Origin: Pseudanabaena sp. PCC 7367
GTDB taxonomy: Bacteria > Cyanobacteriota > Cyanobacteriia > Pseudanabaenales > Pseudanabaenaceae
NCBI RefSeq assembly: GCF_000317065.1
Contig: NC_019701.1
Location: forward strand, 310,001 to 374,000
Direction of reading: 5' to 3'
DNA length: 64,000 nucleotides
In this document: positions 1 through 64,000 of the stretch, in pieces
How positions within the stretch are numbered: the first letter of the stretch is position 1
Layout: each line of letters begins with the position of its first letter
Notes under the pieces: generated by a model
What the model saw: only the letters and a program-made list of their open reading frames with translations
Databases searched by the model: none
Told to the model about the DNA's origin: nothing
Program-made: the position numbers and the translations under genes

Positions 1-982
1 CAATCTTTGCACCTATGGCGATCGGCGGCTAGGGCAAAAACTATGGGGTTTAGATTTTTCCAATCCGGTGGGCTTGGCGGCGGGATTTGATAAAAATGCA
101 GAAGCAGCGGCAGCCTGGGCTAGCTTTGGGTTTGGGTTCGCAGAGCTGGGTACAATTACGGCCTTGGCGCAAGCGGGTAATCCCCAACCGCGATTGTTTC
201 GATTGCCCAATGACCAGGCGCTCCTGAATCGGATGGGGTTTAATAACCTGGGCTCTGAGGCTGTGGCTCACCAACTAGAACAATATTTAGCTGCCCATCC
301 ACCCACCATGCCGATCGGCATTAACCTGGGCAAGTCCAAAGTCACCGCTTTAGAAAATGCCAGTGATGATTATTTGACTAGTTTTCGGCGGTTTCAAGCG
401 CTAGGTGATTATTTTGTGGTTAACGTTTCTTCGCCCAATACACCGGGACTGAGGGATTTGCAGGCGATCGATTCGTTGGCCAAAATCATTACTACGCTGC
501 AGCAAGCCAATCAAGCCAATAAACCAATCCTGGTCAAGATTGCCCCTGATCTTAGTGATGCAGACATTCGCCAAGTGGTGCAACTGAGTATGTCAGAGCA
601 GATCGCGGGGATTATTGCCACCAATACCACGATCCGCCGCGATAACCTGAGCACGCGCAAGCTAGGGGCAACGGGTAAATCAATTACCGACGAAACAGGC
701 GGCATTAGTGGAATGCCCTTGAGATCTCGATCGACTGAGGTGATTAAATTAATCTGGCAAGAAACCCATGGCCAGCTACCGATCATTGGCGTGGGTGGCA
801 TTTTCACTGGCACGGATGCCTGGGAGAAGATTACCGCTGGAGCCACAATGGTGCAGCTATATACGGGTTGGGTCTATGGTGGCCCTGGCGTGATTCGATC
901 GATTCTGCAAGATCTGGTGCAACGGCTTGAAACGGCTGGATTGAGTAATATTTCTGAGGCGGTGGGATTGGCACACAAATGA
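1..982 (+). CDS. pyrD: Dihydroorotate dehydrogenase, class 2 (5' end outside window)
   Basis: Oxidises dihydroorotate to orotate with FMN and quinone, the fourth step of pyrimidine synthesis, at the membrane. The frame is open from base 2, and residues before the first possible internal start (GTG at 68) already read as family sequence (FSNPVGLAAGFDKN), so the gene starts upstream of the window. Visible are the FMN-site AAGFDKN, the NVSSPNTPGLR loop with the catalytic Ser typical of class 2 enzymes, the K in LVKIAPD, IIATNTT, and the C-terminal GVGGIFTGTDA phosphate-binding motif. About 326 residues are present of a family length near 370-390. Ends 220 bp before the convergent recN. Confidence 0.95.
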   Translation, partial: NLCTYGDRRLGQKLWGLDFSNPVGLAAGFDKNAEAAAAWASFGFGFAELGTITALAQAGNPQPRLFRLPNDQALLNRMGFNNLGSEAVAHQLEQYLAAHPPTMPIGINLGKSKVTALENASDDYLTSFRRFQALGDYFVVNVSSPNTPGLRDLQAIDSLAKIITTLQQANQANKPILVKIAPDLSDADIRQVVQLSMSEQIAGIIATNTTIRRDNLSTRKLGATGKSITDETGGISGMPLRSRSTEVIKLIWQETHGQLPIIGVGGIFTGTDAWEKITAGATMVQLYTGWVYGGPGVIRSILQDLVQRLETAGLSNISEAVGLAHK

Positions 983-1201
983 TTTTTGAGTTTTAGATAA
1001 ATGAGATTTCAACCAATTCCCAAAGGGATTTGCGGCGAGGTAGAAATGATTACTATGCAGAAATTAAAGTCTTTCAGCAATCTACCGTAATGGCAAATTT
1101 GGTTACTGAGATCCAATCAACTCAAGGTGTCAAAGTATTATTAACTCATACCCTTGATGCCCAGGAAAATGATAATGATGAGTCAGGGATGGGGCAACAG
1201 A

Positions 1202-3259
1202 TTAACCCACAACTTGTTTTTTAAGGATATCGGCTTGGCGCAGCAAAGACTCAGCAAAGGCGATCGCACTATCTGGGGTGGTTTCCGTTGCCGTCACTAG
1301 CTCGGTAGCAGCAGTATTTGATTTGGATTTAGTCGCAGACTTGCTATTGCTTTTCCCCCTGGGCTTTTTGCGGGTGGTGGTACTACTGGTGTTAGTGACC
1401 GTAAAACTCACGCCACCAGCCAGTTGAGCCAATTCTTGTTTGCGCTGATCTTGCTGCAATAACTGCACTTTGACGATCGTGCGCTCTTGCTGGTTGGCCT
1501 GATTAGCTTTGGTGGTTGATTTAGATTTAGTAGATTGAATCGAGGTTTGCTCAGGCTGATGATTATTAGCAGTGGATTTGGCCGCGTCAGACTTGCTATT
1601 TTTAAGCTGATTGGATTTATCAGACTGACTAGAATTAGCTGTTTTACGTTTGCCATTAACATTAGTAGATCCAGCAGTTGAGCTAGTCCTATTGACACCA
1701 TTAGCACCAGGATCAGCAGTTTCCGCTTGAACATGCTTAGAAACATGGAAATGCCGATCGGCGATCGCGGCAATAATTGGCTGGTGAGTAACGCAAAGTA
1801 CCTGGTGGGAGCGGCTAAGCTGAAAAAGTTGCAGGGCGATCGCCTGGGATACCCGACCAGAAACGCCAGTATCGATCTCATCAAAAATCATCGTACCCAC
1901 TGGATCGCTTTCCGCAAAGCTGGTCTTAAGCGCTAATAAAAAGCGGCTGATCTCACCACCGGAGCCAATTTGATCTAGTGGTTGCAATGGTTCGCCAGGG
2001 TTGGGGCTAAATTCAAATGCCAATCGATCGGCACCATAGGCAGTCGGCGCGATCGGCGAAAGGCTCACTTTAAACTGTACCTTTTCCATCGCCAATGATT
2101 GAAGCGTGGCCACGATCCTTTGTTCCAGGGTGTGGGCAGCCTTCTGGCGCAATTTGGTTAGCTTAGCGCAGGCAGTCTCCAGGATTGCATAATCGGCTTG
2201 GGCCTGTTGCTCTAATTCTTCGATCGATTGGCCATCATCGGTTAACTCGGCTAGCTCGGTTTGCAGTTTTTGCTGATAGTTAATTACCTCTTGCAGCGTA
2301 GTGCCATATTTACGACAGATTTGCTTGAGTTGCCGAATGCGGGCTTCGATGTTGTCCAGTTGATCGGGATCGCTTTCGATCTCTTCGCCATAGGTATTAA
2401 TCTGGCGACCGGCTTCCTCTACTTGAGTGAGGGCACTGGTAACCAGTTCTAAAATTGGTTCCAATGTGGTATCAACTGCGGCCATCTGCGCCAAAATTGA
2501 TTCTGCCTCGCCCAGCAAATCCGCACAGGCCAGACCATCTTCCGCCTGGTAGAGCTTTTGATAGACCTCATAACTTTGCTGTTGCAGTTCAACACTGTGG
2601 GCAAGCCGATTGCGATCCTGCTCCAGGTTTTCCAACTCGTTGGGGGCTTCTAGCTGAGCAGTTTTTAACTCCTCCAGTTGATATTCAAGCATGTCGATCT
2701 GCTGGAGGCGAGAGCGATCGCGGTTTTGGCGCTCCTCCAGTTTTGCTTGCGAAGCTTGGCTGATGTCATACAACTTGGCTACTTTTTGGCGTTGTTGCAA
2801 CAGGCTGCTGCCACCAAAGTTATCTAGCCATTCCCGTTGCATGGCGGCTTTGCCGATCAATGAGGTTTGCCCCTGGGCAGTGATTTCCACCAGTTGCTCC
2901 CGCAGGGCTTGAATTTGTGACTTGTTTACCACCACACCATTAAGCCTGGTGCGATTGCTACGGGGTGTGATTTCGCGGCTACAGACAAAGTTTTGGTCTT
3001 CGAGGGGTTCTAGCTCTTGACTGGCTAGCCATTTGTCGATCCTGGCATTACTACTAAAAGTGGCTTCGATCATTGCTCGTGCTTCACCGGCTCTGAGCAA
3101 TCGCCCCGATACTTTGCCCCCCAGCGCCGCATCGATCGCATCAAGGATGATCGACTTCCCCGCCCCTGTTTCACCCGTGAGAATGTTTAGGCCAGCATAA
3201 AGTTCTAGCTCCAGGCTATCGATCAGGGCAAAGTTTTGAATCTTGAGGCTAACGAGCAT
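1202..3259 (-). CDS. recN: DNA repair protein RecN with low-complexity insertions
   Basis: SMC-like ATPase acting in double-strand break repair. Walker A GETGAGKS is at residues 29-36, a coiled-coil region spans about 150-370, the ABC signature GSGGEISRF lies near 430 and Walker B IFDEIDTG near 460. At 685 residues it is about 100 longer than usual RecN. The excess is a Ser/Thr/Asn/Lys/Gln-rich stretch at about 512-590, placed after the HQPIIAAIADRHFHVSK motif and before the conserved RTIVKVQLL strand, plus a second Lys/Ser/Thr-rich stretch at about 620-660. Both are in frame and uninterrupted, so the protein is probably functional with disordered loops. The ATG start is directly followed by the family N-terminus (LKIQNFALI). 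Confidence 0.95.
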   Translation of the reverse strand: MLVSLKIQNFALIDSLELELYAGLNILTGETGAGKSIILDAIDAALGGKVSGRLLRAGEARAMIEATFSSNARIDKWLASQELEPLEDQNFVCSREITPRSNRTRLNGVVVNKSQIQALREQLVEITAQGQTSLIGKAAMQREWLDNFGGSSLLQQRQKVAKLYDISQASQAKLEERQNRDRSRLQQIDMLEYQLEELKTAQLEAPNELENLEQDRNRLAHSVELQQQSYEVYQKLYQAEDGLACADLLGEAESILAQMAAVDTTLEPILELVTSALTQVEEAGRQINTYGEEIESDPDQLDNIEARIRQLKQICRKYGTTLQEVINYQQKLQTELAELTDDGQSIEELEQQAQADYAILETACAKLTKLRQKAAHTLEQRIVATLQSLAMEKVQFKVSLSPIAPTAYGADRLAFEFSPNPGEPLQPLDQIGSGGEISRFLLALKTSFAESDPVGTMIFDEIDTGVSGRVSQAIALQLFQLSRSHQVLCVTHQPIIAAIADRHFHVSKHVQAETADPGANGVNRTSSTAGSTNVNGKRKTANSSQSDKSNQLKNSKSDAAKSTANNHQPEQTSIQSTKSKSTTKANQANQQERTIVKVQLLQQDQRKQELAQLAGGVSFTVTNTSSTTTRKKPRGKSNSKSATKSKSNTAATELVTATETTPDSAIAFAESLLRQADILKKQVVG

Positions 3260-3493
3260 AGATTAATGTTTATCAGGCAGCTTTGCTATTTATCTAGCAA
3301 TTGGTTTGAGCATAGATGTAGGCGGATGATAATCGTTACATAGTTTAGGCTATGAAGTCTATTTCTAGCGGTAGGAATAATACCAAGCTTCTTAAAAGCC
3401 ACTATATTTAAATTATTCGCAGAAAAACGATCTAAGCTATTGGATGCTCATGATAATTTCTTATTTAGACGAAAATTATATTGGTTAAGGTAA

Positions 3494-3706
3494 ATGGAAA
3501 GAAAGAGCGTGTCATCATCTAATCTTGCATCTGTAGGATATGCCCCAGATACTCAAATACTTGAGGTTGAATTCATGAATGGTGGACTCTATCAATATTC
3601 ATCTGTTCCACAATCAGTCTACGCTGGTTTAATGTCTGCTAGCTCGCATGGTTCATATTTCAACCAATATGTCAGAAATGTATATTCTTATCAAAAGATT
3701 CGTTGA
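3494..3706 (+). CDS. KTSC domain-containing small protein
   Basis: A 70-residue protein consisting of a single KTSC domain, a small beta-rich fold of unknown function found alone or fused to lysyl-tRNA synthetase-like proteins. Supporting residues are VSSSNLASVGYAPD, LEVEFMNGGLYQYSSVP, and the SHGSYFNQYVRNVY end, which matches the family's S-x-G-x-Y-F-x-x-x-I/V-R pattern. ATG at 3494 follows TAAGGTAA, a modest ribosome site. It stands alone between recN (divergent) and the fecR-like gene. The domain call is secure; the biochemical role is unknown. Confidence 0.8.
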   Translation: MERKSVSSSNLASVGYAPDTQILEVEFMNGGLYQYSSVPQSVYAGLMSASSHGSYFNQYVRNVYSYQKIR

Positions 3707-3983
3707 GGGAAGAATATTCAGATTTACCCAGTGGATTATCAGCTTTCAATTTATGAGTATAGTCAGGCCGCAAGGCTCCAATCATAATGTTATTAAGTCT
3801 AGTCTATAAGTCATGAGCTTACCCATAGATTTAGTCTTGACAGCCCACCAGGGATTAAGCAAAAAAGCGGTCTATCGTCATTGGAGCATAAGTTACTATA
3901 TTTGCATGGGCATTATTAGTTGCAGACAACATCCAAATAGAGCGATCTAAGCAGAGTAAAACCATTCGCACAATAGACCCAAA

Positions 3984-4778
3984 ATGAAACTTTCTAAACT
4001 AGTCGGACTTGGTTTAACCAGCCTTGCGGTCAGCTCACTAGTTGCTGCTACCGCGATCTCACAAACTTTCAGCGATCGCCGTGGGGTTGCTACTAACCCA
4101 GCCGCCGCATCGAAGCAAAATCTTAAGCAAGCAAAGAAAGCGATCGCCAAAGTAGAGCTAATTGAAGCCAGGCCAGTTTTAATTAAGCCCAGCGGCGCTA
4201 GCCGCGAAAGACCCGCCAGAGTAGGCATGAATCTAAGGATCGCTGACGTAATTCGCACCGCCCGGAATGGCCGTACCCAGGTGGAATTTGATAACGGTGT
4301 AGCATTTCGGATTGGCGGTAACTCAATTTTAGAAATTCAACCCCAAAACCAGCTCAAGTTCAACAAGGGCAATATGATTACCTGGGTAAAACCAGGGCGC
4401 AAAGTACCGGCCAAAATTATTACCCCAGTAGCGACGGCCGCAATCCGAGGGACGACAGCATTTGTGGAAATCCCAGAGGATGTAGAAACCAAGGGGATTA
4501 GAATTTTCTCCTGGGAAGGAGACGTGGCGGTCAGCCTCAATAGCGATCCCAGCCAGGAAGTTTTGCTCACCACGGGTGAAGAATTAATTATTATGCCCGA
4601 TGCGACGGAATTGCCCCCAGTGCGGCGATTGAGCATGGAGGAATGGCAGAATCGAATTGGCAAGGCTGATTTCCTGCATAGCTTTGATGATCCACTGCCC
4701 ACCCTACCTACGATCAATCAACTTCTGCCAGGTCAGTCTAGCCCAGAAGATCCAGTGCCTGGCGCAGAGATGGAATAG
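3984..4778 (+). CDS. Secreted FecR domain protein
   Basis: 264 residues beginning with a signal peptide (hydrophobic core LVGLGLTSLAVSSLVAATAI, likely cut near residue 26). A FecR domain follows at about 60-200: RVGMNLRIADVIRTA..GRTQVEFDNGVAFRIGGNS, then TPVATAAIRGTTAFVEIP and SWEGDVAVS, the usual beta-repeat signature. Unlike sigma-regulator FecR there is no cytoplasmic anti-sigma segment and no sigma factor gene beside it, so this is the cyanobacterial exported FecR type, possibly envelope-associated. The C-terminal about 60 residues are Pro-rich and probably flexible. It converges with a secreted pentapeptide protein gene 23 bp downstream. Confidence 0.85.
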   Translation: MKLSKLVGLGLTSLAVSSLVAATAISQTFSDRRGVATNPAAASKQNLKQAKKAIAKVELIEARPVLIKPSGASRERPARVGMNLRIADVIRTARNGRTQVEFDNGVAFRIGGNSILEIQPQNQLKFNKGNMITWVKPGRKVPAKIITPVATAAIRGTTAFVEIPEDVETKGIRIFSWEGDVAVSLNSDPSQEVLLTTGEELIIMPDATELPPVRRLSMEEWQNRIGKADFLHSFDDPLPTLPTINQLLPGQSSPEDPVPGAEME

Positions 4779-4801
4779 ACTTAAATCAACCTTAGTTTGA
4801 C

Positions 4802-5239
4802 CTATTCTTTCTCTTCCCGTTCAAATCGAATTGTTTCTTGATTGGGCTTCTTCTCCGGTGGGCAGCCCTCTTTTGATTTAATTCCATCGGGCATGATCGC
4901 GCCACATAGCTTTGCTTCGCCCAAATCCGCCCCAGCCAGGATCGCCCCAGTCAGATCAGCGCCCCTGAGATCTGCTGCATATAGATTAGCCGCCGCCAGA
5001 TTCGCCTCACGCAAGTCAGACAACTTAAGATCGACACTATACATATCCGCACCGAGTAAATTAGCACCGCGCAAATTGGCGAGACTGAGATTAGCCCGAT
5101 AGAGATCGCAGTAGGGGCATTGCCTGGTCATGATCAAGCGATTTACATGGGCAGGGTTCTCAGCCTTGGCGATCGCACCAATAGTCAAATTAGCGATCGT
5201 GGCCGTACAGAGAGTTGCGATAAAAACAGTTAACTTCAT
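4802..5239 (-). CDS. Exported pentapeptide-repeat protein
   Basis: 145 residues. A signal peptide (KLTVFIATLCTATIANLTIGAIAKA) leads to a short RQCPYCDL motif and then about 14 A(D/N)Lxx repeats at residues 45-118, enough for roughly three to four coils of a right-handed quadrilateral beta-helix. The tail is charged (KKPNQETIRFEREEKE). RQCxxCDLxxANL openings are common in cyanobacterial exported pentapeptide proteins; the paired cysteines could form a disulfide outside the cytoplasm (inference). The gene diverges from the rhodanese gene across a 308-bp gap. Function unknown. Confidence 0.85.
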   Translation of the reverse strand: MKLTVFIATLCTATIANLTIGAIAKAENPAHVNRLIMTRQCPYCDLYRANLSLANLRGANLLGADMYSVDLKLSDLREANLAAANLYAADLRGADLTGAILAGADLGEAKLCGAIMPDGIKSKEGCPPEKKPNQETIRFEREEKE

Positions 5240-5547
5240 CGCTCTATGGTTTTGTTTATATTGATTTAGTTGGTCTTATAGATCAATTATGGCTCTGGAA
5301 GCGAGAATTGGGCAATCGGATATTTATGCCCATATTTACGCCCATATTTACGCCAAGTGTCATTGCGATCGGCTTGAGGCAGCCTCTTCAGCTTTATTCG
5401 CTGTTTTTTTGAGCGAGCGATCTCAGAAAAGAAATACAGGATTTAGTTGCGTTTGCAATTAGTTCGTGGTAAAAATTATTTATTGCATGTGCAATCATTG
5501 CGATCGCAATTAAAATTATCTACTTATCTAAATTGGGAGTAATCACC
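5240..5547. other. Divergent intergenic region
   Basis: Carries the 5' regions of the exported pentapeptide gene (minus) and the rhodanese gene (plus). It contains a small duplication (cccatatttacgcc copies around 5328-5354) and a short CAGC/GCTG hairpin followed by seven T at about 5390-5410 that is too weak to call a terminator. No further gene is seen. Confidence 0.5.
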
Positions 5548-5880
5548 ATGACAAAAACTATTTCGCGCCAGCAAATCAAGTCGCTTCTAGACGATCATGC
5601 TGAGCTGACTCTGGTTGAAGCATTGCCGCTTAAATATTACCGCAAGCATCATCTGCCAGGGGCAATCAATCTCCCCCACGATCAAACCCAGGAACTTGCC
5701 CCGGAATTGCTGCCGGATCATGATGCCCTGATTGTGGTTTATTGCGCTAATGGGGCTTGCACAAATTCTGGCATTGCGGCTGCAGCTTTAACTAATCTGG
5801 GCTATACCAACGTGGCCGAGTATGTGGAAGGGAAACAGGATTGGCTTGAGGCGGGTTTACCCCTTGAATCCGGTAGATAA
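5548..5880 (+). CDS. Rhodanese-like domain protein
   Basis: A single rhodanese domain (110 residues), the fold that carries persulfide sulfur or acts as a regulatory module. The predicted catalytic cysteine is C66 in VVYCANGAC, preceded by YRKHHLPGAINLPHD (the conserved H-x-PGA-x-NLP strand) and followed by the GKQDWLEAGLPLE end typical of the family. A second cysteine, C71, sits in the active loop. The start was set at ATG 5548 because GGGAG at 5535-5539 gives an eight-base spacing; a TTG at 5533 overlaps that ribosome site. The stop lies 12 bp from the convergent GUN4-like gene. Confidence 0.88.
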   Translation: MTKTISRQQIKSLLDDHAELTLVEALPLKYYRKHHLPGAINLPHDQTQELAPELLPDHDALIVVYCANGACTNSGIAAAALTNLGYTNVAEYVEGKQDWLEAGLPLESGR

Positions 5881-5892
5881 GCTAAATAAGCT

Positions 5893-6393
5893 TTAAAGCT
5901 CGCAGACAACTAGACGATTGGCGATCGCTTCCATCCAAAATCCCCCCAGCCACCAGTTATCAAATACCAAAGTACCCCACCAGGGTAGATGGCCAATTGG
6001 TGCAGCCAGGGAAAAACTAATGGTTTCATATTCCTGCCAAATGCCATTAAACCGCCAACCCAGGCGATCGCCCACCGCCATATAATCACCCGCCAGTTGT
6101 TGCCAGATCTGGCGCTGGACACTAAAGCCAAAGTGAGCATTGCTATATTTGCACCAGAGTTGATTAATTTGGCTTAAATCATGACAGGGAAACATGGTTA
6201 AATCTTTCTCGGTTAAATATTCCCGTGGCTCCAGTACCATTAATAAATTCCGCTGCACCGTTGCTAAAGCTAAATATTCTTGCTCCTGTTGCAGTGCGAT
6301 CGTTAGCATGATTTGCCAGGTAAGGCGATCGGCTTGTTGCCATTGCCCCGATTGTAATTGTTGCTCTAACGCTTCAAATGTATTTAGCTGCAT
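5893..6393 (-). CDS. GUN4 domain-containing protein
   Basis: 166 residues that are almost entirely a GUN4 domain, the porphyrin-binding fold that stimulates Mg-chelatase in chlorophyll synthesis. Matching elements are LEQQLQSGQWQQADRLTWQIML, then FPCHDLSQINQLWCKYSNAHFGFSVQRQIW, then GDRLGWR and the SFSLAAPIGHLPWWG loop. Canonical Gun4 has an extra N-terminal helical bundle (total about 230 residues), absent here, so this is a stand-alone GUN4 paralogue and tetrapyrrole binding is only inferred. The C-terminus WWLGGFWMEAIANRLVVC differs from typical Gun4. ATG start with no clear Shine-Dalgarno. Confidence 0.88.
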   Translation of the reverse strand: MQLNTFEALEQQLQSGQWQQADRLTWQIMLTIALQQEQEYLALATVQRNLLMVLEPREYLTEKDLTMFPCHDLSQINQLWCKYSNAHFGFSVQRQIWQQLAGDYMAVGDRLGWRFNGIWQEYETISFSLAAPIGHLPWWGTLVFDNWWLGGFWMEAIANRLVVCEL

Positions 6394-6793
6394 ATATTAT
6401 TTAGAGCTAGATCGTAACTTTGGGCGCTTATAGCAGCCGAGGCAATGATTAGGACGCGATTGATCTTGGCAAGCATTCTTAAAGATCCTGGCTGCAATTT
6501 ACAAGTTGTCCTAATCCAGTCTTCACTTGCTATATGCTTTTATGAGCCAAAATCACTAATCCTGACTAGAAAGTTCTTAGACAAAGAGTCTTTGCGTCAA
6601 TGGTTCCCCCAATCCGCTAAATTAATACATGCTGAGAATGTGCTCTAACAACTCAAATAAATATAGGAGCCAGAATCAATTACGATCCTAACTCCTACAT
6701 ATGCTTAATTTGATTTTCTAGCCTATAACCAGGTACTTAGATCATCAATCACATCATCTAAGCCTAAATAAAGGCATTGTGTGCTAACTAAAA
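6394..6793. other. Intergenic region between GUN4 and tkt
   Basis: A 400-bp AT-rich gap downstream of tkt and upstream of the GUN4 gene. A 67-codon plus-strand frame at 6445-6648 has no good ribosome site and no recognisable features. A loose TAGGAG/CTCCTA inverted pair lies at about 6665-6700. No supported gene. Confidence 0.4.
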
Positions 6794-8785
6794 TTAACCC
6801 AACACTTTTTTGCAAGTAGCGATCACATTTTCAACCGTGAAGCCAAACTCCTTGTAGCAAGTAGGGCCAGGAGCCGAAGCACCAAAGGTATCGATGCTAA
6901 CCGTAGCGCCTTCACTGCCCACATACTTGTGCCAGCCAAAGCTCGCCGAGGCTTCAACCGAAACCCGCTTGGTGCCAGGGGTTAGTACCGAATCACGATA
7001 TGCCTGGGGCTGCTCATCGAACAGCTTCCAGCAAGGGAGCGATACTACTCTCACCGACTTGCCTTCACCCTTGAGGCTTTCTGCCGCATTCACCGCCAAT
7101 GCTAACTCAGAGCCAGTGGCGATCAAAATTAAGTCAGGGTTAGCAGCTTCTACTACCGTATAACCACCTTTTTTGACCCCTTCTGAAGAAGTGCCAGCCA
7201 GGTTCTTCACGCCTTGACGGGTAAAGGCTAGCAAGGATGGGCGCTTACGCGATGCGATCGCCACTTCGTAGGAACCAACGGTTTCATTGGCATCGGCGGG
7301 GCGCAATACCAGCAAGTTAGGGATTGCTCGCAAGGAAGCCAGGGTTTCTACTGGTTGGTGGGTGGGACCATCTTCACCCAGCATGATCGAATCGTGGGTC
7401 ATGATGTAAATCACGCCGGTTTCAGACAAAGCCGAGAGGCGGATCGCGCCACGCATGTAGTCGGCAAATACCAAGAAGGTAGCACCATAGGGAACCAGGC
7501 CACCATGCAAGTCCATACCGTTGAGCACCGCACCCATACCATGCTCACGCACGCCAAACCGGAAATTGCGACCTGCATAGGTTCCAGCTTGGAAGTCAGG
7601 GTAGTCTTTCAATACGGTCATATTGGAGTGTGCCAGGTCAGCCGAGCCGCCCAACAAACCAGGCAATACTGGCATTAATGCATTCAAGCAATCCTGCGAT
7701 AGCAAACGGGTTGATTTTTCGTTTTGCTTGATTGGCTCCAGCGCCTTTTGCCAGCCGTCGGGCAATTCACCAGCCGTCATTTGCTTAAACTGAGCCGCTT
7801 CCGCTGGATAGGCTTTTTCATAGGCAGCAAAGCGATCGTTCCATGCGGCCTCTGCTGTAGCGCCCTTGTCGATCGCAGTTCTAAACCGCTTTAAGGCATC
7901 TTCGGGGACTTCAAATGGCTCGTACTCCCAGCCTAGATTCTTGCGCGTAGCAACCACTTCATCACCACCGAGGGCGGCACCATGCACGCCAGCAGTACCA
8001 GCCTTGCCCGGAGAACCATAACCAATAGTAGTGGTCACCACAATCAAGCTGGGCTTGTCGCTGATGGTTTTAGCCGCTTCGATCGCCTTGGCAATGCCAT
8101 CCAGGTCTTCGTTGCCTTCTTTAACATATTGCACATGCCAACCATAGGCTTCATAGCGCTTACCCACATCTTCAGTAAAGGCCAGGTCAGTGCTACCGTC
8201 GATCGAAATATGATTGTCGTCATACATCATGATCAACTTGCCTAGCTTGAGGTGGCCAGCCAGAGAAGCAGCTTCCGAGGCTACCCCTTCCATGTTGCAA
8301 CCATCACCCAAAATCACATAGGTGTAGTGATCGACAATATTATGACCGGGCTTATTGAAACGAGCAGCCAGATGCGCTTCCGCGATCGCCAAGCCCACTG
8401 CATTACCAACGCCTTGACCAAGTGGCCCAGTGGTTACCTCAACCCCAGCGGTTTCAAAGTTTTCGGGGTGGCCGGGAGTGACGCTACCCCATTGCCGGAA
8501 TTGCTTAATTTGATCGAGGGGGACACTGTCATAGCCAGTTAGATGGAGCAAGGAATATTGCAACATGCAACCATGCCCAGCGGAGAGCACAAACCGATCA
8601 CGATCGACCCATTTGGGATTCTTGGGGTTGAACTTAAGGTAGCGATCGAAAAGGGTAAAGGCCATAGGAGCAGCACCCATTGGTAAACCAGGGTGTCCGG
8701 ATTTTGCCTTCTCTACGGCATCGATCGATAAAAATCTAATTGTATTTATGCAGAGTTGTTCTAGGGTTTGGGTCGCTACAGCCAT
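6794..8785 (-). CDS. tkt: Transketolase
   Basis: Thiamine-diphosphate enzyme moving two-carbon units between sugar phosphates in the Calvin cycle and pentose phosphate pathway; cytoplasmic. Full family length (663 residues). Seen: [15 protein letters not shown] near the N-terminus, the ThDP motif [19 protein letters not shown] near 158, DDNHISIDG, the catalytic Glu region [15 protein letters not shown] near 412, [18 protein letters not shown], and the C-terminal transketolase domain [15 protein letters not shown] is preceded by an AGGTAAC ribosome site. It is a single-gene unit with a 357-bp upstream gap. Confidence 0.98.
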
Positions 8786-9142
8786 ATTTGTTACCTGAGG
8801 TTTTCTCTTAAGTTTATATTCTCACCTAAGCTTGTCCCCATTATCAAACATAATCAGAAAATCTGTCTCATTTGATGCCATAAATCCTTAATTAAGGTGA
8901 TTTGCAATCCTAAACCAGGGCGATCGGCTTGGGTTTAGCTGAAACTTAGTGGCGGCAAGCATGTGGTCATTTATTTTCCTGCTCCAGCGATCGACTGATG
9001 CCCAAAATGATTTTGAGATGATCATAAATATTCGATCGGCCTTGGCATTTATTTGATAGATTATTCTTTATCAAAGCTATGCGCCAACCATAGCCAAAAA
9101 AAGCCACGCAATCACCTTTACTCAGTCGTTTAACCAGGCACT
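8786..9142. other. Divergent promoter region of tkt and DUF751 gene
   Basis: 357 bp without an open frame of note. It should hold the promoters of tkt (minus) and the DUF751 gene (plus). No riboswitch, terminator or repeat was recognised. Confidence 0.4.
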
Positions 9143-9346
9143 ATGAAAGATTTTTTTAAAAACGTTTTTCGCTACTTCACCTACTTCATCACGATCGTGT
9201 TGGGGATTGCCACCGCTTCGATCGAGCCTTTGTTGCCATTGCTAAAACGTCCGGTTACGGCAGTTGCCTTGATCACCGCTACGGTGAGTGCCTTTATTGG
9301 CCTTACCTTAGTTTTGCGAGCCATGCTGGGTTTAGATCTTGCCTAG
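9143..9346 (+). CDS. DUF751 (Ycf33-type) small membrane protein
   Basis: 67 residues with two predicted membrane segments (about 14-31 and 41-60). MKDFFKNVFRYFTYFITIVLG, then IEPLLPLLKRPVTAVALI and LVLRAMLGL, are the conserved parts of the DUF751/Ycf33 family, present in cyanobacteria and some plastid genomes. Function is unknown. ATG at 9143 follows an AGG at suitable distance. The family call is secure from sequence recall; no database check was possible. Confidence 0.85.
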   Translation: MKDFFKNVFRYFTYFITIVLGIATASIEPLLPLLKRPVTAVALITATVSAFIGLTLVLRAMLGLDLA

Positions 9347-9508
9347 GCTAGTAATTTATTAAGTGAGTTAGATTAGATCATAAATCAATCAATAAAGCTC
9401 GATTCAGTTAGGAGCGGTTTAAAAGCGCGATCGAGTCAGGATCATAATCCTAGCTTCTAATCAAAATCTGGGCATTTACTAAGCACAATATTGCATAGAC
9501 TTTGAGCC

Positions 9509-9883
9509 ATGATTGCATTGATCCTAATTTTGCTCCTCAGCCTCCTCCCCGGTCTATTCTCCATCTGGATCCTAAGCCAGGGACAAGCATATCGGCCACG
9601 ATCGCTCGCTCGCACCAGACATCGACACAATTCGCGTCGGGTTGCCGATCGCTTCTATTTGCGATTAGCCGAGACAGCCCCATCCAGGTTACTACCTGCC
9701 GCCGACCCGGAAATTTCCTACATCAAAGGGATCGGCTATTTCATTGGCGATCGCAGTTGTATATACAATGCCAAATCCCGCTACATCAGGTGTACTGTCA
9801 ATCCCGATGGCCCTTGTCAGGGTTGTAAACATTATCAAAAGCCAGGACCAGAGCCAAAGCAGAAAGCCAAAGCAAAAAGTTAG
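9509..9883 (+). CDS. DUF6464 family protein
   Basis: 124 residues: an N-terminal membrane segment (IALILILLLSLLPGLFSIWI), a basic stretch, and the conserved cyanobacterial block ISYIKGIGYFIGDRSC..NAKSRYIRCTVNPDGPCQGCKHY with four cysteines, suggesting metal binding or disulfides. The C-terminal KPGPEPKQKAKAKS is basic and low-complexity. The stop TAG at 9881-9883 lies inside the first unit of a three-copy 13-bp tandem repeat, so repeat changes could move the stop. Function unknown; family assignment from recalled motif. Confidence 0.78.
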   Translation: MIALILILLLSLLPGLFSIWILSQGQAYRPRSLARTRHRHNSRRVADRFYLRLAETAPSRLLPAADPEISYIKGIGYFIGDRSCIYNAKSRYIRCTVNPDGPCQGCKHYQKPGPEPKQKAKAKS

Positions 9884-9909
9884 TGCAAAAAGTTAGTGCA
9901 AAAAGTTAG
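9872..9909. repeat. 13-bp tandem repeat over the DUF6464 stop codon
   Basis: Three head-to-tail copies of gcaaaaagttagt (9872-9884, 9885-9897, 9898-9909 with the last base missing). The first copy contains the stop codon of the DUF6464 gene and the others are noncoding. Confidence 0.95.
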
Positions 9910-10146
9910 CTAAAAGCCTTGAATTAATCATGCTCAATTACTAATGTTCTACCAATTTTCTATCAATGTTCAACCCTAATCCTAAAAACGCTCTAGCAGT
10001 GCATAGGATCCAGTAGTTTGAGCTATGCTAATGTAGGGGTTTGGCTGCTGTGGCATCGATTTGTGCTAACCCTAAACCAATTAGCACTGATCAGCCAGGG
10101 ACTAAAAGCCAGGCAGCAGGGAAATGGGAAGTAGAGAAAAAATAAT

Positions 10147-10692
10147 ATGGCTACCAGTCGAAGAGTTGCCCGCGTGGCAGAATTAATTAAACGAGAAGTG
10201 AGCACGATGCTGCTGCATGAGATCAAGGACGATCGCGTTGGCATGGGCATGACCAGCGTCACGGCGGTTGAAGTGTCCGGCGATCTCCAACATGCCAAGA
10301 TTTTTGTGAGTATCTATGGCACTGAGGAGGCCAGGATAGAGACGATGGAGGGTTTGGAGTCGGCTAAGGGTTTCGTGCGCCGGGAATTGGGGCAAAGATT
10401 AAGCTTACGCCGTACCCCAGAAATCTTGTTCAAAGAGGATCGCTCCTTCGAAGAAGGCACCAAGGTATTGTCTTTGATTAATAAGCTCAGTTATGAACGA
10501 GCAGAGAAGGAAGAAACTGAGCCAGAGCAATCTGAGTCAGAGCAACTAGAAACACCAGCGATCGAATTGACTCAATCTGAACATTCTGAGCATATCGATC
10601 ATACCGAGTCAACCAAGCAGCTAACTGATCATTCAACTCATTCAACTCATTCAGCTAATAATTCAGCCAATAATTCAAAGGATTTAGATTAA
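10147..10692 (+). CDS. rbfA: Ribosome-binding factor A with long acidic tail
   Basis: RbfA binds the 30S subunit and assists 16S rRNA 5'-end maturation. Residues 1-115 form the KH-like fold: [47 protein letters not shown] and [27 protein letters not shown]. Family members are usually about 120-135 residues. This one has 181 because of a Glu/Gln/Ser tail followed by a His/Thr/Ser/Asn run ([20 protein letters not shown]). The tail is likely disordered, and at DNA level contains short direct repeats (cattcaactcattcaactcattcag). 113 bp before the CHASE2 cyclase, same strand. Confidence 0.95.
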
Positions 10693-10805
10693 TACCCTAG
10701 CGTAAAGCCACGGCAGCGATCGGGAATGAGTTAATCCAGCTATGGCATCGGCGATCAGGCTCAAGCCCTAAATATTTTGATTGTTTATATTTATGTGCGC
10801 CAGCA

Positions 10806-12752
10806 ATGCTCAACCAATTTTGGCATCATCCCAATCAAGTCTGGCAGAAATATCGGCGATCGCTTACTACCACCATGTCAATCCTGGCAGTATCCGGGGT
10901 GATTTTATCGCTGCGTAGCATTGGTGCGCTGATGCCGTTGGAGCTAAAGGAATGGGACTATTTATTGCGATTGCAGCCAAAGCAGGCAACTAGCGATCGG
11001 ATCACGATCGTCGAAATCAGCGAACTCGATCTGCAACAGCGGGGTGAATGGCCCTGGCAAGATCAAGCCTTTGCCCAATTAATTGAAATTATTGATGCCG
11101 CTGATCCGGCTGTAATTGGGATTGATAAATATCTAGATATTCCCGTGGGTTCGGGGCGCGCCGAGTTAATTGCAGCGCAGGCTAAAGCTGGTAATGTGGT
11201 GAATGCAACGCTGTTATCCCTTGACCGAGCTGAGACCGTAGAACTACCACCGGATCTAGCGGCGGTAAGTAGTTATGGTTTCGTGAACGTGCCCAAGGAT
11301 GCGGGCGAGGTGGTGCGGCGAGCGCTTTTGGTGGCTGACTATGAATCATTCGCCTTCACGATCGCTCAGGATTATCTAATCCAGCACGATATTAAAATTA
11401 TATTTGATCCCGATCGGGTTGAATTTGCCATCCATGGCCCTGCTGGTAAGCGAGTGATTCCCCGCCTCGATCCTAACTATGGTGGATATCACAAAATTGA
11501 TGCCAATGGCTATCAGGTGATGCTTAATTATCGCGGCGCACCTGGCTCATTTAGGCATGTTTCAGCGGTGGATGTATTGTCAGGGCGATTGCATCCCGAT
11601 CTATTCCGCGATCGAATCGTGTTAATTGGCATTACCGCGATCAGCGTCAATGATTTTCATCCCACGCCCTTTAGTTTGGGTGAGCATGTGATGTTTGGCG
11701 TGGAAATCAATGCCCACATCATTGATCAGATTTTAGCTGCTGCATTGGACGATCGACCATTTATTCAAGCTGCACCTGATTATGCCGAAGCAATCTGGAT
11801 TTTGGTCTGGACTGCCGCTGGCGCGATCGCCGCTGCCCTGATTCCCAATACCTTCAAAAAACTGGGCGTGTTGGTAGTTTTATGCCTGAGCCTGGTTGCA
11901 GTTGTTTATTTGGCCTTTAGCCAAGCCTGGTGGCTGCCCTTCTTTCCGGCGATTCTGGGTTTAGCGATCGCCCACGGTTTGGTCATAACTGCCGAATATA
12001 CCCAATCGCAAGCCGATCGCCAATTATTAGTTAGCCTCTTTTCGCGGCATGTGTCATCGGAGCTAGTGGAGCTAATCTGGCAGCATCGTGATCAGTTTTT
12101 AACCGAAGGGCGGATTGTTGGCCAAGAAGTATTTGTAACGGTTTTATTTACAGATATGCGTAATTTCAGCACCACCGCCGAAGTGCAGCCGCCCCACGAG
12201 GTGCTCTGGTGGTTGAATGAATATCTGGGCACGATCGCCACTGAGGTTCTGGCACACGGTGGCATGGTGGATAAATATATTGGTGATTCGGTGATGGCTG
12301 TGTTTGGCGTGCCCATTCCCCACCGCCATGCATCGGAATGGCAGCAGGATGCCGATAATGCGATTACTGCGGCGATCTCGATCGGCCAAAAGCTCCAGGC
12401 CATGAATCAAGTTTGGCAAGCCCAGGGACGACCAAATATTGTCACTGGCATTGGGGTTAATTCCGGCAAGGTGATCGCCGGTAGTATTGGCAGCACCGCC
12501 CGAATGGAATATTCAGTGGTGGGGGATGTGGTGAATATTGCGGCGCGACTGGAGAACTTGAATAAACAGGTAGATGGCGGCGAGTACCATATTTTGATTG
12601 GTGCGGAAACGGCAGATTTACTCACCCCACAATCTTTTGAGCTTGACTTTGTCGGTGATTATGCACTGAAGGGACGGTGTCAGGAAACTCCGGTATATAG
12701 GGTCTTGGGGCATGTGGAGGAGGCCACCAAGCAACCAGAAGCTGAGATATAG
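10806..12752 (+). CDS. CHASE2 sensor adenylate/guanylate cyclase
   Basis: 648 residues. An N-terminal membrane helix (about 22-42) leads to an extracytoplasmic CHASE2 domain (about 60-310, including TIVEISELDLQQRGEWPW and GIDKYLDIPVG), then three C-terminal helices (about 330-400) and a class III cyclase domain (about 435-630). The metal-binding aspartates are in TVLFTDMRNF (near 448) and DKYIGDSVMAVFG (near 492); VVGDVVNIAARLE supplies the transition-state Asn and Arg. The Lys of DKYIGD favours ATP as substrate (inference). It would make cAMP in response to an outside signal. ATG start; no partner genes. Confidence 0.93.
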   Translation: MLNQFWHHPNQVWQKYRRSLTTTMSILAVSGVILSLRSIGALMPLELKEWDYLLRLQPKQATSDRITIVEISELDLQQRGEWPWQDQAFAQLIEIIDAADPAVIGIDKYLDIPVGSGRAELIAAQAKAGNVVNATLLSLDRAETVELPPDLAAVSSYGFVNVPKDAGEVVRRALLVADYESFAFTIAQDYLIQHDIKIIFDPDRVEFAIHGPAGKRVIPRLDPNYGGYHKIDANGYQVMLNYRGAPGSFRHVSAVDVLSGRLHPDLFRDRIVLIGITAISVNDFHPTPFSLGEHVMFGVEINAHIIDQILAAALDDRPFIQAAPDYAEAIWILVWTAAGAIAAALIPNTFKKLGVLVVLCLSLVAVVYLAFSQAWWLPFFPAILGLAIAHGLVITAEYTQSQADRQLLVSLFSRHVSSELVELIWQHRDQFLTEGRIVGQEVFVTVLFTDMRNFSTTAEVQPPHEVLWWLNEYLGTIATEVLAHGGMVDKYIGDSVMAVFGVPIPHRHASEWQQDADNAITAAISIGQKLQAMNQVWQAQGRPNIVTGIGVNSGKVIAGSIGSTARMEYSVVGDVVNIAARLENLNKQVDGGEYHILIGAETADLLTPQSFELDFVGDYALKGRCQETPVYRVLGHVEEATKQPEAEI

Positions 12753-12975
12753 GTATTGATACAGTGACCATCGATAATAGCTATTGGTGAGTCGATCGCC
12801 CAAATCACATCTAATGTTCTTAAATACCTAACCCATCCTATGCCTATGTCAAGCTAACGATCGGTTCTAAGCTGCGATCGCCATCATACTGACTTTATAT
12901 TTAATCAAGATATTTAATCAAGCATCCTGAATCATCTCAGCAATTTTAAATTACAGTCCAGTAAACTAGTACAGC

Positions 12976-13092
12976 TTAAAAAATGCCTACCAGTACCACA
13001 AAGACAATTACGCAGAGCGCCAGGATCGAAAACAGGATCAAATCAAAAGTCGTTTCCTGATGTCTAATTTCGACTGGGGTTGGATGAGTCAT
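12976..13092 (-). CDS. 38-residue single-span membrane protein
   Basis: A short frame with a strong translation start: GAGGAG lies seven bases upstream of ATG (13090-13092). The product opens with a polar segment, MTHPTPVEIRHQETTF, followed by one hydrophobic helix (about residues 17-38, DLILFSILALCVIVFVVLVG) ending at the C-terminus. Size and topology resemble small photosynthetic or NDH-1 subunits, but it matches none I can recall (not PsbM/T/X, PetL/M/N, PsaI/M). It is surrounded by noncoding DNA on both sides. I do not recognise the family; that it is translated is inferred from the ribosome site and helix. Confidence 0.6.
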   Translation of the reverse strand: MTHPTPVEIRHQETTFDLILFSILALCVIVFVVLVGIF

Positions 13093-13369
13093 GGTTTTAC
13101 TCCTCAAAATCTAATTCTATTGTAGAAAATTACGCGAGGCGATCGGGTCTAAAAAACACTGCAATAGTTAAATTTAATTAATCGTGAGAAAAATTAAACA
13201 TGTAAATCCCGTAGTCTAGATTAGAATGTGCATATTAAGACTAAGCAGTTAGGCAATTACTACAGTGCAGCATAACAGTAGCATTTCTTTTCTAAATAAG
13301 CTGTAGTAAGTCATACTAAGTTAGCTAATTGATTCGGTAAGTTGATTTCAACATAAACTGGCAAGCAAT

Positions 13370-13403
13370 CAACACCTAGCAATACCTAACAATACCTAAC
13401 AAT
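13370..13403. repeat. 10-bp tandem repeat
   Basis: caacacctag, caatacctaa, caatacctaa, caat: three full units (the first imperfect) and a partial one, in noncoding DNA. Confidence 0.9.
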
Positions 13404-13455
13404 CAAGAACCAGAGCGTCTGCTTTAGCCCTCTTACTTTTAATTATTAAGTTAAT

Positions 13456-13494
13456 TGTAAATTTAAAGTGTAAGTTCAAATTGTAAGTTTAAAG
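13456..13494. repeat. 13-bp imperfect tandem repeat
   Basis: Three diverged units: tgtaaatttaaag, tgtaagttcaaat, tgtaagtttaaag. Noncoding, downstream in the same long gap. Confidence 0.8.
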
Positions 13495-14317
13495 GCTGGT
13501 TAAGCATTGTAAATCTAAATTCGGGGAGCACTCAATCACAAGAATTATGATGGATATTGCTCAGACCACCTAAATACTTTGCGGAGATGGCAAGTTATTT
13601 TAAATTGGTTAAGTGATATACATTAGTGTTTAGGTGCACTGTTATATTGACGTTAGGGTATTTAAGCATGAGCTTAAAACTGGTGCCAGGATATTTTTAG
13701 AATATTTATGAAAGCTGGTTATTTGCATTTCGCCAACTAGGATTCACCGAAATCATGCTTGATCATCGGCATCAGTAATCAGCATTAGTAATCAGCTACC
13801 GATTATTGATAGGGGAATGTTTCTAGTATCTAGAGCCAATGATTAACAAACATAACTTTAGGTATAAAAGATCTTAAATAGGATCTAAACCTTTGGCTGG
13901 TTATGCTCCTGAAATTTGGTAACTTAAACTAAGCCAAATATAGTTTGCTTAGAAATAGCTTTATATGGGGGGCTAATTACTTACTGAGCCAAACTACCAA
14001 TTCATTTTGGCTCATCACTATGGCGAAGATATTTTAGAAGTATCTAGCTAAGCTTGATTAAAATGGCTGTTTGATAATGAACCAAGTTTTCAGGATCAAA
14101 GTAGCCAATGACTTAAGACTGGGGGGGGAACAATATAAGATTTTTGAACCTATGGTGGGTATCCATCATGGTTGAGTCTGTATGTAACTAATTGCAGCAA
14201 TATTTCCGCTGGCACAACAATCAAGGTCGCCGATCGCGGAAAGTATCAGCAGCATGGATGTTTGTTACCCGATTGCTAATTCATTCGTAACTAACAACTA
14301 TCCCAAACGTTCACTTC

Positions 14318-14788
14318 ATGCGCAATAAACCTGAGACGATCAACATATTAGTAGCAGAGAATGATCCGGCCGATCGGCTACTAATTCATAAATCCCTGGC
14401 TGAAAGAGAGGAAAACTTTAACATTCACTTTGTGACCAATGAAGCAGAGTTACTGGCATATTTATATCACCGGGATCAATATGCTAAACCGGCTAGCTCG
14501 CCAACTCCGCATTTGATTTTATTGGATCTAAATTTGCCCCATCGAGGCCAAAAAGCAGCGCTAGAGGAAATTAAAGCACATCCCCAGTTAAAGCTTATTC
14601 CGGTAATTGGTCTCACCCCAACCCAAAGCGATAAAGAGCTTTTCTGTAATTATCAGCCTGGTGGTAGTTCATATATATCAAAACCAACCTGCTTTGAAGA
14701 AATGGTTGATTTATTGGAAATAATCGATCGCTATTGGTTTGAATTGGTCAAATTACCCGATCGGCGATTAATTGATTCCTTTGAATAA
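14318..14788 (+). CDS. Response regulator, Rcp1-like single receiver
   Basis: 156 residues formed by a lone receiver domain. INILVAENDPADRLLIHKSL gives the acidic pocket, D at LILLDLNLPHRG is the phosphorylation site, VIGLTPT supplies the Thr, and SYISKP the Lys. The long HLILLDLNLP segment with an inserted loop before it resembles Rcp1-type regulators that receive phosphate from cyanobacterial phytochrome histidine kinases. No kinase gene is nearby, so the partner is unknown. ATG at 14318; the preceding region is a long noncoding gap. Confidence 0.88.
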   Translation: MRNKPETINILVAENDPADRLLIHKSLAEREENFNIHFVTNEAELLAYLYHRDQYAKPASSPTPHLILLDLNLPHRGQKAALEEIKAHPQLKLIPVIGLTPTQSDKELFCNYQPGGSSYISKPTCFEEMVDLLEIIDRYWFELVKLPDRRLIDSFE

Positions 14789-14947
14789 CTTGTAAATAAA
14801 TTACAAATAAATTGTGAATAACTTGCTGTATGAACCAGGTTTGACAAATCGCTGTACTCCTTGATTTGTCTTTACGAAGAATCGCACCACAACCTATTGC
14901 GACCTTAGCGAATAAATATTTTGCAGCAAACTAATGTTTGTTGAGCG

Positions 14948-15757
14948 TTAGGGCAAACCCCAATGATCAGCCCGCTCCCTCAGCCAGCCCGATTCACGCC
15001 ATTGTTCGATTTGTGCATAGACTCCATGTCTTAATTCTTGGTACTGCAACCCTTTGGGCATAGCGATCGCTAGACTGGTAGGCGCTAAATTTTGCTCTAT
15101 GGCCACAAATTCAGGATGGGACTGGAGCCAAAAAGAAAGCACACTACGATCGCCAGCAAACGCATCTACTTGATTGGTTTGCAACGCAGCCAGACCAGAC
15201 TGATAGGAATCCACACCGATTAAATCTGCGGTGGGAAAGTAATATTGCAATGCTGTAATGTTGGCCGAGCCACCCAGGACAGCAATACGAGCCGATCGAT
15301 TGAAATCATCTGATTCACGGCCTTTTCTAGCGACCAAAGCCATTCCATCGGTGTAATAGGGCAGGGTAAAATCTACCAAACGGGCGCGATTATTGGTGAG
15401 GGTGATCTGGGCGATTACAATATCCACCCGATCGCTCCAGAGGGCATCAAGGCGATCGCGGTTCGCCAGCGGCACAAACTCCACTAATGTTTCATCTCCC
15501 AATAGCTCTTGGGCCAGGCGTTTAGCAATATCAATTTCTAAGCCCACTAACTGATCCGCTTCATTTCTAAACCCCAATGGTGGCAGGTTATCTTTCACCC
15601 CCACCACTAAATAGCCGCGTTTTTGGATCGTTGCCCAATCTGCACCGATCGCGGCAGCAGGAGTAATTACACCAACTGCCAGACCAAATAGATTGGTCGC
15701 AATCGTCAAGGGTAATAAGGGTAATAGAACTTTTTGCCAGTTAGGCCAATTTGTCAT
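14948..15757 (-). CDS. Amino-acid type ABC substrate-binding protein (family 3)
   Basis: 269 residues: N-terminal export signal (VLLPLLPLTIATNLFGLAVGVITPAAA), then a periplasmic binding protein family 3 fold: GYLVVGVKDNLPPLGFRNEADQLVGLEIDIAKRLA, VDIVIAQITLTNNRARLVDFTLPYY, IAVLGGSANI and VDAFAGDRSVL. The RADHWG end is usual for this family. No permease or ATPase gene is adjacent, so it is an orphan component or a receptor-like binding protein; the ligand is probably a polar amino acid (inference from family). 67 bp separate it from the upstream sulfotransferase on the same strand. Confidence 0.85.
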   Translation of the reverse strand: MTNWPNWQKVLLPLLPLTIATNLFGLAVGVITPAAAIGADWATIQKRGYLVVGVKDNLPPLGFRNEADQLVGLEIDIAKRLAQELLGDETLVEFVPLANRDRLDALWSDRVDIVIAQITLTNNRARLVDFTLPYYTDGMALVARKGRESDDFNRSARIAVLGGSANITALQYYFPTADLIGVDSYQSGLAALQTNQVDAFAGDRSVLSFWLQSHPEFVAIEQNLAPTSLAIAMPKGLQYQELRHGVYAQIEQWRESGWLRERADHWGLP

Positions 15758-15824
15758 GGGCTTAGATCAAATCCTCTAACGCGATCGTGGGAGTCCAGCG
15801 CATAAATCCAATCATTAATATACG

Positions 15825-16919
15825 CTAAATCATGGTCTTTCCAGCCTGATCAACCGATTCAACTGGATCTGGATTTGGCTGTTCTAGAATATCACCATAC
15901 TTTTCGATCGCCCAATGCCAGGTAGCCTGGTCGCGCTTTTGATAGCGCAGATTATTAAAAATTCTCGCTAACCAATAGAGCGGCAACCGGATCAGGTCAA
16001 ATATAAAAAACTTGAGCCAGGGGAAGTCAAAGTTATAGCCATACTTATGCAAATAGGGCGCGGCTACTAGTTCATAGGTAAACTTTTGCAGGCGCGTCAT
16101 TTTGTGCACATATTTACTGGTGTTGCTGGGATCGAGTGCTGACTTTACTTTGCCATGAAAGGCATTCATATAGTTTTGATCAACCAGTTTTTGATTGCGC
16201 TCTAGCTTATAAAAATCCTGGTGCATCTGCGATCGATAATCGATCTCCAAGAAGTCGCAAAGCTGCTTGAAGGTTAGATCTGGCTCTCTGAGCATATCTT
16301 CATAACGCAGTTCGATCGCCTCGATTTCCTGATCCTGCCGTTTGAATTCAGCCACGCGGCGTAAACCATCAATCCAGTACAAGGCATTGGCAACTAGTCC
16401 CTTTGGGCCAAATTTTACCCTACTTTTGAGGTGTACCTGCTGATAGGAAAGACACACATCCCGCCCATCGCGCACTATATGCACCAGCTTGGCGGCTGGA
16501 TAGGTTGCAAACACCCGATCGAGACTAGCAATTAAAACAGGGGACTTAATTCCATAGGCAAATTGGGTTAGACCATTAGCCTGCAAATAGGCACTATAGA
16601 TCACACTATTTACATCTGCAAAAGACTGGGGCGCAGCTTGGATCAGGCTTTCAAGAATAAAATCTGCCGCCATCTCCCAACCAGCCACTTCCGTCGTCTC
16701 ATAAAATAGCTTGATGATTTGGCGATAATCTACTTCACTGAAGGTCGTTTGATCGTGATAGTAGGGATAGACCCTGGCAATAAAATCGCTTTCATAGGGA
16801 ATATAAATCTGCTCTGTGGCATTGAGAATCGATCGCAACAGGGTAGTGCCCGATCGACCAGAGCTAACAATAAACAGCTCTGGGGCTTTGAAGGGTTGAA
16901 TTTCAGTCTTACTAGTCAT
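15825..16919 (-). CDS. Sulfotransferase family protein
   Basis: 364 residues. The PAPS 5'-phosphosulfate loop is IVSSGRSGTTLLRSIL (about 18-33) and the 3'-phosphate site is KLVHIVRDGRDVCLSYQQVH (about 143-162), as in Sulfotransfer_1/3 enzymes. The acceptor is unknown; polysaccharide or lipid are the usual options in cyanobacteria. A C-terminal hydrophobic stretch (WLKFFIFDLIRLPLYWLARIF) suggests membrane association. It lies alone apart from the downstream binding protein gene, and has no glycosyltransferase neighbours that would reveal a substrate. Confidence 0.88.
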   Translation of the reverse strand: MTSKTEIQPFKAPELFIVSSGRSGTTLLRSILNATEQIYIPYESDFIARVYPYYHDQTTFSEVDYRQIIKLFYETTEVAGWEMAADFILESLIQAAPQSFADVNSVIYSAYLQANGLTQFAYGIKSPVLIASLDRVFATYPAAKLVHIVRDGRDVCLSYQQVHLKSRVKFGPKGLVANALYWIDGLRRVAEFKRQDQEIEAIELRYEDMLREPDLTFKQLCDFLEIDYRSQMHQDFYKLERNQKLVDQNYMNAFHGKVKSALDPSNTSKYVHKMTRLQKFTYELVAAPYLHKYGYNFDFPWLKFFIFDLIRLPLYWLARIFNNLRYQKRDQATWHWAIEKYGDILEQPNPDPVESVDQAGKTMI

Positions 16920-17113
16920 GCATGATCAAGGGAGCGGCTGTCACTTAAACTTAATAAACAATAAACAGCCAGCCATGAAGTACAAGGTTAAAACCAATAG
17001 TTAATAATAGTTAATTAGTTATAACGCTTGAAAAATTAATTGGAACTAAGCATCCGTCAACCCTAGGGTTTGGGTACAAGTCACTAATCCTGGTAGCTCA
17101 AGATTCAGAGCCA

Positions 17114-17632
17114 CTAAGAACCAGGGGAAACCCGCTTAACCAAAGCATCGAGACGGCGCTTAGCGGTTTTGTTGTCTGGTTCTAGTTTTAACGCATCTTC
17201 ATAGGCAGCGATCGCCTGGGGAATTAATTTTTTACGCTCATAGGCATGTCCCAAATTATTGATCGCGCCCACATATTCAGGATCAAGGGCGATCGCTTCT
17301 TTATAGTTTTTGATCGCCAGGTCATATTGCTCTTGGCTGAAATAGGCAAACCCGATCGCATTATTCACCTGCGGAATACCGGATTCACTGGCTTTGAGAG
17401 CCTTATTAAATTCACTGATCGCCTTGACATAGAGCTTTTTACGCAAATAAACGCTGCCTAATTCATAATGCTCTTCTGGTGCGCCTTTCTCCTTTTGTAG
17501 TTTTGGTTGCAGCTTGGTAATCACCGATTCCAAACTGCGATTTTTCAAGATTTGGCGAATAATTAATGCTCCTACTGCACCAAGCAGCACAATTAAAGCA
17601 CCCAGATAAGCGATTGCTAAAGAACCTTCCAT
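17114..17632 (-). CDS. ycf37: Ycf37-like TPR protein
   Basis: 172 residues: one N-terminal membrane helix (about 5-27, ending IIRQILKNR), a linker with KLQKEKGAPEEHYELGSVYLRKKLY, then three tetratricopeptide repeats (about 55-160) ending KTAKRRLDAL. Order, size and the IRQILK...EHYELGS motif agree with Ycf37, a thylakoid protein involved in photosystem I assembly or stability in cyanobacteria and plastids. That function comes from the family; nothing nearby tests it. ATG start; flanking gaps of about 200 bp. Confidence 0.75.
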   Translation of the reverse strand: MEGSLAIAYLGALIVLLGAVGALIIRQILKNRSLESVITKLQPKLQKEKGAPEEHYELGSVYLRKKLYVKAISEFNKALKASESGIPQVNNAIGFAYFSQEQYDLAIKNYKEAIALDPEYVGAINNLGHAYERKKLIPQAIAAYEDALKLEPDNKTAKRRLDALVKRVSPGS

Positions 17633-17864
17633 AAGCCAGACAAATAATATTGATTTTTAGTTAATTGAAATATTCAGATATTGAGATATTCAGATATTTA
17701 GATCTCTAGATTAAGAGATTGAGAATTAAGCCAAACAGCGATCGACCCGGACACAATCAATCAAGATGTTAATTAATCATGGCAGGCAATTGCACCACTA
17801 CTTAAAAATTAAACAACTATCTAACATTATCTAAATCTAAAATAACCCAACCACTAACGATCGC

Positions 17865-18425
17865 CTACCAACCGCCCTGGATCGATCGCGGCAACCCCAG
17901 TTTTTGGCAAACCTGTTGATCAAACTTAGCCTGCTGCCAATTATTAGCTGATCTAATTTGATTGAGGGTCAAATTCGCTGCATTCCTGAGATCGCAACCA
18001 TATAAATTAGCACCAAATAAATTAGCACGGTGCAAATCGGCACCCCGTAGATCGCTACCAAACAGGCTGGCATTACTCAGATCAGCACCAAATAAGTTGG
18101 CATAGTAGAGGCTTGTTTCATCTAAGATCGCGCCACTGAGATCAGCATTAGCCAGATTAGCATCACTCAGGCTAGCACGACGCATGTTTGTCCCCGCCAG
18201 GATTGCTTGCTTCAGGTTGGCTCCCTGTAAATTTACCTTGTAGAGGTTATAGCTGCTTAAATTAATGCCCGTCAAATCAGCATAGGTAAAATTACGATTG
18301 CCTTGTTTATAGCGCTGCCAAAATATCCTGGCCCGATCGCTACCGCCCAATACTGCGCCGTTGGTTGGGGGCGGTGAATTGCCACCCAGGGCAGCGTCTT
18401 GTTTACTGGGATTAAATTCATTCAT
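17865..18425 (-). CDS. Cytoplasmic pentapeptide-repeat protein
   Basis: 186 residues. After a disordered Gly/Pro/Asn-rich N-terminus come the motif ARIFWQRYKQGNRNFTYADLTGINLSSYNL and about 20 A(N/D)Lxx pentapeptides (about 50-150), then a C-terminal helical cap (LTLNQIRSANNWQQAKFDQQVCQKLGL). The cap pattern I-x-x-AxNWxxAxFDxxxxxxLGL is frequent in cyanobacterial pentapeptide proteins. No signal peptide, so cytoplasmic or thylakoid-surface location is likely. Function unknown. Confidence 0.88.
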   Translation of the reverse strand: MNEFNPSKQDAALGGNSPPPTNGAVLGGSDRARIFWQRYKQGNRNFTYADLTGINLSSYNLYKVNLQGANLKQAILAGTNMRRASLSDANLANADLSGAILDETSLYYANLFGADLSNASLFGSDLRGADLHRANLFGANLYGCDLRNAANLTLNQIRSANNWQQAKFDQQVCQKLGLPRSIQGGW

Positions 18426-18637
18426 GGCGATATCTCTAAGCTATTGCTTGATGCGATTGTATTTGCCAATGCAGATTAGAGAGTTTCTTAGCCAAAATAT
18501 TCAAAATGCATCAGAAAATGCATCGGAAAATGCATAAGTGTAAATGTTGTTGATTAGATTTTGGTTTAACTAATCCAACCTAACAAAATCTGAGTTCAAC
18601 AGAACCATAACTACATACCTAGAGAGGCATAATTCAA

Positions 18638-19585
18638 TCAGAGCGGTGGAAGATCGATCGCCTTTTGCAAAAACTCTCGATAAGCCCGAATCATGGCCTG
18701 GGTGCCCTGCCGATCGCCATCTTCTAGATCTCTGACATCTTTAAATAGCTGATCAGCCAGCTCAACCCCTGGCATTCCCTCACCAAAAGTTTCGTCTGGC
18801 ACCTGGTAAAGCACCTGTGCTGCCTGGTGATAGGCTTCTAGCACTAACCGCAAATCCTTAAGCATATGTTTGATCATAAACCCTGGTTGAAAATCTGCCT
18901 CGGCCACCTTCATGCCCAGGTTAGTTAAAGCCCAAGAGCCCGCCGCGCCACTACCACACACATCCACCACCAATTGCGGATCGATGTCAAGCTTTTCCGC
19001 CAGGAGCATCGCCTCGCAGATTCCGACCATATTTAAGGAAACCAAGACCTGGTTACATAACTTTACACCCTGACCACTACCGGATGGCCCACACCAATGG
19101 ATGCTTTTACCCAGCACCGAAAATAGCGGCATGCAAGCCTCAAAGTCAGCCTCAGAGCCACCCACCATGATCGTCAAAGTTCCTTTTTGAGCGCCAATGT
19201 CACCCCCTGAAATCGGTGCATCGAGGAACCTGAGGTTGTGCTTTTGCAATTCTGTTGCTATTTTCTTGGCAGCACTGACACCGATGGTGCTAGTATCTAC
19301 AATCATTGCTTCGGACTTAGCAAATTCAGCTACTCCACCGTCTCCTAATACGACCGCTTCTACATCCGGGGCATCACCCAAACACAAGAAGATTACGTCT
19401 GCATCGGCGATCGCTGCTTCTATTGATGGGGCAATGATCGCACCTGCTGCTTCCACCTCGCTAATGTGGGGGCGATCGGCAGTCCGATTCCAGGCCGTAA
19501 CCGCATATCCTGCTTTGGCCAGATTAATAGTCATTGGCGCACCCATTACGCCTAGCCCTAGGAAAGCAACCTTTTGTGTAGTCAT
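18638..19585 (-). CDS. 3-hydroxyisobutyrate dehydrogenase-type NAD(P) oxidoreductase
   Basis: 315 residues, a beta-hydroxyacid dehydrogenase. The Rossmann motif GLGVMGAPMTINLAKAG is at 10-26, the substrate motif DAPISGGDIGAQKGTLTIMVGG near 118-140, and the catalytic Lys in GSGQGVKLCNQVLV near 172. The family includes 3-hydroxyisobutyrate, tartronate-semialdehyde and glyoxylate/succinic-semialdehyde reductases; sequence alone does not decide. NWNRT-like AWNRTADRP after strand 2 has an Arg that would favour NADP (inference). No operon partner. Confidence 0.88.
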   Translation of the reverse strand: MTTQKVAFLGLGVMGAPMTINLAKAGYAVTAWNRTADRPHISEVEAAGAIIAPSIEAAIADADVIFLCLGDAPDVEAVVLGDGGVAEFAKSEAMIVDTSTIGVSAAKKIATELQKHNLRFLDAPISGGDIGAQKGTLTIMVGGSEADFEACMPLFSVLGKSIHWCGPSGSGQGVKLCNQVLVSLNMVGICEAMLLAEKLDIDPQLVVDVCGSGAAGSWALTNLGMKVAEADFQPGFMIKHMLKDLRLVLEAYHQAAQVLYQVPDETFGEGMPGVELADQLFKDVRDLEDGDRQGTQAMIRAYREFLQKAIDLPPL

Positions 19586-20247
19586 TTCAGTCAGTTACGT
19601 TATTAAAGTTACTTTAATTTAATTAAATATCTGTTTTATTTGGATTACGCAAAACCACGGCTTAACCTAGTTTAAGTCGGCCTAAATTCAAATCAAGTTC
19701 AAAGTTCAGCGCTTAATGACTAGCAACGATCGATGTTACTGGTTTGATAGTGACTTGATTTAATCAGGTAGTTAGTGATAAATCCATTGAGCAGAGCTAA
19801 CTTAGCTCAGTATCGAACCAAGCTAACCAAGCTAATTAATAGTTAATAGAATCAACAGTAAACAAGTCTCATCAAATTTAGCTTAGCCAACTAAATTTTG
19901 TGCATTTGGACTTAGATAGGACTTAGATACAAAATCAGATTACAAAACTGAACCATAGGTCTGATCAACTAAAAATCAAAAAAAATCAACAGCACAATCC
20001 CCACACTAGCCTAACTGTTTCAACCAGCCAACAATAATTCACCAGCAAGGCATTAACTAATAGTTAATTGTAGTTAATTGCCATAGGTAAATTATTACTA
20101 GCCATTAAAGCACAGAGGATAGTATGGGGATTCGTTCCTAGCAGCTTGCAAATTAATTTGCGGCTAGAGTCTAGCCTACGAATCTAGATTACCGATCGGG
20201 ATCGCTAAACTATATGTATTGCGTTGTTGCTGCCAATAGCAAAGTTA
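19586..20247. other. Noncoding gap
   Basis: 662 bp rich in TTAATTAA-like words and short direct repeats (for example aaccaagct copies near 19815-19835). No supported gene, terminator or RNA. Confidence 0.4.
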
Positions 20248-20544
20248 CTATCTAGCCATAGCCAGCTCTTCCGGAGGCCTTAAGCTAGGAAACAAAAAGT
20301 GATTTTCTTCTACATATTGCGCACCAAAGAGACCTTTTTCTGCCCAAAAGTAACGATCGGTGGTATGTTCATTACGTCTGACCAGAAGTAGCGCAGGGGG
20401 AGCAATCCCAGAGTTATGGATGAACTTCCGCGCAGCAGTCACTGGTTTATCACTACCACTATCGATACTGAATTGGGGTATCATCTCCAGGATCTTACGA
20501 CCTTCTTGACGACGTCTACTTTTCCGTTTCCGTCTCCTAGCCAA
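20248..20544 (-). CDS. DUF3155 family protein
   Basis: 98 residues opening with a very basic segment (MARRRKRKSRRRQEGRK), then FIHNSGIAPPALLLVRRNEHTTDRYFWAEKGLFGAQYVEENHFLFPSL, which is the conserved block of cyanobacterial DUF3155. The basic N-terminus suggests nucleic-acid or ribosome contact (inference). Preceded by AATTAGGAGGTAGTTGAATTGGCTAGG-like sequence: AGGAGGT is a strong ribosome site just before the start, where a TTG reads as the first codon of the visible frame. Function unknown. Confidence 0.85.
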   Translation of the reverse strand: MARRRKRKSRRRQEGRKILEMIPQFSIDSGSDKPVTAARKFIHNSGIAPPALLLVRRNEHTTDRYFWAEKGLFGAQYVEENHFLFPSLRPPEELAMAR

Positions 20545-21239
20545 TTCAACTACCTCCTAATTTACGACCCATTATTTAGCGTTTGGATTGTTATTTGGAT
20601 TACAAAACCGTTGTCTATTATATCTATCTTATGACTGAACTTCAAATTTTCTTTACAATTTTAATAAATGCTTACTCGGCATAGATTCTAGCGATCCAGT
20701 CTGGGCAATCTTCCTGGCTCTGCACTGCGAAATAGCTCGCAAGAAATATATCCAGATACTTCTATGGGATTGACTTGTGGCGATCGGATTGCTTCTTTAC
20801 ACACGATGAATTAGTGCTCACATTAAAATCGCTTAACTTAACATTTAGCAAAGATTATGACTTTACAAGGATTAAACTTTTGCACGGCTATTATATTTGC
20901 TTTTTTGTAGGGATATTTCCCTGGCGGAAGTAAAAAAGCAGAATATTTTGAGCAATTATTGGATTGACAGGTTACTTTAACAAGAGTGGCGATCGCCAGT
21001 AATGAAAAATTAGGGGTTGCCAATCTCTGTTGCACTCAAGTTGATTTAAATAATTCCCCCAGGTTCACAAAGCTAAAATATTTATTAGCTCTGTATGGTT
21101 GCGTAAATTAATCTAAAGATCAAGTTTGGAAATATTTGGATTCAGTTTAGCTGCAACGCTTGCTTCTATTTAATCGTGTTAATCGTGAGCATTACCAGGT
21201 CACAGCACCAAAATTCAGGTATTTTGTGTTTTTAGATAT
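20545..21239. other. Noncoding gap with possible degenerate coding traces
   Basis: About 700 bp upstream of the DUF3155 gene. On the plus strand, 20858-21070 reads as protein-like stretches broken by two stop codons (GYFPGGSKKAEYFEQLLD, then QVTLTRVAIASNEKLGVANL); a 65-codon minus frame overlaps it. Neither was recognised. Could be a decayed gene or chance. Confidence 0.3.
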
Positions 21240-22592
21240 TTAAGCTGCTTTACGGCTTAGATCCTGGCTGAGATTTCGGCTCAGGCCAACACAGACAATC
21301 AACGCTACAAAAGCGATCGCCGTACCAAAAGCTCCTTGCGCCAAGGTGATCGCCTTAAGATCCGGAAAAATAAAATGAAACACGCCATTAATGCCGCCAA
21401 ACCCACCAAAATAGAGACCGATCCCAAAGCCACTTAATTTGTTTGGCATCAGTTCCAGCGCTAGGGGAATAACCCCATTGATCACCACACTCCAGCAAGC
21501 CGCGATCGCTAACATGACTAAAGTTACGATCGCCGCCACCTTTATCCCCAATAGAGCAACGAGCAAAATGGCAAACCCAGCCGCCGCGATCGTCATCATT
21601 AATTTATTGCCAACCTGAGCCGCCAGCCAACCCATTGGCAATGCAAAAAACGCCATTGAGATAAACATCAAGCCCATCCCCAGGCTGATATTATCGGCAA
21701 AGATGCTATTGGCCATGAAGGCAGGGAAAAGACGAACGACTAGGAATCTAAACGTGCCACCGACCAGAATCCCAATCACAAAAATCAAAATGGCATTGAA
21801 CACCCAGGGCAGCTCCTGGTTCAGACTGGCTAGGCCAAGGCGAGCACTTGGTTCGATTATTACTGAAGCAGCTTGGTCTAAGGCTTGATCCAGATCATTG
21901 CCAGTGATCAATCGCTCTGCTAGATCAGCATCAGAAATCTCGCCTTCACCACTTAAATCTTCAATTTGATTCGTGGAAGCTGGTGGATTTGTCAGCCTTA
22001 GCACGGCCCCAGCCACCAACAGGGCGATCGAACCAGTTAAAAAAGTAATCACTGGCCCCATGCCCAAAATCAGGTTATAGGCCAATGGTTTCAGCGAGCC
22101 TACTAATCCCCCCGCCAGGGTTAAAATACTGGCTGCCTGGGGTAACTTAGAACCAATCGCATATTGTCCCAGTAAGCTAATTGCTGGACTGCGGAACAGC
22201 GACATTGTAAACGCCCAGGCCACCAACACCACCGGTAACAGCCAGCGTAATACCCCGGCAGGGCTACCAAAAATAGCGATCGCTGGAATTGCCAAAAATA
22301 CCGTCGCGGCCAGGATGATTCCCAACACAATCAATGGCAACTTGGTGCCAGTCCAACGCTTAGCACGATCGGACACTCGCCCCATAATTGGCTCAACCGC
22401 TGCCGCCATCAGTCCTTCAAAGAACAAAATAAAAGCCGCGATCTGAGCCGAGAAGCCAAATTGACCAAGCAGATCGGGAAAGTAGATGTTGTAATAGACC
22501 CAGGTAAGAGAGATTGCACCCTGCATAGCAGCAAGAGCCAACACCCTCGACCAGAGAATACCTGAGGCGACTAGCTTTGGTGGCGGGTTCAT
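21240..22592 (-). CDS. MFS transporter, sugar/SLC45-like
   Basis: 450 residues with about 12 hydrophobic segments in two halves split by an acidic cytoplasmic loop (about 200-250, rich in Asp/Glu). FEGLMAAAVEPIMGRVSDRAKRWTGTKLPLIVLG is the loop 2-3 signature of the family (G-R-x-S-D-R), and the second half carries LPMGWLAAQVGNKLM. Such proteins act as proton-linked sugar or small-solute carriers in the inner membrane; the substrate here is not predictable. 113 bp downstream of mdh on the same strand, but a shared transcript is only possible, not shown. Confidence 0.85.
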   Translation of the reverse strand: MNPPPKLVASGILWSRVLALAAMQGAISLTWVYYNIYFPDLLGQFGFSAQIAAFILFFEGLMAAAVEPIMGRVSDRAKRWTGTKLPLIVLGIILAATVFLAIPAIAIFGSPAGVLRWLLPVVLVAWAFTMSLFRSPAISLLGQYAIGSKLPQAASILTLAGGLVGSLKPLAYNLILGMGPVITFLTGSIALLVAGAVLRLTNPPASTNQIEDLSGEGEISDADLAERLITGNDLDQALDQAASVIIEPSARLGLASLNQELPWVFNAILIFVIGILVGGTFRFLVVRLFPAFMANSIFADNISLGMGLMFISMAFFALPMGWLAAQVGNKLMMTIAAAGFAILLVALLGIKVAAIVTLVMLAIAACWSVVINGVIPLALELMPNKLSGFGIGLYFGGFGGINGVFHFIFPDLKAITLAQGAFGTAIAFVALIVCVGLSRNLSQDLSRKAA

Positions 22593-22705
22593 AGCTATTA
22601 ATAATTGATTTTAATTAACTAAAATTTCTAATTTCTATACCTGTCTTAAACCAAGCTCTCGATCACTAAGTATCGATTACTAAGCATCTAAGAGTCTCTA
22701 AATCT

Positions 22706-23674
22706 CTAGGCCAAGTTCATGGCAGCAAGGCGATCGATGTTTTCACGCACTGACTTAGCAGACGTGTGCAAAGCATTTAATTCTGCTTTAGACAAGTTCA
22801 GCTCAACCACCATATCGATCCCCTCCTGCCCCAATTGCACCGGCACACCCATGAATAAATCATGCAAGCCATATTCACCATCAAGATAAGCGGCAACGGG
22901 AATAATCCGGCGACGATTGAGTAAAATTGCTTCCACCATCTCTGCTGCTGCCGAAGCGGGGGCAAAATAAGCGCTGCCCGTTTGCATCAGCTTGACGATC
23001 TCCGCGCCACCATGACGGGTGCGATCGACCAGGCGGGTAATGGCATCTGGGGTCATTAGTTCCGTAATTGGCACCCCAGAGACAGTGGAATAGCGCGGCA
23101 ATGGCACCATTAGATCGCCATGTCCACCCATCACCATTGCCGTAATATCGGCGATCGAAATGCCCAATTCCATCGCAATAAAAGCTTGAAAGCGGGAAGC
23201 ATCCAAAACGCCAGCCATGCCCATTACCTTACTCTTGGGCAGGCCGCTTACCTTCCAGGCCAGATAGGTCATTACATCCAGCGGATTGGTCACCACAATA
23301 AAAATTGCATCCGGCGAATGTTCCACTGCCATTGGCACCACAGAAGCGACCACCTCCGCATTCACTCGTAGCAAATCTTCGCGGCTCATCCCCTGTTTCC
23401 GGGGCACCCCAGCAGTCACCACCACCACATCGGAATTGGCGGTGTCTTTGTAATCAGAAGTGCCAACAATCAGCCGATCGTGATGTTCGATCGCGCGAGC
23501 CTGCATCAAATCCAGCGCCATTCCCTCCGGTTTACCGGGAACGCGATCTAGCAAAACCACGTCAGCCAGATTCTTCTCAGCGATCCGTTGCGCCAGGGTG
23601 CTACCAACATTCCCTGCGCCGATTACAGAAACGCGGGTGGGAGAATGGTCAATGCGTCGATTGGGTTTAAACAT
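22706..23674 (-). CDS. mdh: Malate dehydrogenase
   Basis: NAD-dependent interconversion of malate and oxaloacetate. 322 residues of the LDH-like MDH type: IGAGNVGSTLAQRI (20-33), LLDRVPGKPEGMALDL with the Asp that selects NAD, AGVPRKQGMSRE with the substrate arginines, VTNPLDVMTYLAWK, the proton-relay His in MGGHGDLMVPL, and a last substrate-side segment at GSAYFAPASAA. All catalytic residues are intact. Single gene followed by the MFS transporter. Confidence 0.96.
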   Translation of the reverse strand: MFKPNRRIDHSPTRVSVIGAGNVGSTLAQRIAEKNLADVVLLDRVPGKPEGMALDLMQARAIEHHDRLIVGTSDYKDTANSDVVVVTAGVPRKQGMSREDLLRVNAEVVASVVPMAVEHSPDAIFIVVTNPLDVMTYLAWKVSGLPKSKVMGMAGVLDASRFQAFIAMELGISIADITAMVMGGHGDLMVPLPRYSTVSGVPITELMTPDAITRLVDRTRHGGAEIVKLMQTGSAYFAPASAAAEMVEAILLNRRRIIPVAAYLDGEYGLHDLFMGVPVQLGQEGIDMVVELNLSKAELNALHTSAKSVRENIDRLAAMNLA

Positions 23675-23913
23675 TTACTCTGCAGGCTCAAAATAGCTAA
23701 TGGTTAAGGTTGACGATTAGTTACCTGTCAACGTTCCTATTTACTATTTTGACAACTCAGCGCCGCAGATGGCTGGTAATTACTAATTAATTAACATTCT
23801 GGCCATGTTCAACCCCCAGCCAAACCCCAACCAAACCCAAGCCAAACCCGATCGGCATGTCATAACTTTCAATTAATTTAAACTTTTAATTTAAACTGAG
23901 AGCCTAAGAGCTG

Positions 23914-24795
23914 TTATTCCTCTTCGTCTGGCAAACTTTCTGCCACAATCTCCGCCAGGGTTTCTTCTGCCAGAAGAGGCTTAGTATCGTCCAGGAGTTT
24001 CTCACCCCACAAATTCTCCTTGAGGAAGTCGAGCTTGCCATAGCGGGGATCGATGCCCAGGGCTTCTTCGCCCAGCTTGAGGGCGCGATCGCGGTTGCCA
24101 GCTTGATATAAAACCACGGCCAGGGCTAGTTTTGGTTCCGCTGCCTGTTCGTCTCCTTTTTCCGCTTGATTGACTGCTTGCTCCCAGAATCTGACCGCTT
24201 TGTCCTGGTTGCCACGCTCATATTCCACCAGACCAATATTATTGGCAGCCGCCCAGAATTTTTCATCCAGGTTAGTAACAATCTCATATTGCTCGATCGC
24301 CTCGTCATAGCGATTGCTGAGAAAATAGGCATTACCCAGGTCAAAAATTGCGGTGGGTTCCTTGGGGACGATCTTGAGGCCAGCTTTAATATTTTCGATC
24401 GCCTTGGGATATTCCTGAATCCGGATGTAAGCCGAACCAAGGCTAAATAATACAGCAGGATTATCTTGCTTGAGGCTATAGGACTTGTTGAGGATGGCGA
24501 TCGCTTTTTCGTATTCGCCCTGACGCAAATAGATGCTGCCTAAGATCGCCTGGGTTTGAAATGCCTGGGGAGCGAGTTGCACAGCCAATTTAGCCCTGGC
24601 CAGCGCCAGTTCATATTGCCGGAATTGAGCCAGTTGAGCGGCATCTCCTGCCAGTGCCAAGCCTTGGTTTTCTAGGTTGGTGAAGTTAACCTTGAGGGTG
24701 TGGGGCAAGAGCGCTTGCGCTTGAACCGGAGCAACGGTTGCACCACCACAGGTAAGGCCAGCCAGGATAGCAAATAGAAATAGGCGATCGCGCAC
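23914..24795 (-). CDS. Exported TPR-repeat protein
   Basis: About 293 residues: signal peptide (RDRLFLFAILAGLTCGGATVAPVQAQA) followed by six or seven tetratricopeptide repeats from about 40 to 265, such as AILGSIYLRQGEYEKAIAILNKSYSL and AIFDLGNAYFLSNRYDEAIEQYEIV, and an acidic tail (ESLPDEEE). The GTG at 24795 was chosen because AGAGGA lies six bases upstream and the signal peptide then begins correctly; a longer frame reaches 24846. Likely a periplasmic or thylakoid-lumen scaffold; partner unknown. Confidence 0.85.
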   Translation of the reverse strand: MRDRLFLFAILAGLTCGGATVAPVQAQALLPHTLKVNFTNLENQGLALAGDAAQLAQFRQYELALARAKLAVQLAPQAFQTQAILGSIYLRQGEYEKAIAILNKSYSLKQDNPAVLFSLGSAYIRIQEYPKAIENIKAGLKIVPKEPTAIFDLGNAYFLSNRYDEAIEQYEIVTNLDEKFWAAANNIGLVEYERGNQDKAVRFWEQAVNQAEKGDEQAAEPKLALAVVLYQAGNRDRALKLGEEALGIDPRYGKLDFLKENLWGEKLLDDTKPLLAEETLAEIVAESLPDEEE

Positions 24796-24988
24796 GGTTA
24801 TCCTCTCAGATTTCTCAAATACAATTACAAATTTAATGCCAATCAAATCACTAACAAAATTATAACGCTAGCAATTTGGATCGTTAGTTTAGATTTAGAC
24901 TAAGTTAGCTAAGTTGTTAGTTGTTCTACGATTGTTCTACGATCAGCATCGAGAAGTATGCGTTCAATTAACGGTAGTTTGATCCAGT

Positions 24989-25030
24989 CATGAGCATTAG
25001 GGCATGAGCATTAGGGCATGAGCATTAGGG
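24989..25030. repeat. 14-bp perfect tandem triplication
   Basis: catgagcattaggg repeated exactly three times (24989-25002, 25003-25016, 25017-25030). Confidence 0.97.
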
Positions 25031-25389
25031 TAAGAATATTTGCATATTCGTTTAGCTACAATGCTTTTATTCTGGCCAAACTAACAATTAATTAACACCA
25101 CTCAATTAACTAAATATCTAGCTTACTAATTTAATAGAACATACCAGCCAATCCAGTTAGTTGAATTGTTCTAAATATTCTGGCAGGTTGATTATACACA
25201 TTAATTCAATAACTTGGGTTGGAGCTGATGACCGACTATGTTTAAGATTAATTTAGTTAGATTATGCAAACTGATTAGCGTGCTTTTTAGCTAATTATTT
25301 ATAAATCCTAGCTTGTCGTCAATGGCGATCGCCCAAAGACCTGGTTGCTCTACTAGAGATAGTTACTAAAAATCGCTTTTTATTGACCT

Positions 25390-25419
25390 GAATATTGAAG
25401 AATATTGAAGAATATTGAA
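25390..25419. repeat. 10-bp perfect tandem triplication
   Basis: gaatattgaa repeated exactly three times (25390-25399, 25400-25409, 25410-25419). Confidence 0.97.
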
Positions 25420-25651
25420 CTAGCGCGGATCATCTAAGTAGGGCGATCCCAATAATTCAAGCCCATAGCCTGGTGTTAATTAATCGATCGCTGAGCTAAA
25501 ATTTAGCAAGTGTTGCATGTGTTAGGCGATCTTAGGCTTAACCACCACCTAATCACCTAATTATAATAAATGATTAGATTAATTCATCTAGATTAGTTGA
25601 TCACCGCTCTCTGCTTTTATCCTAAATCCAAGCAAACCATAGGCAATTGTC

Positions 25652-25873
25652 ATGACCCCAGAAAATATTAAAACTAAAGTAGAAGCGATCGCCTCACGTC
25701 GTTCTGTTCTGGCCAAGCTACTCGAAAAAGACAACCTTGGCAATCTCAGCATTGATGTTACTCAAGCGCTCGAAGAAATCGATGATTTAATTGCGGAATT
25801 TAAGGTTGCTTTCCCCGATTGTACGATCGTAGGTGATGTTAGCCCCACTAGCGCTGGCATCAATATTGATTAA
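25652..25873 (+). CDS. Small uncharacterised protein
   Basis: 73 residues, mostly helical by composition (TPENIKTKVEAIASRRSVLAKLLEK, then VTQALEEIDDLIAEFKVAFPD) with a short hydrophobic end. Codon use and an internal GCGATCGC site agree with real genes here. I do not recognise the family. ATG at 25652 has only a weak AGG upstream. It is 75 bp before the phasin-like gene on the same strand and may share its transcript. Confidence 0.6.
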   Translation: MTPENIKTKVEAIASRRSVLAKLLEKDNLGNLSIDVTQALEEIDDLIAEFKVAFPDCTIVGDVSPTSAGINID

Positions 25874-25948
25874 AATAATGATTAGGATCAGGTTCAAGCG
25901 TCCATTGTCCAGTTGCTGATCTTGTCGTGAAATAAGGAGTTGTGGCCT

Positions 25949-26311
25949 GTGAATCCCTTCAAAAAAGCGATCTATTTTGGCTTAGGTCTGGCATCGCTAG
26001 CTGGTGAAAAAGTCAGCGAAAAGCTGAATGATATCCAAGATCAGGCGGCGGCGATCGCTGATGATCTCGTCGAGCGCGGTGAAATGACCAGCGAAGAAGC
26101 CCGCAAGTTTGTGGATGATATGGTGAACCAGGCTCAGCAACCGGTTGGTGCATCCAAGTCTGGCGACGGATCGACTAGTCAAACACCACGTACGATCGAG
26201 ATTCTGGACGATGATGAGAATCTACCCGGTGCCGATCCCGAACAGGTGCAAAGCCTCCGCGATAAGGTACAGGAATTGCAGCGAGAGCTAGAAAAAATGA
26301 AGGATAGCTAG
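25949..26311 (+). CDS. Phasin-like / coiled-coil protein
   Basis: About 120 residues: NPFKKAIYFGLGLASLAGEKVSEKLNDIQDQAAAIADDLVERGEMTSEEARKFVDDM resembles the phasin-like (PhaF/PhaI-type) helical proteins common in cyanobacteria, with the characteristic R-G-E-x-T-x-E-E-A segment. An acidic linker and a C-terminal coiled coil (VQSLRDKVQELQRELEKMK) follow. GTG at 25949 is preferred since AAGGAG (25934-25939) is nine bases upstream; a TTG at 25940 directly abuts that site. Role unknown: granule binding is a family guess. Confidence 0.75.
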   Translation: MNPFKKAIYFGLGLASLAGEKVSEKLNDIQDQAAAIADDLVERGEMTSEEARKFVDDMVNQAQQPVGASKSGDGSTSQTPRTIEILDDDENLPGADPEQVQSLRDKVQELQRELEKMKDS

Positions 26312-26381
26312 GAGAATCAGGAGAATTAAGCTATCTTCAATGTGCCAAAGATTTAAGTTGAGATTTGGGAGTAACTTCAAC

Positions 26382-27305
26382 TTAGTCATACTTCTGGGCA
26401 AGTTGATCTAGGGTATGGTAAAAAGCTTGGCGATCGCGCCACCCCACAAACCCCGCATATAATAGCTGGTTCTTTGGATCGGCCAAAAAGACATGGTCAA
26501 CGCCAACTGGATTACGCCACACCTTAATCTGGTAATTACCCCGTAAACTGGCAAATAGTTTAGCTCGCTTAAAATCACGGGGGTGGGCATTGGTGATCCC
26601 AGGCATAGCCCGCAGTGAGGTTATTAGCACCTGCCCCAGGGACAACTCCAAATTTTGCTGAGGCATTTGAGGTATCTGGGGATCTTGCCAAAACTGAAGG
26701 ATCGCCGCTGCCACCTGGGGGTGGTTTTTCATTTTCTCATGCCGTAACCCTGGAATCAAATGAAAATTGGCATTTTCAAACTGCGTGCATTGCACCAGAA
26801 CAGTGCCATCACTGCCACCATCCACGTCGCCAGCAATACTCAAGGTGGGAATCGATCGCGCTATTTCCGCCGCAATCTGGGTGCGATCGGTAGCGAGATC
26901 CTTAGCAATTCCCAGTCCCCAACCACCAGGGTCAAGAATTTTGCCCAGGTTAGCGCCGCCTACTGGTGAGGCCACCAAACTAAGCGAATGAATTTTGGGC
27001 CACCATTCCCGCCGCCGTTGCAAAATTTCTAACCAGATCAATCCACCCATCGAATGGCCAACAATGATAATTTGCGCTTGATTATGTTGGGCGATCGCCT
27101 CAGCGGCAATATTTTCTGCCTTATTGATCAATGGCTCGATCCGCCACCAGGTATTCACCCAACCTAGATCGGGAGCAATCACGAGGGTATCTGAATTAGC
27201 AATACTATTGGCCAAAGCGCCAATCAATCGATTTGTATCCGCCCAGCCATGTTGAGCAAACAAAATATATTTATAGCGATCGCCATTAGCAGCATTAGAA
27301 TCCAC
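26382..27305 (-). CDS. Alpha/beta hydrolase
   Basis: 307 residues. FAQHGWADTNRL gives the oxyanion-hole HG, and IIIVGHSMGGLIWLEIL the nucleophile elbow with Ser; LIPGLRHEKMKNHPQV carries the likely catalytic His. The last about 90 residues (KRAKLFASLRGNYQIKVWRNPVGVDHVFLADPKNQLLYAGFVGW) form an added domain not typical of plain hydrolases. Substrate unknown; lipase or esterase activity is the family default. Converges with the phasin-like gene 70 bp away. Confidence 0.82.
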   Translation of the reverse strand: MDSNAANGDRYKYILFAQHGWADTNRLIGALANSIANSDTLVIAPDLGWVNTWWRIEPLINKAENIAAEAIAQHNQAQIIIVGHSMGGLIWLEILQRRREWWPKIHSLSLVASPVGGANLGKILDPGGWGLGIAKDLATDRTQIAAEIARSIPTLSIAGDVDGGSDGTVLVQCTQFENANFHLIPGLRHEKMKNHPQVAAAILQFWQDPQIPQMPQQNLELSLGQVLITSLRAMPGITNAHPRDFKRAKLFASLRGNYQIKVWRNPVGVDHVFLADPKNQLLYAGFVGWRDRQAFYHTLDQLAQKYD

Positions 27306-27534
27306 GGCAACACCTCAACAGCTAAGCTGTAGCTAGATTAAGCCAAGCATAACTCGATCGCTCTGATCGGTAATACTGCTAGTAGTCCAGTTTTTGATCT
27401 GTCCCAGTCTGGATTTTATGGATTAATTGATAAGAAAAATGAGGCTTGCCTAGCTTTTATCCTCAGCAAACCCGATCATAAATATGCCGATCGGTCAAAG
27501 CGGCCAAATTAATTAACGGTCAGAACCGAATTAA

Positions 27535-28173
27535 CTACTTTTTGACTTTAACGCCACGATAAATCAAACCTGGTTTGGGCTTGCGTCGCCGCCTGGGAAC
27601 TGGCTCATAATATTCTGATTCAGATTCTAGTTCTGATTCCTCTGGCTGATCATCAACATCCTCGATCGGCGCAAAGTAGTTGGTGGTCGGCGGAACCTCT
27701 GGCGCAGTCCCAGGCATAGAATTAGCGATCGCCTCCAAGGATGACTGCTCCAAAACTGCACCCATCAGTGATACCACCCTGGCTACTGAAGCAACTAAAT
27801 TCTCGCTGTTCAGCCGGGGTAAAACATCCGCCGCACCCCGTCGCACTGCCCAGCTTTGTTCGATGCTTTTGATCTTGTCTTGTCTGGGATTAAACAGCAC
27901 TACTTTAAGTGCAGGGGAATTTTTAGCCCCCCACTGACACACTGAGCTAGATTGAAGGGTTTGTGAATCAGGTGCTTTTAAACCAGAATCAACTAATATT
28001 AAGCCTGGAATTGGGTCGCCACTTTGCTGCATAGAGTCGAGTAGCTCCACCAAGTCGATCGCCGAGCTTTGGCAGCTAACTACCAAGTTTTGGGATTCAA
28101 GGGCACTAGACCATAGCTGCTCTTGCTCAGAATCCAGATGTACCATTAAGACGGTCTTTTTCAATTCAGCCAT
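27535..28173 (-). CDS. Degenerate receiver-domain protein
   Basis: About 212 residues. The first 140 fit a receiver fold: KKTVLMVHLDSEQEQLWSSAL, LILVDSGLKAP at the phospho-acceptor position and ALKVVLFNPRQD, but the usual Thr/Ser becomes Phe/Asn and the conserved Lys becomes Arg (ADVLPRL), so it is probably not switched by phosphorylation. An acidic linker (EESELESESEYYEP) and a basic end (RRRRKPKPGLIYRGVKVKK) follow; YRG-type ends occur in small cyanobacterial proteins. ATG at 28173 chosen over a TTG three codons upstream. Function unknown. Confidence 0.68.
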   Translation of the reverse strand: MAELKKTVLMVHLDSEQEQLWSSALESQNLVVSCQSSAIDLVELLDSMQQSGDPIPGLILVDSGLKAPDSQTLQSSSVCQWGAKNSPALKVVLFNPRQDKIKSIEQSWAVRRGAADVLPRLNSENLVASVARVVSLMGAVLEQSSLEAIANSMPGTAPEVPPTTNYFAPIEDVDDQPEESELESESEYYEPVPRRRRKPKPGLIYRGVKVKK

Positions 28174-29133
28174 AGCGGTCAAAGGTAAAAGTATAGTTTT
28201 AATAAAAGCGCGATTATTGAATTTGCAGCAGTTTGCCTCGTTTAATTAAAAATCAAATTAGGTTACATGTTAGTTATATGTTGTTAGGGCGACTAATCTT
28301 ATTTGCCCTTCATTTAGTCGATATTTAGTCGATCTAGTTTTAAACAATCACAAATCATTATGGTTATTTGATTATTGATCGAGTAGCTCTGGTAAGAGCC
28401 AATTTAGACGAGGTAGATGCAGGCTATGAGGCAAAAAATTGAAGCTAGCAACCTAACGATCGCCCTGCCAAGCCTTAGTAAATAGCGATCGGTGCCAATC
28501 CGTCAAAGTTAATCAGTCAATCCGTCCGAGCCAATCCGTCTGAGCTGATGCTGCTACAACAGGTTAAATAACAGGTAACAAACTTAAAACTAGGGTGGGC
28601 TATGTCTAGGAACGAAAGCGCACACAGGCCGCTTCCCTAAACTTCTAAACATCAAAAGGTGATGCTTAGGTCTTAACAAGGCTTTAAATTGTGGCGATCG
28701 AGCCAAACCAGTCAAGAACTTAGGCTACCAGTCGATCCATTTCAAAAAAGTTCTAGCCATCAAATCACCTTGCCAGTGAACCTAAACCAGCTTTTTCATT
28801 AATATATTTTATTAATATAAATATTAATACAAAAACAACTAAATCATAGATGTTAACTCAGTCATTGCGTCTCGGCCTGAGACTTTTAAAACCTGTTATG
28901 AATACAGTTTTAGTAGCCTGATTATTTATGTTAGTTATTTATACTAAGGGTTTGAGTGGCCTTAATTATGTTCAAATTGCACATTTATAAACTCGTTTAT
29001 GATTAAAAAAACTAGCGTGGCTTATTATTTTCTGTTATCTAGTTAATTAAGTTGTTAAACAGATATAATGTGTCGCCGTGACGATCGCATTATGGGCGCT
29101 GCTATCAGTTCAGTGGAGGAGACGTAGTTTATT
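28174..29133. other. Long AT-rich noncoding region
   Basis: 960 bp without a supported gene. Around 28590-28690 there are nested complementary segments: AAGCG 28616-28620 with CGCTT 28630-28634, and CCTAA/CATCA 28636-28654 with TGATG/TTAGG 28660-28670, which could fold as RNA, but no terminator follows. The last part contains the strong GGAGGAG site of the next gene. Confidence 0.4.
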
Positions 29134-29730
29134 TTGGCAAATACTGAACATATTGATCTTTTGAAATCGGGCTCTGCTATTTGGAATGACTGGCGAGCGA
29201 AAAACTCACATATTCCAGTTGATCTCAGTGAGACTGATTTATCTGGGCTCGATCTTGGTGAAACCAACCTGAAGGAAGTAAATTTAAGCGGCTGCGATCT
29301 GCGTAATACTAGTTTTCGCAATGCAAATGTTAGCTGGGCAAACCTCAGTGCAGTGCAACTGGATGGCGCGGATTTGAGCAAGGCAAATTTAGTGCGGGCT
29401 GATTTGAGCGGAGCAATTTTATGCAGAGCAAATCTGAGCGAGGCCAACTTGAGTGGGGCTGACCTGAGTGCGGCGGATCTGTGTGAGGCGAATTTGGGCG
29501 GGGCAGATCTGAGCCGGGCTTGCTTGATCGGGGCAGATCTAAGCGAAGCCAATTTTATTGTCGCAAATCTGAGTGAAGCGGACTTGAATGGCGCGGATCT
29601 GAGTCGGGCGAACCTGGTGGGGGCAAGTTTTGTGATGTCTAGCCTGGATAGTGCCAAGTTGGAGGGTGCCTATATGAACAGGGCTAATTTCCAGGGCGCG
29701 ATCATGCCGGATGGCTCGATTCACGGCTAG
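29134..29730 (+). CDS. Pentapeptide-repeat protein
   Basis: 198 residues: a short N-terminal helix (EHIDLLKSGSAIWNDWRAKNSHIPVDLSETDL), then about 29 pentapeptides to residue 185 with very regular A(D/N)L(S)x/(E/R)A units, ending QGAIMPDGSIHG, the same IMPDG ending seen in two other pentapeptide proteins of this window. The N-terminal part is typical of cyanobacterial cytoplasmic members. Start is TTG at 29134 (ATT at 29131 also possible): an in-frame TAG at 29125-29127 bars anything longer, and GGAGGAG lies at 29115-29121. Its stop is 4 bp from the stop of the convergent ArsA gene. Confidence 0.88.
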   Translation: MANTEHIDLLKSGSAIWNDWRAKNSHIPVDLSETDLSGLDLGETNLKEVNLSGCDLRNTSFRNANVSWANLSAVQLDGADLSKANLVRADLSGAILCRANLSEANLSGADLSAADLCEANLGGADLSRACLIGADLSEANFIVANLSEADLNGADLSRANLVGASFVMSSLDSAKLEGAYMNRANFQGAIMPDGSIHG

Positions 29731-29734
29731 TTAT

Positions 29735-31693
29735 CTAAAACAAAAGCCTCGCCGCCCCCTCCACCCTGGTTTGTGGTTCCACCAGACGCGGCAAATTGGG
29801 CAATCGCACGATCGTTTGCGCTGTGCCAAAATCCTGCGGCAGCTCAATCCCAGGCACATAGCGATTGTGAACAATATAATTCTGGGCAACGCCCTTGGCC
29901 TGCAACGTTTCAACCAGACGGGCATGTTCCGCCACGATCGCACTCTGCGCCTGCACCACACCAATAAACTCAGTATGATTAGCATCCTTCAGCTTTTTCT
30001 GGGTCTGCACCACCTGCAACCGCAAGTTACGCAGCCGACCAATCAAATCGACCCCACCAATTATGTCTTGATATTTTAACCACAGCCGCAAAATCCAGGC
30101 CAGCCAATCGCCCATCGCTGCTGGCATCTCCAAAAATCGCAACAGATGGCCAGTGGGAGCAGTATCGAGAATAATCAAGTCCTGTTGCTGGGATTCCAGT
30201 AATTCGATCACCTGCACCAGCGCCAGCATTTCATCGATCCCCGGTAATGCCTGCGCCATAATTTGCCGCCATGCCTGGGGACTATAGGCGATCTGCACCG
30301 CTCCATCTGACTCACCCTGACCGCTGATAATTTCCGCCAATTCCCACAGGTAGTCCTGGCGAAACTGCTCCAGCATCAGATCCGCATCGATCTCCTGGGC
30401 AGAAAGATTTGCACTTAAATTTTGGGGTTGGTGGGTTAATTGCTTACCAAAGGCATCGCCCAGGGAATGCGCCGGATCGATCGAAATCAGGCGGATATTT
30501 TGCGCGGGATATTTTTGCGCCATCGCCCAACCGATCGCCGCCGCCACAGTGGTTTTACCCACGCCACCTTTGCCACCAATTAAAATTAATTTGCGATCAT
30601 TGGCAATGAAATCAGGCAACCCTGGCGGGATTTTGGCGGGGAATTGCACATTGATCGTCTCAGGGATGGCAACTTGATCCAGCGATCGCAATTGCTTAAT
30701 TAACTGATCCAGGCGATCGCCACCAACCGGCTCCTGCGATTGCATTGGGAGGGTGAAAATCGGGCTAGAATTTTTTGATTCTGATTCTTGCCCCCCTTGA
30801 GCCAGTTCTAAAAATCGTTGCAAGAGTTGCTGCTGTTCCGCATAGCGATCGCTTTCCTGGGCATTGTTATTTTCAATTGCTATGACATCAACTTGATTAG
30901 CTTGATTAGAATTTGATTCATCCTCAAGACCAATCAGACGATTAACAAAAATACCGCCACAATTAATATCTAGCTCTTGCAATCGGGTTAAAAAACGTTT
31001 CGACTCCAGCAAACTCATCGGCTCAGCGATCGCCACCAACAAACAAGCCGTAAACTCTCGATCCTGGAGTAACTTTTTACCAGCTTCATGATCGGCGCGA
31101 ATTTGGGTTAAAAATTGATCGACCCGATCGCGTTGATATTTCCCCGCCAGGGCTTGACTGACCACCCGATGCTTTTCTTGGAACAAGTCCAGCGAATCGA
31201 TCAACACATCCAGAAAATCGCTCAAGCCAAATAAATTCAGCGTATGTCCGCTCGGAGCCATATCCACCACCAGGCGATCTGCTTCATTCTGGGTCAGCAA
31301 GCGTTGGATTTCCAGCAAACCAAGCAATTCATCTAACCCCGGCCAGCCCATATCCCAGACTGGTTGCAGATCTTCCCCGGCCACAAAACTGCCCCGCTCC
31401 ACCAGCAGTTCCAAATCATCGCCATGCTCAGCCCTGAATTGTTGCAATAAATGCTCAGCGGAGAGCGATCGCACCCGCAAGTTGGGCAAATCCGCCAGGG
31501 CGATCGGCTGATCTGTCACCTCCGCTTGCAACACATCCCCCAATGAATGAGCCGGATCAGTGGACAGAAGTAATATTTTTTGTTGTGGAAATAACTGCGC
31601 CCAGCGCCGCGCAAACCCACAAGCGATCGTGGTTTTACCTACTCCCCCCTTGCCACTGAACATGGCCAGATGCAGCCGATCTAATTCTTCCAT
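29735..31693 (-). CDS. Tandem two-domain ArsA/GET3-family ATPase
   Basis: 652 residues made of two fused ArsA-type ATPases. Both deviant Walker A loops are intact: FSGKGGVGKTTIA at 13-25 and IGGKGGVGKTTVA near 370-382. Each half has the switch I STDPAHSLGD / SIDPAHSLGD and the DMAPSGHTLN / DTAPTGHLLR switch II. A polar insertion rich in Asn/Gln/Glu (about 265-310) joins the halves. The family includes GET3 tail-anchored protein targeting and ArsA arsenite pumping; no arsB, arsR or other ars gene is nearby, so targeting or chaperone work is more likely (inference). ATG start; 18 bp downstream of the metallopeptidase gene, probably co-transcribed. Confidence 0.92.
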   Translation of the reverse strand: MEELDRLHLAMFSGKGGVGKTTIACGFARRWAQLFPQQKILLLSTDPAHSLGDVLQAEVTDQPIALADLPNLRVRSLSAEHLLQQFRAEHGDDLELLVERGSFVAGEDLQPVWDMGWPGLDELLGLLEIQRLLTQNEADRLVVDMAPSGHTLNLFGLSDFLDVLIDSLDLFQEKHRVVSQALAGKYQRDRVDQFLTQIRADHEAGKKLLQDREFTACLLVAIAEPMSLLESKRFLTRLQELDINCGGIFVNRLIGLEDESNSNQANQVDVIAIENNNAQESDRYAEQQQLLQRFLELAQGGQESESKNSSPIFTLPMQSQEPVGGDRLDQLIKQLRSLDQVAIPETINVQFPAKIPPGLPDFIANDRKLILIGGKGGVGKTTVAAAIGWAMAQKYPAQNIRLISIDPAHSLGDAFGKQLTHQPQNLSANLSAQEIDADLMLEQFRQDYLWELAEIISGQGESDGAVQIAYSPQAWRQIMAQALPGIDEMLALVQVIELLESQQQDLIILDTAPTGHLLRFLEMPAAMGDWLAWILRLWLKYQDIIGGVDLIGRLRNLRLQVVQTQKKLKDANHTEFIGVVQAQSAIVAEHARLVETLQAKGVAQNYIVHNRYVPGIELPQDFGTAQTIVRLPNLPRLVEPQTRVEGAARLLF

Positions 31694-31711
31694 AACTCCT
31701 TGGCAGCCTAA

Positions 31712-32455
31712 TTATTCTGCATCAACCCAGGTGGGCACTACTTGCCAGCAATCGTTCAATTCTGCATCTAGTTGCTTATAATTCGCTTCCATTTTGCTCA
31801 CCAATGCCCAAAACCTTTTGGAGTGGTTCATATGCACGGTGTGGCAAAGTTCATGGATAAACACATAGCGCACCAGGGGCGATCGCAAAAACAATAATTT
31901 GTAGTTAAGGCTAATGTTTTTCTTGCTCGAACAACTGGCCCAAATGCTCTTTTGCCCCCGCACTGCCGTTTTACTATAACCCATGCCAAACTCTATACTC
32001 ACCTCCCGCAACCAGGGCACCAGATGCTCCCAGGCGGTTTGGGTGAGCCAGCTTCGTAAGACGGATTTACAGGTAGGTATGTTTTCGATCGCACCACTTA
32101 CCAACAGCAGACGCTCAGAATCACTGGCATCGGGCTCAGATAGCTCGGCGGCCATCACGTGCCTAGAGCGACTGGCTTGATATTCCACCTGCCAGGTTTG
32201 ATTAATTGAGGCTAGGGCGATCGACTTGGGCAGAACATCAGGGTTCTGGGCGGCCAGATATTCTTGCTGGTAATTGATTTTGGCGATCGCCTTTTCTAAC
32301 CAGGCTTGCTTTTTGTGCAAGATAGCAGGGATGTTTTTCTGGTCATAGCCATAGGGCACGATCACTTGAATCCCTTTCCGAGGTGAGACTTCGATCCGCA
32401 GATGCTTGGCTCGTTTACTTTCGCGCACTGAATATTGAGGCAAATCGATCGTCAT
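31712..32455 (-). CDS. YgjP/SprT-like zinc metallopeptidase (DUF45)
   Basis: 247 residues. The zinc motif HELCHTVHMNHSKRFWALV holds HExxH plus the downstream His of the DUF45/YgjP family; upstream are YSVRESKRAKHLRIEVSPRKGIQVIVPYG and SIWASCSSKKNISLNYKLLFL, also typical. Function of YgjP-type proteins is poorly known; proposed roles are proteolysis tied to DNA metabolism. Located 18 bp upstream of the ArsA-like gene on the same strand. Confidence 0.87.
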   Translation of the reverse strand: MTIDLPQYSVRESKRAKHLRIEVSPRKGIQVIVPYGYDQKNIPAILHKKQAWLEKAIAKINYQQEYLAAQNPDVLPKSIALASINQTWQVEYQASRSRHVMAAELSEPDASDSERLLLVSGAIENIPTCKSVLRSWLTQTAWEHLVPWLREVSIEFGMGYSKTAVRGQKSIWASCSSKKNISLNYKLLFLRSPLVRYVFIHELCHTVHMNHSKRFWALVSKMEANYKQLDAELNDCWQVVPTWVDAE

Positions 32456-32516
32456 CTGGGCTCTCCCCTACTGCCTTAGCTGTGGCTAATTCACCAATTA
32501 ATATTATGCCAATACT

Positions 32517-32542
32517 TAAGATCTGGTACTAAGATCTGGTAG
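32517..32542. repeat. 13-bp tandem duplication
   Basis: taagatctggtac followed by taagatctggtag, differing in the last base; located upstream of the metallopeptidase gene. Confidence 0.9.
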
Positions 32543-32779
32543 TTAAATTAATGAATTATTCAACCCGATCGGTTTGTTGTCTACATTTACACAAGGGCAA
32601 ATTCAGTTCCATAAAACTGTCGTAGAAGCTTAGCGTTGAAACAAGATAATCATAATCTCAGCCATATCTCAGCCATTATTTGAGCATTTAGAAATCTTGT
32701 TTAAGCTGACGTTTTGAACCTGCGCCACGGCAAATGAGTCTAAATTTTAAACCTGAGTATGGCGAATCCCCCAGATTAG

Positions 32780-32926
32780 GGATGTAATAATTCAATGGCA
32801 ACGCCCCGTGTAGCCGGAGTAGTGGCTTTGATGTTGCAGGCCAATCCCAGACTTTCCCCCGATCAGCCCGATCAGGTGAAGAATATTTTGATCGCCACTG
32901 CCAACCCCACAGGCATTACTGTTTAG
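32780..32926 (+). pseudogene. C-terminal relic of a subtilase (peptidase S8)
   Basis: A 48-codon open stretch reads [18 protein letters not shown], continues [21 protein letters not shown] and ends at TAG 32924-32926. It corresponds to the catalytic serine block (G-T-S-M-A-T-P-H-V-A-G) and following helix of subtilisin-like proteases. An in-frame stop at 32777-32779 lies just before it, and the Asp and His parts of the triad are not found upstream, where other genes or unrelated sequence lie. This is a decayed fragment of a once complete protease gene, or a fragment moved here. Confidence 0.85.
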
Positions 32927-32933
32927 AATCACT

Positions 32934-33461
32934 CTAATTACTGATCCTTAGCTCAGACCAAATAACTTTTTTTAACTGGATTGCTTCTCTGATTAGCTTT
33001 TGCCTTTCAGATAATGATGAACTACCTGTCTTAACTTCGACAAAGATAATATTCTCTACTTTTCCGTTATCAAGCCCGTCAAAAATGACTAAATCTATAG
33101 GGCTACCAATAAAACGGGCATCCTTTGGGTTGAAACTCATATTAGGAAAGTAGGGTGAAAATTGCTCCCTAACCCTCGCCGCAATTGCAGACTTGCTACG
33201 AGAAATTGCATCATTCCTGATTGTTTTTTCTTTTTTACTTTTCCATTCTTGCAATGAAACTTCTGCCTCTCTTAGGGCAATCGCCTTTTGTTCCTGAAGA
33301 AGATTTTCGTAGTCGTTGGCACGCCATTCTTGATACAAGCTTCTTGCTCTATTCGATAGATTACTGCTTAATTTGTATGTCAACAATGCCAAGAAAGCAA
33401 CACAGGTTGCCAAAATTACTATGATTATACTTAGCAAGAAATAAATGATGCCATCTGACAT
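32934..33461 (-). CDS. Holliday-junction-resolvase-like endonuclease (PF10107 type)
   Basis: About 175 residues: an N-terminal membrane helix (IIYFLLSIIIVILATCVAFLALL), a coiled-coil stretch with many Glu/Lys/Gln, then the nuclease-like domain: FSPYFPNMSFNPKDARFIGSPIDLVIFDGL, and IIFVEVKTGSSSLSERQKLIREAI. The D...E-V-K arrangement matches PD-(D/E)XK enzymes related to archaeal Holliday junction resolvases. Membrane anchoring of such a domain is known for the family, but its role is not established. ATG at 33461 preferred to the TTG five codons upstream. Confidence 0.8.
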   Translation of the reverse strand: MSDGIIYFLLSIIIVILATCVAFLALLTYKLSSNLSNRARSLYQEWRANDYENLLQEQKAIALREAEVSLQEWKSKKEKTIRNDAISRSKSAIAARVREQFSPYFPNMSFNPKDARFIGSPIDLVIFDGLDNGKVENIIFVEVKTGSSSLSERQKLIREAIQLKKVIWSELRISN

Positions 33462-33582
33462 ATTTAGAAAACCCAACGATCAAATATTTTACTGCAATAT
33501 TTTTTAGATTAGCATATCACAAATATTTATTGCCAAAATCTCACTTATAATTGAGACTCATTGTTGTCGAAGATGAGTATGC

Positions 33583-34488
33583 TTAGGAATTATTTTCACT
33601 ATCCTCGACCACTTTTTGAGTGCGGCGCTCCAGGACTTCCTTGAAAATCAAAGTAACCAAGGCCAAAGCCCCCAGCACCACCGCCGCCGCAAAGGCAGCT
33701 TGCGATTGATAGTTCTTATAAGCCTCCTCCACAAACAGCGGCAGGGTTTGCGTTTTGCCAATAATATTACCCGACACCACCGACACCGCCCCAAACTCAC
33801 CGATCGCCCTGGCATTGGTTAGCAACAGTCCATAGAGCAATCCCCAGCGAATATTGGGCAGCGTGATCCGCCAGAAGATCTGAAAATCGCTTGCGCCCAG
33901 GGTGCGTGCCGCCGCTTCTTCTGAAGTGCCGAGTTCTTCTAGCACTGGGATCACCTCCCGCGCCACAAAAGGCATGGTCACAAACGCGGTCGCCAGCACG
34001 ATTCCCGGCAAGGCAAAAATAATATTAATGTCTACAAATTCTAGGAATGGATTGAGCCAACCCCGCCGACCATAGAGCAGCACCAGCATCAGCCCCACCA
34101 ACACTGGTGAGATCGAAAAGGGCAAATCGATCATACTCAGCAACAGCGTGCGGCCACGAAATTGATTTCGGGCGATCGCCCAGGCGGCACAAAGCCCAAA
34201 GACAGTATTAATCGGAATCACAATTAAGGTAGTAACGATCGTCAATTTGGCTGCACTCAAAAATTCTTCGGTGCTAAGCGCCTGCCAAAAAGCCCCAAAT
34301 CCATCCGCAAATGCGGCATAAACCACATTCAGAACCGGAAATACCAGTAACAGCCCCAGATAAGTGACAGCGATCGCAATCAATAAATATTTCACCCATT
34401 TGCGCTGCTTTTCGCGCTCCTGCAAATTCTGGCTATATTGACCTTCCTGGCCTGCTCGATCGACCACCACGGATGATTTAGTTGCCAT
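33583..34488 (-). CDS. cysW: Sulfate ABC transporter permease CysW
   Basis: 301 residues, six predicted membrane segments with the binding-protein-dependent permease loop EEAAARTLGASDFQIFWRITLPNIRWGLLYG (EAA-type contact with the ATPase). GAVSVVSGNIIGKTQTLPL near the C-terminus is typical of CysW. Works with CysT as the membrane channel for sulfate/thiosulfate. Its start overlaps the end of cysT by 11 bp, showing translational coupling. Confidence 0.94.
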   Translation of the reverse strand: MATKSSVVVDRAGQEGQYSQNLQEREKQRKWVKYLLIAIAVTYLGLLLVFPVLNVVYAAFADGFGAFWQALSTEEFLSAAKLTIVTTLIVIPINTVFGLCAAWAIARNQFRGRTLLLSMIDLPFSISPVLVGLMLVLLYGRRGWLNPFLEFVDINIIFALPGIVLATAFVTMPFVAREVIPVLEELGTSEEAAARTLGASDFQIFWRITLPNIRWGLLYGLLLTNARAIGEFGAVSVVSGNIIGKTQTLPLFVEEAYKNYQSQAAFAAAVVLGALALVTLIFKEVLERRTQKVVEDSENNS

Positions 34489-35311
34489 GCGGTTGCCCCC
34501 AACGCTGCAAGAAATTGATCACCAAAAGCAAAGATAGTGAGATTACTAGTAGCACCATGCCGATTACCGTGGCACCAGCATAGTCAAACTGTTCGAGGCG
34601 CTGAAATATCAAAACTGGCGCAATCAGATCATTAAAGGGCAAATTGGCAGAAATAATTACCACCGAACCAAATTCACCCACCGCCCTGGAAAAGCCCAAG
34701 GCTACGCCGGTCAGGATCGGCGGCACCAATGGCGGCAGAATCACATACCAGAAAGTTTGCAATCGAGATGCCCCCAAGCTCCGCGCTGCTTCTTCCACAT
34801 CTGGCTCTAGCTCCTGCAACACTGGCTGCAATGTCCTGACCACAAAGGGCATAGAGCTAAACAGCATCGCCAAAAACACCCCTGCCCTGGTGAAGGCGAT
34901 CTTAATCCCCAAAGGCGCTAGCAATGCACCGATCGGGCCATTGGTACTATAAACCGTGGCCAACGTGATTCCCGCCACCGCAGTGGGCAGCGCAAAGGGC
35001 AGATCGACGGCAGCATCAATTAACTTACGGCCAGGGAACTCATAGCGCACCAGCACCCAGGCGATCAAGGTGCCAAATACACCATTTACCAATGCTGCTC
35101 CCAGCGCCGTGATGAAAGTTACGTCATAGGCAGAAAGGGCGATCGCACTGGTGGCAATTTCCCAGAACTGCTGCGGCGTGGTACTCAGGGCTTTGGTAAT
35201 TAGAGCCGCGATCGGCAAAAACAGCATCAGGGCTAGATATGTCCAGGTGACAATCCAGATGTAGGGAATGCGGCGATTTTGACGCGATCTTGGTGGCGGA
35301 GCAATAGTCAT
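34478..35311 (-). CDS. cysT: Sulfate ABC transporter permease CysT (CysU)
   Basis: 277 residues with six membrane segments; FALPTAVAGITLATVYS, the coupling loop EEAARSLGASRLQTFWYVILPPLVPPILTG, and GEFGSVVIISANLPF are characteristic of CysT. Middle gene of sbpA-cysT-cysW, 81 bp after sbpA. No sulfur-regulator site could be identified with confidence. Confidence 0.94.
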   Translation of the reverse strand: MTIAPPPRSRQNRRIPYIWIVTWTYLALMLFLPIAALITKALSTTPQQFWEIATSAIALSAYDVTFITALGAALVNGVFGTLIAWVLVRYEFPGRKLIDAAVDLPFALPTAVAGITLATVYSTNGPIGALLAPLGIKIAFTRAGVFLAMLFSSMPFVVRTLQPVLQELEPDVEEAARSLGASRLQTFWYVILPPLVPPILTGVALGFSRAVGEFGSVVIISANLPFNDLIAPVLIFQRLEQFDYAGATVIGMVLLVISLSLLLVINFLQRWGQPHGN

Positions 35312-35392
35312 GCGGTCGAAGCAGCGATCGAATTGAGTTGAACTAGCTTGTCTATCATAAAATTAATGGTCGTTAAATTAGCGATCGATTAA

Positions 35393-36484
35393 TTAACGAT
35401 CGCCCAGGCTAGCTTGAATCTGGTCGAACTCCGCCCCATCGGCAAAAAACTCAGATTGAATGCGATCCCAGCCCCCAAAATCATCCACTGTCAGCATTTT
35501 ATTGATAACTGGATATTTATCGCTGAATTCGGCCTTAATTTGCTGATTAACCGGACGAAAACCAGATTTAGCAAATGCTCGCTGAGCCGTGGGAGTAAAC
35601 AAAAATTCAGTAAAAGCCTTAACCACTTCCCCGTTACCATGCTTTACCACATTGGCATCTATGGCCGCAATCGGCGTATCGATCGCAATGTTGATGTCGG
35701 TTGGCACTATAAATCTATTATCAAGCCCTTTCTGTTTGGCCAGCAGTAGCTCATTTTCATAGCTGATCAATACATCCCCCTGACCCTGTTGACTAAATAC
35801 TGTCATGGCTTCGCGCACATCCCGACAAAGCACGATCGCATTGCCATAGAACTTACGCACAAATTCAAGTGCTGGTGCAGGTTGCTTGAATTCTGCCAAG
35901 CCATAGCCATAGATCGCTAGGAAAAACCACCGTGCTGCCCCAGAGGTCTTGGGATTAGCGGTCACAATTTCTACGTCTGGTTCAACTAACTCTAACCAGG
36001 TGGTGATCGATGGCGTAGGCCGATCGCGGTGGGATGAACTATTATTACGCTGTGCCAAGACCAGGGCTGTATTCGCAACGATCGAACCATTGGGTAATTC
36101 TTGCTGCCAACCGGGGTTGATTAACTGCTCCTTTTCAATTTTATTTACATCCAGCGACAGCGCTAGATGTACTACATCAGCAGGTAAACCATCGATCACA
36201 GCACGAGCCTGGGAACCCGAAGGGCCAAAGCTACGACTAAAAATCACCTTACGGCCAGTCCGTTCATGCCATTGCTGCTCAAACAGGGGCAAAATTTCAT
36301 CATAGGCGGATTTACTGGCGGCAAAAGCAACCAGGGTAATCTGATCGGTGCCATTGTGCCCTAGTTGACTGGATTGAATCGCAGGATCGATCGAATTGCC
36401 CGAATTACTACAAGCCGCAATCGTCAAGCTTATAATAATTCCCACCAGAAATAGCCACAAACCTTTGAATTGCGATCGCCACAT
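35393..36484 (-). CDS. sbpA: Sulfate-binding lipoprotein
   Basis: About 363 residues: lipoprotein signal WLFLVGIIISLTIAACSNSG with a lipobox Cys, then the sulfate/thiosulfate binding protein fold: LVAFAASKSAYDEILPLFEQQW, SFGPSGSQARAVIDGLPADVVHLAL (the anion-binding Ser/Gly loop), ANPKTSGAARW and FRPVNQQI. ATG at 36484 was chosen because AGGTGG lies directly upstream and the signal peptide is then normal; an in-frame GTG at 36526 would give a longer leader. First gene of the sulfate import unit. Confidence 0.93.
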   Translation of the reverse strand: MWRSQFKGLWLFLVGIIISLTIAACSNSGNSIDPAIQSSQLGHNGTDQITLVAFAASKSAYDEILPLFEQQWHERTGRKVIFSRSFGPSGSQARAVIDGLPADVVHLALSLDVNKIEKEQLINPGWQQELPNGSIVANTALVLAQRNNSSSHRDRPTPSITTWLELVEPDVEIVTANPKTSGAARWFFLAIYGYGLAEFKQPAPALEFVRKFYGNAIVLCRDVREAMTVFSQQGQGDVLISYENELLLAKQKGLDNRFIVPTDINIAIDTPIAAIDANVVKHGNGEVVKAFTEFLFTPTAQRAFAKSGFRPVNQQIKAEFSDKYPVINKMLTVDDFGGWDRIQSEFFADGAEFDQIQASLGDR

Positions 36485-37064
36485 GTGCCACCTGCGCCAA
36501 AATCGATCGGTTGATTTAAATTTCACTGGACAAACACCACTTACCCGATGTAGTTACCGTAGATTGAATAGCCTTAAGCTATCCTAGATGGAAAGGGCAA
36601 CCCTGGCAACTTACGGCTGAGAAGGTTGATTTAACTCGTTAATTCAGGTTAGCAAGTGTTTTCTCGGACGAAGTATTAAGCAAGATTGATCTAAATATTA
36701 CTAAATTACTAATAGTACGCAAGTGCTGATCATACTTGCCAAACCGAATCCCTTGAATCAGCAGTAGTTTAGTGTTAATCATTACCAGGATAAAGGGCAC
36801 AGGATTTGTAGTTCTTAGCTGTTCGCTACGTTAAATTATATTTGCCAACTCAATTAATGCTATCGTCTAACCTGGTATCAATTATCTTGATCTCAATACA
36901 TTGCGATCGAAGCTATTTGAGATTTTTGCGCTTGCCTTTATCGATCCAGGATCAGGCTAGATTGATTCAATTCGCAGTAGTTATTACGAGTCAGTGATTT
37001 AAAGCTAAGGTAAATACCAAATAGATTCTGTAGCAGTTTTGTTAAAAACAGTAAGAAGTAATCA
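36485..37064. other. Divergent promoter region of sulfate importer and DUF4330 gene
   Basis: 580 bp of AT-rich DNA without a supported gene. Should contain the sbpA promoter (minus) and the DUF4330 promoter (plus). No riboswitch recognised. Confidence 0.4.
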
Positions 37065-37592
37065 ATGGCTATTTTAGATCGACAAGGGCGCTTATTTGGC
37101 AAGGTCAGCATTCTCGATCTCGGTGCAATTCTGGCGATCGTGATTGCGCTGTTTGGTTTATTTTTAGTGCCTGGTAAAGGTGGCGACACCATTGCCCAGA
37201 TTGGGGCGGCGGAAATTAAACCAGTGGAAGTAGAAATCATGGTACGTGGTCTGACGGTGCGCTATCCCGATGAATTGGTGCAGACTGGTGAAAAGACCCA
37301 GATTATTATTCGTAACAATCCCCGGGGCGAAGTGGAAATTACCGCCGCCGCAGCCCTGATCCCCAAAGTGCCAGTGCCAATGCCAGATGGCACAGTAGAG
37401 GCGCTCGAAGACCCCCGCCTATCGGAAATATATGTGCGTGATTTTGCAATTACCCTGGCTGGTAATGCCCAGGTCACTAGTGATGGCGTGATTTTTAGTG
37501 GCGAGAAGGTGAAAATTGGCACCCAGGTGCAAATCGAAAGCCCCAAATATGTAATGCGCGGTAGCGTGATGGATATTCGTTACGAGGAATAG
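37065..37592 (+). CDS. DUF4330 domain-containing membrane-anchored protein
   Basis: 175 residues: DRQGRLFGKVSILDLGAILAIVIALFGLFLVPG (one membrane helix, the conserved RLFGK-x-S-x-x-D opening of DUF4330), then a beta-rich extracytoplasmic part with VEVEIMVRGLTVRYPDELVQ and VKIGTQVQIESPKYVMRGSVMDI. Function unknown in the family. ATG at 37065; stop is 3 bp before the Uma2 gene, so the two are probably co-transcribed. Confidence 0.82.
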   Translation: MAILDRQGRLFGKVSILDLGAILAIVIALFGLFLVPGKGGDTIAQIGAAEIKPVEVEIMVRGLTVRYPDELVQTGEKTQIIIRNNPRGEVEITAAAALIPKVPVPMPDGTVEALEDPRLSEIYVRDFAITLAGNAQVTSDGVIFSGEKVKIGTQVQIESPKYVMRGSVMDIRYEE

Positions 37593-37595
37593 GCC

Positions 37596-38246
37596 ATGCT
37601 CTTGCAATTAAGTCAGATTGTGGTGCCACCGGGCGATCGCACTTTGCTAAATAATTTAACCTGGCCAGAATTTGAACAGATTCTAGCGGAGTTAGGCGAT
37701 CGTCGGGCAGCACGACTTTCCTTTAGCAATGGCACTTTGGAGATTATGACCCCGCTCTTTACCCATGCACATGCCAAATCTTTGCTAGGGGATTTTGTGA
37801 AGGTTTTGCTCACTGAATTGAGCCGGGATTATGAATGCGCTGGTTCAACTACCTTCAAGAATGCCAGCATGATGCAGGCGATCGAGCCCGATGAGTCGTT
37901 TTATATTCAAAACTGCATCGCAATTCGCGGCAAGCAAAGGATTGACTTGAGCATAGACCCACCACCGGATCTGGCGATCGAGATTGATATTACCTCCCGC
38001 ACCAAATTTGACAATTATCAAATCCTGGCAGTGCCGGAGTTGTGGCGCTATAACGGTGTGCGTTTGCAAATTAATTTGCTCCAGGATGGCAGTTATGTGG
38101 AATCTGCTACTAGCAGTCTTTTTCCTGATTTGCCACTAGTTACTAAGATCCCGCAGCTAATTACTCAGAGCCAACAACTTGGCAGTGCTGCCACCATGCG
38201 CGAGTTTCGAGATTGGGTAAGAGCATCGATCGCTACTTCTGAATAA
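37596..38246 (+). CDS. Uma2 family (PD-(D/E)XK) endonuclease-like protein
   Basis: 216 residues with the Uma2 (DUF820) pattern: TWPEFEQILAELGDRRAARLSFSNGTLEIMTPL, FYIQNCIAI, then PDLAIEIDITSRTKFDNYQILAVPELWRY, which carries the D...E-x-D/N nuclease-like residues. Uma2 proteins are very numerous in cyanobacteria and their role is unsolved. ATG at 37596 directly after the DUF4330 stop. Confidence 0.9.
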   Translation: MLLQLSQIVVPPGDRTLLNNLTWPEFEQILAELGDRRAARLSFSNGTLEIMTPLFTHAHAKSLLGDFVKVLLTELSRDYECAGSTTFKNASMMQAIEPDESFYIQNCIAIRGKQRIDLSIDPPPDLAIEIDITSRTKFDNYQILAVPELWRYNGVRLQINLLQDGSYVESATSSLFPDLPLVTKIPQLITQSQQLGSAATMREFRDWVRASIATSE

Positions 38247-38407
38247 AAGCCTGAAAAATACTATCTGATCTAATTTCTAATTAAGCGCATAAAGACAGGG
38301 GGCATAGATTATAGATTATTATCAGATAGGCAAAGGTTTAGCGATCGGCTCACTAAATCATCCCAAAATAATTGCTCGTTATCTTGGCAGTGGATTATTT
38401 ATTAATG

Positions 38408-39646
38408 CTAATCAAATTCAAATTTGCCAAATGCCACTACCGCATTCTGACCGCCAAAGCCAAAGCTGAAATTCAAGGCAACATCGATCGGGCGATCGGG
38501 TTTAAGTGCTTGCGTCACGAAATTAAGCTCAAATGCAGGCGATCGTAACCCCACGCAGGGTGGCAGCTTTTGCTGGTGCAGACTCAGTAAACAAAAGGCC
38601 GCTTCGATCATTCCCGTTGCCCCCAAAGCATGACCTGTAGCTCCTTTAGTCGCACTGATGTAGGGACGGTGGGGGAAAAGTCGTTGGATTAAACTGGCCT
38701 CAGCGGTATCATTTAGGGCCGTCGCCGTACCGTGGGCATTGATATGCCTTACCTGAGCGGGAGTAATTCCAGCTTGTTCCAGGCAGGTTTTAATTGCCTG
38801 TGCTGCCTGTAGATGATCCCGATCGGGACTAGTAGGGTGTCCCGCGTCATTGGTGAGGCCAAAGCCCAGCACCTCGCCATAGATTTTAGGGCGATCGCGT
38901 TGCTTGGCAGTTTCAAGCGATTCAATGATCAATACTGCCGCTCCTTCCCCCAAGGCTAAGCCTTCCCGCTCCTGGCTAAAGGGGTACAAGCCTGTTTTGG
39001 CCATTGCACCTAGCTTTTTGAATCCAGCAATCCCCAAGGGCGTGATTGGTGCTTCGGTACTACCAGCGATCACGGTTTGGCATTGGCCAGTTTTAATTAG
39101 CTCATAGGCGTAGGCGATCACCCAGTTAGCCGTAGCACAGGCGGCAGTGGGGGCAGTAACGATCGCTTGGGTTTGAATTTGTTGGGCGATCGCGGTGGCA
39201 AAGTAATTCGGCAGCAGCTTGTAGATATCTAGATCTAGCACAGCCTGAGACTGATTGCTATTTTTATTGCTGGAGGCAGATTTATAGTGATGCAAAGCGC
39301 GTTCAATCTGCTGCTGTTGTCCGCGACTGGAACCGATCACCACACCGCAATTGCCTAGCTCACTCGACTGTGCAGCTATTCCCGCATCAATCAGGGCTGC
39401 ATTGGTGGCAGATTGCAGGAAACCTAAGGCGCTACTTTGAATTGGTAGATGCGCTGGGGAAATATATTCTTTCGGCAGCAGCGGCGATCGATCCTGGGGG
39501 GTAGCGATCGCCAGGGGGATTTTGGCACCGTCATGGTTAAATAACCTGATCCCCGACTTGCCCCTTAGCAAATTATGCCAACTTGAGGCCAGATCCTGCC
39601 CTAGCGCCGAGACTAAGCCTATGCCTGTGACAACTACCCTGGTCAT
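38408..39646 (-). CDS. Beta-ketoacyl-ACP synthase (FabF-like)
   Basis: 412 residues, a complete thiolase-fold condensing enzyme. Active-site Cys in VTAPTAACATANWV, His in HINAHGTATALNDTAE and second His in SATKGATGHALGATGMIE; NFSFGFGGQNAVV closes the family. All residues needed for decarboxylative condensation are present. No acyl carrier protein or other fab gene is adjacent, so it is likely the second KAS II paralogue seen in many cyanobacteria and not the main fabF (inference). Confidence 0.9.
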   Translation of the reverse strand: MTRVVVTGIGLVSALGQDLASSWHNLLRGKSGIRLFNHDGAKIPLAIATPQDRSPLLPKEYISPAHLPIQSSALGFLQSATNAALIDAGIAAQSSELGNCGVVIGSSRGQQQQIERALHHYKSASSNKNSNQSQAVLDLDIYKLLPNYFATAIAQQIQTQAIVTAPTAACATANWVIAYAYELIKTGQCQTVIAGSTEAPITPLGIAGFKKLGAMAKTGLYPFSQEREGLALGEGAAVLIIESLETAKQRDRPKIYGEVLGFGLTNDAGHPTSPDRDHLQAAQAIKTCLEQAGITPAQVRHINAHGTATALNDTAEASLIQRLFPHRPYISATKGATGHALGATGMIEAAFCLLSLHQQKLPPCVGLRSPAFELNFVTQALKPDRPIDVALNFSFGFGGQNAVVAFGKFEFD

Positions 39647-39826
39647 GCCTACATTTAGTTTTGGTCTGGCTCTAGCCTAGCGCGATCGCCTTGGTCACAG
39701 TTTTGGTCACAGTTAAGGAAGCATTCCTAAGCCCAAAATAGAGGCATAACTGATACTAATCAAAATTGGTCAAAATTGGCAGAACCAGTTCCGTAGCAAA
39801 TTGGAGTTACCAGGGTTTTAATCCTC

Positions 39827-40645
39827 TTAACCTTCTGTAGCCGTCGGTTGGGGTCGCTTGAGCTGATCCAGGCCACTAATCACCTCGATCGATTGAATTC
39901 GATCGCCTTGCTTAACCTGCTCCACAGCATCCATTCCATCAGTGACATAGCCAAACACCGCATAGGAACCGTCGAGGAAGTTGGTATCAGCTAAGGTGAT
40001 ATAAAACTGCGAAGAGGCCGAGTTGGGGAACTGCGATCTGGCCATTGATAACGCACCCTTAGTATGGATCAAAACTGGCTTTGTACCTGGGGAAAGCACC
40101 TGGCCATAGGTGGGGGTGTCTGCGCCGTCGGGCAAAATTTCGAGCGGGATATTGCGTTCTTTACCAGTGGCCGGATCAACATATCCACCAGTGCCATTAC
40201 CACGGGGATCACCGCCCTGGACTACAAATGGAGTGGGTTCCTTGACCACGCGATGAAACTTGAGGCCGTCATAGAAACCTTGATCGACCAAATCAATAAA
40301 GTTACCCGCCGTAACCGGAGCATTTTCACCATCAATACTCATGGTCACAGTGCCATAGTCTAGCTCCATCTTTACGATCGCTTCGCCTTCTAATTTGGCA
40401 AACCCCGCTAGTGGGTCTTCGGTCTGAGCTACTTCAGTTTCCTGGGGAGTATCTGCCGCAACCGACTCTTCAGCCGCAACAGCTTGATCATCGATCGCAG
40501 CATCATCTACGGCTTCGACTGATTCGGTCACTGCTGAGGTTGTCGGAAAATCGCTGGGATCATCAACTGGCAATCCAGGCGCACTACAGCTAGTCAACAG
40601 CACCAAACTAACTACACATAAACCACTAATTAGCCAACGCACCAT
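39827..40645 (-). CDS. Cyclophilin-type peptidyl-prolyl isomerase lipoprotein
   Basis: 272 residues. A lipoprotein signal (WLISGLCVVSLVLLTSCSAPG) with lipobox Cys is followed by an acidic, disordered linker (about 35-85) and a cyclophilin domain: MELDYGTVTMSIDGENAPVTAGNFIDLV, FYDGLKFHRVV, FVVQGGDPRGNGTGGY, then SMARSQFPNSASSQFYITLAD. Extracytoplasmic folding helper. Large HRV-type active site residues are retained. Upstream gap of 650 bp separates it from clpB. Confidence 0.92.
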   Translation of the reverse strand: MVRWLISGLCVVSLVLLTSCSAPGLPVDDPSDFPTTSAVTESVEAVDDAAIDDQAVAAEESVAADTPQETEVAQTEDPLAGFAKLEGEAIVKMELDYGTVTMSIDGENAPVTAGNFIDLVDQGFYDGLKFHRVVKEPTPFVVQGGDPRGNGTGGYVDPATGKERNIPLEILPDGADTPTYGQVLSPGTKPVLIHTKGALSMARSQFPNSASSQFYITLADTNFLDGSYAVFGYVTDGMDAVEQVKQGDRIQSIEVISGLDQLKRPQPTATEG

Positions 40646-41293
40646 AGTTTTCCACCCAATAATTAAATCGTCTTAATCGTCAATATTGTTATTGATATCT
40701 CTAGAGCTAATCGAATCAAGGTTACTATTATTGCCCTTTTCGGCAATGAACCTAAGACTAACTCGCATTATATCTTGCCATGTTTTGGCTCGAAGCCCAT
40801 AGCGGCAATCATTAAGGTAAGCGATCGCAGTATGAAAATATGAAAATACGATCGATCATAGGCCAGTCATAGGCCAGTCATAGGCCAGTCATATTAATTG
40901 ATTGCACTTTGGCTCTATTGAAGCTGATACCAGGCAAATAGTTCCTCAATTGCAAAATTAATTCTGCCCTGGGAAGCAGTTAAATTACATTGCTTAGTTG
41001 CTGTGATCATTTCCAGCATAGGGCTACCTATTACGGCTACACACACCCAAATTAAGGGGTAGAACCGATCCTGTCGATCGAGCGATCGCGCCTACAATGT
41101 GAACAATGATTAAAAGCAATCGCATAGAAATATTACTAAATAATCCAGTTTTATTATTATTAAATGTAATTTGAACCAGATTTTAAAATAAAAATCAAAT
41201 CCTAATTAGAGATGCCGCAATAGGCCAAGCAACTTAAGTTAAAAAAAATCAAAATATAGCAATTCCAATCAGCGAGCAGGGCGAGAGAGAAAC
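40646..41293. other. Divergent promoter region of cyclophilin gene and clpB
   Basis: 648 bp without a supported gene; includes the 11-bp tandem repeat at 40857-40892. No CIRCE-type heat-shock operator was found in it. Confidence 0.4.
40857..40892. repeat. 11-bp perfect tandem triplication
   Basis: cataggccagt three times (40857-40867, 40868-40878, 40879-40889) plus cat, in the intergenic region upstream of clpB. Confidence 0.97.
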
Positions 41294-43921
41294 ATGCAAC
41301 CAACCAACCCCCAACAATTTACCGAAAAAGCCTGGGCAGCGATCGTACGCACCCCCGATATTGTCAAAGCGGCTCAGCAACAGCGAATCGAGAGCGAACA
41401 TTTATTTAAATCCCTCCTTGACGAAGAAGGATTAGCCGCTAGTATTTTTACGAAGGCAGGCATCAGTGTGCAAATGTTGCGCGATCGTGCTGAAGCCTTT
41501 ATTAATAGTCAGGCCAAAATTTCTGGTAGCAACTCTTCGGTTTACTTAGGTGATAGCTTAGATAAATTATTCGATCGGGCCGAAAATGAACGTAAAGCCT
41601 TTGGTGATGACTTTATTTCGATCGAACATATGATATTGCCCTATGGCGAAGACGATCGCTTTGGCAAAAGACTATTTAAGGAAGTAGGCTTAACGGAAGC
41701 CAAGTTAAGAGAAATTATTGAGCAAATTCGTGGCAATCAGAAGGTGAACGATCAAAATCCTGAGAATAAATACGAGTCGTTAGAAAAATATGGCCGTGAC
41801 CTGACCGAATTGGCACGGGAAGGTAGGCTTGATCCAGTTATTGGCCGCGATGATGAGATTCGCCGCACAATTCAGATTTTGTCCCGCCGCACCAAAAATA
41901 ATCCGGTTTTGATCGGGGAACCTGGCGTAGGTAAAACCGCGATCGCCGAAGGTTTGGCACAGCGGATCATTCGTGGTGATGTGCCAGAATCACTGCGCGA
42001 TCGCAAATTAATTGGCCTGGACATGGGTGCGCTGATCGCTGGCGCTAAATATCGCGGTGAGTTTGAAGAACGCCTCAAAGCGGTGCTAAAGGAAGTGACT
42101 AGCTCCAATGGCAATATTGTGTTGTTTATTGATGAAATTCATACGGTAGTTGGTGCTGGCGCAACCCAGGGCACAATGGATGCGGGAAACTTGCTCAAGC
42201 CAATGCTGGCCAGGGGTGAACTGCGTTGTATTGGTGCAACTACGCTGGATGAATATCGCAAATATATTGAGAAAGATGCCGCATTGGAACGTCGTTTCCA
42301 ACAGGTTTATGTTGATCAACCGAATATTGAAAACACGATCTCAATTTTGCGCGGTCTGAAAGAGCGTTATGAAGTTCATCATGGGGTCAAGATTGCTGAT
42401 AATGCTCTGATCGCAGCGGCGGCTTTGTCTAACCGTTATATCAGCGATCGCTTTTTACCGGATAAGGCAATTGACTTGGTGGATGAAGCAGCGGCCAAGT
42501 TAAAAATGGAAATCACTTCCAAACCGGAAGAACTGGACGAAATCGATCGCAAGATTTTGCAACTGGAGATGGAGAAACTCTCCCTCAAGCAAGATAATGA
42601 CCCCGATGCAGTGGAGCAACGCGATCGGCTCAATCGAGAATTGGCCAATTTGAAGGGTGAGCAATCGACCCTGACGGCACAATGGCAAGCCGAGAAAGAA
42701 GTGATTGACCAGATTCGCCAACTCAAAGAAGAAAGCGATCGCGTCAATGTGGAAATCGAACAGGCCGAACGCAACTATGACCTTAATCGTGCCGCTGAAC
42801 TGAAATATGGCAAGCTTACGGATTTGCATCGCCAACTGGAAACCGCTGAGGCCAAATTAGCGGAAGCACAAACCAGTGGCCTGAGTCTGTTGCGCGAAGA
42901 GGTAACTGAAGAAGACATCGCCGAAATTATTTCCAAATGGACAGGGATTCCGGTTAGCAAACTGGTAGAGACAGAAAAAGAAAAGCTACTGTTCCTGGAA
43001 GATGAACTGCATCAGCGGGTGATTGGTCAATCGGAAGCTGTGACCGCTGTATCCGATTCAATTCAACGATCGCGGGCAGGTCTGGCCGATCCCAACCGAC
43101 CGATCGCCAGCTTTATCTTCATGGGGCCGACCGGTGTAGGTAAAACAGAACTGGCTAAAGCATTGGCAGCCTATCTATTCGACGCTGAAGATGCGATGGT
43201 GCGGATTGATATGTCGGAATATATGGAAAAGCACAGCGTCTCGCGCCTGGTTGGTGCGCCTCCCGGCTATGTTGGCTACGAAGAAGGCGGTCAACTAACT
43301 GAAATCGTGCGTCGTCGTCCCTATGCGGTGATTTTGTTTGATGAAATTGAGAAAGCTCATCCGGATGTGTTTAATATCATGTTGCAAATCCTGGATGATG
43401 GTCGGGTGACCGACTCCCAGGGACGCACAGTGGACTTCAAAAACACTGTGATTATCATGACCAGTAACATTGGTTCACAGTTTATTCTGGATGTGGTCGG
43501 CGACGACAGTCGCTATGAGGAAATGCGCGATCGAGTAATCAATGCCCTGCGCGCTAATTTCCGCCCAGAGTTCCTCAATCGGGTCGATGAGATCATCATC
43601 TTCCATGCCCTGGTGAAGGCAGAGCTGCGGGAGATCGTGAAGCTGCAAATCAAGCGATTAGAAAAGCGGTTGGTCGATCGTAAGATGGGGCTAAAGCTCT
43701 CGGAGGCTGCGCTGGACTTCATTGCAGAGGTAGGTTATGACCCGGTCTATGGGGCAAGGCCGCTGAAGCGTATCATTCAAAGGCAGATCGAAACCCAGAT
43801 CGCTAAATCTCTATTGCGCGGTGAGTTTGGCGAGGGCGATACAATTTTTGTGGATATTGAAAATGAACGCCCCACCTTTAAAAAGCTCACCCCTGATTTT
43901 GTTGAGGCTGTAACTACTTAG
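41294..43921 (+). CDS. clpB: Protein disaggregase ClpB
   Basis: 875 residues, full-length Hsp100. N-domain ([31 protein letters not shown]), first AAA+ module with [13 protein letters not shown] (about 208-220), [14 protein letters not shown] pore-loop region, the long middle coiled coil (about 405-525), and second AAA+ module with [16 protein letters not shown] near 611 and MTSNIGSQ sensor 1. It rescues aggregated proteins with DnaK. Closest to the heat-shock ClpB1 type by its [14 protein letters not shown] start (inference). The last bases abut a transposase relic on the other strand. Confidence 0.97.
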
Positions 43922-44218
43922 TTAATTTGGTCTAGAACTCTTCCCAGACGGTCATCGTTGAGGTGCTCTGGCGCAATTCCTTCCCCCAGCAGATGCTCAG
44001 TTGCTTTGCCCACAAAAAATTGCTCGAACAAATACAGCGGCGCACTCACAAATCCCAAACCGTTCAAAATCATCGCTTTCACTACTTCGCCGGGGCTCAC
44101 GATCTCTTTTGGATGCGTCCCTATATTCCGGTTAATACATTTATTTGACTAGTCCCATCTCGTCAATGATTCCGGCTACGATGCCTAGATGGTCTAGGTT
44201 CTCTACCTTGATTTCCAC
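43918..44218 (-). pseudogene. IS1634-type transposase N-terminal relic (DUF4277)
   Basis: Minus-strand remains of a transposase N-terminus: from GTG at 44218, VEIKVENLDHLGIVAGIIDEMGLVK, then a frameshift, then CINRNIGTHPKEIVSPGEVV and KAMILNGLGFVSAPLYLFEQ, FFVGKATEHLLGEG, HLNDDRLGRVLDQ and a stop at 43918. These are the conserved parts of DUF4277 found at the front of IS1634-family transposases. The break looks like an extra four bases (AAAT doubled) at about 44145-44152. The catalytic DDE part is missing entirely. The truncation point coincides with the clpB stop. Confidence 0.88.
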
Positions 44219-44285
44219 TATCTTGCTTTGACTGTTGCAAAATTATCTAATTCTATTCCTTAACCGCAAAATGTGGGATAAAACT

Positions 44286-44311
44286 AAAAAAGCCCGACAT
44301 CGCTGCCGAGC
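44286..44311 (-). terminator. Rho-independent terminator without an assigned gene
   Basis: Read on the minus strand: GCTCGGCA, loop gcga, TGTCGGGC, then TTTTTTA. The eight-pair stem includes two G-U pairs and is closed by a GNRA tetraloop. No minus-strand gene lies close upstream. Confidence 0.7.
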
Positions 44312-44682
44312 TCATTAATTCTTCCATCTCAACGAGGAGACAAAGTGAACACCTGAATATACTTTGCCTGCTCTGGCAACTTTTTGCTTCGTGCTGTGGC
44401 ATTCACCCAATCGGGTGAGACAGTGTGGATTAATCCTAGAGATCAAACTAGATATCAATATTTCCCGATCCAGAAAAGTAATTATAGCTAAGATGCCGGA
44501 AAAAGCCAGAAAAGGTCGTACTCGAATCTACTGAATGTCGTGCATATTTGTGACTGTGAAATTGCAGGTTTGAAAATTTACGCAACTGCAAAATAGGCGC
44601 ATTATTATTATTGTTACCATTTAATTTCCGGGTGGAGATTTAATCAAGGATCCGGTTAAGTCGAATCCCCAAATCAGTTAAA

Positions 44683-44778
44683 AGTTCATTGAACTCACCA
44701 TTCTATGAACTAATCACAGAGCTTCGGCTCACCCAAGGCACTGCTTACCACCAGCGGTGCCTAATATTTTAAGTTTTT
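44683..44778 (+). ncRNA. Candidate structured small RNA with 3' terminator-like hairpin
   Basis: Three successive hairpins in about 95 bases: AGTTCA (44683-44688) with TGAACT (44706-44711, or the nearer copy at 44690-44695); GAGC-TTCG-GCTC (44719-44730), a classic UUCG tetraloop; and AGGCACTGC (44736-44744) with GCGGTGCCT (44754-44762), followed by AATATTTTAAGTTTTT. The last could instead be a late terminator for clpB, now separated from it by the transposase relic. No known RNA family was recognised. Confidence 0.4.
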
Positions 44779-45058
44779 ATGTGGCAATGATTCTATTTTC
44801 TAAACAGACTCAGGCACTGTGATTAGTAATCTTATTAACTTATCCAGTAACTACTGGTGTAAAAACATTCAACTCAAATGCAATTACCTCTCTCTATGCA
44901 AGCATTTGGGAACTTTTAGCACTCTCTGATGGTCAACATCTATAGGCCTAGAGAAGCGGTATATTTTGATCCCTTTAGCTCAGCAAAGTTGAGTTAGAAT
45001 CAAGCTTTTCCGGGACTATTTATCCTGTCACTATTTTGGGAAGAAGGTGGCGATCGTT

Positions 45059-45646
45059 GTGAAAAAACTACTTGCTTGTTTAATTTGTTTAGCCTTTTTG
45101 TCTGGTTGCCTGCCTACGGTGCAGCGGGGCAATGAGAATGATCCTGCGACCACTGAAAATATTGAGAATATTGAAACGGTCGCCGAGCCAGCGGAAGAGA
45201 CCAAACCCACGGCCGAAACACCTGCTCAGCCTAGCGATCGCACCAACAGGGAAGGCCGCGAAAAGACGATCGCCAAGACCGCTACGGTGATGATTTTTCA
45301 CCCCGATAGTCAATGTGAAGCCTTGGTCTCAGACAAGACTGAAATCCCGATCCCATCGGTGGGCACTGCTTCAAAGGAAGTGATGGTGGCGGCTACGCTG
45401 CAAAACTTGTTTGAGAATCAAGATATTGACCATTTCAATGTGGCGGAATATTACGTGACGCTGGATGGCAATACGGCGATCGTGGATATTACCGTGGCGC
45501 CAAATTCCCGTCGTACGATTACTTCGCTTTCGACCTGTGAGCAGTTTGCCTTGTTCAAGGCGATCGAGGCGACGTTAACGGAAAATTCGTTTGATGTGAG
45601 TGAGGTGCAGTTTACTCAGTCGGGTGGCGAGAATATTTATTTGTGA
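45059..45646 (+). CDS. GerMN domain lipoprotein
   Basis: About 195 residues: lipoprotein signal KKLLACLICLAFLSGCLPT with a clear lipobox, a Glu/Thr/Pro-rich linker, then a GerMN (sporulation/germination GerM-like) domain: VPSVGTASKEVMVAATLQNLF, YYVTLDGNTAIVDITVAPNS, FALFKAIEATLTEN. The domain occurs in many cyanobacterial envelope proteins of unknown role. GTG at 45059 was chosen because AAGGTGG is eight bases upstream and the signal starts KK; GTG at 45047 is the alternative. Its 3' end overlaps livM by 10 bp on opposite strands. Confidence 0.8.
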   Translation: MKKLLACLICLAFLSGCLPTVQRGNENDPATTENIENIETVAEPAEETKPTAETPAQPSDRTNREGREKTIAKTATVMIFHPDSQCEALVSDKTEIPIPSVGTASKEVMVAATLQNLFENQDIDHFNVAEYYVTLDGNTAIVDITVAPNSRRTITSLSTCEQFALFKAIEATLTENSFDVSEVQFTQSGGENIYL

Positions 45647-46593
45647 TTTGTTGCATGGCTTTGAGTGGATATTTTGACTTTACCCCGCTTTTTAAACCAA
45701 CTTGCCGGGATGATCCCCTGAGGGTAAAAAATACTACCAATCACGATCAACACGCCAAAAATAATTAACCTGCCATCGTGCAAAAACTGCTCCAGCCAAG
45801 TAGGAATACCACCGATCCCCGCCATCTGCCGCAGTAACTCTGGCAAAGCGGTTAGTACCATACCACCCACCACCGGGCCAAGGAAATTACGCGATCCGCC
45901 AATGATTACAAACGCCAGGTAAATAATACTGGCGTCAAAAGTCCCCTGCCGTGCATTCCAGGTATTGAGGAAATGGGCACTGATCGCCCCAGTCATGCCA
46001 GCCAGGATCGCCCCAAGCGTAAAAGACAATACCTTGTAGTAGGTGGGATTAATCCCCATTGCAGCAGCGGCCAGCTCATCTTCGCGGATCGCCGTAAACG
46101 CTCTGCCCACCCGAATCCGCTCCAGGCGAAACACAAACAAGGCGCTGAGCAGCAGCAACGGCAGAGCCAACCACAAATATTCGATCGAGGTTTGGAACGG
46201 TTGCGGGATCGCAAAAATCCCCACCGCACCACCAGTAATTTCCAGGTTCAGCGCAGCCACCCGCAGGATTTCCACAAATGCGATCGTGGCGATCGCCAGA
46301 TAGATGCCCCGCAGTCGTAGTACCAGGATGCCAACAATAATAGCAAGCACAGCCGCAGCGATCGCGGCAATGCCAATTTCCAGCAATACCAGTGGAATTG
46401 GGAATAAACTGGCCTCAGTGGTAAAAACCTGAGTCGAAAAGATCGCCGCAATGTAGCCACCCAGAGCATAGAAACCAGGCGTGGCCAGCGAAAGTTGCCC
46501 AGCCATTAAGGGTAAATACACCGATAGACCCAGCACTGCACCAAATGCCATCGAGACAATCAAAAAACCGTAGGCATTAAAAAAATCAGCCAT
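45637..46593 (-). CDS. livM: Branched-chain amino acid ABC transporter permease (LivM type)
   Basis: About 318 residues with some eight or nine membrane segments. LSLATPGFYALGGYIAAIFS and LRGIYLAIATIAFVEILRVAALN, then FTAIREDELAAAAMGINPTYYKVLSFTLGAILAGMTGAI (the EAA-type coupling helix) are LivM hallmarks; in cyanobacteria this would belong to a Nat-I-like neutral amino acid system. No livH, livG, livF or binding protein gene lies nearby, so the transporter genes are scattered. ATG at 46593; a TTG two codons earlier is possible. Confidence 0.88.
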   Translation of the reverse strand: MADFFNAYGFLIVSMAFGAVLGLSVYLPLMAGQLSLATPGFYALGGYIAAIFSTQVFTTEASLFPIPLVLLEIGIAAIAAAVLAIIVGILVLRLRGIYLAIATIAFVEILRVAALNLEITGGAVGIFAIPQPFQTSIEYLWLALPLLLLSALFVFRLERIRVGRAFTAIREDELAAAAMGINPTYYKVLSFTLGAILAGMTGAISAHFLNTWNARQGTFDASIIYLAFVIIGGSRNFLGPVVGGMVLTALPELLRQMAGIGGIPTWLEQFLHDGRLIIFGVLIVIGSIFYPQGIIPASWFKKRGKVKISTQSHATNHK

Positions 46594-46817
46594 AAGCAAA
46601 GCTATATCTGTAATAAAGATGGATTTTGCTAGAGTAGATCTGGATTGTGCGATCGCGCCAGAATCAAGATATCAGGAACTATCGCCCAGCGCCACCGTCT
46701 TAAATCTAGGGCTATCAGGCCATTAGCATCGCCAAGCTTTTCAACTTATCCTGGTATCTAGCTAATTCTACCGGTAAATATATCTAGCCCAATCATTGAG
46801 GTAGGTAGTACGATTGT

Positions 46818-48830
46818 ATGCAGTTAGAAAATCCTTCCGGTACGCTCAATCCCCAGCTTAGTAGTCAGCTCGGACATAGCAAAATATCTATGCAACCCTC
46901 ACTCCCACTGGATTCAGTTCTCCGCGATCGCTATGAGATCAAGCAAGTAATTGGTCGCGGCGGTATGGGGCGCACATATATGGCAATGGATCGAGAGCGC
47001 TTTAATGAAGTTTGCGTGCTAAAGGAATTTATCCCCACCAATCAATCGCCGGAAATAATTGATAAGGCTAAGCAATTGTTCCAGCGCGAAGCAAGTATTC
47101 TCTATCAAATCAAGCATCCGCAAGTGCCGGAATTTCGAGCCACCTTTGCGGTAGATGGGCGTTTGTTTTTGGTGCAGGACTATGTGGAAGGCCAGACCTA
47201 TCGGGAAATTTTAAAACAGCGATCGCTCGAAGGAAGAGCTTTTACTGAGTCAGAGATTATTAATTTACTCTCGCAGGTTTTGCCAATTCTGGGCTATATC
47301 CACAATCGCAATATTATTCACCGTGATGTGTCGCCGGAAAATTTAATGCTCAGGTCGCGCGATCGGATGCCAGTTTTGATTGATTTTGGCGTAGTCAAAG
47401 AAACTGCCACCAAGCTATCTCGGCTCCATTTAGGCGATCTGCCTGCCTCCACCGTAGCCGGGAAACTTGGCTATGCGCCACCGGAACAAATGCAATCTGG
47501 CCGTGCCTATGCCAATAGCGATCTGTATGCCCTGGCGGTAACGGCGATCGTGTTGCTAACGGGCAAAGAGCCGCAGGACTTGTTTGATGATGCGAGCCTG
47601 AGCTGGCAGTGGCAGCAGTATGTAAGTGTAAATTCTGGGCTGGCGCAGATTCTCAATAAAATGCTCAGCTATAAACCTTCTAACCGCTATAGCAGTAGTG
47701 ACGAGGTTTTGCATGCATTGGAAATGAATCAGGCAGCGGTTTCGGAGGTGCGCACGATGGCGGTCGGTGCTCCTCAGCATCGAAGTAATGCTCCTAGCTC
47801 CACCTATGCGGCTCCCACACATACAGTTTATGCAGAAGAGACTGCATCCCATGTGGCAGCGCGGCGAAAACGCCGGAAATCCAAGAACAAACTGGGCGCT
47901 TATCTGCTGGGGGCACTGGTAGTGCTGCTCTCTGGGGTCGCTTCCTGGGGCATAACTTCATTGATTTTTAACCGCGATCGTACTGCTGAAGTAGAACCGG
48001 AGCCAGTTGTGGTCGAACCAACGCCCACCGCTGAGCCTTCGCCCAGGCCTACTGCTGCGACTAAGCCACCGGTAACCAAGGTCAATCGCAATCTTTTACT
48101 GAATGATGGGACTGAACCGGGGGTCAAAATTGCCGCCGCCAATGGCAAAGTAAATTCCCGCCAGGCGATCGTCTACCGGATTTCCGGTGATAAGGGGAAT
48201 GTGCTGACCGCATCACTTGCGGGGAGTGGCCTGGTGATGAGCCTGGATTTTGAAGACCAAGACCCGATTAATAGCACTTCCAACCAGATTGAACTGGGCT
48301 ATTGGCAGGGGGAGCTACCAGCTAGTGGATCGTATTTTGTAACAATCCAAACGGTGCCGGGGGTTTCCCAGAGTGATTTTAACTTGGATTTGCAATTAAC
48401 CGATCCGGAAGCTCAAGCGGCGGCAACTTTGGAACCAGAAGAGCCGGAATTGCCAATTCCAACCGAAGCACCAACTCCAAGCGTGACCACTGATCCCAAC
48501 TTCAAAGATACCGATAGTGATCCTGATGCGGTGGTTTCTGATCAAGATGTGGAAGTACCGCAGGGAACTACCCGGCAGATTGCGGGCACGGTTAATGCGG
48601 GAGAAGTGAAGGAATATAGCTTTAATGTCGATGCGGGGCGTACGCTGGTAGTGATGATGACCGAGGGGGATGCCCGAATTGAGGTTTATGATCCCAATGG
48701 TGGGTTTGTGTGGCCGACTGTGCCCAATAGCAATCAACAACAGATTAGTGGCACTACAGCGGGGCAATATACAGTAAGGGTATTTAGCGATCGCGCCACT
48801 GACTTTCGGATCAATGTGGCGATTAAGTAG
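46818..48830 (+). CDS. Membrane Ser/Thr protein kinase with PPC-type extracytoplasmic domains
   Basis: 670 residues. Cytoplasmic kinase domain at about 40-300: glycine loop IGRGGMGRTYMA, Lys in CVLKEF (near 69), catalytic loop HRDVSPENLM (near 168) and IDFGVVK. The VSPEN form replaces the more usual LKPxN; the Asp and Asn are intact. APPEQMQSGRAYANSDLYALA follows. A membrane helix at about 359-385 leads to a Pro/Thr linker and two bacterial pre-peptidase C-terminal-like beta domains (about 430-530 and 575-668), likely sensing outside the membrane. No phosphatase gene is adjacent. Confidence 0.92.
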   Translation: MQLENPSGTLNPQLSSQLGHSKISMQPSLPLDSVLRDRYEIKQVIGRGGMGRTYMAMDRERFNEVCVLKEFIPTNQSPEIIDKAKQLFQREASILYQIKHPQVPEFRATFAVDGRLFLVQDYVEGQTYREILKQRSLEGRAFTESEIINLLSQVLPILGYIHNRNIIHRDVSPENLMLRSRDRMPVLIDFGVVKETATKLSRLHLGDLPASTVAGKLGYAPPEQMQSGRAYANSDLYALAVTAIVLLTGKEPQDLFDDASLSWQWQQYVSVNSGLAQILNKMLSYKPSNRYSSSDEVLHALEMNQAAVSEVRTMAVGAPQHRSNAPSSTYAAPTHTVYAEETASHVAARRKRRKSKNKLGAYLLGALVVLLSGVASWGITSLIFNRDRTAEVEPEPVVVEPTPTAEPSPRPTAATKPPVTKVNRNLLLNDGTEPGVKIAAANGKVNSRQAIVYRISGDKGNVLTASLAGSGLVMSLDFEDQDPINSTSNQIELGYWQGELPASGSYFVTIQTVPGVSQSDFNLDLQLTDPEAQAAATLEPEEPELPIPTEAPTPSVTTDPNFKDTDSDPDAVVSDQDVEVPQGTTRQIAGTVNAGEVKEYSFNVDAGRTLVVMMTEGDARIEVYDPNGGFVWPTVPNSNQQQISGTTAGQYTVRVFSDRATDFRINVAIK

Positions 48831-49055
48831 TTTCTATAGTCACATAGTCACAGTTTTAAGGGTTATTTAGGTTATTTAGAGCCTGCTTAATACATAAAAG
48901 AAGTGAAAGCTAAGGGATATAAAGAGCAAAAAAACTGACCAATCTGTTGGCGATATAACAATATAACCAGGATGATCAGTCAGATTTATGTGAGCCTATG
49001 TGGAGGCTAAATTATAGCTGCATTAAGGTTGGGCTATAGCTTATGTCACTTTTAT

Positions 49056-49727
49056 CTATGCTTGATTAACAGCTACCGCAGGTAGATCGACATTGCAACC
49101 ACCCAAACCACAATAACCAGCCGGATTCTTGGCCAGGTATTGCTGGTGATAGTCTTCGGCATAATAGAAATCAGGTGCATCAATGATTTCAGTGGTGATC
49201 GCGCGATCGTAGCCAGCCTGATTCAGTGCCTGTTGATAGCTCTGCTGTGAAGCTAGTGCTAATTGCTTTTGAGCTTCGGTATAAACATAAATGCCCGATC
49301 GATATTGAGTGCCCGTATCGTTGCCTTGGCGCATCCCCTGGGTGGGATTATGATTCTCCCAGAAGGTCTTTAGCAATTGCTCGTAGCTAATTTGATTTGG
49401 GTCATACACCACCAACACCACTTCATTGTGGCCAGTCATGCCGGAGCATACTTCTCGGTAGGTAGGATTCGGCGTAACCCCGGCAGCATAACCAACCGCC
49501 GTAATATAAATACCGGTTTCCAGTTGCCAGAATTTACGCTCTGCACCCCAGAAGCAACCCATGCCAAACATGGCGGTTTCCATGCCATCTGGGAACGGTG
49601 GTTCAAGTGAATTACCATTGATAAAATGCTTCTCGGCGGTAGGAATTGGTGCCGATCGGCCTGGTAATGCTTCTTCGGGTTTGGGTAGACTTAATTTTTT
49701 CCCTAGACCTAATCCAAATAGTCCCAT
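49056..49727 (-). CDS. msrA: Peptide methionine sulfoxide reductase A
   Basis: 223 residues. Active-site [14 protein letters not shown], then [23 protein letters not shown] and the [13 protein letters not shown] segment are diagnostic of MsrA. GYCGLGGC near the C-terminus provides the recycling cysteines. The N-terminal about 45 residues are longer than the E. coli core and resemble the cyanobacterial MsrA form. It repairs S-methionine sulfoxide with thioredoxin. AGAGGA just upstream of ATG is a good ribosome site. Confidence 0.95.
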
Positions 49728-50197
49728 GTGTTTTTCCTCTTGGTTCTGTTTTATTTTGCTATGTTCTGTTAGTTTGATGCTGCTTATATTTTGGGGGTAA
49801 ATGAGTGCTGATTAAGCTGATTTATAGCAAGAATTACGATCGCAGTTGTGGGCTAGTTTTAATTCATTATATTTATTACGTTTATATTTATTACGTTCCA
49901 GCTTACTGATCAGATAAAAGTAATTAGGTTTGGTTAACCTGACTCCTTTGCTTTAACTGTTTAGTTCTCTGAACATGAATAAACTGTGCGATCGATACGT
50001 TGATCTTATTTGCTATTTTCAGGGAGATCGCTGTTTCTGTCATGTATCCACAGGGTAAATAATAATCACAAAAGGGCTACAAAAAAATCCACCAGGATCA
50101 ACCTGGTAGATCTATTAGTTAACTAATATTTTGCTTCACTAATTCCAGCCTTGCCCAGGAATCTCAGGGAATGCAAGGCCTAGTTAAAAATTAAAAT
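49728..50197. other. Gap between msrA and DJ-1/PfpI genes
   Basis: 470 bp holding the msrA promoter and, at 50081-50110, the terminator of the gene upstream. tttatattatttattacgttta-like duplication near 49868-49890. No other gene. Confidence 0.5.
50081..50110 (-). terminator. Rho-independent terminator of the DJ-1/PfpI gene
   Basis: On the minus strand: TCTACCAGG, loop TTGAT, CCTGGTGGA, TTTTTTT. A nine-pair stem with one G-U pair and seven T, starting 88 bases after the stop codon of the DJ-1/PfpI gene. Confidence 0.9.
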
Positions 50198-50812
50198 CTA
50201 CTTTTCAATCTCTTCAATAAACTTTTCCATAAACTCCTGGGTCACGCCGGGATGTTTGCCAGAGATGAGATCGCCATCCACCACCAGATCAGCGGTGACA
50301 TCGTTGTCATAAATCACTTCAGCGCCAGTGTTTTCCACATCCGAAATGATGTTATGGGCACAGGTCACCTTGCGGCCAGCCAACAAATCCTTATCCGCAC
50401 AGAACAGCCACAAACTATGGCAGATCGTGCCCAGTTTGAGGTCTTCTTTAGCCATTGCCTTACGCAAGAAAGCCACTGCCGGCGCATTGTTCTTTTGGCC
50501 AGGTTTTACGTTAACTTGATAGCGCAAGCGATCCATCGCATAGGCACCAATGCAGATAAAGCCAACATAGTCATCTAAGCTCACGTCATTAACTTCTTTC
50601 TCAACCGTGACATGGGCTACGTTATAGTCACCATCATCGGGATTACCACCAAATGAGAGTGAGTCTTGTCCCCACAAATGGGTAATATATTCAACTTCAT
50701 AGCCCTGTTTAGGGAAATAGTCGTTGAACATATGGAATTCGGTTTGATCGAAGTGATCTTCAATCAAAACACCGATTTTGCCTTTCTTTTCGGTTTCTGC
50801 TGCTACTAACAT
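50198..50812 (-). CDS. DJ-1/PfpI family protein
   Basis: 204 residues. The DJ-1/PfpI nucleophile elbow is GTICHSLWLF with C131-H132, and the conserved acid E18 sits in GVLIEDHFDQTEF; PDDGDYNVAHVTVEKEVND and RKVTCAHNIISDVENTGAEVIYDNDV, then GDLISGKHPGVTQEFMEKFI complete the fold. Members include deglycases, glyoxalase III and amidases. The Glu-Cys-His set is intact so catalysis is likely, substrate unknown. Last gene of a minus-strand run EthD, CMD, NTF2-like, DJ-1, followed by a strong terminator. Confidence 0.9.
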   Translation of the reverse strand: MLVAAETEKKGKIGVLIEDHFDQTEFHMFNDYFPKQGYEVEYITHLWGQDSLSFGGNPDDGDYNVAHVTVEKEVNDVSLDDYVGFICIGAYAMDRLRYQVNVKPGQKNNAPAVAFLRKAMAKEDLKLGTICHSLWLFCADKDLLAGRKVTCAHNIISDVENTGAEVIYDNDVTADLVVDGDLISGKHPGVTQEFMEKFIEEIEK

Positions 50813-51168
50813 GGGTTAATTTCAATGGGGTGGAATCAGGTTTACAAGTTCGCCTAGTAATTTTTTATCAAGGTACTATGCCCGGTTGCTCTAATATCAA
50901 GTCCTATTGAATACCTGCACTAAAAATGATTGGGATCTTTATGCCTATTAGTTGACATCTGCGGGCGATCCAGAGGATTTGATCTAACTATTCGAGGTTT
51001 GTGGTTTGTACCAAGGCGATCGCTATTTCTTGCCAATGCGATTTCTAGAATCTGCACTAGGGCTATATTGATTGGTCTTGATTACTGGATCATGATAACT
51101 AGCTGAGCCAGACATAATAACTGGCAGAGCTAGCGATTAGTAGTTAATGATTGAAGCTGAAGCTAAAT
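50813..51168. other. Gap between NTF2-like and DJ-1/PfpI genes
   Basis: 356 bp of AT-rich sequence with the probable DJ-1 promoter. No gene, repeat or terminator recognised. Confidence 0.4.
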
Positions 51169-51738
51169 CTAAGTGGTGATTAGTTTTAATAGCTCTGGCG
51201 AGGCAAACACATCACGATAGAAGGTAAGCTGTTCACTCTTGTAGTAGCAAGCGCCACGATGGCCACGACGCACCCAGGAAACCGTACCCTTGGCAAGCGC
51301 TTCGTTGGTTTCATCATCCACGCAATACCATTCAAAATGCACAAACTCTGACCAGAACATCACGATCGGCCAGCACATCGTCACATTCGGCTGAGCAATC
51401 AATGCCCACCAGTGCTGCTCCCGTTCTTTTTGTTCATCCAGGCCATAATATGGGCCGTCTTGACAGAAATAAACCAGGTCACTGCGATACTCTCCGGTTA
51501 GCAAATCGCCCCGACCCTGGCGCAGGGCTTCGCAATGGGTTGGCCACCAGTCTTTATTTTCCTTCTCGATCTGCTCGGCGGTATAACTAGCATCGATCGC
51601 TGGCAAGGTATCTTCCTTCAGGGCAATATACTTGGCCGCATCTTCGAGTAACTTGGCTTTCATTTGATCCGAGACCAGGCCAGGTCTGGAATAATCAGCG
51701 CTCAGGTCTTTATAGTAGCTAGTTCTCTTCTTTACCAT
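51169..51738 (-). CDS. NTF2/SnoaL-like fold protein (tentative)
   Basis: 189 residues with no signal peptide: KLLEDAAKYIALKEDT..DAS, GRGDLLTGEYRSDLVYFCQDGPYYGLDEQKE, NVTMCWPIVMFWSEFVHFEWYCVDDETNEALAKGTVSWVRRGHRGACYYKSEQLTFYRDVF resembles the helical start plus curved sheet of the NTF2/SnoaL fold, with a helix-rich opening, an ether of aromatic strands and a WVRRGHRG turn. I recognise the fold only loosely and no catalytic residue can be named. Same strand as the CMD and EthD genes, 381 bp after CMD. GGAGAAAACGC precedes ATG. Confidence 0.6.
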   Translation of the reverse strand: MVKKRTSYYKDLSADYSRPGLVSDQMKAKLLEDAAKYIALKEDTLPAIDASYTAEQIEKENKDWWPTHCEALRQGRGDLLTGEYRSDLVYFCQDGPYYGLDEQKEREQHWWALIAQPNVTMCWPIVMFWSEFVHFEWYCVDDETNEALAKGTVSWVRRGHRGACYYKSEQLTFYRDVFASPELLKLITT

Positions 51739-52119
51739 TGCGTTTTCTCCTTGTTTGGAATCAGAAATAGAATCAGAAAGATGTTTGCGATCGCCCCTAA
51801 ATCTTAATTGCCAGCTTGCAAATTAATCGCATCCAGGCATTATTAATTAACGAACCTAATAAATTAAACTAGCTCATCATTAGTTCATACCTGCTGGAAG
51901 TAGTTTAGTTAATGCCTTTCTGTTCGCACCTTGACATCGCAGCACTAATAGATCGGCACTAAAGTTGAAGTCAGGACAGAAATAGAGTACCAGTCTTATC
52001 TTGCTCACTTAATTGATCACTCGTTATTGCGGCATCTTTACCACAGACCTGCTTAGATCTGGAAGTTAGATATTAGTCAGCAGCCAGAACAAACTAATAA
52101 GCTTAAGAAGCTAGCCCAA
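51739..52119. other. Gap between CMD and NTF2-like genes
   Basis: 381 bp, AT-rich, no gene or terminator recognised. Probable promoter region of the NTF2-like gene. Confidence 0.4.
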
Positions 52120-52839
52120 CTATTGCAAGTCACTATCTTGAAGTGATTGCAGTTTGGCAAAGAAGCTAACTCCCTTGTTAAACCCAGCATATACACAGGT
52201 AAAGGTAATCACTTCCTTGATCTCAGCTCTGGTGGCACCATTTTGGCTGGCAATTTTGACATGGGCAATAAATGGATCAACTTCACCAGCGGCTTTATCC
52301 TGGTGGGCAATGTCGATCGCAATCGCAATTAGTGCCTTGTCCTTCACACTAATGATCGGCAAACCCCAAACCTGCACTGCCAAGCGATAGAACAAGCTAC
52401 CAAATTCGCTATCCAGCTTAGCTAGATCTTCTTTGATGCCTGTACTCTCTAGCACCTTGGGATCGTAGTCCAGGGCTCCATCCGGCAGTTTCTCTGGGGC
52501 TGGCCCCAAAATCTCGTTCAGAGCGCCAAAGGAGCCGGCTGCTTTATTGAACCCAGCATAGATACAGGTAAACAGCAGCACCTCTTCGATCTCATCGCGG
52601 CTAGAACCCTGCATCATTGCCATATTCACATGGGCACCATAGGGATTACCGGGACCGACTTGATCCTGGTTCACCACATCAATGGCGATCGTAATCAGGG
52701 CTTTCAGTTTCTGGTTGATTAGCGGCAAGCCCCAGACTTCTCCAGCGGCACGCGTACAAAAATCCCCAAATTTGGGATTGATGCCACTTAAGCCAGCCTG
52801 GAGGTCAAGATCATCTAGAACTGCATTTTCGTAAGGCAT
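52120..52839 (-). CDS. Double carboxymuconolactone decarboxylase-domain protein
   Basis: 239 residues made of two CMD/AhpD-like domains in tandem (about 20-115 and 140-232). They mirror each other: GEVWGLPLINQKLKALITIAIDVV / VQVWGLPIISVKDKALIAIAIDIA and EIEEVLLFTCIYAGFNKAAGSF / EIKEVITFTCVYAGFNKGVSFF. Each has one Cys in TC(I/V)YAGFNK; the CxxC of AhpD peroxidases is absent, so peroxidase activity is unlikely. A decarboxylase or isomerase-like role is possible. The gene starts 27 bp after the EthD gene and is probably in its operon. Confidence 0.9.
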   Translation of the reverse strand: MPYENAVLDDLDLQAGLSGINPKFGDFCTRAAGEVWGLPLINQKLKALITIAIDVVNQDQVGPGNPYGAHVNMAMMQGSSRDEIEEVLLFTCIYAGFNKAAGSFGALNEILGPAPEKLPDGALDYDPKVLESTGIKEDLAKLDSEFGSLFYRLAVQVWGLPIISVKDKALIAIAIDIAHQDKAAGEVDPFIAHVKIASQNGATRAEIKEVITFTCVYAGFNKGVSFFAKLQSLQDSDLQ

Positions 52840-52865
52840 TTTGCACTCCTACTAAAACCTATTGT

Positions 52866-53804
52866 TTATCGCCCTGCTTTACCAATCATCAGATCCATCA
52901 CATCTTCTTCGAGCTGGTTGATCGCGCCGATGCTGCTGATCAATCCTGCTACCGTCGAACTGCGCTTGCCAGAAAGCGTCATTTGGCCATCGTAGACGAA
53001 GGTGTAGGTACTCCGATTGGGGAAAGTGTAAAAATCCTTGATGTATTTTGCTTGATCTTGACAGGCATTGGAATAGCTTGGGCAATATTTGAAGAAGTTT
53101 TCCATATTCAGTTTATCTTCAAAGCAAATTTCGATCGCCGCTTGATAGTTCAGCTCCGCATCCTCGCCATGGGCAACCCCAGCGGCGGGTGGGCGGGTAT
53201 TATCTACTTCCTCAAACAGATGCAAGCGCAGTTTCAAGATGTAAGGACTTTTGGCTATTTCGGCGGCATAGTCTTTAGATAGGAACTTACGGAAATCCTC
53301 AACGCTGACATCGTCTTTTTTGCGGATCATTACCAACAACTTGGTCAAAGAGGCGAGCGCCTTGCCATTCGGTTGACCGTTGACAATCCCATCGCAGTAG
53401 GTAATCGAATTGCCGGGGTTGGTGTTATAGCCGATCGCCTTGCTGAAAATATTATGCTCATCATCCATCAAGATCGCCGCTGCCTTAAACCAGATATTCC
53501 GATCTTCTGCTGACTTAAAAGTAAGCTCGGCAATGCCATCAAATTGCTCCTCGGGGGTTGAAACCGAATTAATCCCATCGGTCTCTGGCCAAATCCCACC
53601 CTCATTGTGGGCAACGTGGTATTGCCAATATTGATATTGACCGGGCAACCTGGCACAAACTGGGCCATGCACATCCCGCCAATAATCATCGAACATTTCC
53701 AGGGTGATGCCTTTGCGCTTCCACAGCAAAACATAAAAGGCAACTTCCCCTTCCTGATCTCTGGCTGAAAAATCAACTCTGGTGTTGGCAGCTTCGCTAG
53801 ACAT
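52866..53804 (-). CDS. EthD domain protein
   Basis: About 312 residues formed of two dimeric alpha-beta barrel halves. The first carries VLLWKRKGITLEMFDDYWRDVHGPVCARLPG, the EthD signature (YW...HGP), and the second VMIRKKDDVSVEDFRKFLSKDYAAEIAKSP is a diverged copy without HGP. EthD-like proteins are found with polyketide or ether-degradation genes and often modify aromatic rings. ATG at 53804 preferred; a longer TTG frame reaches 53855. First gene of the minus-strand group that continues with the CMD gene 26 bp on. Confidence 0.85.
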   Translation of the reverse strand: MSSEAANTRVDFSARDQEGEVAFYVLLWKRKGITLEMFDDYWRDVHGPVCARLPGQYQYWQYHVAHNEGGIWPETDGINSVSTPEEQFDGIAELTFKSAEDRNIWFKAAAILMDDEHNIFSKAIGYNTNPGNSITYCDGIVNGQPNGKALASLTKLLVMIRKKDDVSVEDFRKFLSKDYAAEIAKSPYILKLRLHLFEEVDNTRPPAAGVAHGEDAELNYQAAIEICFEDKLNMENFFKYCPSYSNACQDQAKYIKDFYTFPNRSTYTFVYDGQMTLSGKRSSTVAGLISSIGAINQLEEDVMDLMIGKAGR

Positions 53805-54082
53805 TTGACAAATTCTCTTGCTTGTTTCAACCAACAGCTTAGCGCTATGCTTCAACGGCTGCTGAGTTTATCAGGATTAGTTAATATTTGCAGCAAAGAT
53901 ATTTAATAACTTTTCGCAATTTGAGGCAATCAATCAATTATTAGAAGCATTTAGAAACATTTAGATAAAGCGATCGCCACCAAGAGCCAGTCTTTAATAT
54001 TGAGCCAACGTCACTATGTCTAGCTGTTTACGGTGTTTTTTCTATAGCGCTCTTAGTTGCACATCGCGTTATATATTTATAT

Positions 54083-55150
54083 TTATGTATCAGGATAAGC
54101 AATGCTATGGGCATGCAGATATTCAGGATTCACGCCCGCCTTAAGCGCTGCCACTGCACCGATCGCCTCCAGGTAACTAGCCACCACGATCCCCTTTAGC
54201 GCCAAACTTTCTGGCGGTACTTGTAAGACGGTGCTATTTTCGCGCACAAAGATCAATCGTGGTTGATGGGTTGCCATTGCCAGTGCCAACAAAGCCGGAC
54301 TACCACAGGCATCATAGGGGGCGATCGCCACATCAATATCCTCCGCCCACAGATCGCCTGTGGCAGCATGATTAGTTCTGGTAATAATTTGCGGCGCACG
54401 GCTCAACCCAGCCAACACACAGGGCAAAAATGTATAGCCCAACTCTTCCGCTGCCGATCGCGCGCAGACAGTTGGATCAAGCGGCAGAGGTAGCAACGCT
54501 GGGGCATGGGCACAGGGTAATTGCAATTCCCGACTGATCAAATGGGAGATCACCGCTTCCGCACCTGCCAGCGCATCCACCCCCTGCCCCTGGCGATATT
54601 GCTGGAGCATTTCATTCTGCATATCATCGGGGAACCTGGCCACCACCGCGATCGCCTCGGCGCGAAATTGTTTAATTAATAATTCTGCGGCTCGTAACAG
54701 TGCATCGGGATTGGCGATCGTGCCCCAGCTTATGCCAGATTCCCCCTGCCTTAGCTCTATGCCTAAATCTTGATCGGTAGTAATAACGCCACTAATATCA
54801 ATGCCCAGCGTGGCCTTGGCCGCATCGATTACTTGCCGATGCCGCAGAGCCAAATCCGGTTCGATCGCCCGATCCAAAACCACCCCCAGACGATTAAAAT
54901 GCCGGGGACGCAACCCCCAATTGCCGATCGCCACTTGATCGAGGGCAAAGCCTTCCACATACCACACATTGGCTAGCGGCCAATAAAGGCTAGCACCATT
55001 GAGGACATTGGGATGGGTGATGAGATTATCTGCCACTGCTGCCAGGGCACGAGCCACCGGCAACGCATCCCCCGCATACCCACCGATCGCGGCACCGATG
55101 CCAGTGGGGACAATCAATAATACATTCAAAGATTTATGAGGTATTTGCAC
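54083..55150 (-). CDS. DUF3326 domain-containing protein
   Basis: 355 residues, a conserved cyanobacterial family without known function: LIVPTGIGAAIGGYAGDALPVARALA at the start, NGASLYWPLANVWYVEGFALDQVAIG, VVARFPDD and CARSAAEELGYTFLPCVLAGLSRAPQII are recognised blocks. GIGA-x-I-GGYAGDA resembles a nucleotide or sugar-phosphate loop but no reaction is assigned. It reads away from the EthD gene on the same strand, 278 bp apart. Confidence 0.85.
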   Translation of the reverse strand: MQIPHKSLNVLLIVPTGIGAAIGGYAGDALPVARALAAVADNLITHPNVLNGASLYWPLANVWYVEGFALDQVAIGNWGLRPRHFNRLGVVLDRAIEPDLALRHRQVIDAAKATLGIDISGVITTDQDLGIELRQGESGISWGTIANPDALLRAAELLIKQFRAEAIAVVARFPDDMQNEMLQQYRQGQGVDALAGAEAVISHLISRELQLPCAHAPALLPLPLDPTVCARSAAEELGYTFLPCVLAGLSRAPQIITRTNHAATGDLWAEDIDVAIAPYDACGSPALLALAMATHQPRLIFVRENSTVLQVPPESLALKGIVVASYLEAIGAVAALKAGVNPEYLHAHSIAYPDT

Positions 55151-55401
55151 TTGCTACTTTCCTGGATAAAACCCCAAACCCGCTTTACCTTAATTTATGC
55201 TCTAATATTCTCTCACCTGCCACGCCATTACATCTCAGCAAGTAGATACTGTAGTTTTTGCATGATTATTTCCGCTACACCATTTGCAACGCCAGATCTT
55301 GAGTTAACTTAACTTAAGACCTAACCAATCAGGTGCATTTGGTTATATTTTTATGTTAGGGGGAAAGTTCAGTTCACCAATCCTATTTGGTGTGATTAGT
55401 T

Positions 55402-55533
55402 ATGCAGAAACAAATTAAATTTGCGATCGCCTTTTTCTTTGCATCTCTAATAGGTCTAATGCTTTTTTCAGTCCTAAGCGATCGGATTGGGCCGTCTAAT
55501 CCGCTGTCTGAACCAACCCAAATTGATCAGTAA
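55402..55533 (+). CDS. 43-residue putative membrane protein
   Basis: MQKQIKFAIAFFFASLIGLM then LFSVLSDRIGPSNPLSEPTQ: one hydrophobic helix (about 7-26) and a polar tail. A GCGATCGC site lies inside the frame. The ribosome site is weak (GGTG), and no family is recognised, so it may be a small real protein or a chance frame. Confidence 0.4.
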   Translation: MQKQIKFAIAFFFASLIGLMLFSVLSDRIGPSNPLSEPTQIDQ

Positions 55534-55935
55534 TTAACTTAATAATTTAGGAATGCTTAGCTTTTTGCTGTTTAAGGCACGAAAATACCCAGCTTTGATC
55601 AGTAGTTGCTGGGTGAAGACATGTGTGTGAGGAGTAATAATTACAGTATCGCTTAGATTTGTTTAATTTGTGGTAGCAGGAATGGTTAATCAAGAAAATT
55701 AGCTGTTTGCTGCTCTGATCGAGTATGTCCCCTAACTGGATCTTGATCCCTCATATTTAAATTGTTCAAACATGATTGGTCGCTATAGGTAGTTGCTATA
55801 GATAATAGATACACGACGCAAGTGCTAGCTTTGATCACATCTGTATTTACATATTCATCTGTATTTACATATTATGGTTTGCACTTGACTCGATCGGTTA
55901 AGCTCTAGGCAACGATCGCAACAGGACATGAGACT
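55534..55935. other. Gap upstream of phosphoribosyltransferase gene
   Basis: 402 bp. Contains the ACCCAGC/GCTGGGT inverted repeat (55587-55593 and 55608-55614) without a T run in the plus direction, and an 18-bp perfect duplication at 55838-55873. No gene. Confidence 0.45.
55838..55873. repeat. 18-bp perfect tandem duplication
   Basis: catctgtatttacatatt occurs twice in direct succession (55838-55855, 55856-55873), 63 bases before the phosphoribosyltransferase start. Confidence 0.97.
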
Positions 55936-56562
55936 ATGCTGTTCAAAGACAGGCAAGAAGCAGCTCACCAAATCGCACAACGGTTAAGCGGTTATGCAGG
56001 CGTGAATGCGCTGGTGTTAGGGATTCCGCGTGGTGCAGTGCCAATGGCAAAAATTATTGCTGATGCGATCGGCGGTGAATTGGATGTTGTTTTGGTGCAT
56101 AAGCTAACCGCGCCCCAGAATCCCGAACTGGCGATCGGGTCGATCGATGAAACTGGCCATACCTATTTGAGCAGGCATCTTAGTAGTCTGGGCGTAAGTG
56201 AGGATTATCTAGAAGCAGAACGGCGATCGCAACTTGAAACATTGCAACGGCGGCGCTTGAGCTATACGCCAATCAAGTCTCCAGCCAACCCCAAGGATCG
56301 CACGGTGATTGTGGTGGATAATGGCGTAGCAACAGGATTGACGATGATCGCGGCGTTGCGATCGGTGCGGGTGCGCCAACCAACTAAGCTAGTCGCAGCA
56401 ATGGCAGTTGCGCCACCATCGGTTGTGGTTCAAATTAATCAACTGGCTGATGAGGTGGTCTGTTTACGATCGCCAGCGGATTTTCGGGCAGTGGGGCAGT
56501 TTTATGAAAACTTTTGCGAAGTATCTGATCATGAGGTGATCGAGGCACTCAAGCCTGTTTAA
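55936..56562 (+). CDS. Phosphoribosyltransferase family protein
   Basis: 208 residues. The PRPP-binding loop is VIVVDNGVATGLTMIAAL (about 123-140), and GIPRGAVPMAKIIADAIGGELDVVLVHKLTAP is the typical opening of this subgroup, with PELAIGSID following. These stand-alone type I PRT-fold proteins have poorly known substrates; they are common in cyanobacteria and next to unrelated genes. ATG at 55936. No pathway partner is adjacent. Confidence 0.88.
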   Translation: MLFKDRQEAAHQIAQRLSGYAGVNALVLGIPRGAVPMAKIIADAIGGELDVVLVHKLTAPQNPELAIGSIDETGHTYLSRHLSSLGVSEDYLEAERRSQLETLQRRRLSYTPIKSPANPKDRTVIVVDNGVATGLTMIAALRSVRVRQPTKLVAAMAVAPPSVVVQINQLADEVVCLRSPADFRAVGQFYENFCEVSDHEVIEALKPV

Positions 56563-56728
56563 TTTAATTAGACTGGTTGCCCAACTGGTCTAAACCTAAA
56601 ATCTAAACCTAAAAGCCTGTTGTCGATTGAAGCGATGATTAGGCTCATGCGTCATCAACTGGTTGCTTAATAGCCGCAGAGATCGGTAAATTTAAGGAAG
56701 TAAGTAGCTAAAATTATTGATCAAGCTT

Positions 56729-58195
56729 ATGGCCGATCATCACTCGAAGCCTGTCTATCCATTGGTCTATCAAATTAATACCCGGGTCTGGCTGCAGGAA
56801 TTATCACAATCGGCGGGGCGATCGCTGACCCTGGCAGAAATTCCAGCGGATAAATTTGCTAAATGGCAGGATGCCAACTTTGATTTAATTTGGCTGATGG
56901 GGGTGTGGCAGCCCAGTCAACTTGGTAAACAAATTGCCCTTGAACATCCTGGTTTGCAAAAAGATTATGACCAAGCGTTACCAGACTGGCAATCGATCGA
57001 TGTGGTGGGTTCACCCTATGCGATCGCGGGATATGAGGTTGCAGCCAATCTGGGAGGTAATTCGGCTTTAGCTGCATTTCGGCAAAAACTCGCCAGCTAT
57101 GGCTTAAAACTAATGCTGGATTTTGTGCCTAATCATACTGCCCTCGATCATCACTGGGTAAATGAGGCGATCGATGTTTATATGCATGTCCCCGCCAAGT
57201 TATATCAATCAGACCCCGAAGCCTATTACAGCCCAGATCAGCAGCATTATCTAGCCCGTGGCAAGGACCCCTACTTCCCGGCCTGGACTGATACTTTGCA
57301 GCTCAATTATGGCCAGCAACGCACCCGTGAATTGGCGATCGCCACGCTTCAAAAAATTGCCAGTCAATGTGATGCGGTGCGTTGTGACATGGCGATGTTA
57401 CTGCTGAAAGATATTTTTAATCAAACCTGGGCGGATCTCGCAGCACCAATGCAGGCTGAATTTTGGGATCAGGCGATCGCCGCGATCAAAGCAACCGATC
57501 CAGATTTTTTATTTGTGGCCGAAGCCTATTGGGAAAAGGAATGGCAATTGCAGCAATTGGGCTTTGACTATACCTACGACAAGCAATTGTACGATCGCCT
57601 GGTGGAGCAAAATATTGATGGAGCCAGATTGCACCTGTTGGCGGAAATGAGTTTTCAGGCCAAATTAGTCCGCTTCATTGAAAACCACGACGAACCCCGC
57701 GCCGCCAAAGCCCTGGGGTCAAACCATAAACCAGCCGCATTAATAACCCTGACCAGTGTTGGTATGCACTTGATTCATGAAGGGCAAATGCGGGGCTGGC
57801 AGGTGAAATTGCCCGTACAACTGGCACGTCGTCCACAGGAACAAAGCGATCGAGACATCGTTAGGTTTTACGATCGGCTCTTACCAGTTTTAGCAAGTAA
57901 GGCCGTTAAGCAAAGTAAGTTTGAATTAATTAATTTTGATGGACAGGAGCAGAGCATGGCGATCGCCTTTAAACGCTCCTTAAATGGTCAAGCGCTGATC
58001 GTAGTGGCTAACTTTGGTGATCATGCCACTGAGCTATCTTTTGAGGCTGAACCATTGGCCAAAGTAACTGGCTATGGCGATATGGACATAATTAGCACCG
58101 AAGCCTGGGCTAGCCCCCAATTTGATCTATGGCCAGGGGGAATCACGCTGCGGCTGCGCCCCCATGAGGGCTTGGCCATAATTTTAGAGCTTTAG
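56729..58195 (+). CDS. Alpha-amylase family (GH13) enzyme
   Basis: About 488 residues, no signal peptide. GH13 regions: GLKLMLDFVPNHTALDHHWV (region I), CDAVRCDMAMLLL with the nucleophile Asp (II), LFVAEAYWEKEW with the acid Glu (III) and RFIENHDEPRA with the transition-state Asp (IV); a C-terminal beta domain follows. LGGNSALAAFRQKLASYG is the usual strand before region I. It probably acts on cytoplasmic glycogen or other alpha-glucans; exact specificity not determinable. ATG at 56729 preferred to a TTG four codons earlier; neither has a clear ribosome site. Confidence 0.9.
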   Translation: MADHHSKPVYPLVYQINTRVWLQELSQSAGRSLTLAEIPADKFAKWQDANFDLIWLMGVWQPSQLGKQIALEHPGLQKDYDQALPDWQSIDVVGSPYAIAGYEVAANLGGNSALAAFRQKLASYGLKLMLDFVPNHTALDHHWVNEAIDVYMHVPAKLYQSDPEAYYSPDQQHYLARGKDPYFPAWTDTLQLNYGQQRTRELAIATLQKIASQCDAVRCDMAMLLLKDIFNQTWADLAAPMQAEFWDQAIAAIKATDPDFLFVAEAYWEKEWQLQQLGFDYTYDKQLYDRLVEQNIDGARLHLLAEMSFQAKLVRFIENHDEPRAAKALGSNHKPAALITLTSVGMHLIHEGQMRGWQVKLPVQLARRPQEQSDRDIVRFYDRLLPVLASKAVKQSKFELINFDGQEQSMAIAFKRSLNGQALIVVANFGDHATELSFEAEPLAKVTGYGDMDIISTEAWASPQFDLWPGGITLRLRPHEGLAIILEL

Positions 58196-58318
58196 GATTC
58201 TACAATTGAGGGACAAATTTAGTGATTGGCTCCAGCACTATGAATAACTATGTAATTTTCGCCAAACCGCTCCTAACTAAGGTTAAATCACTAATGTGTA
58301 ATCAGTGATAGTGATACC

Positions 58319-58370
58319 AAGGATAGAGAGTATACAAGTAAGGATAGAGAGTACATAAGTGTACATAAGT
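58319..58370. repeat. Nested tandem duplications upstream of lapA-like gene
   Basis: aaggatagagagta occurs at 58319-58332 and 58340-58353 (21-bp period), followed by gtacataagt twice (58351-58360, 58361-58370). They sit directly before the ribosome site of the next gene. Confidence 0.9.
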
Positions 58371-58386
58371 ACAGAGGAGAAAAACT

Positions 58387-58728
58387 ATGCGCCAGTTAAA
58401 CTTTATTGTAATTTTTGCGGTAGCCCTGATTTTGGTGCTATTTGCCCTCGAAAACACCGATCCGGTCAGTATTCAAATCGTGCCCGGTAAAAGCGTAAGT
58501 GCGCCGCTAGCAGTGGAATTAATCATTGCTATGGGGATTGGCGCGGTGATCGCCTGGTTCTTTAGCGTTTGGTCAAATATGCAAAAGGTAATTGAAATGC
58601 AGCCAGCCAACGAAAAGATCCAGAACATGGAGCAGGAGCTAACCGAAATGAGCATGATCATAAGTGATCAAAAGCAACTTGGGGCTGCCATTGATGTTGA
58701 AGTAGAAGAGAAAGAGAAACTTACCTAG
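58387..58728 (+). CDS. LapA-domain (DUF1049) membrane protein
   Basis: 113 residues with two membrane helices (about 4-20 and 36-60) and a cytoplasmic coiled coil (KVIEMQPANEKIQNMEQELTEM). RQLNFIVIFAVALILVLFALENTDPVSIQIVPG matches the LapA/YciS pattern (ALENTxPVxI). In E. coli LapA-LapB regulates lipopolysaccharide synthesis; the role in cyanobacteria is not known and no lapB homologue is adjacent. GAGGAG lies six bases before ATG. Confidence 0.85.
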   Translation: MRQLNFIVIFAVALILVLFALENTDPVSIQIVPGKSVSAPLAVELIIAMGIGAVIAWFFSVWSNMQKVIEMQPANEKIQNMEQELTEMSMIISDQKQLGAAIDVEVEEKEKLT

Positions 58729-58767
58729 TTGATCGTTTCTGGTTGATTAATCGCTAAATTAATAGTT

Positions 58768-58802
58768 AATCAATTCAATCAATTCAATCAATTCAATCAA
58801 TT
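58768..58802. repeat. 9-bp tandem repeat
   Basis: aatcaattc four times (last unit incomplete) between the lapA-like and cbiX-like genes; reaches the stop codon of the cbiX-like gene. Confidence 0.95.
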
Positions 58803-59715
58803 AATTGCTATATGCTAAGGCTTTCGGGCCAGTAACAAGATGTCTAGGAATGGCGATCGTTGAATTATTTGGTTCTAAATCGGCATCAGAAAGGTCTGCC
58901 ATCGCTAGTTCAGTGATAGTTTCAGCCGTGAACGGCAGCGGTAATAATTCAATTTGCACCTGGCGATCGCTGGCCAATTGCTCTATTTGAGCGCCAATCG
59001 CCTTGGTAATCCCACCGGCACTGAGGAAGTATGGCAAGACTTCGATCGCCATAAAACCTTGATCTAGCAGTTGATTAATTTTGGTTTCCAGATCAGGGGC
59101 AACCGACCAATAGGCAGTTGTGGCCGACAGCGATCGCGCTAGCTCCTCAATTGGTTGATTTGCACCGGAGCGTTTGCTGCCGTGGGCAATTATCACCCTG
59201 GCACATTTAATATTAGAAACATTAGAAATATTAGAAACATTGGGGCTTTGCGTCCAACTATGACTGTTTTCCCAATTGTTAAACCGCTGAGCCAATAACG
59301 CTGGAATTTGGGCATGGGTACCCAGATATTCAGTCAAGTGAAATTGCAACTTGCGATCGTCAAATAAGCTCTGGGCGGCCTCAACTTCGATCGGCAAGTC
59401 TTCCTTTACATGCACTCCAGGCAACAGGAATACTGGCACTACCTCAATTTGGCTGTAGCCCAAATACAGAGCGTCATAACCAAAATCAATTAACTGCTCC
59501 GACAGCGATCGATCCAATCCCTCCAGACAGCCGCCATCAATTAAGGCATCGGAGCTGACCTTCGCCGCAGTGATAATTTTCCGCAGCGATCGCAAAGAAC
59601 GATGGTTACTACTGCCATGAATAACAAAGAAGATCGCCCGATCGATTTTTCCTGATGATTCTGGTTGTTTCAACAATTTAAATAAACCTAACTTTAACCA
59701 ACTACCCATGAGCAT
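58801..59715 (-). CDS. Sirohydrochlorin chelatase, two CbiX domains
   Basis: 304 residues with two CbiX-type halves, as in cyanobacterial and plant sirohydrochlorin chelatases of the long form. The first has FFVIHGSSNHRS with a putative metal-binding His, PVFLLPGVHVKEDLPIEV, and the second VIIAHGSKRSGANQPIEELARSL and VLPYFLSAGGITKAI. Inserts cobalt, nickel or iron into sirohydrochlorin for siroheme or B12. Between the halves is a Ser/Asn/Ile/Val repeat (VSNISNVSNI) encoded by a 9-bp tandem repeat at 59212-59241. No cob or sir gene is adjacent. Confidence 0.88.
   Translation of the reverse strand: MLMGSWLKLGLFKLLKQPESSGKIDRAIFFVIHGSSNHRSLRSLRKIITAAKVSSDALIDGGCLEGLDRSLSEQLIDFGYDALYLGYSQIEVVPVFLLPGVHVKEDLPIEVEAAQSLFDDRKLQFHLTEYLGTHAQIPALLAQRFNNWENSHSWTQSPNVSNISNVSNIKCARVIIAHGSKRSGANQPIEELARSLSATTAYWSVAPDLETKINQLLDQGFMAIEVLPYFLSAGGITKAIGAQIEQLASDRQVQIELLPLPFTAETITELAMADLSDADLEPNNSTIAIPRHLVTGPKALAYSN
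59212..59241 (-). repeat. In-frame 9-bp tandem repeat in cbiX-like gene
   Basis: Plus-strand attagaaac, attagaaat, attagaaac plus att, encoding the tandem (V/I)SN triplets in the inter-domain linker. Confidence 0.95.
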
Positions 59716-60298
59716 TTACATTGAGCGTTTAAACATTGAGCATTTAAACAATTAGGGGATGGCTGATGATTGCAACAGGTTAGAACTTCTGCTTAATACT
59801 TAAATACTTAAATACTTAATACAAGTATCAATACCAAATATTCAGTCATAGCGTGCTTAGTTGCTGCGATTGGATAAATCACTACTAACTAACTAACTAA
59901 CTTACTTAACTGAGCCTAACTAAGCCAACGTATGGGCATATTTCTGGCCGGAATCAAGAATTACTGAAAGCATCGGAGCCCTAAGCCAAATATCGCCACA
60001 AGGCGATCAGATTCTCGATCAGAAGCTTGACTAGAAGCTTGATTTTAGATATCGGTCTAAAAAAATAAAAAACAAATTTCAAACAAAAGGTTGATAATTA
60101 ACCTACTCATCAATTGCTCAATAAACCGGACTTCCTGACAAGAAATTTACCTATTTATTCCCCCATTGTGTACATTAGTATAAAGCTTGTTAGCCTGGGA
60201 ATCTGTCTTAAGACTTACAAACATCTTTAATTTTGTGATTAAGAAAATTGATAATTGCCCCGCAAAGCCTATAATGTCTTGTGATTTGAGGACAAATT
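59716..60298. other. Gap between cbiX-like gene and purK
   Basis: 583 bp with several short tandem repeats: 15-bp units at 59720-59734 and 59735-59749, aatactta three times at 59795-59818, and a taac run near 59884-59905. No gene or RNA recognised; the purK promoter should lie near its end. Confidence 0.5.
59795..59818. repeat. 8-bp perfect tandem triplication
   Basis: aatactta three times in direct order. Confidence 0.95.
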
Positions 60299-61459
60299 TT
60301 GAAGGCAACGGATAAACCACAACTTAGACAAAAAATTGGCGTGATTGGCGGTGGCCAGCTTGCCTGGATGATGGCGATCGCGGCCAAGAAACTCAAAATA
60401 TCTGTGCAAGTGTTGGCAGCAAGCGATCAAGACCCGGCTGTATCAGAAGCAGCGACGGCCATAATCGGTGCGATCGATGATCCGCAATCAGTCAAAGAAT
60501 TAGCCGCCATTAGCGATGTAATTACCTTTGAAAATGAATTTGTCGATCTAGATTTGCTAGAGACCATACCCGATGCAATTTTTGCCCCAAGCCTAGAGAA
60601 CCTGCGTTTGCTGGTGGATAAATTTAGCCAGCGCATTCATTTACAACAGCTTGGCATCGCTACGCCGAAATTTTTTGCGATCGAGCAAGAAACTGACCTG
60701 CTCGAAAAGGCGCGATCGCTTGGTTTCCCAGTTGTGCTCAAGGCACGGCGACATGGCTATGATGGCAAGGGGACAGCCGTAGCAGAAACCGAGGTTGAAC
60801 TATTGAGCGCCTGGGCAGAGATGGGGCAGGTGCCCGCGATGCTAGAAGAATTTGTGAACTTCAATCGTGAATTAGCGGTGATGGTGGCGCGTTCCGCGAC
60901 CGGTGATTGTGTCGTTTATCCGGTGGTGGAGACGATCCAGCGCAATCAGGTTTGTCATCGGGTGATCGCGCCGGCGCAAATTCCCATGCCGATTATTACC
61001 CAAATTAGGGCGATCGCCCAAAAATTAGTCAACAGCCTGGATGCGGTTGGTATTTTTGGAATTGAGTTTTTCCTCAGCCGCAGTGGCACAATTAGCGTAA
61101 ATGAAGTTGCGCCCCGCACCCATAATTCTGGCCACTATTCGATCGAAGCCTGCCAGACCTCTCAATTCACTCAGCTATTGCGCGTTGTCAGCAATCGCAA
61201 ACTGGGCAAGGTGGCAATGACTACGCCGGTGGCAGCAATGATGAATTTGCTGGGATATGAGACTACCGATCCTGATTATGCCGTCCAGCGCGAGAAATTG
61301 GCTGAATTGTCCAATGCCCATGTACATTGGTATGGCAAGCCTGAATCCCGTCCTGGTCGCAAACTTGGCCATATTACAATTCTGGCTGATAGTTATGGCC
61401 AGTTGGAGAATGTTTGTAAGCAGGCGGAGGCGATCTGGTATGGCAATCCCGATGCTTAA
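60299..61459 (+). CDS. purK: 5-(carboxyamino)imidazole ribonucleotide synthase
   Basis: ATP-grasp enzyme carboxylating AIR to N5-CAIR in purine synthesis. 386 residues: IGVIGGGQLAWMMAIAAKK, VITFENEFVDL, LGFPVVLKARRHGYDGKGTAV (ATP-binding Lys and grasp loop), VNFNRELAVMVARS and FFLSRSGTISVNEVAPRTHNSGHYSIEAC with the metal-binding Glu and Asn. The TTG at 60299 is the likely start: GAGG at 60288-60291 is suitably placed and no other start gives a normal N-terminus. Overlaps the next small ORF by 20 bp. Confidence 0.94.
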   Translation: MKATDKPQLRQKIGVIGGGQLAWMMAIAAKKLKISVQVLAASDQDPAVSEAATAIIGAIDDPQSVKELAAISDVITFENEFVDLDLLETIPDAIFAPSLENLRLLVDKFSQRIHLQQLGIATPKFFAIEQETDLLEKARSLGFPVVLKARRHGYDGKGTAVAETEVELLSAWAEMGQVPAMLEEFVNFNRELAVMVARSATGDCVVYPVVETIQRNQVCHRVIAPAQIPMPIITQIRAIAQKLVNSLDAVGIFGIEFFLSRSGTISVNEVAPRTHNSGHYSIEACQTSQFTQLLRVVSNRKLGKVAMTTPVAAMMNLLGYETTDPDYAVQREKLAELSNAHVHWYGKPESRPGRKLGHITILADSYGQLENVCKQAEAIWYGNPDA

Positions 61460-61616
61460 GCAAGGTAACCAGCCAATTAGTTTCTCAGAGCTAATGCAAA
61501 GGATTGAAGCGTTGGGGGGCGATCCTAATCAGTTAAGCCTGGAAGAAATCACTGCGATCGCCAAATCACAGCGCCAATTCTTCGCCAACGAATTAGATGG
61601 CAACAAAAATGACTGA
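61440..61616 (+). CDS. Small protein encoded between purK and purE
   Basis: 58 residues: IPMLKQGNQPISFSELMQRI, EALGGDPNQLSLEEITAIAK, SQRQFFANELDGNKND. Composition is protein-like and helical, and GGAGG at 61425-61429 is ten bases before the ATG. Both ends overlap the neighbours (purK by 20 bp, purE by 20 bp) in another frame, which points to translational coupling. I do not recognise the family; possible role in the purine step is only suggested by position. Confidence 0.6.
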   Translation: MAIPMLKQGNQPISFSELMQRIEALGGDPNQLSLEEITAIAKSQRQFFANELDGNKND

Positions 61617-62130
61617 ATCAGCACAGGTAAGCATTATCATGGGTAGCGACTCCGATCTACCCACCATGCAAGGGGCGATCGCCATTTGCCAAAAATTCAA
61701 TATCCGCCACGAAGTAGCGATTATTTCTGCCCATCGCACCCCTGAACGAATGGTGGAATTTGCCCAACAAGCCCACGATCGCGGTATTCAGGTAATTATT
61801 GCCGGAGCCGGTGGTGCAGCTCATCTGCCAGGTATGGTGGCCGCCATCTCGCCACTGCCAGTGATTGGCGTGCCAGTGGCCAGTAGACACCTCAGCGGCC
61901 TGGACTCACTCTATTCGATCGTGCAAATGCCACGTGGTATTCCGGTGGCAACGGTGGCGATCGGTAACGCAGAAAATGCTGGCCTGCTGGCAGTGCAAAT
62001 TTTAGCTGCTAATCGGCCGGAATTATTAAAGCAAGTAATAGCTTATCGCCAGGAACTAAAGAACACGGTACTGGAAAAGCAAGAGCGGCTCAGCCAAATT
62101 GGCATAGCTAATTATTTGAATCAGTCCTAA
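61597..62130 (+). CDS. purE: N5-CAIR mutase
   Basis: Converts N5-CAIR, the PurK product, to CAIR. 177 residues, class I PurE: SIIMGSDSDLPTMQGAIAICQKF, EVAIISAHRTPERMVEFAQ and AGAGGAAHLPGMVAA, IGVPV, LSIVQMPRGIPVATVAIG-like segment (YSIVQMPRGIPVATVAIG) are all present. ATG at 61597 or 61609; neither has a ribosome site of its own, agreeing with coupling to the preceding small ORF. Confidence 0.95.
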   Translation: MATKMTESAQVSIIMGSDSDLPTMQGAIAICQKFNIRHEVAIISAHRTPERMVEFAQQAHDRGIQVIIAGAGGAAHLPGMVAAISPLPVIGVPVASRHLSGLDSLYSIVQMPRGIPVATVAIGNAENAGLLAVQILAANRPELLKQVIAYRQELKNTVLEKQERLSQIGIANYLNQS

Positions 62131-62275
62131 TCATTAGTTAGCATAAGCTTGAACAACCGAAGTATAGGTGAATTTATATAAGCTCTAACTTATTCCTTCG
62201 TCATCACTGGTTGCTATCTGAGTTCGACAAATCTGTGTAAATCCAGACTTGTTGAACCTGGCGATCGCCTGAGAA

Positions 62276-62300
62276 CCATTTAATTCCATTTAATTCCATT
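62276..62300. repeat. 10-bp tandem repeat
   Basis: ccatttaatt twice and a partial third copy, directly next to the stop of the large pentapeptide gene. Confidence 0.95.
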
Positions 62301-63293
62301 TTAATCAGTAGCGATCGAACCATCGGGCATGGTTGCCCCTTTTAGGTTGGCATTGAGCAAATTGGCACTACTAAGTTCTGCCCGCGCCAGCAAAGCATCG
62401 GCCAAATCAGCGTTGGTGAGATTAGTCCGCGCCATGTAGGATTCAACCAACTGGGCTTCGCGCAGATTGGCACCACTGAGATTGGTGCGGCTGAGATCGG
62501 TGCCGTTCAAATTCGCCCGATACAAGCTAGCCTCGCTCAGGTTTGATTTACTTAGATTAGCCATTGACATCACCGCCAGATCTAAGTTTGTGCCTTGGAG
62601 ATCGGCTTCTGATAAATTTGCTCGTTCAGTGCGAACATTTTGCATATATGCGTTGGCCAGGTTAGCGCCAGTTAAGTTTGCTTCAGTAAGACCTGTACCA
62701 CGCATAATCGCTTCGGCCAGGTTTGCCCCAGTAAGATCGGTGTTGGCCAGATTAGCCTCACTGAGGTCAGCACCGCGCAGATCGGCTCCAGCCAAATTAG
62801 CCTCACTGAGATCGGCACCGCGTAGATCGGCACGTCGTAAATTAGCATTGCGCAGGCTAGTAATGTTTTTAGAGGCACGCCGTAGAGTTGCGCCCTTTAG
62901 GCAAGCCCCAGCCAGGTTGGCACCGCTCAGGTTGGCACTGCGGAGATCGGCATTCATCAAATTGGCATCGATCAACACCGCAAAGGTGAGATCGGCATTG
63001 ACCAGAGTTGCTCCCACTAATGCTGCCCCATGTAGATCGACATCATTGAGCTTGGCTTCGCTCAGGTGTGCCTGATTGAGATTTGAGCCACTGAGCTTTG
63101 CACCAATCAACACCGATTGCCTTAGGTTCACTCGCATCAAATAAGAAAAAACTAGGCTGATGCCTTGCAAATTCGCCTGGGAGAGATCGGCATTAATTAA
63201 ATCTGCATCATGGACGGACATATTACGCAGGGACGCACCCCGGAAGTCAGTCTCTCCGGCAGCATATCGGGATAGCAATTCTCTGGCATTCAT
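62301..63293 (-). CDS. Large pentapeptide-repeat protein
   Basis: 330 residues: a short N-terminal segment (NARELLSRYAAGETDFRGASL) then about 60 A(D/N)Lxx repeats nearly without break to residue 320, about 15 coils of a quadrilateral beta-helix, ending KGATMPDGSIATD. A break in the pattern at KGATLRRASKNITSLRNANL could form a loop. The NARELLxRYAAGExDFxGA N-terminus recurs in cyanobacterial cytoplasmic pentapeptide proteins of unknown function. ATG start; no operon partner seen. Confidence 0.92.
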   Translation of the reverse strand: MNARELLSRYAAGETDFRGASLRNMSVHDADLINADLSQANLQGISLVFSYLMRVNLRQSVLIGAKLSGSNLNQAHLSEAKLNDVDLHGAALVGATLVNADLTFAVLIDANLMNADLRSANLSGANLAGACLKGATLRRASKNITSLRNANLRRADLRGADLSEANLAGADLRGADLSEANLANTDLTGANLAEAIMRGTGLTEANLTGANLANAYMQNVRTERANLSEADLQGTNLDLAVMSMANLSKSNLSEASLYRANLNGTDLSRTNLSGANLREAQLVESYMARTNLTNADLADALLARAELSSANLLNANLKGATMPDGSIATD

Positions 63294-63463
63294 GGTTGTT
63301 GATAATTATTTTAATTTTTTTGATTTCTTTGGTCTTTAATCCAGGCGGGGATGCGGTTTCATTTCGGCATCATGATCACTGATGCATTGACGCTATTTGC
63401 TGCTGCTGTAGCTTTCAAGGTTTTAATTTCAACTCAAACTCATCTATTACTTACTATTATTTA

Positions 63464-64000
63464 CTATTGAGGTTCCGGGTTTAGTTCCTGATAAATTGGC
63501 TTAAGCGCCGAAATCAGCACTTGAGCAGCCTGGGTATATTGATCGGTATCTTCAAATTGGCTGGCAGTGGCAAGTAATTTTTGGTTGAGATTTTCTAGAT
63601 CTTCATACTTGCTAATTAGCTCCCTGAGTAGATCATCGAACTCATAATTACGCACCTGGTTAAGATCTTGGTTATTCTGGGCATTATTGCCATAGTTCTC
63701 ATAGAGGGCATAAAAACAGAGCAGCTTGGCGCGTAGCGGCGTGACATATTTGATGATGGTGAGGCGCAGGTCAAATAATGCCATCTGGGCGATCGCCACT
63801 TCTCGATCGAAATGCGGATCGAAATGTTCGGCGGCTTCTGGGCTTTCTAGTTCAGGGTTAGGCTGGTTAGCATATTCTTGATCGCCTTGAGTCGAATCAG
63901 CTCCCGCTGGGGCATTAACAATAAATGGCACCACTTCATTTTGCCCAGTGAATGCATTTGTATTTGTATTTGTATTTGCATTCTTCTCCGTACCAGGGGG
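63464..64000 (-). CDS. Uncharacterised helical protein, 5' end outside window
   Basis: The frame is open from the stop at 63464 to the window edge (no stop between), at least 179 codons; no ATG is in reach, and only GTG codons at 63934-63937 could start internally, so the gene probably begins upstream. The visible part has a low-complexity Asn/Thr run (NANTNTNTNA) encoded by a TTTGTA-type hexamer repeat near 63957-63980, then helical sequence: EVAIAQMALFDLRLTIIKYVTPLRAKLLCFYALYENYG, FDDLLRELISKYEDLENLNQKLL. Not recognised. Confidence 0.7.
   Translation of the reverse strand, partial: PPGTEKNANTNTNTNAFTGQNEVVPFIVNAPAGADSTQGDQEYANQPNPELESPEAAEHFDPHFDREVAIAQMALFDLRLTIIKYVTPLRAKLLCFYALYENYGNNAQNNQDLNQVRNYEFDDLLRELISKYEDLENLNQKLLATASQFEDTDQYTQAAQVLISALKPIYQELNPEPQ

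Follow-up and report, generated by a model that had tools for sequence, protein, structure and literature searches.

The window, that is the whole stretch of DNA analysed, comprises 64,000 nucleotides of Pseudanabaena sp. PCC 7367; the genome searched holds 4,885,680 bases in two contigs, the main one of 4,557,046. Between a CHASE2 cyclase gene that ends at position 12752 and a response regulator gene that begins at 14318 lies a gap of 1,565 bp, in which the minus strand of the window, from 13092 to 12976, encodes MTHPTPVEIRHQETTFDLILFSILALCVIVFVVLVGIF. The ORF opens with ATG (13092-13090), closes with TAA (12978-12976) and counts 38 codons. The features at this locus are:

12976..13092, minus strand: 38-codon gene, the stop being included in the coordinates; polar head at residues 1-16, hydrophobic helix at about residues 17-38, C-terminus LVGIF

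13100..13105, minus strand: Shine-Dalgarno site GAGGAG (CTCCTC on the plus strand), exactly 7 nt upstream of the ATG

13119..13124, minus strand: TACAAT, a possible -10 element, weak and unproven, beginning 32 nt before the ATG

The original prediction was correct in sequence and coordinates, in placing GAGGAG seven bases before the ATG and in calling the gap large. A consensus promoter scan reported no promoter at the TACAAT. No Rfam family reached its gathering threshold anywhere in the window, and the remainder of the gap (window 13125-14317, about 1.2 kb) holds short ORFs only, without Rfam match.

ORFs of such length commonly arise by chance: 49 ORFs of at least 30 amino acids overlap a stretch of 6.5 kb. 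The combination of features is far rarer. When the gap was shuffled under a Markov model, an ATG-initiated ORF of 30-60 amino acids with a Shine-Dalgarno-like site and a strong hydrophobic stretch (19-residue Kyte-Doolittle mean of at least 2) appeared in one of 300 copies, and the real gap contains exactly one ORF of this kind, the 38-residue one. On the comparisons described below, this frame is a real protein-coding gene; it is conservation that settles the question.

A search with the single sequence in 58 genomes yielded a credible relative in each of two genomes, G052 (E = 2.9e-4) and G004 (E = 8.9e-4), both being 38-residue ORFs with a good ribosome site and a C-terminal L-x-GIF; matches in G001, G026 and G030 from the same-family search are fragments of other frames and not homologues. 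The original prediction had looked to close relatives for conservation of frame, start and ribosome site, and on this point the outcome is mixed. Among the 34 other same-family genomes a true homologue occurs in just one, G004; where the gene is present, its frame, length, start and C-terminus are kept and the ribosome site varies in strength. An iterated profile applied to the whole class gave 19 matches at E<=0.01, from which members were accepted in 14 of 388 genomes, all of 37-38 amino acids and with the conserved C-terminus. Five matches were excluded, those in G277 and G356 lying inside longer frames unlike the members and those in G280, G312 and G228 belonging to a family of about 50 residues, termed NHAPY here.

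The family is far more frequent in the genome family f32, where 57 of 126 genomes matched the profile at E<=0.001 (51 strong and stop-free, three intact but divergent, one with stops and two of another family) and 54 were kept as carriers; ORFs were translated for 15 of the 51 strong matches and for all six doubtful ones, and G428 and G458 were dropped since their matches belong to the family of about 50 residues. In f32 the listed carriers seem on the whole to have larger genomes than non-carriers, judging by the 20 of 69 non-carriers that were listed. In family f16 the profile matched seven of 42 genomes. Across the phylum, 15 of 386 genomes matched at E<=1e-4, every one of them within the window's own class, and this search added family f45 with an intact 38-residue ORF. 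Altogether, the protein profile led to intact, equally long ORFs in six genome families.

A scan of named genomes with the patterns DHS[VI]GN and CG[LI]T retrieved 63 Nostocales loci, and the carriers include Nostoc, Desmonostoc, Fischerella, Chlorogloeopsis, Scytonema, Tolypothrix, Brasilonema, Calothrix and others; these named carriers appear to be mostly terrestrial, benthic or symbiotic. All but one of these loci (62 of 63) are intact, with an ATG start and 37 or 38 codons; the remaining one has in-frame stops. The copy with in-frame stops reads identically at G436:C89:70183-70287 (L195), the f32 match with stops, and at L176, which is titled Brasilonema angustatum, and it is apparently a decayed gene. 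Beyond the phylum, the searches comprised one scan with the Nostocales patterns, one earlier pattern scan and the plasmid and phage records. The earlier scan, made on named genomes with alignment A1, returned 270 stretches, none of which was confirmed. There was no tblastn match in plasmid records to one query, a Nostocales member, and none in phage records to one query, the window protein.

The place of the window copy in this family was examined with profiles that leave it out. With a profile lacking both the window sequence and its two nearest relatives (A6), the window ORF was the sole match in its genome at E<=10 (E = 9.6e-5), and with one that retained those two relatives (A4) it was the best of three (E = 4.7e-6; the next at 0.084); some circularity resides in these values, as the other members were first reached via a profile containing the window sequence. 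The Nostocales-only profile (A5) ranked an accepted member first in each of seven other genomes tried and placed the window ORF fifth in its own genome (E = 2.0). As this profile fails to single it out, the window copy is to be counted among the divergent members. It shares the length of 38 residues, the helix running to the C-terminus and the L-x-G-x-[FW] ending, and lacks the full C-x-x-T found in mid-helix of many members, having C27 and, where most members have T, V30. Position 27 is T or F in the members from f16, so C-x-x-T is not a strict feature of the family.

The general layout is a polar N-terminal head that varies between members, followed by a juxtamembrane motif rich in D, E, H and S (HDES; in Nostocales DHS[VI]GN) and one hydrophobic helix to the C-terminus. 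The ending is nearly always L-x-G-x-[FW]; two divergent members end in GIV and GIL. AlphaFold2, run on a 13-row alignment, predicted one helix at residues 7-37, with low confidence in the head and a mean pLDDT of 97 over residues 21-30 and 94 over 31-38. In the window protein the 19-residue Kyte-Doolittle mean peaks at 3.3. The protein terminates with the helix and has no polar tail, its C-terminus lying within the membrane or at its border, and insertion of the microprotein into a membrane is strongly implied.

Selection was analysed in Nostocales, with the 53 of 60 sequences that are 38 amino acids long. The median dN/dS was 0.23 over the 1095 of 1378 pairs with dS of 0.2-1.5, these pairs not being independent of one another. 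Differences were distributed over the three codon positions as 12987:4326:20313. The head (codons 1-11) varies with hardly any constraint, the residues encoded by codons 12-17 scarcely change at all and the helix falls in between; the invariance of DHS[VI]GN and CG[LI]T is partly built in, as the loci were fetched by those very patterns. The substitutions demonstrate that in Nostocales the frame codes for protein and is subject to purifying selection. The original prediction, which took a polar head plus a single hydrophobic helix to make a genuine small protein likely, is backed by homologues, purifying selection and predicted structure.

Of the 14 members from across the class, most are preceded by sites comparable to GAGGAG. 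Outside f32, where 11 of these members lie, the majority have a strong ribosome site; in f32/Nostocales the site is weaker and of a GGGT type. A TATAAT occurs upstream of the gene in 47 of 59 Nostocales sequences, against 3.6 expected, and in 45 of these 47 it begins 39-43 nt before the ATG, a fixed position; the Nostocales gene is thus probably driven by its own promoter. Another upstream block, AATCAA[GAC]T, was seen at -130 to -60 in 21 of 59 sequences (0.9 expected), 18 sequences having been aligned, and is possibly an activator site. The NtcA motif was present in 10 of 59 Nostocales upstream regions versus 5.1 in shuffles, HLR1 was in no clear excess and TCCGGA was found in none of the 59, and no clear regulator emerged from these motifs.

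Gene neighbourhoods gave no common partner. At the 14 loci from across the class, different lineages have no orthologous neighbour in common; the neighbours that are shared belong to members of a single genus (g50) or to a pair of f32 genomes. In Nostocales the surroundings are more regular, with a sucrose synthase gene lying on the other strand at 51 of 63 loci (median 578 bp upstream) and a DUF4359 gene following in 40 of 63, these two identities resting on one Nostocales example each. In G004 the adjoining gene is a convergent GH100 invertase. An ABC-ATPase gene lies within about 8 kb at five loci (G380, G313, G195, G329 and G052); the proteins match one another at 24-36% and are read as unrelated members of the superfamily, as their Pfam domain make-up and length differ. 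A pentapeptide-repeat protein, encoded about 5 kb from the window gene, is common to the window and G052 regions, which we take as chance.

The microprotein has no significant match in Pfam, NCBIfam or PHROGs. The original prediction named no counterpart, and indeed none of the curated families in the searched libraries includes it. Against all PDB chains, the family profiles gave ActG (E = 0.11) and a PsbT fragment (E = 1.0) as best hits, none significant, and no NDH-1 chain at E<=10. The similarity to small subunits of photosynthetic or NDH-1 complexes, likewise suggested at the outset, holds only for size and shape: PsbT, PsbM and other single-helix subunits of the photosystems, b6f and NDH-1 are alike in these respects, and the PsbT fragment ESVAYILI resembles the microprotein's motif and helix start (E of about 1), whereas significant PDB, Pfam or NCBIfam matches to such subunits are missing. 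The literature searched, mostly at listing level, gave no description that we recognised as this family, for which 'undescribed' stays provisional; the same applies to the available parts of a proteogenomic study of Nostoc 7120 (PMC8557916) and of a review (PMC7760959). The 37-38-residue family thus lies outside the family libraries searched and appears to be new among cyanobacterial microproteins.

The described protein closest in kind is SliP4/HliR1 of Synechocystis which, according to two papers (PMC5126843, PMC12850537), has 37 residues and one predicted transmembrane region and was absent from the original annotation. It helps NDH-1 to associate with the photosystems in high light (PMC12850537), the kind of role proposed below for the microprotein, so that the two may be viewed as functional analogues. 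They are not the same protein. The termini of SliP4, MSNLIAVAF...KTSLNLPE, deduced from published primers (PMC5126843), indicate a hydrophobic N-terminus and a polar C-terminal tail, whereas the window family, compared with SliP4 by the termini alone, has the reverse polarity of polar head and hydrophobic C-terminus; identity was rejected on this ground. The SliP4 gene moreover lies upstream of sodB, while the window gene has the CHASE2 cyclase and the response regulator as neighbours, and its authors found no homologues of SliP4 outside Synechocystis (PMC5126843). Norf4 (PMC5126843) is likewise a small single-helix cyanobacterial protein of unknown function; with 31 amino acids and primer-deduced termini MTADQLL...MGSFAKGG it is without the L-x-G-x-F terminus of the window family, and identity was again rejected on the termini.

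The NHAPY family deserves separate mention. Its members, of about 50 residues, follow the pattern MKPMIW...NQYL..NHAPY...helix...L-x-G-x-F (alignment A3; G280 L054/L099, G312 L055, G228 L070 and others), and three of them scanned against NCBIfam had no match. Matches at E<=0.01 were obtained in 57 of 388 class genomes, a few being weak or cross-matches to the 37-38-residue family, as in G052. Both families have the same helix and C-terminal L-x-G-x-F, the NHAPY family having the longer head; a profile-profile comparison gave a probability of 96 (E = 3e-9) over 23 columns, a score inflated by helix composition. They co-occur in G318, G093, G240 and G329 and, being present in the same genomes, are not alternatives of one gene. 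At one locus (G280, L099: 6301-12858) the NHAPY gene is followed on the same strand by a presumably hydrolase-like ORF, by one that resembles sucrose synthase (55% identity with Nostoc SusA) and by a third that is presumably a fusion of a GH65 phosphorylase with a phosphomutase. It is conceivable, with the balance clearly against it, that both families are branches of one undescribed 'L-x-G-x-F tail' superfamily, whose members would serve as exchangeable, clade-specific accessory helices tuning one shared electron-transport complex in many cyanobacteria. Such a superfamily would have been overlooked because its genes have some 40-50 codons and often stand alone in gaps.

What, then, does the microprotein do? 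A long gap may be expected to hold a short transcript, and the locus could in principle be a regulatory RNA across which a frame is open by chance; the third-position bias of substitutions and the purifying selection, the recurrence of intact, equally long ORFs in six families and the absence of any Rfam match in the window leave this reading next to no probability. As a peptide, it might be induced by stress and act without partner on the lipid bilayer, in a toxin-like or membrane-modulating manner. The single hydrophobic helix, the stand-alone gene and the patchy presence would all suit such a role, which we nevertheless consider unlikely, as the conservation of residues that are polar or small (D, S, C, T, G, F) points to a specific interface and no antitoxin-like gene is conserved alongside.

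Two readings name a partner. A function in sucrose metabolism, for instance as membrane anchor or regulator of sucrose synthase, is suggested by the opposite-strand synthase gene of Nostocales and by the invertase gene of G004. However, sucrose synthase is absent (E<=1e-60) from seven of the 14 carrier genomes, two of these incomplete, and in the window genome its gene lies about 113 kb from that of the microprotein; the Nostocales synteny can reflect shared ancestry and be treated as an inherited position. The absence of susA from half of the carriers led us to reject sucrose metabolism as a general partner, and this role is judged highly improbable. Equally poor prospects attach to a cyanobacterial counterpart of subunit IV of aa3 cytochrome c oxidase (COX4_pro_2, PF07835), a single-helix accessory subunit of similar length with an identical layout of polar head and one C-terminal helix. 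The three PDB sequences that the window protein matched at E<=10 all belong to this subunit (E of 0.41-1.5), the alignment running through EIRHQETTF / DIRHQQATF, and PF07835 scored it at E = 0.82. This score amounts to 10.4 bits against a gathering cut-off of 22, and the short motif likeness is confined to the window copy, one of 13 family members. Applied to eight genomes, six of them carriers, PF07835 found neither the window locus nor any family member, and no oxidase gene is among the scanned neighbours of the window gene. As the 12 other aligned members are without the likeness and the Pfam model misses the locus, subunit IV was rejected, and we hold a relationship to it to be very unlikely.

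We lean, by a modest degree, to the reading that the gene encodes a genuine single-pass membrane microprotein of cyanobacteria, 37-38 residues long and specified by a single gene, which docks on a larger membrane complex as an accessory or regulatory subunit. A short monocistronic message would be translated into the peptide, the helix of which would insert into the thylakoid or plasma membrane and, judging by its shape and by analogy, pack against the larger complex as a dispensable subunit. The single homologue among same-family relatives argues against an essential core subunit, and the patchy presence speaks for conditional tuning. Many characterised cyanobacterial microproteins of similar size serve photosynthetic or respiratory electron-transport complexes, and it is solely for this reason that such complexes are the prior choice as candidate partner.

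With this family, a conserved set of concrete sequences joins the few small membrane proteins so far listed for cyanobacteria, and the gene is carried by culturable genera such as Nostoc, Fischerella, Chlorogloeopsis and Calothrix. Should an electron-transport complex indeed contain the microprotein as a facultative subunit, such complexes would bear clade-specific accessory helices that are invisible in structures obtained from strains without the gene.

Follow-up and report, generated by a model that had tools for sequence, protein, structure and literature searches.

Four neighbouring minus-strand genes of Pseudanabaena sp. PCC 7367 encode an EthD protein, a double carboxymuconolactone-decarboxylase-like (CMD) protein, an NTF2-like protein and a DJ-1/PfpI protein, which raises the question of whether they work together and, if so, on what. 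The first-pass annotation of the window, that is, the whole stretch of 64,000 nucleotides analysed here, had proposed them as a candidate undescribed small-molecule system. Our analysis indicates that the genes do belong together but that they are not self-contained: judging from gene content and order, they are very probably the leading part of an icfG-type cluster, split off from the rest.

Organization of the locus

All four open reading frames are present on the minus strand where they had been placed: EthD (52866-53804, 312 aa), the double CMD (52120-52839, 239 aa), the NTF2-like gene (51169-51738, 189 aa) and DJ-1/PfpI (50198-50812, 204 aa). The EthD start is an ATG at 53804, and the reading frame is open up to a TTG at 53855. 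The intergenic distances given earlier were also right. The 26-bp EthD/CMD gap (52840-52865, minus strand) carries an AGGAG ribosome-binding site, and on these two features the genes are probably co-transcribed; the CMD/NTF2-like gap (51739-52119) is 381 bp long and the NTF2-like/DJ-1 gap (50813-51168) 356 bp, both on the same strand. The terminator proposed after DJ-1 was recovered as a minus-strand hairpin of 12 pairs, five of them G-C, followed by a T-run (50113-50085), 84 bp past the DJ-1 stop codon. It is the best of five terminator-like sites, a class that is not commoner here than in shuffled sequence (3.9 +/- 1.9). A gene for MsrA (49056-49727) adjoins the four-gene group in the window.

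The long gaps had been taken as a sign of separate promoters within one regulon, a suggestion that found no support. The three upstream gaps contained no site in a minus-strand scan for sigma-70-type promoters; the nearest site lies within the 3' end of CMD, and such sites are rarer in the region than in shuffles. A motif common to three upstream regions proved to be just GCGATCGCC and was rejected; it contains HIP1, a repeat widespread throughout cyanobacterial genomes. No convincing upstream motif is conserved with G196, a genome of the same family, and none of a regulatory kind was found in common between this locus and the second locus of the PCC 7367 genome described below. The gaps, including the 356-bp one, gave no Rfam match to a structured RNA.

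The encoded proteins

The EthD protein passes the gathering cut-off of PF07110 (54.6 bits against 22) and stays below the curated cut-off of the EthD family reductase TIGR02118 (27.9 against 30.5 bits). Its AlphaFold model (pLDDT 85.5) consists of two ferredoxin-like domains in tandem, which form an alpha+beta barrel pseudo-dimer, in agreement with the two-domain organization assumed beforehand, and the N-terminal domain retains Y41-W42-x2-V45-H46-G47-P48-x-C50, invariant in an alignment of 46 relatives. No solved structure related to it in sequence was found; the folds nearest to the model are 3mcs and the anthrone-oxidase-like 5f9p (both Z 15.3), and the monooxygenase PenE (9kdp, Z 13.9) is also near.

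The CMD protein matches PF02627 with 75 bits and, by phmmer, the tandem CMD 4g9q (E 1.2e-10). It resembles gamma-carboxymuconolactone decarboxylase (PcaC) in its CMD fold, in the tandem arrangement seen in 4g9q and in having no CxxC, but with 76.8 bits it falls under the equivalog cut-off of 155.7 set for PcaC 4-carboxymuconolactone decarboxylase (TIGR02425). Its only cysteines are C28, C92 and C215, so that the CxxC of AhpD-type peroxidases is missing, as had been noticed at first reading. Most of its relatives are single-domain proteins of about 115 aa, whereas the window protein is double.

The NTF2-like protein has no match in Pfam (E 0.1, SnoaL families included) or in NCBIfam, and a search for solved structures related to it in sequence found none. 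Its AlphaFold model (pLDDT 88.6) adopts the cone-shaped alpha+beta SnoaL/NTF2 fold over residues 51-174 and aligns with 7e85 at Z 12.3 and rmsd 2.9 over 113 residues. It is alike in fold to the SnoaL/ketosteroid-isomerase enzymes (Z about 11-12), but it differs from them in lacking detectable sequence membership, in an N-terminal helical extension and in an invariant Trp, His, Arg and Asp set of its own; about 50 positions are invariant among 51 sequences of the family. DJ-1 passes PF01965 (60 bits, cut-off 26.6) and lies below the PfpI/YhbO deglycase subfamily TIGR01382 (75.1 bits, curated cut-off 139.05). Residue E25, the nucleophile C131 and the adjacent H132 are kept in at least 97% of 62 relatives, the Cys-His dyad lines up with that of YhbO (1oi4), and the protein is of the slr1854 type.

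Conservation of the group in other genomes

Adjacency of the same families in other cyanobacteria had been named as the check on the grouping, and they do recur together. Among 194 cyanobacterial genomes, relatives of the NTF2-like protein and of DJ-1 (at least 57% identity) occur in an identical set of 11; CMD relatives (at least 66%) are found in 10 of these and strong EthD relatives in five, while an AGE-type sugar epimerase (AGE below) is present in 14 genomes, including all 11. Treating the genomes as independent, a condition that does not hold, puts the chance of such a match between NTF2-like and DJ-1 at 4e-18. With the NTF2-like protein as query we collected 68 loci and counted DJ-1 in 55, AGE in 48, CMD in 46, the glycogen debranching enzyme GlgX in 39 and EthD in 38, and each of the 14 genes flanking the group in the window in one locus or none. 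In 46 of 64 loci the NTF2-like gene has two or more of its three companions on one strand within 5 kb. This co-occurrence, together with the rarity of the flanking genes, speaks against chance grouping. MsrA (1/68 loci) and DUF3326 (54083-55150; 0/68) were rejected as further members.

Moreover, the proteins are fused in several combinations among these loci: EthD+NTF2, with a chain of 515 aa, in 22, CMD+EthD+glyoxalase-fold (GLX)+SnoaL, with one of about 1100 aa, in 15, AGE+STAS in nine and DJ-1+AGE in one. G196 keeps the order EthD-CMD-NTF2-DJ-1 with different flanks, and an unrelated 394-aa gene occupies the position of the CMD/NTF2-like gap. Relatives occur in at least eight phyla besides cyanobacteria and also on plasmids; the copy on a Gloeothece plasmid has hpaB and a tryptophan halogenase in its vicinity. 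The comparison shows EthD, CMD, NTF2/SnoaL-fold and DJ-1 to be a single module, found again and again with its members side by side or fused. Since some loci hold partial sets, neither the full membership nor physical linkage is always required; two loci (L024 and L025), for example, have CMD-NTF2 without AGE nearby.

A probable split icfG-type cluster

The usual place of the module is ahead of genes for AGE, STAS, GlgX, a second STAS, an IcfG-type phosphatase and an RsbW-type kinase. In Synechocystis salina (L073) the order is NTF2-CMD-DJ-1-AGE-STAS-GlgX-STAS-PP2C-RsbW, divergent from an ABM-type gene. This order matches slr1852-slr1862 of Synechocystis, the icfG operon (PMC8670252; PMC12329169), and the divergent gene matches sll1783 (PMC5341163), whose deletion raises exopolysaccharide (PMC7690835). 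Published work ties the icfG operon to carbon sensing and, via the SigC switch, to the control of growth (PMC12329169); what its first genes, slr1852-slr1855, do is left unexplained in the papers that we found. By position, slr1852 corresponds to the family of the NTF2-like protein.

The partner genes AGE-STAS-GlgX-STAS-RsbW stand at a second locus of the PCC 7367 genome (L129, G000:C2:4313000-4332500), with a glyoxalase-fold gene and four SnoaL genes divergent from them. The GHN motif of AGE aligns with solved epimerases, and the pattern of the next residues differs (GHNLK). As in the icfG operon of Synechocystis PCC 6803, NTF2-like, CMD and DJ-1 are co-directional neighbours, and AGE, two STAS, GlgX and the RsbW kinase are all in the genome. 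However, the two loci lie about 3.96 Mb apart on contig C2, and because the genes are not in one contiguous cluster we regard the set as a split variant and not as an icfG operon. It further differs from that operon in an EthD gene at the head, which has no counterpart in the Synechocystis cluster, in a doubled CMD that precedes NTF2, in the extra SnoaL and glyoxalase-fold genes opposite AGE, and in having no gene for the IcfG PP2C phosphatase adjoining either locus; the closest PP2C-domain matches elsewhere in the genome are at C2:92962 (50%) and C2:3226249 (46%). The sll1783 operon, which encodes an ABM-type protein linked to polysaccharide processing and is divergent from slr1852, neighbours the same cluster. 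ABM proteins have a dimeric alpha+beta barrel fold, as EthD proteins do, but no ABM, ketose-epimerase-like or DctP gene was seen at either PCC 7367 locus.

Proposed function and alternatives

The explanation that we favour, with somewhat more confidence than doubt, is that the four genes are the split-off head of an icfG-type cluster and encode a putative cofactor-free module, controlled by carbon status, whose target is a metabolite of carbohydrate origin. Rather than to the aromatic or polyketide chemistry hinted at earlier, the context, with its GlgX and AGE, points to carbohydrate or polysaccharide metabolism; this carbohydrate link we hold to be reasonably probable. The fold itself says little on the substrate, because EthD, CMD and SnoaL folds are catalytically promiscuous. 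The cofactor-free folds would jointly rearrange or open a reactive compound that stems from carbohydrate and is of the keto, enediol or lactone kind, and would probably do so as a single assembly, because relatives fuse these proteins into single long chains. Here GlgX and AGE would feed in the sugar or recycle it, with DJ-1 quenching dicarbonyl by-products and the STAS/RsbW switch coupling the module to carbon status. As a specific sequence of reactions this scheme is tentative and rather doubtful.

A general stress and detoxification set, scavenging reactive carbonyls and xenobiotics and linked to the glycogen genes only by shared stress induction, is the rival to be taken most seriously, even if we think it rather unlikely. 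Transcripts of slr1853 and slr1854 rise under ethanol (PMC3564720) and that of slr1854 under butanol (PMC3726282), the key DJ-1 residues are retained and MsrA adjoins the group; but MsrA is outside the conserved cluster, the Synechocystis operon is salt-repressed rather than induced (PMC8670252), and the fusion of CMD, EthD, NTF2 and SnoaL to one another is more easily reconciled with a defined pathway than with detoxifiers working in parallel. Improbable, in our judgement, is a role in tailoring aromatic or polyketide-like natural products, with EthD as an anthrone-oxidase-like oxygenase, SnoaL as cyclase and CMD as decarboxylase. The structural neighbours of the EthD model, the frequency of SnoaL and CMD folds in such pathways and the surroundings of the Gloeothece plasmid copy would suit it; GlgX and AGE are present instead, and the annotated part of the families found at many loci holds no polyketide synthase or aromatic-precursor gene. 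The split, the long gaps and the lack of an IcfG phosphatase gene beside either locus could also mean that the genes are chance neighbours or decaying remnants of a broken cluster that no longer cooperate in PCC 7367, but this is very improbable: the four frames are intact with their conserved residues, G196 keeps the order despite different flanks, and the expected partner enzymes are still elsewhere in the genome.

Within the favoured reading of a carbohydrate-acting module, a bolder and distinctly unlikely version is that a carbohydrate-derived small molecule, produced or broken down by a horizontally mobile, cofactor-free assembly of CMD, EthD, NTF2/SnoaL-fold and glyoxalase-fold proteins, is the carbon-status signal, or brake, that the STAS/RsbW (icfG) switch reads.

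Significance

The icfG-type operon itself is already known. No paper that we found describes the EthD branch, the fusions, the split or the spread, nor did the literature search return one combining three or more of EthD, carboxymuconolactone decarboxylase, cyanobacteria and SnoaL. Which proteins work together, and in which combinations, can be read from the fusions and the EthD branch, and the spread to at least eight non-cyanobacterial phyla and to plasmids indicates that the enzyme part has a use even where photosynthesis is absent. The 'hypothetical proteins in front of icfG' become one testable pathway.

The four genes of the group

The group consists of four intact minus-strand genes encoding an EthD protein (52866-53804), a double carboxymuconolactone-decarboxylase-like (CMD) protein (52120-52839), an NTF2-like protein (51169-51738) and a DJ-1/PfpI family protein (DJ-1; 50198-50812); the intergenic gaps measure, in turn, 26, 381 and 356 bp. 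A hairpin resembling a terminator lies at 50113-50085. EthD, CMD and DJ-1 have Pfam matches; the NTF2-like protein, which matches no model in Pfam or NCBIfam, is assigned to the SnoaL/NTF2 fold by structure prediction. The EthD protein is composed of two ferredoxin-like domains in tandem; its nearest solved folds include 3mcs (an uncharacterised putative monooxygenase) and 5f9p (anthrone-oxidase-like), each with Z 15.3. For the second half of the protein, 4-methylmuconolactone methylisomerase is a structural match (Z 11.4). All of these are likenesses of fold only. Conserved residues are intact in DJ-1 (E25, C131, H132) and EthD (Y41, W42, H46, G47, P48, C50), as are the about 50 invariant positions of the NTF2-like protein. 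Directly upstream, outside the conserved cluster, lies a gene for a DUF3326 protein (54083-55150; PF11805, 534 bits).

Co-occurrence and spread

Among 194 cyanobacterial genomes, including the organism's own, NTF2-like relatives are found in 11, and DJ-1 relatives of at least 57% identity occur in the identical 11 (next best 38%); CMD relatives of at least 66% identity occur in ten of these genomes, and strong EthD relatives in five, all within the same set. In 68 loci fetched with the NTF2-like sequence, DJ-1 is present in 55, CMD in 46 and EthD in 38, while each of 14 other window genes is present in none or one. Since the loci were picked by the NTF2-like protein alone, the recurrence of its neighbours is an independent test; genome and locus counts are not independent trials, because genomes and loci share kinship. 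NTF2 lies with at least two of EthD, CMD and DJ-1 on one strand within 5 kb in 46 of 64 loci, and a genome of the same family (G196) keeps the order EthD-CMD-NTF2-DJ-1 between different flanks, an unrelated gene separating CMD from NTF2. The proposal of the first-pass annotation that the four genes belong together thus withstood comparison, and the grouping is not due to chance.

NTF2-like relatives of 63-80% identity are also found in Nitrospirota, Acidobacteriota, Bacillota, Pseudomonadota, Thermodesulfobacteriota, Ignavibacteriota, Armatimonadota and candidate division FCPU426. Most of these sources are metagenome bins, where contigs may be misassigned; the Bacillota source, Paenibacillus agilis, is an isolate. 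In the NTF2-like tree, most non-cyanobacterial relatives form a supported clade with the window protein and a few cyanobacteria, inside cyanobacterial diversity. Five plasmids carry the gene, and in Gloeocapsopsis dulcis plasmid unnamed1 (L149) a compact GlgX-AGE-NTF2-CMD-DJ-1-SDR cassette is flanked by transposase genes; a toxin-antitoxin pair lies nearby. Horizontal transfer is likely, though not proven.

A split form of the icfG-type cluster

In many loci the group is extended by further genes, encoding an AGE-type protein of about 606 aa, STAS, GlgX, STAS, a PP2C phosphatase and a kinase of the RsbW type. The order in Synechocystis salina (L073), NTF2-CMD-DJ-1-AGE-STAS-GlgX-STAS-PP2C-RsbW with a divergent ABM gene, matches gene for gene the published slr1852-slr1862 and sll1783 of Synechocystis PCC 6803. 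That cluster includes Slr1855 (epimerase), Slr1856 (STAS), GlgX and IcfG (PMC8670252); CMD is slr1853 (PMC3564720), slr1852 and sll1783 are divergent (PMC5341163), and Slr1859, IcfG and Slr1861 belong to a switch network acting on SigC (PMC12329169). The membership of slr1852 in the NTF2-like family follows from gene position, not from comparison with the PCC 6803 sequence. The window group is a split, EthD-bearing form of the icfG-type cluster.

In the organism's own genome a distance of about 3.96 Mb on the contig separates the window group from the AGE gene (C2:4323404-4325212), which stands in line with STAS, GlgX, STAS and RsbW (L129, C2:4313000-4332500). On the opposite strand of this second locus (positions 5826-9016 of L129), across a 1385-bp intergenic region, four SnoaL_2 genes stand in tandem together with a gene of the glyoxalase superfamily (GLX). 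Because the domains of both loci are fused in other genomes, the two together are parts of one system. The IcfG phosphatase gene is absent from both loci; PP2C-domain proteins (50% and 46%) are encoded elsewhere in the genome. NTF2-CMD is split from DJ-1-AGE in two other genomes (G145, G187) too. In G187 (L131, 7287-11392), about 2.2 kb with two ORFs (202 and 519 aa) interrupts the AGE gene, which looks like a mobile-element insertion.

Fusions and cluster subtypes

EthD and NTF2 share one chain in 22 loci, and CMD, EthD, GLX and SnoaL share one of about 1050-1190 aa in 15. A second subtype, common among the non-cyanobacterial loci, has an AGE-STAS fusion of about 710-740 aa (L039, L041, L047, L071, L089, L090, L096, L097), and its GlgX is less closely related (about 47%); the fusion suggests that the epimerase itself is under STAS partner control. 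Around EthD-CMD-NTF2-DJ-1 in three Nostocacean loci (L063, L065, L068) are a distant AGE (36%), a second DJ-1 (31-33%) and a GlgX-like protein of about 820-840 aa that is likewise distant (26-27%), so that the same enzyme classes recur via different paralogues.

A family of about 178-181 aa adjoins NTF2 and DJ-1 in non-cyanobacterial loci (L066, L069, L090, L097); the one member checked (L069) has no Pfam match. Large secreted-looking proteins, of multicopper oxidase with FG-GAP and DUF4114 or cupin-CHRD-RTX types, recur beside the cluster (L021, L022, L033, L034, L049, L085, L148) and are possibly cell-surface polysaccharide partners.

Proposed working of the module

Co-occurrence, adjacency, fusion and intact conserved residues have been shown; how the module may work is inferred. 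The EthD, CMD, NTF2, GLX and SnoaL domains would make up an assembly that needs no cofactor and whose target is a reactive compound of carbohydrate origin, be it a keto compound, an enediol or a lactone; GlgX and AGE would feed in or recycle the sugar, DJ-1 would clear dicarbonyls, and STAS and RsbW would couple the module to carbon status. The actual reaction is a guess, and a doubtful one. In the literature, the icfG cluster has been linked to carbon and glucose growth (PMC12329169) and is repressed by salt (PMC8670252), and deletion of Sll1783, the neighbouring ABM protein, raises exopolysaccharide (PMC7690835). The evidence that an enzyme module stands at the head of the icfG-type cluster is strong, and none of the papers we found discusses this module. 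The operon is already known and its chemistry unproven; through the module, the front genes of icfG, so far unexplained, become directly testable.
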